Source: a virus. Taken from it: a DNA stretch of 33,974 bases. The stretch is from the IMG/VR virus record IMGVR_UViG_3300023184_002005, positions 1 through 33,974 of that record, one strand, 5' to 3'. Below the pieces are notes generated by a model that was not told the DNA's origin, searched no databases, and saw only the letters and a program-made list of their open reading frames with translations. Made by a program: the position numbers and the translations under genes. This document shows, piece after piece, positions 1 to 33,974 of the stretch; positions within the stretch are counted from its first letter, which is position 1, and each line of letters starts with the position of its first letter.

Positions 1-389
1 ACCGCCCCAAAAACTCTATGCTGATTGGCGGCGGTACAACTTCCGGCCTGCGGGCCATGTCGTTGTTTTATGTTCTTGGCTGGCGACAATTTGAATTGTT
101 TGGCTACGATTCTTGCAATGATGGCGAAATGCTGCGTGTCAATGGTGATGGCCTAAAAGACGGCGACAGCTTGATTGAAGTCAGGATCGACCCTGATGGC
201 GAAACTTTCTATTGCAACACGGCAATGGCTTTGCAGGCCGAGCATTTCCAAACATATTACGACTACCTACCGGATGCGGTGTTCAACGGTCATGGGCATG
301 GACTGATCCAAGCCATCATCCGCAAAAGGGCAGAAAACATGATGGAATTAGGCGGCATCATCAATACCCAAGCGCAGCAAAATGATCGG
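1..389. repeat. Left copy of imperfect terminal direct repeat
   Basis: Bases 1-389 correspond one to one, without gaps, to 33586-33974. The first 95 bases are identical, about 6 differences fall in the next 145, and about 30 in the 110 after that. Most changes are at third codon positions. This is not an exact terminal redundancy: it reads as two alleles or two paralogues of one DUF115 gene. Confidence 0.9.
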
Positions 390-1208
390 GTTTCGTTCAT
401 TCACTTTGGCGATGTTTGGTCTGCAAGCTGGCGTTACCGCGCAAAAATACCGGCAGGCACATGGGCAAGCCTCAATGACTTGACCGCAGGCACATTGGTA
501 TTTGCCAAGCCTCAAGCGCATGAACTGATGGAAATGGCGCGGGCCAAGGCGCGTGGCGCACGGGTCATTGTGGATTTTTGCGATGACCATTTTGATTGGA
601 CGCACTACGCCGAGGCGCTGCGGATTGCCGATGTGGTGATTTGTCCGACCCAAGAAATGGCAAAGCGTATCAAAGCATTGGGCAAAGATGCCGTGGTCAT
701 TCCCGACCCGTTTGAATACGATCAGATGCCGCCACATTGCAACGGCGTGAATCTGCTGTGGTATGGGCACGCCGTCAACAAGCAAAGCCTACAGCGCATT
801 TTGCCGGACATTGAGCATTACCCGCTGCGGGTGGTGTCCAACTTTGGCGGGGCAATTCCTTGGTCGCATGAAACCATGTTGGAAGAATTTGCCCGCGCTG
901 ACATTGTGGTGATCCCCGCCACCGATACCTACAAAAGCCCAAATCGGGCAATTGAGGCAACCCGTCAAGGGTGTTTTGTAGTCGCAGAGCCGCATCCAGC
1001 ATTGGAGGGTTTTCCTGGCATTTGGATTGGCAACATCAAAGAGGGCATTGAATGGACAACACAGAAGAACGTGTCAAGCAATATCTTGGCGGCGCAACAA
1101 TTCGTGATGGAAAAATACTCGCCGCAAATAGTGATCGATGCATGGAAGACGATTACGAAACGGCCTACAACCTTGGATGCGGAAAAAAGCATTGGAACGG
1201 CTGGGTAA
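3..1208 (+). CDS. DUF115-glycosyltransferase (GT-B) fusion, 5' truncated
   Basis: The reading frame is already open at the left edge, so the N-terminus is missing. The first about 120 visible residues match the second half of a DUF115/MptE-like domain (GGGTTSGLRAM, then FGYDSCNDG). This is the fold also found in Maf flagellin glycosyltransferases. After a linker, about residues 125-390 look like a GT-B glycosyltransferase: a DFCDDH segment, VICPTQEMAKRI, VIPDPF, then the nucleotide-sugar-site region IPATDTYKSPNRAIEATRQGC. It probably transfers a sugar onto a virion or host surface glycan. The acceptor cannot be read from sequence. The incomplete domain is what the right-edge gene (33159 onward) supplies. 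If the contig is circular the joined protein would be about 544 residues. Confidence 0.8.
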   Translation, partial: RPKNSMLIGGGTTSGLRAMSLFYVLGWRQFELFGYDSCNDGEMLRVNGDGLKDGDSLIEVRIDPDGETFYCNTAMALQAEHFQTYYDYLPDAVFNGHGHGLIQAIIRKRAENMMELGGIINTQAQQNDRVSFIHFGDVWSASWRYRAKIPAGTWASLNDLTAGTLVFAKPQAHELMEMARAKARGARVIVDFCDDHFDWTHYAEALRIADVVICPTQEMAKRIKALGKDAVVIPDPFEYDQMPPHCNGVNLLWYGHAVNKQSLQRILPDIEHYPLRVVSNFGGAIPWSHETMLEEFARADIVVIPATDTYKSPNRAIEATRQGCFVVAEPHPALEGFPGIWIGNIKEGIEWTTQKNVSSNILAAQQFVMEKYSPQIVIDAWKTITKRPTTLDAEKSIGTAG

Positions 1209-1654
1209 ACGTAGACCTGTATTCCAAAACATCGGACATCAAATGCGACTTGCGTAAGCTGGAACTTGCCAGCAACTCAGCCGATGCGGTTGCCGCCATT
1301 CATGTGCTGGAGCATTTCTACGAATGGGAAGTACACGCCTTGCTGACCGAATGGATGCGTGTTCTCAAGCCAGGCGGCAAGATGATCCTTGAACTGCCGT
1401 GCATGGACAAAGTATTTGCCTACATCCACAATTGCGTGGTGCATAAAGAGCCTTTGCAACCGTTTATGGTCACCTATGCGCTATGGGGCGACCCCAAACA
1501 CAAAGACCCTGCCATGTGCCACCGGTGGGGCTGGTTTCAAAACCCGCTGCGCGATATGCTGCAATCGGTTGGCATGGAGCGCATCGAATTCTTTGACCCG
1601 CGCTATCATTTCCCGTTCCGAGACATGAGGATTGAATGCTACAAGGTGTCCTGA
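1052..1654 (+). CDS. SAM-dependent methyltransferase (class I)
   Basis: Motif I is YNLGCGKKHWNGWVNVD (about residues 39-55 from this start), the glycine-rich SAM pocket followed by the acidic residue that holds the ribose. HVLEHF and LKPGGKMILELP further on are typical Methyltransf_11 segments. It probably methylates a sugar or other small acceptor handled by the neighbouring glycosyltransferases. Start choice is uncertain. The ATG at 1052 has a GAGGG six bases upstream but overlaps the preceding gene by 157 bases. The ATG at 1142 leaves a 67-base overlap, has no clear ribosome site, and begins just before motif I. Confidence 0.85.
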   Translation: MDNTEERVKQYLGGATIRDGKILAANSDRCMEDDYETAYNLGCGKKHWNGWVNVDLYSKTSDIKCDLRKLELASNSADAVAAIHVLEHFYEWEVHALLTEWMRVLKPGGKMILELPCMDKVFAYIHNCVVHKEPLQPFMVTYALWGDPKHKDPAMCHRWGWFQNPLRDMLQSVGMERIEFFDPRYHFPFRDMRIECYKVS

Positions 1655-2370
1655 GTAACTCCGAGCGCCATGCCCAAATGTCGCAGGCACATGGGCAAAT
1701 GCTCAAAAAAAGGCCCAAATTTAATGACAAATGGGCATCCATTGTCTGCTATGGCCCAAGCCTTGCGGACACATGGAAGCTAATAAAGCGGCCTATTGTC
1801 ACGGTGTCGGGTGCACATGACTACCTTGTTAGGCGCGGAATCGTGCCGGATTTCCATGTGGACTGCGACCCAAGGGAACACAAGGCGCGGATGCTGCAAA
1901 ACCCGCAGGCCAAGACCATTTACCTGATGGCTACCGTTTGCCACCCAAAATATTGGGAAGTGCTGAAGGGCCGACAAGTGCGGTTGTGGCATCTGATCAA
2001 CGGCGATGACCTAGAAACCGTGGCTTGGGTTATGCAAAACCATCCCGAGGGCGCAAACAGCATGATTGGCGGCGGCAGTTCAGTCGGTCAGCGGGCGATG
2101 AACGTCATGGCGGCGCTTGGCTACCGGCGGTTTAACATCCACGGCATGGATTGCTCATTTACGACTGACCGCCATGCTGCGGCGCATTTGGGCAAAGAAC
2201 AAGCTAAAATTATGGTGAAAGCTGGAAATCGAGTATTTCAGACCACAAAGCAAATGCTACAGGCGGCGATTGAGATGGAACAATTCATCACAACTCAGGA
2301 TGCGGAGATCGCATTTTTCGGTGACGGGCTTATGCAAGAAACGGCACTTCAACTAAAGGAAATGGCATGA
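1636..2370 (+). CDS. Stand-alone DUF115 (MptE-like) protein
   Basis: A 244-residue protein with the same signature blocks as the two terminal DUF115 copies: CYGPSL (38-43), SGAHDYL (58-64), DCDPREHK (76-83), IGGGSSVGQRAMNVM (144-158) and HGMDCSF (169-175). It lacks the GT-B extension of the left-edge gene. The family includes archaeal 6-hydroxymethylpterin pyrophosphokinase and the core domain of Maf glycosyltransferases. In phages it keeps company with glycosyltransferases, so a role in activated-sugar chemistry or glycan transfer is the working inference. It overlaps the methyltransferase by 19 bases and is followed by ATGA coupling to the next gene. Confidence 0.78.
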   Translation: MLQGVLSNSERHAQMSQAHGQMLKKRPKFNDKWASIVCYGPSLADTWKLIKRPIVTVSGAHDYLVRRGIVPDFHVDCDPREHKARMLQNPQAKTIYLMATVCHPKYWEVLKGRQVRLWHLINGDDLETVAWVMQNHPEGANSMIGGGSSVGQRAMNVMAALGYRRFNIHGMDCSFTTDRHAAAHLGKEQAKIMVKAGNRVFQTTKQMLQAAIEMEQFITTQDAEIAFFGDGLMQETALQLKEMA

Positions 2371-2954
2371 AGAACGAAACGGCTGGATGGACAAATGAAA
2401 GTTTTATGGAAGACAACCGAGGCAAGATGGCGGTGTTTTTCCATGCTGTGCAAATCAAAAACAATTACAAATCGGACTTGGAAAAGCGCCCAATTTTTGA
2501 GGAACGCATCTATTTGAAGAAGCTGGTTCCAGGCGATTCCACGCTGGTGGTTGACCGCCCAATGCGCGAAACCGACATGGAAGAATATCCAATTGAGTGG
2601 GCGCGGTTTGAGCAAAAGAAAGAGCAAAAATCCGATGGCACTCCGATTGAGGCATGGGCAGCAATTAGCGACACGCAAAAAGCTGAATTTCGGGCGCTCA
2701 ACATCTTCACGATTGACCAGTTTGCCAAGCTGCCTGACTCCGCAGGCAACAAGATTATGGGGTTTAACGAACTTCGAGCCAAAGCTAACGCATTCATTGG
2801 CGCAGCGCAAGATAGCCAACTGATGGACAAAATCCGCGCTGAGACTGATGAAAAATTGAAGGCCCAAGAGGTTGAAATGGCTGCACTTCGTGCCATGATT
2901 GAGGAATTGACAACCAAGAAGGCTGGCAGACCTCGCAAAGAACTGGTGGAATAA
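2367..2954 (+). CDS. Hypothetical protein with C-terminal coiled coil
   Basis: I do not recognise a named family for this 195-residue protein. The N-terminal half is mixed and charged (AVFFHAVQIKNNYKSDLEKR, then a VPGDSTLVVDRPM segment). The middle, around DTQKAEFRALNIFTIDQFAKLP, resembles a short helix-hairpin segment. The last about 55 residues form a heptad-rich coiled coil ending in a basic GRPRKE tail. Its start overlaps the preceding stop as ATGA. It abuts the adaptor gene with no gap, which suggests a virion- or assembly-related role. Confidence 0.6.
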   Translation: MKNETAGWTNESFMEDNRGKMAVFFHAVQIKNNYKSDLEKRPIFEERIYLKKLVPGDSTLVVDRPMRETDMEEYPIEWARFEQKKEQKSDGTPIEAWAAISDTQKAEFRALNIFTIDQFAKLPDSAGNKIMGFNELRAKANAFIGAAQDSQLMDKIRAETDEKLKAQEVEMAALRAMIEELTTKKAGRPRKELVE

Positions 2955-3872
2955 ATGGCTTACACATTACTGCAACTGGTTGACCAAGTTTCAGGCGAAC
3001 TGGGCTTGTCCCAACCAACGGTAGTAATTGGCTCCACCAACAATCAAAGCACTCAATTTTTGGCTTTGGCGCAACGGCTAGGCAAGGACTTGGTGCGCGA
3101 ATTTGAATGGCAAAGGCTTGTTAAGGCTTATGTCTTGCAGACAACCGCCGGAATCAGCACCACCGGCACAATCACGGCAGGCTCAAAAGTCATCACGGCA
3201 ATCCCGTCTACTGCCGCTTTGGAAGTGGGCAATGTGGTCACCGGCACAGGCCAGGCTCCATACGCTGAGATTTTGACCATTGATTCGGGAACTCAAGTTA
3301 CGTTAAACACGCCGGTTGCAACTTCCACGGCGGCGGTTTCTATGACGTTTGCCAAGCAAGACTATGCGATGCCAACCGACTTTGACCGCATGATTTCGGA
3401 CACAAATTGGGATCGCACAAACCATTGGCGTAACCTTGGAACGAAAACCAGCCAAGAATGGCAATGGCTGCAAGGCGGCATCATCTCAGTTGGCCCACGG
3501 GAACGCTATCGCATATACAACAACCGCCTGCGAATTTTTCAAGCCCTGACAAGCATCTACACATTTGCGTTTGAGTACGTCAGCAATTATTGGGTGATGA
3601 GCGCAGCGGCAACGGCAGGCGACAAAAGCGCGTTTACCCTTGACACCGACACAACGGTTTTTCCCGATGACCTTATGCTGGCGGGTTTGAAATTCTATTT
3701 TCTCAAAGCTAAAAAGCTAGATTATTCCGTGGAATTGGGCGAATTTATGCGAGCGTTAAGTTACACCAAGGCGCAAGATGTGCCTGTACCGGCGCAATCT
3801 CTTGCCCCAATTGGCATGAATCCGCTGGTTGGCCCTTGGAGTGTTCAAGACGGCAATTGGCCCGCACAATAG
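2955..3872 (+). CDS. Head-tail adaptor protein (SU10/P22 gp4 type)
   Basis: The N-terminus TLLQLVDQVSGELGL...STNNQSTQFLALAQRLGKDLVREFEWQRL is the helical signature of podovirus adaptor proteins that sit below the portal ring. Residues about 66-132 are a Thr/Gly/Val-rich beta segment inserted before the conserved continuation YAMPTDFDRMISDTNWDR. The insertion looks like a small beta-sandwich decoration. The C-terminal part (FAFEYVSNYWV, FPDDLMLAGLKFYFLKAKKLDY) also fits the family. Position directly before the nozzle gene matches the assembly order portal-adaptor-nozzle. Confidence 0.82.
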   Translation: MAYTLLQLVDQVSGELGLSQPTVVIGSTNNQSTQFLALAQRLGKDLVREFEWQRLVKAYVLQTTAGISTTGTITAGSKVITAIPSTAALEVGNVVTGTGQAPYAEILTIDSGTQVTLNTPVATSTAAVSMTFAKQDYAMPTDFDRMISDTNWDRTNHWRNLGTKTSQEWQWLQGGIISVGPRERYRIYNNRLRIFQALTSIYTFAFEYVSNYWVMSAAATAGDKSAFTLDTDTTVFPDDLMLAGLKFYFLKAKKLDYSVELGEFMRALSYTKAQDVPVPAQSLAPIGMNPLVGPWSVQDGNWPAQ

Positions 3873-3880
3873 GAGATCAT

Positions 3881-4048
3881 ATGAAGCTAGATGGACTTTA
3901 TGCCAACATCCAAGCAAAGAGGGCTAGGATAGCCGCAGGATCAGGCGAGAAGATGCGTAAGCCTGGCACAGAGGGCGCACCTACCGCCAAGGCTTTCAAG
4001 GAATCTGCAAAAACTGCAAAGCCCGAGCCAAGAAAAAGCAAAAACTAA
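3881..4048 (+). CDS. Small basic hypothetical protein (55 aa)
   Basis: The ATG at 3881 follows an AGGAG at 3871-3875 with a five-base spacer, a strong ribosome site. The product begins MKLDGLYANIQAKRARI and is Lys/Arg/Ala rich with a disordered tail ending PRKSKN. Its stop overlaps the next start in TAATG. Small basic proteins of this kind recur between adaptor and nozzle genes in environmental podoviruses, but I know of no assigned function. Confidence 0.75.
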   Translation: MKLDGLYANIQAKRARIAAGSGEKMRKPGTEGAPTAKAFKESAKTAKPEPRKSKN

Positions 4049-5595
4049 TGCTTGCATCATTTGGCAGAACGCCATCAACCCAACGTAGCCAAACGGTATC
4101 TGTAGCCGCGCCCCTTGGCGGGTGGAATGCTCGCGATGCATTGGGCGCAATGGAGCCAATGGATGCGGTCACGCTGACAAACTTTTGGCCTGGCACAAAT
4201 GCGGTCATTTTGCGAAACGGCTACACCAAGTATGCCACCGGCATTACCGGAGTGGTGCAAAGTCTATTTGCTTACAGTTCGGGAACGTCCAATAAGCTAT
4301 TTGCGGTTGCCGTAGATTCAATCTACGATGTCACTGCGGGCGGTGCAGTTGGTGCGGCTTCGGTAACTGGTTTAACAAACGCTAAATGGCAATACATCAA
4401 CATTACAACCACAGGCGGTTCGTATTTGATGTGCGTCAATGGTGCGGACAAGCTGCGTACATATGACGGCTCTGCATGGCACAAAGACGGTGACGGGTCG
4501 CCTTACAACATTACTGGCGTAGACAGTGCAAATTGTGCAAACATCACATTGTTCAAAAACCGTGTTTGGTTGGTCGAAAACGGGTCGTTAAAGGCATGGT
4601 ATTTGCCCATCAATAGCATTGGCGGCGCGGCAACTGCGCTAGATATGACCAGCCTTGTCCAATTGGGCGGCTACATCATGGCAGGCATGACATGGACGCT
4701 AGATGCGGGCTACGGTGTGGACGATTACCTTGCGTTCATTACGAGCAATGGCGAAGTGGTGGTATGGCGGTTAACCGACCCTACAACGCCAAGCGGCATT
4801 TCCATGATTGGCATTTGGCAAATTGGCGCACCTATTGGGCGGCGCTGCTGGATCAAGTACGGCGGCGATTTGTTGCTAATTACCCAAGATGGGGTAATGC
4901 CAATGTCCGGCAGTTTGCAATCGTCGCGTCTTGATCCTCGGGTGTCCATTACCAATAAAATTCAATATGCGGTAAGCCAGGCGGTCAGTTCTTACGGGGC
5001 AAATTTTGGATGGAGTTTGCTTTACTACCCTAAAGAAAACCAACTGATCTTAAATGTGCCCATTGCCACAGGGCAAGAGCAACAATATGTGATGAATACT
5101 ATCACTAAAAGCTGGTGCAATTTTACCGGCTGGAGTGCCAATTGTTGGGAAATTTGGAAAGATGACCCTTATTTTGGTGGTGATGGTTACGTTGCATTAG
5201 CTTGGCAGGGCACGGTGGATGACACATCCAACATCAACGGTTTTGCTTTGCAAAGTTTTCAAAACTATGGGTCGGCAACCCAAAAACAATGCAAGATGAT
5301 TCGTTATCATTTGTTGAGCAATGGAACGCCAGCAATTTTTGGCAATGTGAACGTCGATTACAACCTTGCCGATCAAAACGCCCAGCTGACTTTTTCCCCG
5401 TCCCAATACGCAACATGGGATAACGCTTTGTGGGATTCGTCTTATTGGGGCGGCGGGTTGTCCCCTACGGCTGATTGGCAAGGTACAACGGGCATCGGAT
5501 ATTCTTTTGCGCCCACGTTAAACACCGCTACTCAGGGTATAGAATTGCAATGGGTCGCAACCGACTTGGTGTTTGAGGCTGGTGGTGTCCTTTGA
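4048..5595 (+). CDS. Tail nozzle / tail tubular protein B-like
   Basis: The 515-residue protein starts with a polar leader and then the block APLGGWNARDALGAMEPMDAVTLTNFWPGTNAVILRNGYTKY (about 23-64). This is typical of podoviral nozzle and P22 gp10-like proteins. The rest is all-beta with many Trp/Gly repeats, consistent with a propeller ring forming the tail nozzle under the adaptor. Length and position right after the adaptor support the call. The start overlaps the preceding stop by one base. Confidence 0.8.
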   Translation: MLASFGRTPSTQRSQTVSVAAPLGGWNARDALGAMEPMDAVTLTNFWPGTNAVILRNGYTKYATGITGVVQSLFAYSSGTSNKLFAVAVDSIYDVTAGGAVGAASVTGLTNAKWQYINITTTGGSYLMCVNGADKLRTYDGSAWHKDGDGSPYNITGVDSANCANITLFKNRVWLVENGSLKAWYLPINSIGGAATALDMTSLVQLGGYIMAGMTWTLDAGYGVDDYLAFITSNGEVVVWRLTDPTTPSGISMIGIWQIGAPIGRRCWIKYGGDLLLITQDGVMPMSGSLQSSRLDPRVSITNKIQYAVSQAVSSYGANFGWSLLYYPKENQLILNVPIATGQEQQYVMNTITKSWCNFTGWSANCWEIWKDDPYFGGDGYVALAWQGTVDDTSNINGFALQSFQNYGSATQKQCKMIRYHLLSNGTPAIFGNVNVDYNLADQNAQLTFSPSQYATWDNALWDSSYWGGGLSPTADWQGTTGIGYSFAPTLNTATQGIELQWVATDLVFEAGGVL

Positions 5596-6028
5596 GATCA
5601 CTTCAGACCATTCGGCAGGACATTGGACTGCAAAAAAGGTTGATGGTGGTTACTTTCAAAAGCGCAGCCAGTCTATCGGGTTGAAGAAAGACGGCGAATT
5701 TGTCGCCGGTGTCATCTACGAAAACTGGCATGGCAAGTCAATCACTTGCCACATTGCGGTCACCGGCAGAATGATCCCGGCCTATCTGTTTGCCATTTTT
5801 GACTACCCGTTTAATGTTTGCAAGGTCGGCAAAATCATTGTGCCGGTCAGCAGCGCAAACCTTACAAGCATCAGATTTGTTGAAAAAATGGGCTTTCAAG
5901 AAGAAGCGCGGATCAACAATGCGATGCCAGACGGCGATATGGTGATCTTTACCATGCCGAAGGAACGATGCAAATATTTGGAGAATCGATATGGGAAAAA
6001 GTGCACCAGCAGCGCCACCAGCACCTGA
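5585..6028 (+). CDS. GNAT-family acetyltransferase
   Basis: SANLTSIRFVEKMGFQEEARI (about residues 98-118) is the acetyl-CoA binding and C-terminal helix signature of GNAT enzymes that modify small molecules or protein N-termini. The upstream strand KVGKIIVPV fits the fold. I place the start at the GTG at 5585 (VSFEIT...), six bases after a GAGG at 5575-5578. A TTG at 5573 is an alternative. The gene overlaps the nozzle gene by about 11 bases and the next gene by 38. A GNAT inside the tail block is common in such phages. The substrate is unknown. Confidence 0.75.
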   Translation: MSFEITSDHSAGHWTAKKVDGGYFQKRSQSIGLKKDGEFVAGVIYENWHGKSITCHIAVTGRMIPAYLFAIFDYPFNVCKVGKIIVPVSSANLTSIRFVEKMGFQEEARINNAMPDGDMVIFTMPKERCKYLENRYGKKCTSSATST

Positions 6029-6881
6029 TTACGCTGGCGCTGCAAAAGAGCAAGGCGTTGCAAACGTCGAAACGGCGCGTGTTCAATCTAAGCTGAACAA
6101 CCCCAATATGTACACGCCTTATGGCAATCAATTGGTGTCGTATGAAGGTGATCAGCCGACCATTACACAGTCATTAACTCCGCAAGCGCAAAAGACGTTA
6201 AATGAACAGCAAAACGTCCAATATCAATTAGCTGCACTTGGCGGCAAAGGCGCAGGACTTGCAAGCAATGTTCTTGACAAATCTTTTAATTTTGGTGGCC
6301 CTGCTGTTCAAACTTCACTAGATTTAAGCAACATTGCCAAGATGCCGGTCAACGCTGGAACAACGGCGCAACAGGCCATTATGTCGCGCCTTGACCCATC
6401 TTTGCAAAAGCAACGCACATCTACAGAAACCAACCTTATCAACCAAGGATTGCGGCCTGGCACAGAGGCTTACGATAACGCCATTCAACTATTGGGACAA
6501 CAAGAAAACGATGCCCGCACACAAGCAGCATTGCAAGGCATAAACGTCGATATTGGCGCAAATGCTCAAGGCTACAACCAAGCCCTACAAGGCGCACAGT
6601 TTGGCAATACCGCGCAACAGCAGGCGCTTGCAGAAGCCATCCAACAACGTCAAATGCCATTGAATGAAATCACCGCATTGATGTCTGGAAGTCAGATTCA
6701 AAACCCGCAATTTGGCGCTTACCAAGGCACAAATGTGGCAACAACGCCTATTTTTGCAGCTACCCAAGCAAAAGGTCAAGCCGATCAAAACACTTATAAC
6801 CAACAAGTGGCTACTCAAAATGCAAACACCGCAGGGCTGTACAGCTTGGGTGGCGCAGCCGCTAAATATGCATTTGCGTAA
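5991..6881 (+). CDS. Putative internal virion / ejection protein A
   Basis: A Gln/Ala/Asn-rich, mostly helical 296-residue protein. It opens with MGKSAPAAPPAPDYAGAAK and then the motif SKLNNPNMYTPYGNQLV (about 33-49), frequent in podoviral genes between nozzle and ejection proteins. Segment IMSRLDPSLQKQRTSTETNL and long amphipathic Gln-rich helices follow, and the C-terminus GLYSLGGAAAKYAFA is hydrophobic. I infer a protein packaged in the head and ejected with DNA, of the same general role as T7 gp14 or P22 gp7. No enzymatic motif is visible. Confidence 0.6.
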   Translation: MGKSAPAAPPAPDYAGAAKEQGVANVETARVQSKLNNPNMYTPYGNQLVSYEGDQPTITQSLTPQAQKTLNEQQNVQYQLAALGGKGAGLASNVLDKSFNFGGPAVQTSLDLSNIAKMPVNAGTTAQQAIMSRLDPSLQKQRTSTETNLINQGLRPGTEAYDNAIQLLGQQENDARTQAALQGINVDIGANAQGYNQALQGAQFGNTAQQQALAEAIQQRQMPLNEITALMSGSQIQNPQFGAYQGTNVATTPIFAATQAKGQADQNTYNQQVATQNANTAGLYSLGGAAAKYAFA

Positions 6882-6891
6882 GGAGCTATAA

Positions 6892-8547
6892 ATGGCAACA
6901 GTCAGCTTGATTGATCCTTATTCGCAACAAGCGGAAGAAATTGCGCGGCGGCAACGCATGGCGCAAGCATTGCAAGAATCAGGATCGCAAGTTTTGCAAA
7001 TGCCCACAACGCCAGGCGTTGCAATCAGTCCTTATGCTGGATTGGCAAAAATCTTAGAAGCTGGTCTTGGTTCATATCAAGAGAAAAAAGCTCGGCAAGA
7101 TTACGCCAATTTGCAAAACGAATACCGCACAAATTACAACACGCAATTTGGCAATTTGGCACGGGCAATCTCTGCGCCTGCACAAGAAGCATTTGCCGGA
7201 CAAGAAGCCGTGCCAGGCCAAGAAGCTATTCCAGCCCAACCAGCAAAAATGGCTCCTCAAATTGAAAAAAGTTTTGGCGGTTATGGAATGCCGCGAGAAG
7301 TTGGGCAATACGAAGTTTCTCCCGCCGTGGCAGGCAAAGAAGCTGTGCCAGGCCAAGTTGCAATTCCTGCACGTCCCGCCGTGCCCGCTGGCTATATCAG
7401 CCCTGAGACGCTGCAAGGAATTGACATTCCCGAAGTCAAGCAATTGGCGATGGCTAAGTATTTGCAGCAATTTGAGCCAAATCAAGTCAAACTTGGCCCT
7501 GGAGAAAGTTTATATACGCAAACCGGCAAAGGTGGCCCGCTTACGCCATTGGTTACGGGAACAACAAAAGCTGAAAAACTTGCACCACATTGGGAAGCAA
7601 CAACCCAAGAAGTTGGTGGAAAACCTGTGGCTGGTTGGATTAACTTAAACGCCGCAGACAAAGCAGCCTCTTTTGTTGCTGGTGCAAAACCAACCGAAGT
7701 GAAAGCAGCTACGCCGCATTGGGTTGTAGGCCAAAAAGACGTAAATGGAACAACACAATTTGGTTGGTATGACTTGAATGCTGCGGATAAAGATGCATCA
7801 TTTAAAGCCGGAGCCAATCCACCGGCAGGCGAAAAATCCAATTGGAAAGAAGTTACCCGAGGCAACCAAGTGTTTTACGAAGATTTCAATGTTGCTGATG
7901 CTGCAAAACGTCAAGCTGGCGCAATTGCAAAAGAAGCCGTTAAAACGCCGCCGCATTACAGCGAAATTGAAAACAATGGACGGGTGGTTATTGTTGACCT
8001 AAGTTTGCCAGCAAAAGATCGTTTAGCTAATGCTCAAGACAAAGGGCCAATTCGCAACAACCTTGAAAAAATTGAAACAAACGACGCAAATGGTCGGCCT
8101 GTTACCCGCTATGTTGACAAAACTGAACTTGCTAAATTGGGAGACATTCCTCAGCAATACACAGGTTTGTTGCTTGAAATGGCTCAAGCTGGTCAATTGA
8201 AACCAGGTTGGGAAAGCGATCCAAGAATTGCTGGTGTTATTCGCGACAACCTTATCAATCAATCCGGCGGCATTACGCCTGCAAAATTTGCAGAACTTAG
8301 GGTTAGGATTGCAGAAGCTGCTGCAAAACTTGCTTACGAAGGTGTACCAGGATTTAGTGTTAAAGACCTTACGCCATCATTGTCTAATTTGACAACTTTG
8401 CCAAGCGGGTCATCTGCGCCCGCCGCGCCAGCAAGCGCGGCATTGCAAATGCCTAGCAATAAAAATCAATTAGTCAATGGGCAAACATACCAAACGCGCA
8501 ATGGCCCTGCTAGGTGGGATGCGGCATTAGGTCAATTTGTACAATAA
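6892..8547 (+). CDS. Putative internal virion protein B, repeat-containing
   Basis: 551 residues. The N-terminus (residues 1-95) is a Gln-rich helix. A Pro/Ala/Gln linker follows with two near copies of an EAVPGQxAIPAxPA unit. Residues about 233-385 are four degenerate repeats of about 40 residues, each beginning H/N-W/Y and carrying an N-L-A-A-D-K-like turn. The C-terminal half (LLLEMAQAGQLKPGW onward) is helical. It starts after an AGGAG-like site and sits between two other head-interior candidates. The repeats suggest beta modules lining a channel or binding DNA. This is inference. Confidence 0.6.
   Translation: MATVSLIDPYSQQAEEIARRQRMAQALQESGSQVLQMPTTPGVAISPYAGLAKILEAGLGSYQEKKARQDYANLQNEYRTNYNTQFGNLARAISAPAQEAFAGQEAVPGQEAIPAQPAKMAPQIEKSFGGYGMPREVGQYEVSPAVAGKEAVPGQVAIPARPAVPAGYISPETLQGIDIPEVKQLAMAKYLQQFEPNQVKLGPGESLYTQTGKGGPLTPLVTGTTKAEKLAPHWEATTQEVGGKPVAGWINLNAADKAASFVAGAKPTEVKAATPHWVVGQKDVNGTTQFGWYDLNAADKDASFKAGANPPAGEKSNWKEVTRGNQVFYEDFNVADAAKRQAGAIAKEAVKTPPHYSEIENNGRVVIVDLSLPAKDRLANAQDKGPIRNNLEKIETNDANGRPVTRYVDKTELAKLGDIPQQYTGLLLEMAQAGQLKPGWESDPRIAGVIRDNLINQSGGITPAKFAELRVRIAEAAAKLAYEGVPGFSVKDLTPSLSNLTTLPSGSSAPAAPASAALQMPSNKNQLVNGQTYQTRNGPARWDAALGQFVQ
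7588..8040 (+). repeat. Four degenerate 38-43-codon repeats inside internal virion protein B
   Basis: Repeat units begin near 7588, 7717, 7840 and 7954, so spacings are 129, 123 and 114 bases. Units 1 and 2 share a central block built on N-L-N-A-A-D-K-x-A-S-F-x-A-G-A. Units 3 and 4 keep only the aromatic start and the D-x-N/S-x-A-D/K core. The copies have diverged at DNA level, so this is an old protein-domain duplication. Confidence 0.7.
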
Positions 8548-8556
8548 GAGGGCAGC

Positions 8557-9318
8557 ATGGCAACTTTTAGTTTTGAAGAAGCGTTAGGACTGCCTGCACC
8601 TGCAGCGCCAGCGACTAAACCGCGCTCTGTTCAGCCGGTTGTAATGCCACAGACTGCGGCATCTGCGCCTGCGCCTGATCCATTGGTTGCCGCAATGCAA
8701 ACAATGAAAGCTGGTGCGGTTGCCCCTGCTGCAATTGCAAGTGCATCATTGCCGCGCCAACCAGGAGAAAGCCCACGCGCTTACGACACACGCATGGCAA
8801 TTGCCCGCGCAGAGGCCGATAAAGCGGCAAGGGAAGCCGTTGCGCCTAAACCCGTCAATGATCCTGCGGCGTTTTCAGCTAAAGAACAAAAGCTGAAAGA
8901 CTTTGAAGGGTATTTGACCGATTACAAAAACGAACTAGCAAAAAACCTTACTGTTTTTCCGACCAAAATACCTTTGATTCCATCTCAAGGGATTGAAATT
9001 CCATTGCCGGTTGGGTCTGATACGGCCCGTATGCAAGCTAAGTACAACGCCCTTTTGATGGGTGTAAAAGATGCGTACCAATTGGGCGCATTAGCAGGGC
9101 CGGACATGAGCATTGTTGAGGCGCAGATCACAAATCCTGCATCGATCTCGGGAATGATGCATAGCAAAGAAGCATTTGGCGAACAAGTCAAGGTTTTGGA
9201 TGACATTCTTAGCAGAGCAAAATCCAACCTTGAAACTTCTTACGGGCGCAAAATAAATTACGGGCCATCCGGCGCACCGGCGCAAGGTAGCGACCCACTT
9301 ATGCTGCGGAGACGTTAA
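8557..9318 (+). CDS. Putative internal virion protein C
   Basis: 253 residues. A Pro/Ala-rich N-terminal third is followed by a helical charged region. The conserved-looking block from TARMQAKYNALLMGVKDAY, through LGALAGPDMSIVEAQI, to FGEQVKVLDDIL (about 155-225) recurs in podoviral ejection-type proteins. The ribosome site is GAGGG shortly before the ATG. The stop overlaps the next start by one base, so it is translationally coupled to the large ejection protein. Confidence 0.6.
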   Translation: MATFSFEEALGLPAPAAPATKPRSVQPVVMPQTAASAPAPDPLVAAMQTMKAGAVAPAAIASASLPRQPGESPRAYDTRMAIARAEADKAAREAVAPKPVNDPAAFSAKEQKLKDFEGYLTDYKNELAKNLTVFPTKIPLIPSQGIEIPLPVGSDTARMQAKYNALLMGVKDAYQLGALAGPDMSIVEAQITNPASISGMMHSKEAFGEQVKVLDDILSRAKSNLETSYGRKINYGPSGAPAQGSDPLMLRRR

Positions 9319-11114
9319 TGGCAACACTTGCTGAATTTCGCACAAAATATCCCCAATACAACGATATGCCGGACGTTGAACTGGCTGATTCGCTGCATCA
9401 AAAATTCTATTCCGACATTCCAAGACCGCAGTTTTTCCAACAGCTTGACATTGTTGGATCGCAATTGCCTGGCAGCGAAAAAACCATCACATTGCCCAAA
9501 GCCCAGCCAAGCATCATGGACAGGCTTGGCGCTGTTTTGGAAGTCCCTGCAACAATGGCAACGGGGTTGGTATCAAGCGCAGCAGCCGTGCCTTATGGCC
9601 TTTACAAAGGCATCACCAGCGGCAAGTATGGAACGCCCGAAGGCGTACAAATAGGCCAACGTGAAGCGCAAGCATTTCAAGAGCGCAATACTTACCAACC
9701 GCGCACAGAAACGGCACAGGACGTTCTAGGCGGCATGGCAAAGGCTCTTAGCGCAGTACCGCCAACCCTTGGCGCAACGGGCAGCGCATTGACGGCTCTT
9801 GCACCGGCGGCGGTAGGCCAAATGCGGATGGCGGTGGTTCCCACTGTGGCGGCTACTCAGCAACGCATGGCGGCTCTTTTAACGCCTAAATCCACAATGA
9901 TGGGCGGCGGTGCAGCATCCGCAGATGAAGCCCTAGTGCGCCAACAACGGGCTTTAAGCCAAGGAATTCCGCTGACCAAAGGCCAGCAATTGCAAGATTT
10001 TGCACAGCAACAATTTGAATCCGATGTAGTTAAGCAAAGCCCTGACCTTGCCAAAGGTTTGCAAGAATTCAAGACTCAACAAAAGAAAGACATCCAAGGA
10101 CGTTTTGAACAATTGATTGACCAAACCGGCGTTGACGTTGATGTTTCAAATCCACGCAAGGTTGGCGCAATTGTGGATTCCGCATTGGTTAAGCAATTTG
10201 AGGCAAAGCAAAAATTGGTAAATGATGCCTACCAAAAAGCTAGAGATGCGGGCGAAACCAAAGCAATAGTAGACACATCAAGATTGGATCAATGGCTTGC
10301 TGACAATGCGCCCGAGGCCATTTCTGTGCCTCAAATCAATTCCATCAAAGCTAAATTGGATGCGTTGAAAACAGCCACCGGTGGAAAAGTAACCGTGGAT
10401 GACTTGGAAAATCTCTACAAAGCTGCCGGACAACTTGGCAAGCCAGGCGACCCATCAAATGTGTTTATGAGGCAAGTCAAAGGCGTAATCAATGATGTGA
10501 CTGAAGGCGCTGGTGGTGATCTTTACCGCGCCGCCCGTGCAGAACGCGCAGGCTTGGGTAGGCAATATGAAGACACTTACAGGGTTGCCAAGCTATTGGG
10601 CACAAAGGGCGGCTACGCTGACCGCGCCGTGGCATTGGATGATGTGTTCTCCCATGTTGTCCTTGATGGCGATTTGGATCAAATGCGGACAATCACAAAG
10701 TTGCTCAAAAATGGCGGCGAAGACGGGCAAAAAGCCTATGCCGCACTGCAAGGTCAGACCATCCAATACCTTAAAGACCAGCTTAATAAAAACACAAGCG
10801 GCAAACTGTCCTATGACGCATTTGCCAAGACACTTGCGACATTGGACAAAGAGGGCAAGCTGGACTATATGTTTGGCAAAAAAGGCCGCGAAACCCTTAC
10901 AGAATTGCAAGGCACGTTGCGCGATGCGCTTGTTGAAATTCCTGGCACGGTCAACTATTCCAACACCGGCAGCGTAGTTGTGCGGGCATTGGACAAGCTG
11001 GCTGCATTGCGGATTCCATTGGCAAAAACAGTCGCTGACATTGCCAAGGAAAGCGAACTAAAGAAAAAAGTTGAACAATCCATCACTTATGATGCAACAA
11101 AGGTGAAACCATGA
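9318..11114 (+). CDS. Large internal virion (ejection) protein
   Basis: 598 residues. The N-terminus MATLAEFRTKYPQYNDMPDVELADSLHQKFYSDIP is a common opening module of podovirus head-interior proteins. Residues about 70-185 are Ala/Gly/Val-rich with two moderately hydrophobic stretches (AVLEVPATMATGLVSSAAAV and SALTALAPAAVGQM) that could insert into membrane. The remaining about 400 residues are long charged helices. Length, order after two related genes and position before the fibre suggest the equivalent of T7 gp16 or P22 gp16/gp20. I see no lysozyme or transglycosylase motif. Confidence 0.65.
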   Translation: MATLAEFRTKYPQYNDMPDVELADSLHQKFYSDIPRPQFFQQLDIVGSQLPGSEKTITLPKAQPSIMDRLGAVLEVPATMATGLVSSAAAVPYGLYKGITSGKYGTPEGVQIGQREAQAFQERNTYQPRTETAQDVLGGMAKALSAVPPTLGATGSALTALAPAAVGQMRMAVVPTVAATQQRMAALLTPKSTMMGGGAASADEALVRQQRALSQGIPLTKGQQLQDFAQQQFESDVVKQSPDLAKGLQEFKTQQKKDIQGRFEQLIDQTGVDVDVSNPRKVGAIVDSALVKQFEAKQKLVNDAYQKARDAGETKAIVDTSRLDQWLADNAPEAISVPQINSIKAKLDALKTATGGKVTVDDLENLYKAAGQLGKPGDPSNVFMRQVKGVINDVTEGAGGDLYRAARAERAGLGRQYEDTYRVAKLLGTKGGYADRAVALDDVFSHVVLDGDLDQMRTITKLLKNGGEDGQKAYAALQGQTIQYLKDQLNKNTSGKLSYDAFAKTLATLDKEGKLDYMFGKKGRETLTELQGTLRDALVEIPGTVNYSNTGSVVVRALDKLAALRIPLAKTVADIAKESELKKKVEQSITYDATKVKP

Positions 11115-12619
11115 GTTACAACGGCTCCGGCACATTTCAGATTAACACCTCAGGCCAGCCCGTGATAACCGGCACGGTTATCAGCAGCACTGCATTCAAC
11201 GCCTTAACCGCAGACTTAGCCACCGGTCTATCCACTGCAATTACAAAAGACGGGCAGACGGCAACCACTGTGCGAATCCCGTTTGCACAAGGCATCAACT
11301 CAAGCCTTGCCACAGACTCCACAAGCGGCTCTACAGGCTCGATCTTTACCGCTGGCGGGGTAGGTATTGCCAAGGCTTTGTTTGTTGGAACAAACGCCAC
11401 TGTTGTGGGCACTTTGGGCGTTACTGGCGCAGCAACATTTAGCGCAACACCTATCTTTTCTGCGCTGACAGCATCAAGTGCAGTGGCAACCGATGCATCT
11501 AAAAACTTGGTCAGCGTCACCAATACCGGCACGGGCAGCAATGTCCTTGCAACAAGCCCCACATTGGTAACGCCTATTCTTGGAACGCCACAAAGCGGCA
11601 CATTGACCAATGCAACAGGATTGCCGTTATCTACAGGGGTTACAGGCACATTGCTTGAAGCTAATGGCGGTACAGGCACAACAGTGGGCTACAACGGCTT
11701 CAAAAACCGCATCATCAACGGCGCGATGGTGACTGACCAGCGCAATGCTGGGGCAGCACAAACTATCACGGCGGCGGCAGCATTGGCTTATACCGTGGAC
11801 AGGTGGTATGGCTACTGCACGGGCGCAAACGTAACGGGTCAGCAAGTGGCTGGTTCAACAACACCATCAGTCACACAGAACAGATACAGGTTTACAGGCG
11901 CGGCATCAGTTACCGCAGTAGGTTTTGGTCAACGCATTGAGCAAAAAAATTCTTACGATTTAGCTGGCTCTACTTGTACATTGTCGGCAGATTTGGCTAT
12001 ATCTGCAACATTGACCACAGTTACATGGACTGCCTATTACGCTACAACAACTGCGGATACGTTTGGTTCATTGGCAAGCCCAACCGTTACTCAAATTGCC
12101 ACAGGAACATTCACAGTCAGCGCAACAGTTACCAACTTTTCAGCAAATATTAGCGTCCCCGCTGCGGCTACTACCGGTATACAAATTTTGTTTACTGTTG
12201 GCGCATTGACTGCTGGATTGACATGGACAATTGGTAATGTACAGCTAGAAAAAGGCAGCACAGCCACATCGTTTGATTACCGTCCATATGTGACTGAGTT
12301 GGCTTTGTGCGAAAGGTATTGTTTTGTTCCGGCATCAACTTCCCGTTATATTGGACAGTGTGATTCAACGACTAGAGCTTTAATAATATATGTTTTCCCA
12401 CAAACAATGAGAACAGGGCCAAGCGCAACATTAGCATCTGCGACTTCCTATATTGTAACAACTGCAACTGGTGGAACTATAGCTTCAACGGCTGTTTCGT
12501 TATCTGGAGGTTTTTTAAATACTGCTCAGCTTGCAATAACTGTTGCGTCTGGTTTGGTTGCGGGAAATGCGACAATTGTTACAGCAAACGGAACAACAAT
12601 ATTTTCAGCGGAGTTATAA
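11111..12619 (+). CDS. Tail fibre with carbohydrate-binding-like domain
   Basis: Residues 1-190 are Thr/Ser/Gly/Ala-rich and beta-repetitive, as in fibre shafts, ending in an ANGGTGTTVGYNGFKN segment. From KNRIINGAMVTDQRNAGAAQT to NVQLEKGSTATSFDYRPYVTELALCERY (about 195-395) is a jelly-roll module seen in many phage fibres that bind surface glycans. The C-terminal about 100 residues form a separate beta-rich tip, less GC-rich at DNA level than the shaft, which would suit a swapped receptor-binding end. Its start overlaps the preceding stop (ATGA). Confidence 0.8.
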   Translation: MSYNGSGTFQINTSGQPVITGTVISSTAFNALTADLATGLSTAITKDGQTATTVRIPFAQGINSSLATDSTSGSTGSIFTAGGVGIAKALFVGTNATVVGTLGVTGAATFSATPIFSALTASSAVATDASKNLVSVTNTGTGSNVLATSPTLVTPILGTPQSGTLTNATGLPLSTGVTGTLLEANGGTGTTVGYNGFKNRIINGAMVTDQRNAGAAQTITAAAALAYTVDRWYGYCTGANVTGQQVAGSTTPSVTQNRYRFTGAASVTAVGFGQRIEQKNSYDLAGSTCTLSADLAISATLTTVTWTAYYATTTADTFGSLASPTVTQIATGTFTVSATVTNFSANISVPAAATTGIQILFTVGALTAGLTWTIGNVQLEKGSTATSFDYRPYVTELALCERYCFVPASTSRYIGQCDSTTRALIIYVFPQTMRTGPSATLASATSYIVTTATGGTIASTAVSLSGGFLNTAQLAITVASGLVAGNATIVTANGTTIFSAEL

Positions 12620-12781
12620 ATGTATAAATTAGAAAAGCCAGATTTAGCGGATAACACAGTTAAAGTTGTGCAGCGTATTTCAGACAATACTTTCATCCCC
12701 TTTGACCCCGATAACACCGATTACCAGCAATACCTTGAATGGCTTGCTGAAGGCAACACGCCACAACCAGCGGACGAATGA
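12620..12781 (+). CDS. Small fibre-associated protein (53 aa)
   Basis: Translates as MYKLEKPDLADNTVKVVQRI followed by a short acidic region ending QYLEWLAEGNTPQPADE. The D-Y-x-x-Y-L-x-W-x-A-x-G-N-T-P ending is widespread directly downstream of phage tail fibres and resembles tail-fibre-assembly proteins. I infer a chaperone or assembly role. It begins immediately after the fibre stop, and its own stop forms ATGA with the next gene. Confidence 0.72.
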   Translation: MYKLEKPDLADNTVKVVQRISDNTFIPFDPDNTDYQQYLEWLAEGNTPQPADE

Positions 12782-13017
12782 TTATGGAATTCCAGCCAAT
12801 GTTCAACTTTATCGGTGGCGCAATCCTGGTCGCTATTGGCTGGTGGTGTAAAGAAATATGGGACTCGGTAAAAGCCCTAAAAGCTGACATCAAAGCCATT
12901 GAAATTGACTTGCCCAAAAATTACGTCAGCAAGGCAGATATTGAGAGCCGCCTGGACAAAATTGATGCGACTTTAGAGCGCATTTTTGACAAGCTAGAAG
13001 CAAAAGCCGACAAATGA
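12778..13017 (+). CDS. Small membrane protein with coiled coil (lysis cassette)
   Basis: 79 residues. One transmembrane helix (FNFIGGAILVAIGWWCKEIW, about 9-28) is followed by a charged coiled coil (VKALKADIKAIEIDLP, then IESRLDKIDATLERIFDKL). Single-pass proteins of this form commonly open podovirus lysis cassettes and may act as a holin partner or spanin-like factor. No lipobox is present. ATGA overlap with the preceding gene. An internal ATG at 12784 is a possible alternative start. Confidence 0.7.
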   Translation: MIMEFQPMFNFIGGAILVAIGWWCKEIWDSVKALKADIKAIEIDLPKNYVSKADIESRLDKIDATLERIFDKLEAKADK

Positions 13018-13293
13018 ATGCGCGGCCTTGTCATTTTTTTAATTGCCGTTTTTGTGTATGGCGCAACGGTCAAACGTGAATGCAGCGTTTCTGAGTTTGT
13101 AAACCTTATGTACTCAACCAATGATCCAAAAGAACGCGCAAACAAGGCATGGGAATGGTTGGATGAATCAGGGCCGGTTTGCAGCAAACAGCAATTGACA
13201 TTGATTTACGCAAATTTGCCAACCCTTATGGGGTCATCTGACAGCATGAAAATACGGGCAAGAATTGAGCAATTGCATGAAAGGGCAAAGTGA
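13018..13293 (+). CDS. Exported or membrane-anchored small protein (lysis cassette)
   Basis: 91 residues with an N-terminal hydrophobic segment (GLVIFLIAVFVYGATV, 3-18) that could be a signal peptide or anchor. A periplasmic-type helical domain follows with two cysteines (ECS near 23 and VCS near 55) that could form a disulphide. It starts directly after the preceding stop and lies between two membrane proteins. An i-spanin-like role is possible but I see no direct proof. Confidence 0.6.
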   Translation: MRGLVIFLIAVFVYGATVKRECSVSEFVNLMYSTNDPKERANKAWEWLDESGPVCSKQQLTLIYANLPTLMGSSDSMKIRARIEQLHERAK

Positions 13294-13544
13294 TGGACGC
13301 TAAAGACCGGTTGATTTATTGGGTGACCATGATGGTGACCGCAACCCTTTGCTCTGTGGTTGTTGTCCTAATCGGGGCGCTTGTGCATGGGTTGTTTGTG
13401 AAAGAAGTAGACAATACCAAGATTTTTGAAATCATTGGCCCTGCATTTCAGACCATTGTGGGCGGACTCATCGGATGGCTTAGTGGCTTGAAGGTCGGTA
13501 GCCACATGGATGAAATCAAAGTAGGAGAAACAAATGGCGCTTGA
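13293..13544 (+). CDS. Two-TM small membrane protein, holin candidate
   Basis: 83 residues from ATG 13293 (a GTG at 13290 is also possible). There are two hydrophobic helices, VTMMVTATLCSVVVVLIGAL (about 11-30) and IIGPAFQTIVGGLIGWLSGL (about 47-66), with short charged ends. Size and topology fit class II holins or antiholins. It is coupled to the preceding gene through the shared A of TGATG and overlaps the 3-TM holin by 11 bases. Confidence 0.65.
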   Translation: MDAKDRLIYWVTMMVTATLCSVVVVLIGALVHGLFVKEVDNTKIFEIIGPAFQTIVGGLIGWLSGLKVGSHMDEIKVGETNGA

Positions 13545-13941
13545 CCCCGTATCTGCACTGCTCGACATTGGTGGCAAAGTCATGGATCGGCTGTGGCCTG
13601 ATCCGGCACAGGCTGCTGCCGCAAAACTAGAACTTTTTAAGCTACAGCAATCCGGCGAATTGGCAATGATTGCGGGCCAGCTTGACATCAACAAGGCAGA
13701 GGCAGCAAACCCTAGCGTGTTTGTCAGCGGTTGGCGACCAGGCATTGGTTGGGTGTGTGGCGCAGGCTTTGCCGTCCAGTTTGTTATTGGCCCGTTGGCT
13801 GAATGGGGAAGCGCAATCTATGGTCACCCTATCAAATTTCCAAGCATGGACATGGGCACAATGATGCCTTTGCTTTTGGGAATGCTTGGCCTTGGCGGTA
13901 TGCGTACTGCTGAAAAAATCAATGGGGTTGCTGCCAAATGA
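13534..13941 (+). CDS. Holin of the 3-TM family
   Basis: The 135-residue protein has an N-terminal amphipathic domain (PVSALLDIGGKVMDRLWPDP, then AKLELFKLQQSGE). The family motif around VSGWRPGIGWVCGAGFAVQF (about 64-83) starts the first membrane helix. MGTMMPLLLGMLGLGGMRTAEKI near the C-terminus matches the typical ending of Holin_3TMs proteins. It would permeabilise the inner membrane at the end of infection. It precedes the endopeptidase with ATGA coupling. Confidence 0.85.
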   Translation: MALDPVSALLDIGGKVMDRLWPDPAQAAAAKLELFKLQQSGELAMIAGQLDINKAEAANPSVFVSGWRPGIGWVCGAGFAVQFVIGPLAEWGSAIYGHPIKFPSMDMGTMMPLLLGMLGLGGMRTAEKINGVAAK

Positions 13942-14354
13942 TCAATTCCCGCAGTTTGGATGACTTAGCCCCGCCCGTTAAACAGCGGGCACAAGCGTTT
14001 GTAGATGCTGCCAAGGCCAAGGGCATTGATTTGCTGGTGACCTCCACTTACCGCGACAACGAAAGCCAAAACGCGCTTTACGCCCAAGGGCGCACAACGC
14101 CTGGCAACATAGTGACAAGAGCCAAAGCAGGGCAATCATGGCACAACCACCGCTGCGCCCTAGATGTTGTGCCGCTGGTCAATGGAAAAGCAATATGGGA
14201 CGATCAGGCCATGTGGAAACAAGTGGGCGAGATTGGCAAATCTTGCGGCTTAGAATGGGCTGGTGATTGGAAGACGTTTAAAGAATACCCGCACTTTCAA
14301 TATACGGGTGGAATGACTCTTGCCCAACTTCAACAAGGCGCAAAAATAGCTTAA
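13938..14354 (+). CDS. Endolysin: M15-family L-alanyl-D-glutamate endopeptidase
   Basis: 138 residues of the VanY/CwlK type. Zinc ligands appear as H69 and D76 in SWHNHRCALDVV (67-78) and H119 in EYPHFQY. The upstream block TSTYRDNESQNALYAQGRT (36-54) is the family's substrate-side motif. Glycine, usual two residues before the conserved Ala of the first motif, is replaced here by arginine. It would cut the peptide stem of peptidoglycan. There is no signal peptide, so it depends on the holin. Its stop interlocks with the stop of the convergent gene. Confidence 0.88.
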   Translation: MINSRSLDDLAPPVKQRAQAFVDAAKAKGIDLLVTSTYRDNESQNALYAQGRTTPGNIVTRAKAGQSWHNHRCALDVVPLVNGKAIWDDQAMWKQVGEIGKSCGLEWAGDWKTFKEYPHFQYTGGMTLAQLQQGAKIA

Positions 14355-14524
14355 TTTGTTTGTGTTTTGACTTGATGCACTAATGCGGAATGCATTTTTG
14401 AAACTTCAATAAGCGCCTCTAAAGTTAAAGTAATAGCCAAGTCATACTTATTGTCCAGCACGGCCCAATGTGCGTCTTTAAGCGCCTTTTCAGCGTTCAT
14501 GCAAGGTCTTGCGTAATCAATCAT
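14351..14524 (-). CDS. Small hypothetical protein (57 aa)
   Basis: Last gene of the leftward operon. The start is the ATG at 14524, preceded by a GAGGAAG-type site. The product begins MIDYARPCMNAEKALKD and is entirely helical. No family recognised. It overlaps the upstream 123-residue gene by 8 bases. Its TAA lies within the same TTAA as the endolysin stop. Confidence 0.65.
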   Translation of the reverse strand: MIDYARPCMNAEKALKDAHWAVLDNKYDLAITLTLEALIEVSKMHSALVHQVKTQTN

Positions 14525-14888
14525 ATTCTTCCTCTGGTGGTATGCAAGTGTGAATGTCGGATGTACGTAAAGCGCAGCAAGGATAAAGGTTTCCTTGTGG
14601 TAAAGAATAAAGCGCCATGCCAACAGGCAAAACCATTGCGGGGTTTAATGGTTCAACAATAAATCTACCAAAAGACATTCCAGTTACACGGGCTATCGGC
14701 TCCTGCGCTGGCTGTGCCAAAACTGTTCTTTTTCCTTTTTCATAGCCGTCTAAATATGCAATGGTCAACATATCGGATTCATCTTCCAATTTATCCGCAG
14801 CCGCTGCACGTTTGGCTTGGAAGCCACTGCCCCAATCACCCTGCCGCTTGGCAAGGTCGTCAAACGCTTCGTTTTCTGCATCTTTCAT
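14517..14888 (-). CDS. Hypothetical protein (123 aa)
   Basis: Starts at ATG 14888 after a GGGGG stretch. The N-terminus MKDAENEAFDDLAKRQGD is acidic and helical. The region PAQEPIARVTGMSFGRFIVEPL with LPVGMALYSLPQ resembles a small beta module that recurs, fused to varied N-termini, in many phage early hypothetical proteins. It ends with a run of acidic residues. Function unknown. Coupled through ATGA to the gene upstream in the operon. Confidence 0.65.
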   Translation of the reverse strand: MKDAENEAFDDLAKRQGDWGSGFQAKRAAAADKLEDESDMLTIAYLDGYEKGKRTVLAQPAQEPIARVTGMSFGRFIVEPLNPAMVLPVGMALYSLPQGNLYPCCALRTSDIHTCIPPEEEYD

Positions 14889-15001
14889 ATTAGCCCCCAA
14901 ACAATGCTACCAATCACGGTAACGAAAATTAAAAAAAGCAATAGTGCAATAATTGTTTTCAGCAGGTCGAAAAAAAAATCGTTGTCTCCATCGTCGTTCA
15001 T
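14885..15001 (-). CDS. 38-aa single-pass membrane microprotein
   Basis: Starts MNDDGDNDFFFDLLKTIIAL and continues as an uninterrupted hydrophobic helix to WGLI, so the acidic N-terminus is presumably cytoplasmic or periplasmic with one membrane span. A GAGGG lies seven bases before the ATG. Both ends are coupled to neighbours through ATGA. Too short for family recognition. Confidence 0.6.
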   Translation of the reverse strand: MNDDGDNDFFFDLLKTIIALLLFLIFVTVIGSIVWGLI

Positions 15002-15135
15002 TTGCAAACCCTCGCAAAGATTGCCAGCGGGCTGTTGCACGGTGGGTTGTAAAGGGTGTATCCAAAATAAAAAAACATTACCGTAACGGTGGCGCACAAG
15101 CCAATCAAGGCAAAGATGGTTTCAATCAGTCTCAT
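14998..15135 (-). CDS. 45-aa membrane microprotein
   Basis: Starts MRLIETIFALIGLCATVTVM, a hydrophobic helix that could be a signal anchor. A short polar tail with a NPPCNSP turn follows and it ends ARVCK. An AAGG lies eight bases upstream of the ATG at 15135. The stop is shared with the next start (ATGA) and the start overlaps the upstream winged-helix gene by four bases. The tight coupling at both ends argues that it is translated. Confidence 0.6.
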   Translation of the reverse strand: MRLIETIFALIGLCATVTVMFFYFGYTLYNPPCNSPLAIFARVCK

Positions 15136-15428
15136 ATAAATGACCTTTGTTGTGGTTGAAATGCCCATTCACGTTCCAGCCGGTTTGACAATGATTTGAC
15201 CAACTGGCCCGTTTGCTTAATTAACCCCTGGCGTTCCAGTTCGGGCAACCGGCGGCTAATTTGATTCTTGTCCAGCTTAGACAGCAGCATGATGCCGTCT
15301 TTGCCAAGCGCCCCGTACTTTTGCAAGCAATCAACAATGATGATGGCGTGATCTTTTGCCAAACTATAAGCCTGATCTGCCGCCATGTGGCTTGTAATTG
15401 GATCGGTGTTTCTAGAACGGAATGTCAT
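15132..15428 (-). CDS. Winged-helix DNA-binding protein
   Basis: About 98 residues. RNTDPITSHMAADQAYSL, then II...CLQKYGALGKDGI, then DKNQISRRLPELERQGLI, is the small phage winged-helix protein pattern, with SRRLPEL as the recognition-helix region. It probably regulates early genes. Three consecutive ATG codons (15434, 15431, 15428) compete as starts. The last has the best spacing (seven bases) from AGGAG. It overlaps the end of the SSB-like gene. Confidence 0.72.
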   Translation of the reverse strand: MTFRSRNTDPITSHMAADQAYSLAKDHAIIIVDCLQKYGALGKDGIMLLSKLDKNQISRRLPELERQGLIKQTGQLVKSLSNRLEREWAFQPQQRSFI

Positions 15429-15660
15429 CATCATTCTCCTTTGGCAAACCTTGATACTTGTCCTCGCGTGGGCGCGGCTCATTGATAAATGCCCAACCGT
15501 CCCAACCACTTTCTTTTAGCGGAATCACATCCAGTTTGAGCATTTCGCCTTTTTGTGTTTGGATGATTGACCCAATTCGTTGGTAGCGGTTTTTTTGTTG
15601 ACCATCGGAATTGGTGTAGCTTCCAACGATACAAGTGATTTCCATTTTGATTTTTGACAT
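15412..15660 (-). CDS. Mini single-stranded-DNA-binding-like protein
   Basis: 82 residues. The body (MEITCIVGSYTNSDGQQKNR, then IGSIIQTQKGEMLKLDVIP, then WDGWAFINEPRPRE) reads as a short all-beta barrel like the reduced SSB-like proteins of phages. The C-terminus is NDDDIPF, the acidic tip by which bacterial SSB recruits partner proteins. It is half the length of normal SSB (about 160-180). It lies directly after the ERF annealing gene, and its AAAGGG ribosome site overlaps the ERF stop. This supports a recombination or replication role. Confidence 0.72.
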   Translation of the reverse strand: MSKIKMEITCIVGSYTNSDGQQKNRYQRIGSIIQTQKGEMLKLDVIPLKESGWDGWAFINEPRPREDKYQGLPKENDDDIPF

Positions 15661-15662
15661 GA

Positions 15663-16322
15663 TTACCCTTTAAGTGATTCGGCGTGTTTCTTAATGTTGC
15701 TGCGAGTTTTGCTGTCAAGCATTCCCCACAAAGCGGTTTTTTCTTCCACATCGGTGATGCCCGAATATTCTTCAAACGCACCGATTAGGTCATTGGCGCT
15801 CATGCGCTCATCAATGGCTGCTGCAACGTCTGCAACAACTGCCATGCGGGTGGGCGGCACAAGGTCAGTCTTAGTCGCTGACACCTTTGGCGCTGGCGTG
15901 TGCGTGTGTGCATCCGCATCATTGTCGGATTCGGTCGGAATGCTAAATGCTTGAAAACAAGCGTATTTGTAGGCAGCAGACATGGCTTTGTTGGTGGCCT
16001 TATCGCCGCTGTCCATTGCTTCGCCAAAGGTTTTGACGGTGTGTTTTGTGCCATCTTCAGCAGACACAAAATCAAATTCAGCATCCACCGTGACATAAAA
16101 CAATGCCCCGCCTTTTTGCGATACGCGCTCCACACATTCCCGCGACAAAACCCGTGGAAGAATGCATAAACCGTGTTTGGCTAATAGCGGTGCAATGGTG
16201 TTGTAGACATCATCAATGCCCCGAAAGTTGTAACCGCTGCCTTGCATATTGCGGCGGTCTTTCGTAATGCCAAGCACAGACAAATCAGCCTGGACGTTGT
16301 TGATTGCTTTGTAAACTTTCAT
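15663..16322 (-). CDS. erf: ERF-family single-strand annealing protein
   Basis: 219 residues. The N-terminal domain carries the ERF signature: YNFRGIDDVYNTIAPLLAKHGL (31-52), then GEAMDSGDKATNKAMSAAYKYA (100-121). A Thr/Pro-rich linker and helical C-terminal domain follow. ERF proteins coat ssDNA and anneal complementary strands for phage recombination or end-circularisation of headful-packaged genomes. It is coupled by ATGA to the zinc-ribbon gene upstream and two bases from the SSB-like gene downstream, forming the recombination core of the leftward operon. Confidence 0.88.
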   Translation of the reverse strand: MKVYKAINNVQADLSVLGITKDRRNMQGSGYNFRGIDDVYNTIAPLLAKHGLCILPRVLSRECVERVSQKGGALFYVTVDAEFDFVSAEDGTKHTVKTFGEAMDSGDKATNKAMSAAYKYACFQAFSIPTESDNDADAHTHTPAPKVSATKTDLVPPTRMAVVADVAAAIDERMSANDLIGAFEEYSGITDVEEKTALWGMLDSKTRSNIKKHAESLKG

Positions 16323-16471
16323 AGGTCACCCCCAAAATCAATTCCACAATATTCACAATAATAGTGCCAGCAAATGCCAGCTTCGCCCTTTACTTTTTGC
16401 CCACAATCTCGCCCGCATTCGGGGCATTCGTATTCTTCTAATTCACGGTCAGGTTTTACATGGTCATCCAT
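16319..16471 (-). CDS. 50-aa zinc-ribbon protein
   Basis: The ATG at 16471 lies seven bases after AGGAG. The protein has an acidic start (MDDHVKPDRELEEYE) and then CPECGRDC and, 12 residues on, CWHYYCEYCG, enough cysteines for a zinc ribbon. Possible nucleic-acid or protein-interaction role. It ends in ATGA overlap with erf. Confidence 0.65.
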   Translation of the reverse strand: MDDHVKPDRELEEYECPECGRDCGQKVKGEAGICWHYYCEYCGIDFGGDL

Positions 16472-16494
16472 TTTTATGCTCCTAATTTTTTGCA

Positions 16495-16731
16495 TCAGTA
16501 ATATCTTGGGCCGCAAGTTATATCAACAATGGTTTCAGCGGTGTAGCCATTGATTTTTCGTTTGCCAAACATTGTGATTGCCCGCAAACCAGACTTTTCA
16601 CATTGTTTGATTGCGTCAATGACCTCAGACCGGCCCATTGACTGTATTTGCTTATCCATAACCAATTGCTGTTCGGTCATTGCTGGTTCGCTGGCGCAAC
16701 CTACCAACGCTAGGCATAGCAAATATTTCAT
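16495..16731 (-). CDS. Predicted lipoprotein
   Basis: 78 residues with a short signal peptide MKYLLCLALVGC, whose LVGC is a lipobox (cysteine 12). The mature part is helical and then beta (MDKQIQSMGRSEVIDAIKQC, KRKINGYTAETIVDITCG) with two further cysteines. An early, not lysis-linked, lipoprotein could act at the envelope in superinfection exclusion. That is inference from topology and timing. ATGA coupling with the gene upstream in the operon. Confidence 0.7.
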   Translation of the reverse strand: MKYLLCLALVGCASEPAMTEQQLVMDKQIQSMGRSEVIDAIKQCEKSGLRAITMFGKRKINGYTAETIVDITCGPRYY

Positions 16732-16916
16732 GCGCGTTCTCCCATCAGCATTTTTTCAATGTTGCCGATTTCTTCCACAGCGTATTCCAATTGATGGGAA
16801 AGATGCCGCACTTGCGCCCGCAAGCAGCCGACTTCGTAAGCCAGCCGGTCAGCGGTGTTGGTGCTGTAAGCATTGGCGCGGTCTTCACAATCTTTGATAA
16901 TTTGTGCGGCGTTCAT
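16728..16916 (-). CDS. Small helical hypothetical protein (62 aa)
   Basis: Starts MNAAQIIKDCEDRANAYSTN and continues as one long coiled-coil-like helix (VGCLRAQVRHLSHQLEYAVE). Both ends overlap neighbours by four bases. No family recognised. Confidence 0.65.
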   Translation of the reverse strand: MNAAQIIKDCEDRANAYSTNTADRLAYEVGCLRAQVRHLSHQLEYAVEEIGNIEKMLMGERA

Positions 16917-17125
16917 TTTTCAAGCCTTTCGTTGATGTATTGCCGGATGTACTGGCGGGTGGCAGTGTTGAGATAATCAATCCATTCAAGACCCTCATAA
17001 ATGACCGAATACACAGTAAGGGTGTCGGCCTCGGTGTCCCATTCGTATGCAACTAGCAACTTGGCAAATTCACCGTTGCCCATTTGATCCCATTCAATTT
17101 CGCGGGTGGTGTCGTAAACAGTCAT
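16913..17125 (-). CDS. Hypothetical protein (70 aa)
   Basis: I start it at ATG 17125, which follows GGAGGT at five bases, the best ribosome site in this operon. The product MTVYDTTREIEWDQMGNGEF continues into an acidic, aromatic-rich beta/alpha sequence ending IRQYINERLEK. No family recognised. ATGA coupling on both sides. Confidence 0.62.
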   Translation of the reverse strand: MTVYDTTREIEWDQMGNGEFAKLLVAYEWDTEADTLTVYSVIYEGLEWIDYLNTATRQYIRQYINERLEK

Positions 17126-17214
17126 ACGCCACCTCCAACAAAGTAACCGATGGTGTAGCTGATGATGGCAATGGCTGCCGCTGTGATGATGCTGTCCCAA
17201 GTTTCGTGTGTCAT
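17122..17214 (-). CDS. 30-aa membrane microprotein
   Basis: Reads MTHETWDSIITAAAIAIISY and then a second hydrophobic half ending YFVGGGV. Its stop forms ATGA with the next gene and its coding sequence contains that gene's ribosome site, so translation would feed it. Its own ribosome site is weak, so it may serve mainly as a coupling leader. Confidence 0.45.
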   Translation of the reverse strand: MTHETWDSIITAAAIAIISYTIGYFVGGGV

Positions 17215-17224
17215 TTGGCTATCT

Positions 17225-17395
17225 TTAAAAAGCGCGGCGGCGAGCGCATTCATCACGCAAAACATCAAAAGAAACGCTGTACATTTGCGCCAATTTTGTT
17301 AACGCAATTGCCAATTTGTCTTTACTTAAAGGTTGTAAAACTTTGATGTACGCATCAATTAATTTGCTTACATCTTGTTTGCTAAGTTGTTCCAT
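17225..17395 (-). CDS. First gene of the leftward operon (56 aa, helical)
   Basis: The ATG at 17395 follows AGGAAAG with a suitable spacer. The product starts MEQLSKQDVSKLIDAYIKVL, is helical throughout, and ends CARRRAF. It lies about 40 bases downstream of the leftward promoter, so it is the first protein made from that transcript. No family recognised. Host-takeover or regulatory function is possible from position only. Confidence 0.62.
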   Translation of the reverse strand: MEQLSKQDVSKLIDAYIKVLQPLSKDKLAIALTKLAQMYSVSFDVLRDECARRRAF

Positions 17396-17406
17396 TTGAC
17401 TTTCCT

Positions 17407-17432
17407 AAAAAGACCGCTACGAAATGTTGCGG
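17407..17432 (-). promoter_or_regulatory. Leader hairpin followed by U5 in leftward transcript
   Basis: On the minus strand CCGCAAC and GTAGCGG pair (six pairs, one T-T mismatch) around a five-base loop, then TCTTTTT follows. It sits between the predicted start of transcription and the AGGAAAG ribosome site. It could be a weak attenuator or a 5' protective stem-loop. Confidence 0.4.
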
Positions 17433-17444
17433 CATGAATAAATT

Positions 17445-17458
17445 ATAAGCCAGCTTAC
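17445..17458. promoter_or_regulatory. Operator 1 (14-bp dyad)
   Basis: ATAAGCCAGCTTAC fits the pattern xTAAG-N4-CTTAC shared by three sites in this intergenic region. It overlaps the leftward -10. It is a likely binding site of the Cro-like protein encoded at 17541. Confidence 0.65.
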
Positions 17459-17463
17459 ACACA

Positions 17464-17477
17464 TTAAGCCAACTTAC
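17464..17477. promoter_or_regulatory. Operator 2 (14-bp dyad)
   Basis: TTAAGCCAACTTAC has the same 5-4-5 dyad geometry as operator 1. Its centre is 19 bp from operator 1's, about two helical turns, which would favour cooperative binding. It covers the -35 zone of the leftward promoter. Confidence 0.65.
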
Positions 17478-17491
17478 ATTGCGAAATGCGT

Positions 17492-17505
17492 TAGGGCAAA
17501 CCCTA
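17492..17505. promoter_or_regulatory. Separate 14-bp dyad TAGGG-CAAA-CCCTA
   Basis: A perfect 5-4-5 inverted repeat with the same geometry as the three operators but a different half-site. It overlaps a possible -10 (TATGTT, 17504-17509). It may bind a second regulator, such as the winged-helix protein of the leftward operon, or form an RNA hairpin. Confidence 0.4.
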
Positions 17506-17517
17506 TGTTTGGTGTTC

Positions 17518-17531
17518 GTAAGTTAGCTTAC
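17518..17531. promoter_or_regulatory. Operator 3 (14-bp dyad) at the cro promoter
   Basis: GTAAGTTAGCTTAC is the most symmetric of the three sites (GTAAG/CTTAC). It overlaps a TACAAT hexamer (17529-17534) that could be the -10 of the rightward promoter, giving autoregulation of the Cro-like gene. No good -35 is visible upstream. If TACAAT is used, the transcript would begin at or next to the ATG. Confidence 0.6.
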
Positions 17532-17540
17532 AATCGCAGG

Positions 17541-17696
17541 ATGACCAAACAGGAACTTATTGACAAAGCAGGCTCACGCAAGGCGCTGGCTGAGTTGCTA
17601 GGCATCAGCCTGGCAGCTATCAGCCAATGGAAGAAAGTTCCCAGGGCGCGGTTGTGGCAAGCAAAAGATTTACGACCCGAATGGTTTAAGCCTTAA
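17541..17696 (+). CDS. Cro-like helix-turn-helix repressor
   Basis: 51 residues. RKALAELLGISLAAISQWKK (13-32) is a helix-turn-helix like that of P22 Cro and YdaS proteins, including the SQWKKV-P ending. Length and lack of a C-terminal domain fit Cro rather than CI. It should bind the three 14-bp dyads just upstream and switch both divergent early promoters. The ATG at 17541 is preceded only by a weak CAGG, and the possible -10 lies seven bases upstream, so a leaderless mRNA is conceivable. No CI-type partner is present. Confidence 0.8.
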   Translation: MTKQELIDKAGSRKALAELLGISLAAISQWKKVPRARLWQAKDLRPEWFKP

Positions 17697-17709
17697 ATTT
17701 ATGTACAAT
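17680..17709 (+). promoter_or_regulatory. Candidate promoter between cro and the structured region
   Basis: TACAAT at 17704-17709 preceded by TG could act as a -10. The -35 region (around TGGTTT, 17682-17687) is weak. A start near 17716 would coincide with the first base of a 7-bp hairpin, which is why I list it. Confidence 0.3.
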
Positions 17710-17715
17710 ACAACC

Positions 17716-17880
17716 CGTCTAGAGTGGCATCTAGGCGAAAGAGGTGGATCGTTGAACCCTACAGATATCTGTGCGGTCTTGTCAGACGACAAACGAACTT
17801 TTGATTCACCTCAATCGCTTGTTGTTGCTCTCGCCAAGAGCCAAGACCGCAGAGAGATTTGTAGGGTTTTTGCTTTTGGA
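17716..17880 (+). ncRNA. Structured RNA element after cro (candidate ncRNA, attenuator or antiterminator)
   Basis: Four stems can be read directly. P1: CGTCTAG 17716-17722 pairs with CTAGGCG 17731-17737. P2: 17755-17781 pairs with 17842-17868, 27 positions with two mismatches and one G-U, including unbroken runs of ten and nine pairs. P3: 17785-17796 pairs with 17815-17826, 12 positions with one mismatch. P4: GCTCT 17827-17831 pairs with AGAGC 17837-17841, stacking against P2. The apical loop of P3 contains CACCTC (17807-17812), which is complementary to GAGGTG at 17741-17746 and would make a pseudoknot. A T-rich TTTTTGCTTTT follows P2. Position after cro recalls lambda tR1 or HK022 put sites, but no known family is identified. 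Confidence 0.6.
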
Positions 17881-18120
17881 CAACGCAATGCGGTACGTCG
17901 GTGGTTGCGTTTGAGATACCCTGCTGCACGAGCAAGCCAAGGCAGGGAGCGTGGGCTAATACCTAGAGCGCGGTGGTTGAAACAGTCTGGGTTAGTGCGA
18001 TGCGATGACATGGCTCCGGAAAGCAAGTCACGGCACAGAGCGAACTTTGGTTATGACCACGGTAAGGCTGTGCTTTGCTCCAACATTCACCAAAAAGCAA
18101 ATGGAGAAGATGATGTTTGA
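17752..18120 (+). CDS. Uncertain ORF overlapping the structured RNA
   Basis: An open frame runs through this stretch. The best start is TTG 17752, five bases after GAGGTG. An ATG at 17701 also exists. The product, LNPTDICAVLSDDKRTF onward, is Arg-rich with no recognisable domain. It uses many AGA/AGG/CGA/GGG codons unlike its neighbours. In favour: an ordered ribosome site, 369 bases open, and its stop overlaps the next gene (ATGTTTGA). Against: the long inverted repeat and unusual codons. It may be a real gene whose leader regulates it, or a chance frame over RNA. Confidence 0.35.
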   Translation: MNPTDICAVLSDDKRTFDSPQSLVVALAKSQDRREICRVFAFGQRNAVRRWLRLRYPAARASQGRERGLIPRARWLKQSGLVRCDDMAPESKSRHRANFGYDHGKAVLCSNIHQKANGEDDV

Positions 18121-18478
18121 ATCAGGATTTGATAGGTTTTGGATTGCTTACCCTAAGACTCCCCGAAAGGGCGCAAAGTCTGAATGTCAAAAAAAATGGG
18201 TCAAGTTTTATTGTGAGACTCAGGCCGATCAAATTATCAAGCACATTGAATGGATGAAAACCACCGAACAATGGCTAAAAGCAAACGGCGCATTCATTCC
18301 CGCGCCCTTGGTCTACCTTAACCAACAACGCTGGGACGGGGCTGAAGTGCCCGAGATGCCTGATAAAAATCAGGTTGATTCTGCGCTGCAAAAGATTTTT
18401 GAGAATGACAAAAAAGCCGTGCCGATGCCTGATTACATTCGGAAACGGCTGAAAGAATTGCGTGGTCGCCGTGTATGA
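18113..18478 (+). CDS. Replication-protein C-terminal-like domain protein
   Basis: 121 residues. FDRFWIAYPKTPRKGAKSEC, then KKWVKFYCETQADQIIKHI, then FIPAPLVYLNQQRWDGAEVP, is the domain usually found at the C-terminus of phage primosomal or lambda O/DnaT-like replication proteins after a winged helix. Here it stands alone. The start at ATG 18113 is six bases after GGAG, with ATG 18110 as alternative. Placed downstream of cro like lambda O, it is the only replication-initiation candidate in the window. Confidence 0.65.
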   Translation: MFESGFDRFWIAYPKTPRKGAKSECQKKWVKFYCETQADQIIKHIEWMKTTEQWLKANGAFIPAPLVYLNQQRWDGAEVPEMPDKNQVDSALQKIFENDKKAVPMPDYIRKRLKELRGRRV

Positions 18479-18520
18479 CCCCAAAGCTATTTGCGCCCAT
18501 GTTTTGGAGCAGATGAAAAA

Positions 18521-19072
18521 ATGAAAGTGCTGGTAGCTTGCGAATACAGCGGAACGGTGCGAAACGCATTTATTGCCAAAGGGCATGATGCAATGTCATG
18601 TGACTTGTTGCCTACCGATGCGCCTGGACCGCACTATCAAGGCAACGTGTTGGATATCATTGGTGATGGATGGGATTTGATGATTGCCCACCCGCCATGT
18701 ACCCATTTGGCTGTATCCGGTGCAAAATGGTTTTACAAAAAAACGGTAGAACAAGCCGAAGCCTTGGCATTCGTGCAATTGTTGATGGACGCACCAATTT
18801 CACGCATTGCCTTGGAAAACCCAATTAGCGTCATTTCTTCACGCATCCGCAAACCTGATCAAATCATTCAACCGTGGCAATTTGGACATGGAGAAACCAA
18901 AGCAACGTGTTTATGGCTAAAAAATTTGTCAAAGTTAATGCCGACAAACATTGTGGACGGCAGAGAGGCGCGGGTTCACAAGTTGCCGCCCAGCCCTGAC
19001 CGCTGGAAACTACGAAGCACAACCTACAACGGCATTGCGGCTGCTATGGCTGACCAATGGGGCAACGCATGA
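18521..19072 (+). CDS. C5-cytosine methylase-like protein
   Basis: 183 residues. MKVLVACEYSGTVRNAF resembles the SAM-binding motif I. AHPPCTHLAVSG (56-67) carries the PPC of C5-MTase motif IV, and IALENPIS resembles motif VI (ENV). It is much shorter than true C5 methylases and no target-recognition domain is visible, so activity and target are uncertain. It may protect phage DNA or act on bases differently. The ATG at 18521 is coupled to a preceding tiny frame. ATGA overlap with the next gene. Confidence 0.7.
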   Translation: MKVLVACEYSGTVRNAFIAKGHDAMSCDLLPTDAPGPHYQGNVLDIIGDGWDLMIAHPPCTHLAVSGAKWFYKKTVEQAEALAFVQLLMDAPISRIALENPISVISSRIRKPDQIIQPWQFGHGETKATCLWLKNLSKLMPTNIVDGREARVHKLPPSPDRWKLRSTTYNGIAAAMADQWGNA

Positions 19073-19344
19073 GACACGCAGCCAGGGTTGACGCAAACCA
19101 ACAGGCCATTGTTGCCGCGCTGCGAGATGCTGGCTGCTATGTGTGGATCATAGGTTTGCCGGTTGACCTTTTGGTCGGCTATCAGCAGCACACTTACTTG
19201 ATGGAGATCAAAACCACCTCTAAAAAGCGTTTAACGGGGCTGCAAGCCGACTTTTTTCAAAATTGGGCCGGTGGTACGTTATGTAGGGTTGACAGCCCAC
19301 AGGCGGCTTTGCAGATGATTGGGGTTGCAAATGCGGAGCCTTGA
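19069..19344 (+). CDS. PD-(D/E)XK nuclease (VRR-NUC-like)
   Basis: 91 residues. LPVDLLVGY (30-38) gives the first acidic residue (D33) and YLMEIKTTSKK (43-53) gives the E-x-K pair (E46, K48). An N-terminal helix DANQQAIVAALRDAG supplies the early conserved Gln. Small stand-alone versions act as structure-specific or resolvase-like nucleases in phages. It sits in a run of recombination genes (next: NinB). Coupled by ATGA to the methylase-like gene. Confidence 0.75.
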   Translation: MRHAARVDANQQAIVAALRDAGCYVWIIGLPVDLLVGYQQHTYLMEIKTTSKKRLTGLQADFFQNWAGGTLCRVDSPQAALQMIGVANAEP

Positions 19345-19612
19345 ACAAAACCGCATGATGTGGGCAAATTTGGAAGACATTGCCCAGCAAGTGGTGTGGT
19401 ACGGTGTTAAGCTGACAAAAGATGAATGGAAAGATGTTTTGACCGCCGCGCTTAAAAAACAAAAGGTAGTGCCTGGCATTGAAGGCGGCTTTGTCGTGAT
19501 TGGTGCGCGTACCAGCAAAATGACCGTGCCGGAAATGACCGAACTAATAGAGTTATCCACAGCCTTTGGCACACAACAAGGCGTGAAATTTCGCGCATTT
19601 GTCGATGATTAA
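19331..19612 (+). CDS. ninB: NinB-family recombination protein
   Basis: 93 residues beginning MRSLEQNRMMWANLEDIAQQ and continuing with LTKDEWKDVLTAALKKQKVV, then GGFVVIGARTSKMTVPEMTELIELSTAFG. This is the full NinB (lambda Orf) fold pattern. Lambda Orf binds ssDNA and SSB and replaces host RecFOR. That links it to the phage's own SSB-like and ERF proteins on the leftward operon. It overlaps the nuclease by 14 bases. Confidence 0.85.
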   Translation: MRSLEQNRMMWANLEDIAQQVVWYGVKLTKDEWKDVLTAALKKQKVVPGIEGGFVVIGARTSKMTVPEMTELIELSTAFGTQQGVKFRAFVDD

Positions 19613-19793
19613 ATGCCCCGTTTGCGGGACGTGGACAATCGTGAAAGAGACGCGATTAGAAGCTGGCAACGCCCGCCGCCGCCGGATTGAATGTGCAAAT
19701 ATGCACCGATTCACAACCTTGGAGACTGTAATTGCTGAAAAAACACGAATACGTCAGAAGCAAAAAGCTGCTGAAATTAGTGGCAAGCCTTGA
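19605..19793 (+). CDS. NrdR-like zinc-ribbon protein (62 aa)
   Basis: MIKCPVCGTWTIVKETRLEAG...RRRRIECANMHRFTTLE matches the NrdR zinc-ribbon half, with the RRRR-EC and RFTT-E features. The fourth usual cysteine is replaced by MH, giving a CxxC/CxxxH ligand set. The ATP-cone of NrdR is absent. It probably binds nucleic acid in early regulation. It overlaps both neighbours. Confidence 0.7.
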   Translation: MIKCPVCGTWTIVKETRLEAGNARRRRIECANMHRFTTLETVIAEKTRIRQKQKAAEISGKP

Positions 19794-20049
19794 TTGCCAA
19801 TGTTGCGGATCGGCCCAAATGGTGCAGGCCGCACACACAAATTGGGGCGGCGGCAAGGGTCGGGGCATCAAAGCAGACGATAATTTGGTGGCTGCGCTGT
19901 GCTTACATTGCCATTTCGAAATTGACCAAGGCGCAAATTTGGACAAGAATGAGCGCCAACAGATGTGGAACAAGGCGCACCAAAGAACGGTGGACGCATT
20001 GACAAGCACCGGACAATGGCCTAAAGACGTACCATTGCCTTACAATTAA
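19732..20049 (+). CDS. HNH endonuclease
   Basis: 105 residues from TTG 19732, seven bases after GGAG. DCQCCGSAQMVQAAHTNWGG (21-40) supplies the zinc CxxC and catalytic His. DDNLVAALCLHCHFEID (49-65) holds the N and the second zinc knuckle. The group is common beside NinB in phages and probably cuts recombination intermediates or substitutes for NinG/Rap. It overlaps the zinc-ribbon gene by 62 bases in another frame. Confidence 0.78.
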   Translation: MLKKHEYVRSKKLLKLVASLDCQCCGSAQMVQAAHTNWGGGKGRGIKADDNLVAALCLHCHFEIDQGANLDKNERQQMWNKAHQRTVDALTSTGQWPKDVPLPYN

Positions 20050-20054
20050 GGTGT

Positions 20055-20230
20055 CAACACGCATGGGGATTAAGTTAGTCTCCAGCCGTGTTGGTGATAC
20101 CGCAAGTAACTGATGCGGTTAATACGTCATAGAAGTTGTGCAAGGTTCGACAAAACGGCTTACAGGCCATTCCTCTAAATCGCTGTAACGATAAAGAGCA
20201 CCGATCAACAAGCTGGAGATCAGTACCAGC
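20055..20230 (+). ncRNA. Hairpin-rich intergenic region, candidate structured RNA
   Basis: Four consecutive stem-loops occupy the only sizeable gap in this part. H1: CAACACG 20055-20061 with CGTGTTG 20087-20093, then after a symmetric 2x2 loop TGGGGA 20064-20069 with TCTCCA 20079-20084 (one G-U). H2: ACCGCA 20099-20104 with TGCGGT 20114-20119. H3: CTCT-AA-ATCG 20173-20182 with CGAT-AA-AGAG 20189-20198. H4: GCTGG 20212-20216 with CCAGC 20226-20230. No T-run follows, so it is not a simple terminator. Frames here are short. It could be a small RNA, a processed leader of the next gene, or a replication-origin structure. A TTGACA at 19999-20004 is the best upstream -35. Confidence 0.5.
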
Positions 20231-20254
20231 CACCAACAACCTTAAAGGATTGCT

Positions 20255-20611
20255 ATGAAAAACAATGTCGCGGACTTTATTTCGACCATGCTGCACAGCG
20301 GCACGGTCACCCATTTCATGCATTTGGCGACCGATTCCTATGCAACGCACAAAGCATTGGGCAAGTATTACCCCGAAATCATTGAATTGACCGATGATTT
20401 TGCCGAGGCTTACGCTGGATGCTACGAAAAAATTAAGGAATACCCCGAAAACTTTCACAACGCCAAAGACCCGCAAAAGTACATGGCAAGCCTAAAAACT
20501 TACATTGAAAAGAATCGGGTGGCATTGCCGGAAGAATCCCAACTGCAAAACATCGTGGACGAAATCGCCGCGCTGGTGGACTCTACGATTTACAAGCTAA
20601 CCCTCAAATGA
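20255..20611 (+). CDS. DUF5856 (ferritin-like/Dps-like helical) protein
   Basis: 118 residues. The block VADFISTMLHSGTVTHFMHL, then SYATHKALGKYYPEIIEL, then DDFAEAYAGCYEKIKEY, has the regularly spaced His/Glu helices of DUF5856 phage proteins, which look like a miniature Dps/ferritin bundle. Function is unproven; metal binding or DNA protection is conceivable. AAAGGA precedes the ATG at five bases. Coupled by ATGA to the glycosyltransferase. Confidence 0.7.
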   Translation: MKNNVADFISTMLHSGTVTHFMHLATDSYATHKALGKYYPEIIELTDDFAEAYAGCYEKIKEYPENFHNAKDPQKYMASLKTYIEKNRVALPEESQLQNIVDEIAALVDSTIYKLTLK

Positions 20612-21291
20612 TCCGCATATTTGCAGGATACGACCCTCGGGAAGCCGTGGGCTACCATGTATTCTGCCAATCGGTCATAGAGCGCACCAAGGGGCTGGTC
20701 AGCATTACGCCACTATCCGGCAAGCAACGGGACGGCACAAACGCATTCACCTATCAGCGGTTTTTAGTCCCATTTCTATGCGGATACCAAGGTAAGGCTA
20801 TCTTTTTGGATGGCTCAGATATGCTTATGCTGGCAGACATTGAAGACCTAGAAAGCCTGTTCGACCCACGCTATGCCGTCCAGGTGGTCAAGCATGACTA
20901 TCAGACTAAGCACCCAAAGAAGTACATTGGCACACCGATGGAAGCCCGAAATGGCGACTACCCGAGGAAAAACTGGTCAAGCGTGGTACTGTGGAACTGC
21001 GAACATATCCGCAACAGGGTGCTGACACCGGAATTCATTGAGGAATCCACAGGCGAAGAACTGCACCGATTTCAGTGGTTGCCTGATTCACTCATTGGCG
21101 AATTGCCAAGGGAATGGAACGTGCTAGTAGGCGAACACGATCATTTGCGAACAAAGATTGCCCATTACACGCTAGGCATACCGGAATTTGACCATTACGC
21201 TAATTGCGACTACAGTAAACCTTGGTTCAACACACAGAGCCGGATGCTTAACGGCTTGATTCACATGAAGGACGCATATGCCGAGCACTAG
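20608..21291 (+). CDS. Glycosyltransferase (GT-A, GT8-like)
   Basis: 227 residues. MIRIFAGYDPREAVGYHVF is a GT-A N-terminal strand and loop. GKAIFLDGSDMLMLADIEDL (62-81) carries the D-x-x-D metal/nucleotide-sugar motif. KNWSSVVLWNCEH and HRFQWLPDSLIGELPREWN match phage and bacterial GT8-like enzymes. The target could be host O-antigen or phage DNA/virion. It is placed far from the DUF115 glycan block, among DNA genes. Confidence 0.8.
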   Translation: MIRIFAGYDPREAVGYHVFCQSVIERTKGLVSITPLSGKQRDGTNAFTYQRFLVPFLCGYQGKAIFLDGSDMLMLADIEDLESLFDPRYAVQVVKHDYQTKHPKKYIGTPMEARNGDYPRKNWSSVVLWNCEHIRNRVLTPEFIEESTGEELHRFQWLPDSLIGELPREWNVLVGEHDHLRTKIAHYTLGIPEFDHYANCDYSKPWFNTQSRMLNGLIHMKDAYAEH

Positions 21292-21427
21292 CAGCAAACA
21301 AGCCAAATTCATGGCAGCCGCCGCCCACAACCCTAAATTTGCAAAAATGGCAGGCATTCCGGTAAAGGTAGCCAAGGAATTCAACAAGGCTGACCAAGCC
21401 AAAAAAGCGCCGCCGAAGAAGAAATGA
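21278..21427 (+). CDS. Small basic protein (49 aa)
   Basis: MPSTSSKQAKFMAAAAHNPK continues to a Lys-rich tail KKAPPKKK. The K-Q-A-K-F-M-A-A-A-A-H-N-P opening recurs as a small stand-alone protein in many environmental phages. It overlaps the glycosyltransferase by 14 bases and the methylase by four. DNA-associated role inferred from basic charge only. Confidence 0.7.
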   Translation: MPSTSSKQAKFMAAAAHNPKFAKMAGIPVKVAKEFNKADQAKKAPPKKK

Positions 21428-22641
21428 AAATTACACAAAAAAAGGTTGACAGCCTTATTCCTTATGTAAAAAACAGCCGCACCCATTCGGACGCACAAGT
21501 AGCGCAGATCGCGGCAAGCATCAAGGAATTTGGTTGGACAAACCCTATTTTGGTGGACGGGGATAACGGCATCATTGCGGGCCACGGGCGGCTCATGGCG
21601 GCGCGTAAGCTAGGTTATAAGGAAGTGCCAACTATTGAACTGGCAGACTTAACCGAGACGCAAAAGCGGGCTTACATCATTGCCGACAACCGCTTGGCGC
21701 TAAATGCAGGCTGGGACAATGAGATGCTGACCATTGAGTTAAACGATTTGTTGGCAGACGGCTTTGCGCTGGAACTGCTGGGGTTTGACCCAAAAGAATT
21801 AAACGCATTGCTTGAGTCGGAAGTAGTGCATGGCTTAACCGATGAAGATGCCGTGCCTGATGTGCCGGAAGAGCCTAAGACCAAGCTGGGCGATATTTAC
21901 CAATTGGGCAACCACCGGCTAATGTGTGGGGACAGCACCAGCATAGACGCTGTGGACAAGCTAATGCCTAATGAATTGGCAGATTTGGTTTTCACCGACC
22001 CTCCATACAATGTTGCATATAGTGGGCGAGGTGAAAACAATTTAGGCACAATCAAAAATGATGACATGACAGATGACCAATTTGAAGATTTTTGTCGTGC
22101 ATTTTTTGGGTGTTATTTTGCAAAAATGAAATCTTTAGCTTGCATTTATGTATGTCATCCTGATAGCCAATCTGCGCCCAAACTAGCATTTGAAAAAACA
22201 TTTGCCGAACAATTCAAAAAATCTAGCACTTTGATTTGGATGAAACAATCGGCTGGCATGGGCTGGCAAGATTACAGGGCGCAACATGAGCCAATCCTTT
22301 ATGGATGGAAGCCAGGCACAGGCAAGCATTTCTATTGCGGCGACAGGGCTAAAACAACGATTTGGAAAATTGGTAGGGACGCTCAAGCAAAATATGTGCA
22401 TCCGACTCAAAAACCCGTTGCATTGCCTGAGGAAGCTATAAATAACAGCAGCAAAGGGCAAGATATTGTGCTTGACTTGTTTGGTGGCTCGGGAAGTACG
22501 CTAATTGCTTGCGAAAAGCATAGTAGATATGCCCGTGTAATGGAGTTAGACCCTAAATATTGCGATGTGATCGTAAAGCGTTGGGAAGACTTCACAGGCA
22601 AGACGGCTGTGTTATTGTCCGAGAATGTTCAGCCAGCTTAA
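21424..22641 (+). CDS. ParB-like domain fused to DNA adenine/N4-cytosine methyltransferase
   Basis: 405 residues. Residues 1-95 are a ParB/Srx-type domain: LIPYVKNSRTHSDAQVAQIA, then GIIAGHGRLMAARKLGYKEVP. Residues 155-400 are a beta-class methylase with TDPPYNVAYSG (191-201, catalytic DPPY), YVHPTQKPVALPEEAI, and LDLFGGSGSTLIACE (350-364, SAM site). No restriction partner is present. Such orphan fusions probably methylate phage DNA against host restriction or mark it for packaging. It sits directly before the terminase genes. Confidence 0.88.
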   Translation: MKITQKKVDSLIPYVKNSRTHSDAQVAQIAASIKEFGWTNPILVDGDNGIIAGHGRLMAARKLGYKEVPTIELADLTETQKRAYIIADNRLALNAGWDNEMLTIELNDLLADGFALELLGFDPKELNALLESEVVHGLTDEDAVPDVPEEPKTKLGDIYQLGNHRLMCGDSTSIDAVDKLMPNELADLVFTDPPYNVAYSGRGENNLGTIKNDDMTDDQFEDFCRAFFGCYFAKMKSLACIYVCHPDSQSAPKLAFEKTFAEQFKKSSTLIWMKQSAGMGWQDYRAQHEPILYGWKPGTGKHFYCGDRAKTTIWKIGRDAQAKYVHPTQKPVALPEEAINNSSKGQDIVLDLFGGSGSTLIACEKHSRYARVMELDPKYCDVIVKRWEDFTGKTAVLLSENVQPA

Positions 22642-22660
22642 CCGAGTTCCCCTCTAAAAA

Positions 22661-22999
22661 ATGCCAATCATTGCTCAAGAGGCTCATAAGCCAACCGATG
22701 AAAGCCGCAGGATGGTCGAAAGCACCAGCGGATTGGGCCTGCCGCACGAACAAATTGCCATTTTGGTGGGCATAGACGATAAGACCTTGCGAAAGTATTA
22801 CCGCACCGAATTGGACTTGGGCAAGGCCAAAGCTAACGGGCAAATTGCCAAGACGTTGTTCAGCAAGGCCACCAGCGGGGACACAACGGCGCTGATATGG
22901 TGGACAAAGACGCAAATGCGCTGGGCTGAGACGGTCAAGCAAGAAATCACCGGCGCTGACGGCAATGACTTGGTGATCAAATGGGCAGCAGGGAAATAA
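22661..22999 (+). CDS. terS: Terminase small subunit
   Basis: 112 residues with a helix-turn-helix GLPHEQIAILVGIDDKTLRKYY (25-46) and then ELDLGKAKANGQIAKTLFSKATSGDTTALIWWTKTQMRW, the usual layout of short phage small terminases. It would recognise the packaging start on the phage DNA and load the large subunit, whose gene it overlaps by 19 bases. There is only a 19-base gap to the methylase. Confidence 0.82.
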   Translation: MPIIAQEAHKPTDESRRMVESTSGLGLPHEQIAILVGIDDKTLRKYYRTELDLGKAKANGQIAKTLFSKATSGDTTALIWWTKTQMRWAETVKQEITGADGNDLVIKWAAGK

Positions 23000-24303
23000 T
23001 CCTGCCGTATAGCCCGCGGGACGCATTTATGCCGTTCCACAACCGCACGACCCGTTGGTCATGTTTGGTCGCCCACCGAAGGGCCGGTAAGACCGTGGCG
23101 GCAATCAACGATGTGATTAAGCAAGCAATTACAGAGGGAAACCGCAGCGCCCAATATGCTTACATTGCCCCGTTCCGCAGCCAGGCCAAGCGTGTGGCAT
23201 GGGACTACCTTAAGCATTACGCTGCGCCAATCACCAAAAACACAAACGAAGCCGATTTAATGGTGGAACTGATTAACGGCGCAAAAATCATGTTGTTTGG
23301 CTCAGACAACGCTGACGCTATGCGTGGCCTGGGCTTTAATGGCGTATACCTTGACGAATACGGCGACTTTAAGCCTAGCGTGTGGGGCAATGTGATCCGG
23401 CCTACGCTGTCCGACCGGTTGGGTTGGGCGGTCTTTGGCGGCACACCTAAGGGTAAAAACCAATTTCACGACATCTACAAGGTCAGCCAAAGCACACCGG
23501 ATTGGTTTCTTTTGCGCTTACCGGCATCTGTAAGCAAAATTCTGCCTGATTCCGAACTGTCGGCAGCACGGGCGCAACTAAGCCAAGACCAGTTTGACCA
23601 AGAATATGAATGCAGCTTTGATGCGGCAATCCTTGGCGCGTTCTATGGGCAAGAGATGCGCCAAGCGCAAGACGAAGGCCGGATCAGGGAATTGCCATTC
23701 GATGTCGATGCGCCGGTATACAGCGCTTGGGATTTAGGTTACCGCGATGACACCGCGGTGTGGTTCTATCAAGTAGTCCGCGGCGAAATCAGGGTGATGG
23801 ACTATTACGCCGTCAGCGGTGCAAGCATTGAGGACATTGCCCAAGTGGTCATTGACAAGGGCTACCGGTACACCAAGCACTATCTTCCGCATGACGCACG
23901 GGCAAAGACGCTGGCATCGGGCGGCAAATCCATTGTGGAACAGCTTGCGGCGCACCTTGGCGGCATGAGCAAGCTGGCAATCGTGCCTGAGATTGGCATC
24001 CAAGACGGCATCCAAGCGGTCAGGATGGTGCTGCCACGGTGCTATTTCGACCCAAGCTGTGAGGAGGGGCTAGAGGCGCTGCGCCAATACCAGCGGGAAT
24101 ACGACGAAGACAAAAAGGCATTTAGACAAAATCCCCGCCATGACTGGTGTTCACACCCTGCTGATGCCTTTAGAATGTTAGCAGTCGCCTACAGGCAAGA
24201 GGCTAAAGATCAAACGCCGCCCAAAGGCAAGACCATCCAAACAGTCACATTGGATGAATTGTGGGAATATGACACGCAACAACATCGTGGAGAACGAATA
24301 TGA
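22981..24303 (+). CDS. terL: Terminase large subunit
   Basis: 440 residues. The ATPase domain has Walker A AHRRAGKT (31-38) and Walker B GVYLDEYG (121-128) with the GGTPKGKN coupling segment (153-160). The nuclease domain begins at YSAWDLGYRDDTAVWF (247-262), with D251 and D256/257 as metal ligands, and ends with HPADAFRM. It powers DNA packaging and makes the headful or site-specific cut. The gene type, with ERF and no visible cohesive-end features, suits headful packaging. Confidence 0.92.
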   Translation: MGSREIILPYSPRDAFMPFHNRTTRWSCLVAHRRAGKTVAAINDVIKQAITEGNRSAQYAYIAPFRSQAKRVAWDYLKHYAAPITKNTNEADLMVELINGAKIMLFGSDNADAMRGLGFNGVYLDEYGDFKPSVWGNVIRPTLSDRLGWAVFGGTPKGKNQFHDIYKVSQSTPDWFLLRLPASVSKILPDSELSAARAQLSQDQFDQEYECSFDAAILGAFYGQEMRQAQDEGRIRELPFDVDAPVYSAWDLGYRDDTAVWFYQVVRGEIRVMDYYAVSGASIEDIAQVVIDKGYRYTKHYLPHDARAKTLASGGKSIVEQLAAHLGGMSKLAIVPEIGIQDGIQAVRMVLPRCYFDPSCEEGLEALRQYQREYDEDKKAFRQNPRHDWCSHPADAFRMLAVAYRQEAKDQTPPKGKTIQTVTLDELWEYDTQQHRGERI

Positions 24304-24578
24304 GCCAGCCAGTAGCAGAAGTAGGTGGATACAAGAACATCACAGCAACCGGCGCAGTCAGCACCGGCCCTTGCCAATTGATTGGCTTTTACGTTAACAA
24401 CACAACCATCGGCACTTTGGTGCTACGCAATGGCGGCGCTGGCGGCGAAGTAATGTCGGGCACGATTACACCCGCCATTGGGTTTCACCGATTTCCCGCC
24501 AATGTAGGCGTGAGCCTTTACGCTACGATTGCTGGAACTGGATTGGACGTAACATTCTTCTTTGCTGCGGGTAGCTAA
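24300..24578 (+). CDS. Small beta-rich virion protein (92 aa)
   Basis: All-beta, Gly/Thr-rich: YKNITATGAVSTGPCQLIGF, then VNNTTIGTLVLRNGG, ending GTGLDVTFFFAAGS. This resembles the small beta-sandwich proteins found near portal genes or in fibre regions of many phages. I infer a head-decoration or neck component. Coupled to terL by ATGA and to the portal by a one-base overlap. Confidence 0.6.
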   Translation: MSQPVAEVGGYKNITATGAVSTGPCQLIGFYVNNTTIGTLVLRNGGAGGEVMSGTITPAIGFHRFPANVGVSLYATIAGTGLDVTFFFAAGS

Positions 24579-26896
24579 TGGCTTATCAAGAAACCGGTGC
24601 ATACGAGGGCGATGACCCTGGCCCGTATTGGCACGACCAAATAGAGGCCGCGCAAAAGGTCTTTGACAAGTGGGAAAAACGCGGTCATAAAATCATCAAA
24701 CGCTATCGGGATGAGCGCGATGCGGTAGAAATGCCCCGTGTGCGCTACAACATCCTTTGGTCAAACATCCAAGTGCTGTTCCCTGCGCTGTACGGCAGGC
24801 AAGCCAAACCCGAAGTCTCCCGTAGATACATGGATCAAGACCCCGTTGGTCGGCTGGCATCCACAATGCTGGAACGGGTCATGGAGTACGAAACCACCCA
24901 ATTTGGCGATTTTGACCAAGCCATGCGCGGTGCAGTGGAAGACAGATTGCTGCCTGGGCGTGGTACGGCATGGATTCGTTACGAGCCGGTGATTGTCAAC
25001 GAACAGCCCGAAGTAAGCGAGGCCGCCGGTCAAATGGAGGAGCCAGGCGAGGCGCAGATTTACGACACGGTGGAGGAGCCAACCGAGCGCATTGATGCGG
25101 CGCACAGCCCCATTGATTACGTCTACTGGACAGATTTCCTGCACAGCCCTGCCCGTACATGGGACGAAGTGTGGTGGGTTTCCCGCGCCGTCTACATGAC
25201 CAAAGACGAAGGCATTGAGCGTTTTGGCGATGTCTTTAAGAACGTGGGCTTGGACAGCAGCAACACGGACATGGATGCCAAGAATCCAATGACCGCCAAG
25301 AACACCTACGACAAAAAAGCCAAGGTGTTTGAGATTTGGAACAAGCGCACCGGCAAGGTTTGCTGGATTGCCAAAGGTTATCCACAGGCGCTAGATGAGC
25401 GCGATGACCCGCTGGAATTGGAAGAATTCTTTCCTTGCCCGCGCCCGCTGATGGCGACCACCACCACAGGGACGATGATTCCTGTGCCGGATTATTGCGA
25501 GTACGAAGACCAAGCGCAAGAACTGGACAACCTGACTCAGCGCATTTTCTTGCTGACCAAAGCCTGCAAAGCGGTTGGCGTGTTCAATGCCGAATTCAAG
25601 GAATTGGGCCGGTTGTTCACCGAAGGCGTGGACAACAAGCTGTTCCCCGTGACCTCATGGGCGGCAATGTCGGAAAAGGGCGGCTTAAAGGGCGCTATCG
25701 ACATGATGGACACTTCGACCATCATTGTCACCTTGCGGGAACTGTACGCCGCACGGGAAGCTGTAAAGCAGGCCATTTACGAGATCATGGGCATCTCGGA
25801 CATCCTGCGCGGTGCGTCTAAAGCGCAGGAAACCCTTGGCGCACAGCAGCTAAAGGCGAACTTTGGTAGCTTGCGGATGCGTAGCAGCCAAGGCGATGTG
25901 GCGCGGTTTGCATCCGACATCTTTAAACTAAAAGCGCAAGTAATTTGCAAGTTTTACCCGCCCGAACTGATTGTGCAGATGTCCGGCGTGATGGACACAC
26001 CCGATGGGCAAAACCCGCAATTGCTGCAAGCCGCTATCCAAATGCTGTCCAACAGCACAATCCGCGATTTCCACATTGCGGTCGAGGCCGACAGCTTGGC
26101 GCAGATCGACGAACAGGCAGAGAAACAAGGCGCACAAGAGGCCATCCAAGCCATTGGGTTGTTTTTGCGTGAGGCAATTCCCATGATTTCCCAAGCGCCC
26201 GAAACCTTGCCAATGGCATCCGAGATGCTGCTGTTTTTGGTGCGCCGGTTCCGCGCTGGTCGCGGTCTTGAAAGCGCAGTTGAGCGAGCCATGAAAGCCT
26301 TGGAACAAAAAGCGGCAATGGCGCAGCAGCAACCGCCTGGGCCTGATCCGGAGCAATTAAAGATTCAAGCGCAGACCCAAACCGAGCAAATGAAGATGCA
26401 AGCGCAAGGTCAAGCGGAGCAAATGAAGATGCAGGCCGAAGCGCAATTGGCACAAGCGCAGGCGCAACTTGATATGCAGAAACACCAAGCGCAATTGCAA
26501 GCAGATATGCAACTTCAGCAAATGAAAGCTGATTTTGAGACTGCCAAGCAAAATAACGAATTGCAAATCAAAGCCCGTGAAATGGCTGGCAAGGAAGAAT
26601 ATGAACGATGGAAAGCCGAGTTGGACGCAGCAACCAAAATCATGGTGGCTCGCATTGGTAGCAACCCTGGAATCGACCTACCGGTGGTTGAGGCAGCGGC
26701 TGCACAAATAACCAATGAACTGGGCGGCACAATCGTCCAGGCAATGGACAAGATCACCGCTTTGCATGACAACATGGCAAATCTTCACGGGGAATCCATG
26801 CAAAACATTGGCGCTGCCATGCAAAAACTGAGCGCACCCAAGCGGGTCATTCGTGGCCCTGATGGAATGGTGATTGGCGTGGAGGCCGTGCAATGA
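24578..26896 (+). CDS. Portal protein (P22/SU10 type)
   Basis: 772 residues, a length typical of P22-like portals with a C-terminal barrel. The opening YWHDQIEAAQKVFDKWEKRG, then RYNILWSNIQVLFPALYGRQ (about 57-76), then the wing and stem with ILRGASKAQETLGAQQLKANFGSLRMR (about 405-431) are diagnostic. From about residue 590 to 670 the chain is Gln/Ala/Met-rich with repeated T/A-E-Q-M-K-M-Q-A units forming a long coiled-coil barrel. It forms the dodecameric DNA entry vertex. Confidence 0.9.
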   Translation: MAYQETGAYEGDDPGPYWHDQIEAAQKVFDKWEKRGHKIIKRYRDERDAVEMPRVRYNILWSNIQVLFPALYGRQAKPEVSRRYMDQDPVGRLASTMLERVMEYETTQFGDFDQAMRGAVEDRLLPGRGTAWIRYEPVIVNEQPEVSEAAGQMEEPGEAQIYDTVEEPTERIDAAHSPIDYVYWTDFLHSPARTWDEVWWVSRAVYMTKDEGIERFGDVFKNVGLDSSNTDMDAKNPMTAKNTYDKKAKVFEIWNKRTGKVCWIAKGYPQALDERDDPLELEEFFPCPRPLMATTTTGTMIPVPDYCEYEDQAQELDNLTQRIFLLTKACKAVGVFNAEFKELGRLFTEGVDNKLFPVTSWAAMSEKGGLKGAIDMMDTSTIIVTLRELYAAREAVKQAIYEIMGISDILRGASKAQETLGAQQLKANFGSLRMRSSQGDVARFASDIFKLKAQVICKFYPPELIVQMSGVMDTPDGQNPQLLQAAIQMLSNSTIRDFHIAVEADSLAQIDEQAEKQGAQEAIQAIGLFLREAIPMISQAPETLPMASEMLLFLVRRFRAGRGLESAVERAMKALEQKAAMAQQQPPGPDPEQLKIQAQTQTEQMKMQAQGQAEQMKMQAEAQLAQAQAQLDMQKHQAQLQADMQLQQMKADFETAKQNNELQIKAREMAGKEEYERWKAELDAATKIMVARIGSNPGIDLPVVEAAAAQITNELGGTIVQAMDKITALHDNMANLHGESMQNIGAAMQKLSAPKRVIRGPDGMVIGVEAVQ
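26364..26530 (+). repeat. Gln-rich heptad-like repeats in the portal barrel
   Basis: Imperfect tandem units encode E/A-Q-M-K-M-Q-A and A-Q-A-Q-A-Q-L. They are low-complexity at DNA level (CAA/CAG/GCG/ATG) and lie in the part of the portal that would form the internal barrel. Confidence 0.7.
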
Positions 26897-28041
26897 GCCT
26901 AATCCTTGGGGATCGGATTAGACAAACATCCACCACAACGGGATCGGGCACATTCACGCTAGACGGATCGGTTACCGGCTTTCAGTCATTCAGCGCGGTA
27001 GGCGAAGGAAACACCACCTATTACACGATTGCACTGGATTCGCAGTGGGAAGTAGGCATTGGGACATACTCAGCAGGAACGCTGTCCCGTGACACGGTTC
27101 TATCGTCTAGCACTGGCAGCAAAGTGGCATTTTTGGCAGGCGCAAAAGATGTGTTTGTGTCTTACCCCGCTGGAAAATCGGTAAATCAAGACGCAAATAA
27201 TCGTGTATTGATACCTTACACATCAGGCGTAACTAATGTAGGTTCGCTAAATGTAGGAAATGCAACATCACACACCGATTCAGGCGTGATTGCAGGGTTT
27301 ACCGCAAGCGAGCCGCTTTATTTGTACACCAGCTTACAAAACACAAGCACAGCCAATACAAGTTATGCATCGTATGCTGTCAATGACGGTGGGCATACAG
27401 CATATGGCGAATTAGGCATAAATAACGCAAACTACAGTTATTCTGCTGCTGGTTATCCAAACAATGGGTTTTCTGCGCCGTTAGCAAGTTTTGTGGAATC
27501 TTTTGGTGGCCCATTGGTAATGGGTAGTTGGGACAATCAAAAGATCAGTTTTATCATCAATGGCGCTGTCAGCACGACAGACGCTATGACCATAAATACT
27601 AATGGGTCTATTGCATTCAATGGGCAAGTTGGAACTGCTGGACAAGTTTTACAAAGCAATGCGACAAGCGCACCAACTTGGGTAACCGCTGGCACGGTCA
27701 CATCGGTAGATGCATCTGTCCCATCGTTCTTGTCCATCAGCGGCAACCCAATCACTTCTAGCGGGACGTTAGCAATCACTTATTCGGGTACGGCCTTGCC
27801 CATTGCAAATGGCGGCACGGGCCAGACTACTGCTAGCGCAGCGTTCAATGCTTTGTCGCCCATAACAACGGCTGGCGACCTTATCCTTGGCAATGGCACA
27901 AATACCGCCACTAGGCTGGCAATTGGAGCCAATGGCTATGTGCTAACCAGCAACGGCACTACGGCATCATGGGCGGCTAATAGTGGCAGCGGCATTAGTA
28001 CAGGCAAAAGCATTGCAATGGCGATGATTTTTGGCTTTTAA
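26893..28041 (+). CDS. Tail fibre/spike protein, head-proximal cluster
   Basis: 382 residues. The N-terminus LGDRIRQTSTTTGSGTFTLD, then FQSFSAVGEGNTTYYTIALD, then WEVGIGTYSAGTLSRDTVLSSS, is a recurrent virion-attachment module of phage fibres. The middle is a beta-rich receptor-type domain. The C-terminus ANGGTGQTTASAAFNALSPIT is a fibre-shaft repeat also found, in shorter form, in the fibre at 11111. Coupled to the portal by ATGA. Confidence 0.75.
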   Translation: MSLILGDRIRQTSTTTGSGTFTLDGSVTGFQSFSAVGEGNTTYYTIALDSQWEVGIGTYSAGTLSRDTVLSSSTGSKVAFLAGAKDVFVSYPAGKSVNQDANNRVLIPYTSGVTNVGSLNVGNATSHTDSGVIAGFTASEPLYLYTSLQNTSTANTSYASYAVNDGGHTAYGELGINNANYSYSAAGYPNNGFSAPLASFVESFGGPLVMGSWDNQKISFIINGAVSTTDAMTINTNGSIAFNGQVGTAGQVLQSNATSAPTWVTAGTVTSVDASVPSFLSISGNPITSSGTLAITYSGTALPIANGGTGQTTASAAFNALSPITTAGDLILGNGTNTATRLAIGANGYVLTSNGTTASWAANSGSGISTGKSIAMAMIFGF

Positions 28042-28050
28042 GGACAACAA

Positions 28051-28422
28051 ATGGCAAATCCAAACATCGTCAACGTCACTTCTATTTATGGAAATACATC
28101 GTATTTAGTGCCAAGCACTACGGCTGCTACGACTTGGACGGCGTTAACGCCAGCAGCGGGGACGGTCAACAAGATTGGTTCAATCATGGCAACCAATGTG
28201 ACTGCTACGGCTGCAACCATTACCGTGTCTATTAACAGTGCAACGGCTGGTGGTGGTACGGCATATCGTTTGACTTACCAAACCAGCGTTCCAGGTAATT
28301 CATCTTTAATTGTTGTGGATAAAAGTACTGGAATTTATGTGGGCGAAGCGCAATCCATTGTGGTGACATCAGGTACAACAAACGCCATTGAAATGGTGGG
28401 CGCATATGAGGCTATTACCTAA
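28051..28422 (+). CDS. Beta-rich fibre-associated protein (123 aa)
   Basis: The sequence, MANPNIVNVTSIYGNTSYLV with repeated Thr/Ala/Val strands and NATATAATITVSI-like turns, reads as a single beta-sandwich. It resembles small tail-knob or decoration proteins. Between two fibre genes, it is probably a virion surface protein. Ribosome site AAGGA before the ATG. Confidence 0.6.
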   Translation: MANPNIVNVTSIYGNTSYLVPSTTAATTWTALTPAAGTVNKIGSIMATNVTATAATITVSINSATAGGGTAYRLTYQTSVPGNSSLIVVDKSTGIYVGEAQSIVVTSGTTNAIEMVGAYEAIT

Positions 28423-29384
28423 TGAATCGGTTTAAGGGTTCCATTCGGTCTGCAACGGCTGCACCTACTAGCAGCTCTACTGCGGTTGGCAAATGGACGC
28501 AAACAGAAGTTATGCAAGCTAGACAGGCTGCAACTTGGCCTGGATATGGCCCAACACCTACCGTTGATTATTTGGTTGTTGCTGGCGGTGGTGGTGGTTC
28601 GCGGGGAGGTGGCGGTGCTGGCGGTTATCGAACAGCTACAGGATTTTCTGTAACTGCTGCAACCAATATCACAGTAACTGTCGGAGCGGGTGGTGCTAGT
28701 GGGTCAATAGATGTTGTAAGAGCAGGAAACGATTCTGTTTTTAGCACCATTACATCAGTTAAAGGTGGTGGCAGTCCATTGGGTTCGGCTGGTGCAACTG
28801 ATGGCGCGGGTGGTTCTGGCGGCGGCGCAAGTGCATTTGGTGGAACTGTGCAGCCTGGAGGAAATGGAACTTCTGGGCAAGGTAATGCAGGCGGTTCTAA
28901 CGGAGCAAACAACGGTACACCATACCCATCAGGCGGTGGCGGTGGTGCAAGCGCAGTAGGTCAAACTGGCGTTTCAGTAAGTCAATCAGGTGCTGGCGGC
29001 GCGGGGTCAAGTTCAAGCATTACGGGTACTGCAACAACTTACGCTGGCGGCGGTGGTGGCGCTTGTTTTGGGTCATCAGGGAATGCTGGTGCTGGAGGTT
29101 CTGGGGGTGGCGGTGCTGGAACTCAATCTACTAGTGTTCCAGGAACTAGTGGCACAGCTAATACAGGCGGCGGCGGTGGAGGCGCAACAAGTGGAGGCAC
29201 AACTGGCGCTGGTGGTTCTGGTGTTGTAATTCTTGCTTACCTAAACACATACCCAGATTTAACTTCAGTAGGCGTGGGGTTGACTTGTAACGGTTCTGCG
29301 GGAAATGCTGTATCGGATATAGCCTCTCGCGCTGGATACAAAATCTATAAATTTACCGCTGGCACAGGAAATATAGTTTTTTAA
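28422..29384 (+). CDS. Glycine-rich receptor-binding-type fibre protein
   Basis: 320 residues. From VDYLVVAGGGGGSRGGGGAGGYR (about 48-70) to the C-terminus there are about a dozen Gly-rich stretches separated by short Ala/Ser/Thr loops. This fits a polyglycine-II bundle like the gp38 adhesin of T4-like phage S16. Such proteins form fibre tips that contact the receptor. The short terminal domain (ASRAGYKIYKFTAGTGNIVF) may be a cap. It lies after two other beta-rich surface genes. Confidence 0.72.
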   Translation: MNRFKGSIRSATAAPTSSSTAVGKWTQTEVMQARQAATWPGYGPTPTVDYLVVAGGGGGSRGGGGAGGYRTATGFSVTAATNITVTVGAGGASGSIDVVRAGNDSVFSTITSVKGGGSPLGSAGATDGAGGSGGGASAFGGTVQPGGNGTSGQGNAGGSNGANNGTPYPSGGGGGASAVGQTGVSVSQSGAGGAGSSSSITGTATTYAGGGGGACFGSSGNAGAGGSGGGGAGTQSTSVPGTSGTANTGGGGGGATSGGTTGAGGSGVVILAYLNTYPDLTSVGVGLTCNGSAGNAVSDIASRAGYKIYKFTAGTGNIVF

Positions 29385-29386
29385 TC

Positions 29387-29746
29387 ATGGCACATTTTGC
29401 TGAACTTGATGAAAACAATTTGGTCTTGCGGGTAATCGTAGGGGTTGACTACCCTTACGATGGCGAAGCCATTTACCAAAACGAAACTGGCAAAGTGTGG
29501 AAGCGCACAAGCTACAACACTCAAGGCGGGCAGCATCGGTTAGGCGGTACACCATTCCGCAAAAACTACGCTGGCATTGGCTACACTTATGATGCCCAAC
29601 GCGATGCGTTCATCCCGCCGCAACCATACCCAAGCTGGACGCTAAATGAAGATTCCTGCCTATGGCAACCGCCAACACCTATGCCCACAGACGGCAAAAT
29701 GTATGATTGGGATGAGGCAACATTGATTTGGACTCTCATAGAGTAA
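29387..29746 (+). CDS. Conserved phage virion-associated protein (119 aa)
   Basis: MAHFAELDENNLVLRVIVG and the later WKRTSYNTQGGQHRLGGTPFRKNYAGIGYTYDAQRDAFIPPQPYPSW are hallmarks of a very widespread short protein in marine and freshwater phages. It is usually encoded near fibres or tail genes. Its function is not established; fibre assembly or a minor virion part is likely from context. Confidence 0.7.
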   Translation: MAHFAELDENNLVLRVIVGVDYPYDGEAIYQNETGKVWKRTSYNTQGGQHRLGGTPFRKNYAGIGYTYDAQRDAFIPPQPYPSWTLNEDSCLWQPPTPMPTDGKMYDWDEATLIWTLIE

Positions 29747-29750
29747 GCAT

Positions 29751-30113
29751 ATGTTTGGCTTTTCAGCCTTTGCTGCCCTGCCGTTTAACACGGTTTATGG
29801 AACTACACCGCCACCACCGGTAGAAATTCCATTAGGTGGGCATTTTGGCTTTGATGAAAAAAAGCGGGGCGAAAATTGGGACGCAGATCGACGGGCTGAA
29901 GAACAACGCAAGCTAAAACTGCGAGAAGCCTTATTCGGTCTGCCGCCAGCCGAGCGCGAGGAAATCACAAGCGCACCAATTCAAGCCATTGAAGTTGCCG
30001 CCCGCGACCCGATTGATTACGCCGTTATGATGGAAAAAGTAAGGCAGCTTGAATTTAAGATAAGATTGCGGCGTGATGACGAAGAAATCGCACAACTTTT
30101 GGAAATGCTATGA
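29751..30113 (+). CDS. Hypothetical protein (120 aa)
   Basis: The N-terminus MFGFSAFAALPFNTVYG with a Pro run is followed by a helical, strongly charged region (EKKRGENWDADRRAEEQRKL, then MMEKVRQLEFKIRLRRDDEE). No family recognised. Coupled to the next gene by ATGA. Perhaps an assembly factor like its neighbour. Confidence 0.6.
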   Translation: MFGFSAFAALPFNTVYGTTPPPPVEIPLGGHFGFDEKKRGENWDADRRAEEQRKLKLREALFGLPPAEREEITSAPIQAIEVAARDPIDYAVMMEKVRQLEFKIRLRRDDEEIAQLLEML

Positions 30114-30532
30114 AAGAAACATGGGTATTCCCATCTGACGGCTCTGAGCCGTATGAGAAAAGCAAAGGCTCATTTGCCGACCGCATGATGGTTTTTGGCG
30201 ACATTGAGCCTTTTCGGTCGCCTGATGGACAGATGATTATGGGCCGTGCCCAATGGCGCGAACACTTGAAGGCCACCGATTCCATTGAGATGGGCCATTC
30301 AGATGTGAAATACGCCCAAGCGCAATGGCAAAAGAAAAAAGAGGCACATACCGCCCGTTTGCGCGGACAAGTGGCACGAGTGCAAGAATTTGACCGCCCA
30401 GGCGCACCCATTGCGCCGGTGCAGCGCAGCAACTTGAACGTAGAGATGGCAAATCGGCTGCACAACCGACCGCCGCCCGAACGCAAGGAAATGATCAAAA
30501 TGACCCTTGACCAAATGAAAAGGATGAAATGA
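30110..30532 (+). CDS. Hypothetical head-assembly-region protein (140 aa)
   Basis: The product contains SFADRMMVFGDIEPFRSPDGQ and REHLKATDSIEMGHSDVKYA, then a Lys/Arg/Gln-rich helical half. Genes of this type often lie immediately before scaffold genes in SU10-like genomes. No function is known. ATGA coupling with the scaffold suggests shared stoichiometry. Confidence 0.6.
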   Translation: MKETWVFPSDGSEPYEKSKGSFADRMMVFGDIEPFRSPDGQMIMGRAQWREHLKATDSIEMGHSDVKYAQAQWQKKKEAHTARLRGQVARVQEFDRPGAPIAPVQRSNLNVEMANRLHNRPPPERKEMIKMTLDQMKRMK

Positions 30533-31578
30533 TGGAAAACGAAGTTGTCGCACCCGACACGACCGAATTAGTTTCAACACCCGAAGCGCCTGCGGCTGCG
30601 CCAGTTGAGCCGCCAAGCCGTGCTGATACGATCCGCGAGGCATTGGCAAAAACATCATCTGATCCTGCAAACCAAGGCAAACCAAGCCAACCCCGTGAAA
30701 AAGGCAAATTTGCGCCCAAATTCCCAACTAGTGAATCCCAAGCACCCAATACGCCCGAAAAACCTCGGGTGGATATGCCCAAATCCTTGCGGCTAGAACT
30801 GAAAGACCATTGGGAAAAAGCCCCGCAAGAACTTCAGCAAGCATTTGCCCAGCGCGATGCCGATTACGAAAAAGGCATTAGCCAATACAAATCACGGGAT
30901 GCCGAAGCACGGGCCATCACCGAGCAATTTGCCCCATATGAGTGGATTCTGCGGAACGAAAACACCACGCCAGCGCAGGCAATTGCTCCCCTTTTGCAAA
31001 CTGCGGCCCTGCTGCGGACGGGTACACCGGCGCAAAAGAGCCAAGCCGTGGCCCACATGATCCAGCAGTTTCAGATTCCAATTGACCAAGTTTCTGCCCA
31101 TTTGGGCGGGACTGCACCGGTTCAGCAGGATTCGCATTACAATGATCTCGCGCAACAAGTACAGCAACTGACGCAACACATAACGCAGCAGCAGTACCAA
31201 GCGCAGAAATCGAACGAAAACAGGGCACTCTCTGTTATCCAGCAGTTTGCGAGCGACCCCGCAAATATGCACTTTGAGGCAGTCTCCGACCGGATGTTGC
31301 AGCTTCTCCAAGCGCCACAGGTTTTAGGTGACACAAGTCAAATGTCCGAACGCGAGAAATTGCAATTGGCATATGACACGGCAGTTAGGCTCGATCCGCA
31401 ATTAGCGCAAACCTTGTATGCTCAACAGCAACAACAAGCGCAGGCGACAGCCCAAGTGCAAAGAGCGAGAACAGCGGCGGTAAGTGTGCGCGGCGCACCT
31501 GGTGGCAGCGCAAACCCCGTCATCAATCAAACCGACCGGCGGGCCGTGATAGCCAATGCGCTACGGTCTTTCGGTTAA
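30529..31578 (+). CDS. Capsid scaffolding protein
   Basis: 349 residues, Gln/Ala-rich, with a disordered acidic Pro-rich N-terminus. The conserved block VDMPKSLRLELKDHWEKAPQELQQAF (about 82-107) is typical of podovirus scaffolds. A long Gln-rich coiled coil and a short basic C-terminus (RRAVIANALRSFG), suited to coat binding, follow. It immediately precedes the coat gene. Start at ATG 30529, with 30532 as an alternative. Confidence 0.8.
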   Translation: MMENEVVAPDTTELVSTPEAPAAAPVEPPSRADTIREALAKTSSDPANQGKPSQPREKGKFAPKFPTSESQAPNTPEKPRVDMPKSLRLELKDHWEKAPQELQQAFAQRDADYEKGISQYKSRDAEARAITEQFAPYEWILRNENTTPAQAIAPLLQTAALLRTGTPAQKSQAVAHMIQQFQIPIDQVSAHLGGTAPVQQDSHYNDLAQQVQQLTQHITQQQYQAQKSNENRALSVIQQFASDPANMHFEAVSDRMLQLLQAPQVLGDTSQMSEREKLQLAYDTAVRLDPQLAQTLYAQQQQQAQATAQVQRARTAAVSVRGAPGGSANPVINQTDRRAVIANALRSFG

Positions 31579-31591
31579 ATAGGAGTTAGTC

Positions 31592-32572
31592 ATGGCATTT
31601 GCAAATGCAAACTACTCAGACGTTTTGGCAACGACCATTGAATCGCGTTCCGGCACAGTCGCCGATAACGTGACCAAAAACAATGCTTTGCTGACCCGTC
31701 TGCGTGAAAAAGGACGGTACAAGCCGTTCACCGGCGGTTCGACCATTCTGCAAGAATTGTCGTTCCAAGCAAACAGTACTGCGATGTACTATTCAGGCGC
31801 CGAAGTCTTGGACATCAGCCCTGCGGACGTTATCAGCGCGGCTCAGTTCCCCATCAAGCAGGCCGCAGTTGCGGTCACCATCAATGGCTTGGAAATGCTC
31901 CAAAACAGCGGCGAAGAACAAATCATCGATTTGTTTGACGCACGTTTGGACGTTGCTGAGGCATCGATTGAAAACTTGATCTCGACCGGTATCTATTCGG
32001 ACGGCACAGCCAATAACGGCAAGCAGATCACTGGTCTGCAAGCTATGGTGGTTGCGTCCCCAAGCACTGGCGTGGTCGGCGGTATTGATCGCAGCACATG
32101 GTCTTTTTGGCGCAATCAGACGTTTGACTTTTCAACCGACCTCGGCGTATCCGCATCGTCTTCCAACATTCAGACCGGTTTCAACCGCCTGTATGCCAAG
32201 ACCTCGCGCGGTAGCGATGTGGTTGACTTGATTCTGTTGGACAATAACCTGTGGGGATTCTTCATGTCTTCCCTGCAAAACATCCAGCGTTTCCCTGGCT
32301 CGAGCAAGATGGCTGAACTCGGCTTTGTTGCATCGAAGTTTATGAATGCTGATGTGGTGTTGGACGGTGGTATCGGTGGCAATATCCCCACCTCGACTGG
32401 CTATTTCTTGAATAGCAAGTACATCTTTTTCCGACCCCACGCAAACCGCAACTTCGTCCCAATCGGCGATGAGCGCATGAGTACCAACCAGGATGCCATC
32501 GTGCGCCTGATTGGATGGGCTGGCAATATGACTGCCTCGGGACTTCAGTTCCAAGGCGTTATGACTGAATAA
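31592..32572 (+). CDS. Major capsid protein
   Basis: 326 residues of HK97-fold type as used by SU10-like and P22-like podoviruses. MAFANANYSDVLATTIESRSG leads into an N-terminal arm. RYKPFTGGSTILQELSF, GLEMLQNSGEEQIIDLFDARLDVAEASIENL (spine helix, about 108-138) and FRPHANRNFVPIGDERMSTNQDA near the end support the family. GGAG precedes the ATG at about six bases. Codons are more C-ending than in neighbouring genes, fitting high expression. Confidence 0.88.
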   Translation: MAFANANYSDVLATTIESRSGTVADNVTKNNALLTRLREKGRYKPFTGGSTILQELSFQANSTAMYYSGAEVLDISPADVISAAQFPIKQAAVAVTINGLEMLQNSGEEQIIDLFDARLDVAEASIENLISTGIYSDGTANNGKQITGLQAMVVASPSTGVVGGIDRSTWSFWRNQTFDFSTDLGVSASSSNIQTGFNRLYAKTSRGSDVVDLILLDNNLWGFFMSSLQNIQRFPGSSKMAELGFVASKFMNADVVLDGGIGGNIPTSTGYFLNSKYIFFRPHANRNFVPIGDERMSTNQDAIVRLIGWAGNMTASGLQFQGVMTE

Positions 32573-32583
32573 GGAGAATCATC

Positions 32584-33117
32584 ATGGCTGATTACGTCAC
32601 CGATGGAAAAATTGGTATTGACCTAACCGCAACCTATGCGTCTACGTCTGCCGGTTCCACTACCCTGTTCCCCGTTACCCCTGGTACTCGGGTCGGCACT
32701 TCCAACAACGGCGTGTACATTTTTGCCCGCGCCGAATCCGACATTGCTCAGTTTGATGCGGTGATCATGTCCACATTCTCTGATTCGGCGAGTTTGACTC
32801 CCGTGATGCGAGCTGTGCCCGTGACCACCACAAATGCTGCTGCGTTGGGTTACAACATGGTTGGCTTTGCACAAACCGCAATTGCCTCCAGCTATTACGG
32901 CTGGATCGGAATTAACGGTATGTTGCGCGTCAACTTGTTGATTGCTTGCAACCCCAAAGTGCCTTTGTACACCACGGCGACCGCTGGTAAATTGGACGAC
33001 ACTACCGTGTCTTCCGGTTACATCCAAGGTATCGTGGCTAACACCTCGGCAACCTCGGCATCTGCACCATATTGCATGGTCAACAATGCTGGCTTACTGA
33101 CATCTAACCCTGTCTAA
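32584..33117 (+). CDS. Capsid decoration / head protein
   Basis: 177 residues, beta-rich: MADYVTDGKIGIDLTATYAS, GNGVYIFARAESDI-like middle, GYNMVGFAQTAIASSYYGWI. The alternating strand pattern resembles small cement proteins downstream of coat genes. It is preceded by AAGGAG and is the last gene before the terminator, so it is made in high amount with the coat. Confidence 0.7.
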   Translation: MADYVTDGKIGIDLTATYASTSAGSTTLFPVTPGTRVGTSNNGVYIFARAESDIAQFDAVIMSTFSDSASLTPVMRAVPVTTTNAAALGYNMVGFAQTAIASSYYGWIGINGMLRVNLLIACNPKVPLYTTATAGKLDDTTVSSGYIQGIVANTSATSASAPYCMVNNAGLLTSNPV

Positions 33118-33128
33118 AGCAAACTGAT

Positions 33129-33157
33129 GCCCCGCCAAAGAAGCGGGGTGTCTTTTT
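33129..33157 (+). terminator. Intrinsic terminator after capsid genes
   Basis: CCCCGC (33130-33135) pairs with GCGGGG (33143-33148), extended by one G-U, around a CAAAGAA loop. It is followed by GTCTTTTT. It ends the capsid transcript. The next ATG begins two bases after the last T, so the hairpin also covers that gene's only Shine-Dalgarno-like stretch. Confidence 0.85.
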
Positions 33158-33158
33158 G

Positions 33159-33974
33159 ATGAGTTTTTTACCTCTTAAAGTTAACGGTCAATGTGTCGCG
33201 GATGACGAGACGTTATTCGCGCATATGGATGCGGCAATTGCTAGAGGCTTTGCACAAGTCAAGCAAGCTGAATCGGCAAAGACCGGCTCGATCTTGCTGG
33301 TAGCAAGCGCCCCAAGCGTTAGAGGGCAAATAGAACTCATCAAAAAGATGCAAACAGCCGGTGCGCCGGTTGTTGCCATCAAGGGCGCACACGATTGGCT
33401 AATCGACAACGGCGTGATTCCTGATTACGCTTTGGCAATCGACCCACAAGAACACCGGATCGCGTTTTACAAGCCTCATAAGGCCGTGAAGTACATGATT
33501 GCCTCACAATGCCATCCGGCAATGTTTGACAACCTTGCAGGCTGCGATGTGACCCTGTGGCATCCATACCTTACCAAAGGCCAAAACCGCCCCAAAAACT
33601 CTATGCTGATTGGCGGCGGTACAACTTCCGGCCTGCGGGCCATGTCGTTGTTTTATGTTCTTGGCTGGCGACAATTTGAACTGTTTGGCTACGATTCCTG
33701 CAATGATGGCGAAATGCTGCGTGTCAATGGTGATGGCCTAAAAGACGGCGATAGCTTGATTGAAGTCAGAATCGACCTTGATGGCGAGACTTTCTATTGC
33801 AACACGGCAATGGCTTTGCAGGCCGAGCATTTTCAGACCTACTACGACTATTTGCCAGACGCTGTATTTCACGGTCATGGGCGCGGACTGATCCAAGCAA
33901 TTATCAACAAGCGCCAGCAAAACATGATGGAGCTGGGCGGCATCCTTGACGTTAAGACAGACTTAAACAACCGC
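33159..33974 (+). CDS. DUF115 (MptE-like) protein, N-terminal part, open at right edge
   Basis: The frame runs 272 codons from ATG 33159 to the window end without a stop. Family blocks are LLVASAPSV (46-54), IKGAHDWLI (74-82), AIDPQEHRI (93-101), IGGGTTSGLRAM (151-162) and FGYDSC (176-181). From residue 149 on it is nearly identical to the left-edge protein, then diverges over the last about 30 residues. It either continues into 3-1208 (about 544 residues, circular genome) or is a second, separate paralogue. No ribosome site is visible other than GGGGTG inside the terminator stem. Confidence 0.82.
   Translation, partial: MSFLPLKVNGQCVADDETLFAHMDAAIARGFAQVKQAESAKTGSILLVASAPSVRGQIELIKKMQTAGAPVVAIKGAHDWLIDNGVIPDYALAIDPQEHRIAFYKPHKAVKYMIASQCHPAMFDNLAGCDVTLWHPYLTKGQNRPKNSMLIGGGTTSGLRAMSLFYVLGWRQFELFGYDSCNDGEMLRVNGDGLKDGDSLIEVRIDLDGETFYCNTAMALQAEHFQTYYDYLPDAVFHGHGRGLIQAIINKRQQNMMELGGILDVKTDLNNR
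33586..33974. repeat. Right copy of imperfect terminal direct repeat
   Basis: Colinear with 1-389. Identity is complete to 33680 and then declines toward the edge, mostly by synonymous changes, until the last about 30 bases barely match. See the left copy. Confidence 0.9.

Follow-up and report, generated by a model that had tools for sequence, protein, structure and literature searches.

A modular family of structured RNAs with interchangeable 5′ and 3′ domains in uncultivated phages

The window (the whole stretch of viral DNA analysed here, 33,974 nucleotides) carries a structured RNA of a kind that we could not assign to any known family. In particular, comparison with relatives shows positions 17716–18092 of the plus strand to correspond to a structured RNA that has a putative promoter of its own and consists of a 5′ domain (17716–17879) and, after it, a separate 3′ domain (17880–18092); the RNA totals ~390 bases and ends 17 nt upstream of the start codon of a replication gene. 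Well over 100 contigs of uncultivated phages carry RNAs of this type. They make up a predicted family that is previously undescribed, and both the family itself and its modular build are new. We consider it nearly certain that the observed fold is real and that it is the fold of an RNA. The function of this RNA is inferred, not shown; the best mechanism we can offer, to which we assign a probability of roughly 0.4, is that of a leader acting in cis to control the elongation of transcription, either as an attenuator or as an RNA antiterminator. The features of the region, together with the evidence for each, are as follows.

17541–17696, plus strand: upstream cro-like gene (P22_Cro, Pfam E = 1.6e-9)
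17704–17709, plus strand: −10 box TACAAT of the RNA's own putative promoter (TATAAT-like box across relatives)
17716–17737, plus strand: P1, the 5′ hairpin, CGUCUAGA-GUGGCA-UCUAGGCG (pairing in 99.3% of cells; two-sided changes in 6 of 8 pairs)
17725–17728, plus strand: P1 loop UGGC, predicted to kiss 17833–17836 (invariant save in one phage)
17741–17750, plus strand: J1/2 pseudoknot strand GAGGUGGAUC, predicted to pair with 17803–17812
17755–17781, plus strand: 5′ strand of P2, the long stem (fold and covariation)
17785–17796, plus strand: 5′ strand of P3 (main P3 helix, change on both sides in 6 of 8 pairs)
17803–17812, plus strand: pseudoknot strand GAUUCACCUC in the P3 apical loop (native versus swapped pairing)
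17815–17826, plus strand: 3′ strand of P3 (covariation)
17827–17841, plus strand: P4 hairpin GCUCU-CGCCA-AGAGC, whose GCCA (17833–17836) is predicted to kiss the P1 loop (covariation, loop variant)
17842–17868, plus strand: 3′ strand of P2 (fold and covariation)
17869–17879, plus strand: terminator-like T-rich tract UUUGCUUUUGG directly 3′ of P2 (present in every 5′ type examined)
17880–18092, plus strand: class A 3′ domain, multi-pseudoknotted, with an invariant CACCA end at 18088–18092 (covariation)
17883–17889 with 17904–17910, plus strand: hairpin Pa (two-sided changes in 6 of 7 pairs)
17919–17924 with 17942–17947, plus strand: helix Pb (covariation)
17936–17938 with 17972–17974, plus strand: Pb-loop pseudoknot of 3 bp (covariation)
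17949–17952 with 17968–17971, plus strand: helix Pc (covariation)
17961–17967 with 17986–17992, plus strand: helix Pd, which crosses Pc (covariation)
18033–18037 with 18071–18075, plus strand: tentative sixth helix (only 69.6% of cells paired, alignment uncertain)
18103–18478, plus strand: Shine-Dalgarno GGAG and O-like replication gene with its start at 18110 (phrog_9474, E = 6.6e-15)

A first-pass annotation of the window had proposed an undescribed structured RNA directly after cro, and this proposal is borne out by strong covariation, by the absence of a matching Rfam family and by the lack of any coding signal in the ORF that spans the RNA. The 27-position arms of P2 pair exactly where that annotation had drawn them, interrupted by two 1 × 1 mismatches, and the nested stem, the 5-bp hairpin now called P4 and the T-rich tract after P2 likewise lie where it had put them. 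The separate 5′ hairpin that it had called is present, with 8 bp and not 7. Its secondary stems were sound, whereas the pseudoknot and the kissing loops had escaped it, and the extent that it gave (17716–17880) was too short, leaving out both the −10 box and the second structured domain.

The predicted minimum free energy of the segment first annotated is −70 kcal/mol, versus −44.9 ± 4.0 for shuffled sequences (z = −6.2; 0 of 200 shuffles), and the minus strand folds more poorly (z = −4.9); we rejected an RNA on the minus strand, for which both the fold and the model score were weaker than for the plus strand. Among copies of the 5′ domain, G-U cells outnumber A-C cells by 464 to 63, and we therefore infer that selection acts on the plus-strand transcript and that the plus strand is the RNA.

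Covariation supports the structure of the 5′ domain. For an alignment of 96 distinct copies (A1), and a model comprising P1–P4, the kissing loop and the pseudoknot, 93.4% of cells were paired, two-sided changes were found in 31 of 63 pairs, and the covariation score was 0.240 as against 0.124 in shuffles (0 of 500), a signal that was abolished by sliding the partners by 1–3 columns. Only one copy departs from the pairing of UGGC in the P1 loop with GCCA in the P4 loop; in that phage (L129/L271), which provides the sole P4-loop variant in two scans, ACCA faces a matching UGGU. The pseudoknot between the P1–P2 linker and the P3 loop is hypervariable, with 91 distinct helices in 116 unique copies, and has a mean native run of 11.2 nt compared with 6.9 nt when partners are swapped between phages. 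(We also considered the pseudoknot strand as a targeting guide and rejected this idea, as matches to the phage's own genome were no clearer than those of strands from other phages.) Phylogeny is incompletely modelled in our E-values and shuffles; the swapped-partner tests and sliding controls nevertheless agree. Compensatory changes in homologous phage regions and a scan against Rfam were the checks that the first-pass annotation had suggested, and it had held that arms changing without compensation alongside a conserved protein would refute the RNA. The structure proved to be conserved and covarying, the scan matched no family, and the refuting case did not arise.

The long stem and what follows it fulfil the pattern of an intrinsic terminator, P2 being followed by TTTTTGCTTTT, and this pattern is kept across unrelated 5′ types; a simple terminator scanner misses it because such a scanner limits loops to 3–8 nt. 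The T-rich tract may pair with 18091–18101, at the 3′ end in class A, a contact that is suggestive only (native 7.1, swapped 6.8).

The class A 3′ domain was the only 3′ domain subjected to covariation tests. With the tentative sixth helix included, 92% of cells were paired under its model and two-sided changes were found in 19 of 32 pairs, with a covariation score of 0.411 as against 0.173 in shuffles (0 of 500). Helix Pc contributes two of the three top-ranked covarying pairs and has standard pairing in all 82 sequences.

The two domains are not bound to each other. Of 214 distinct upstream regions, 133 are of the type found in the window (type I) and 81 are of other types, some of which were badly cut out and were excluded when types were counted. 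Behind the same type I 5′ domain we found at least five unrelated structured 3′ domains, namely class A (that of the window, 90 copies), class B (32 copies), class C (10 copies), classes D and E, and singletons; conversely, class A and class B 3′ domains also occur behind other 5′ domains. Altogether, at least seven 5′ types and five 3′ classes have been recombined. The type I covariance model (R1) recognises type IV (E = 2e-14) and, weakly, type VI (E = 0.002; L093 and L127, respectively), and all types inspected follow a common plan of promoter, 5′ hairpin, long stem, T-rich tract and 3′ domain, with the loop of the long stem pairing back to the 5′ hairpin or the linker in every 5′ type examined. 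This plan was quantified for types I and II and read only by eye for types III, V, VI and VII; in type II, the P1 loop and the stem loop are complementary over 6.3 bp, versus 3.9 bp when swapped, through ~15 different helices. By these comparisons the RNAs constitute a widespread family assembled from interchangeable front and back parts, and its copies carry many invariant unpaired residues. At four loci that adjoin terminase small subunit or HNH genes (L068, L070, L071 and L404), the class A 3′ domain stands behind a type III 5′ domain, and there the 3′ strand of the 5′ hairpin is also complementary to the stem loop, which suggests mutually exclusive folds. Class C loci (L175, L179 and L180) have a ~400-nt 3′ domain with many stable hairpins.

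The separability of the domains bears on whether the 5′ domain alone might be a small RNA (~165 nt) with its end at the T-rich tract, and with the 3′ domain serving as a separate leader of the next gene. A promoter, a compact fold and the stem/T-rich tract in every 5′ type examined are what such an RNA would need. However, although the domains recombine, a 5′ domain of this kind precedes the 3′ domains in the copies that we inspected, and the possible pairing of the class A T-rich tract with the 3′ end would also speak against it; we regard this explanation as doubtful.

A protein-level scan with the spanning ORF returned 72 loci, in many of which DNA identity exceeded protein identity, with ~400 conserved bases (17701–18100), and a motif scan of viral contigs returned at least 120 matches. 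Among 84,980 prokaryote species the motif scan picked out a single contig, L270, whose match to the model was weak and partial and which we take to be due to chance, and the version of the RNA found in the window had no match among GenBank phages and plasmids. For the window and its relatives nothing in Rfam 15 scored above the gathering cut-off except tRNAs in L303, and a permissive Rfam scan of 17650–18150 gave chance matches only. We found no description of the RNA in the open-access literature (subscription papers and most preprints were outside our scope), nor interchangeable RNA domains described in any RNA family that we searched.

The spanning ORF (17701–18120, 139 aa) is open in the window, and it could in principle be a protein-coding gene of which the fold is a by-product. 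We give this next to no credence and ruled the ORF out as a gene: at least 90% of the length of the frame is kept in only 5 of 52 homologues, substitutions fall evenly on the three codon positions (1083/1088/1006), and the ATG sits just upstream of the −10 box. A related question arises for the GenBank record MW202484.1, the complete genome of a podovirus from Manatee Spring, which was matched by a type II/class B query and carries a copy of that kind. Here the RNA lies at 33.5–33.9 kb (L272 3395–3790), downstream and not upstream of an O homologue, and a protein (UOF77725.1) has been annotated over its class B domain; this protein is probably not a gene as drawn. Read from its sequence, the MW202484.1 copy has a promoter-like site, a P1 loop GUAACGG opposite CCGUUAC, a stem and a T-rich tract, and since this copy was used in no model it provides an independent check of the blueprint.

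The position between cro and an O-like gene, which the first-pass annotation had likened to that of lambda tR1, is correct for the window; the RNA is nevertheless not bound to that position, because elsewhere it is found after O, after terL or before terS. An O-like gene is near the RNA in 104 of 147 distinct copies, many with a cro-like gene upstream, while about a dozen copies instead follow the gene for the large terminase subunit, and in one case (L172) the RNA precedes the gene for the small subunit. Proximity to the O-like gene is what a replication primer RNA or an origin structure, the latter among the four functions guessed earlier, would predict. Yet the copies beside terminase genes and after O, together with the excess of G-U over A-C cells, which points to selection at the level of the transcript, render this explanation very improbable, and likewise disfavour a cruciform or origin acting at the level of DNA. 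In the nine genomes that we mapped, the RNA heads a long late-gene block in six and lies deeper inside the block, after the terminase genes, in three; none of the nine showed it on the strand that does not carry the late genes. With R1, exactly one copy was found in each of 31 records out of 38, and the copy in G031 seems to run across the contig ends. We found no tyrosine integrase in 36 of these records, which makes a role in immunity or lysogeny less likely.

Elsewhere in the window we observed three near-palindromic TAAG-YNAR-CTTAC sites between divergent genes (17446–17533), which are likely operators of the cro/repressor switch; a small protein downstream of the RNA (20255–20611), similar-looking to one directly after the RNA in L053, L054 and L063; an N6/N4 DNA methyltransferase with a fused ParB-like domain at its N terminus (21424–22641); and genes that by eye resemble glycosyltransferases or sugar-related transferases (1–2370 and 20608–21291).

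The putative promoter is a shared feature of the family. Among 135 distinct upstream regions TATAAT is matched at 6/6 positions in 90 and at 5/6 in 34, with 6/6 matches in 12 of 675 regions of shuffled letters, and the −10 box is usually 7 nt from P1; the expected start site is about 17716, at the foot of P1. The −35 element of the window is poor, and a simple promoter scan found no match there. In L008, L127, L133 and L118 a perfect palindrome of 6–7 bp (for example ACGCACA-n7-TGTGCGT), possibly an operator, lies between −35 and −10; such cases are scattered, and we rejected the palindrome as a general feature. At the other end of the RNA, class A copies are followed by a start codon with a Shine-Dalgarno sequence in 82 of 85 cases (median ~21 nt past the RNA), and a terminator occurs in the gap in only 1 of 85. 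Class B copies have a T-rich tract 3′ of the 3′ domain in 56 of 76 cases (background 5.6%), with one more hairpin element between this tract and the gene. At class B loci such as L387 and L392, the interval between the RNA and the gene start contains a second hairpin that is conserved (GGATAG-n-CTATCC, with CACCCTTGGAGAACCTATG after it); the TCCACC core is present in 72 of 76. The 5′ hairpin stands where transcription is expected to begin, and the start codon follows the RNA closely; the RNA could thus merely protect the mRNA from decay with its 5′ hairpin and enhance translation with its 3′ domain at the ribosome binding site. We think this unlikely, as it leaves unexplained why the stem/T-rich tract is kept in every type and why the conserved loops are so elaborate.

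These observations raise the possibility of action in cis, with the RNA serving as leader to the operon that it heads. In particular, the 5′ domain would fold into a closed body as it emerges and decide whether polymerase stops at the stem/T-rich tract or continues, perhaps by modifying polymerase in the manner of put RNA. The interchangeable 3′ domain would provide a second control beside the ribosome binding site, and the phage may use the whole for the timing or licensing of downstream gene expression. We infer control of elongation in cis because the 5′ hairpin contacts the stem/T-rich tract in every type and because the RNA occupies a leader position near the operon head. Against this stand the weak −35 element of the window, the size of a 390-nt two-domain leader, which is large for an attenuator, and the absence of transcript data.

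Moreover, a promoter of its own and contexts before or after O, after terL and before terS would fit a free-standing RNA gene, and a free RNA could end at the T-rich tract that follows the 3′ domain in most class B copies. A gene for a trans-acting noncoding RNA is nearly as likely as a cis-acting leader because the unit has its own promoter and changes places: it would be a mobile cassette, its neighbouring genes incidental, that produces an abundant stable RNA or RNP acting on the host or on phage development. The swapping of 5′ and 3′ domains and the many invariant unpaired residues also favour it. However, class A copies lead straight to a ribosome binding site without a terminator, and no mapped genome has the RNA opposite the late-gene strand.

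Elongation control by a leader has a precedent in the put RNA of phage HK022, which mediates antitermination in the early operon with no need of a protein partner, binding the β′ zinc-binding domain and suppressing termination (PMC9378689). putL lies directly after its promoter, and put is ~70 nt long with two stem-loops and no mention of a pseudoknot (PMC9378689). The RNA of the window resembles put in standing directly downstream of a promoter, with the −10 box a few fixed bases before P1 (a likeness that we know from sequence only), and in having stem-loops that would fold as the RNA emerges, and put is the nearest functional model, although the RNA of the window does not belong to it. It differs in its length (~390 nt, ~165 nt for a 5′ domain with both a kissing loop and a pseudoknot), in its built-in stem/T-rich tract and in its exchangeable second domain.

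In ornateness, the nearest RNAs are GOLLD and ROOL, large phage RNAs of unknown function that have kissing loops and pseudoknots and are often near tRNA islands; GOLLD, one half of which is conserved and the other less so, often exceeds 800 nt (PMC12286853). Unlike these, the RNA described here matches no Rfam model and is a putative leader inside or heading an operon. GOLLD, ROOL and phi29 pRNA are free RNAs. In the pT181 repC attenuator leader, an upstream hairpin interacts with a terminator hairpin before a replication gene; by contrast, we identified no antisense RNA or promoter for one in the window, the partner strands belong to one molecule, and the gene that follows often has a role other than replication. 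The C4 antisense RNA of P1/P7 and the CI RNA of P4 are short, structured RNAs that phages produce from leader transcripts, and from these the RNA of the window differs in the lack of an Rfam match and in the lesser likelihood of an immunity role noted above.

A more far-reaching form of the cis-acting leader is that these RNAs, as a superfamily with kissing-loop 5′ controllers of at least seven types and at least five unrelated structured 3′ effectors, are RNA-only processive antiterminators that replace N/Q-type protein switches for the main operon of uncultivated phages. We offer this only as a speculative and rather unlikely proposal; the Q antiterminator families used in our Q-loss test also miss the annotated Q of MW202481.1.

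To our knowledge, large structured phage RNAs are rare and most have no known function, put being the single well-studied RNA-based transcription switch. The RNA described here stands out in being common, in its unusually clear covariation, which extends to tertiary contacts, and in its interchangeable domains, and it may be mistaken for a small protein, as in MW202484.1. If the RNA does act in cis, its mechanism would amount to a variation on leader control as already known. Once its role is solved, the RNA would represent either a new RNA-based transcription switch beside put or a new trans-acting phage RNA.
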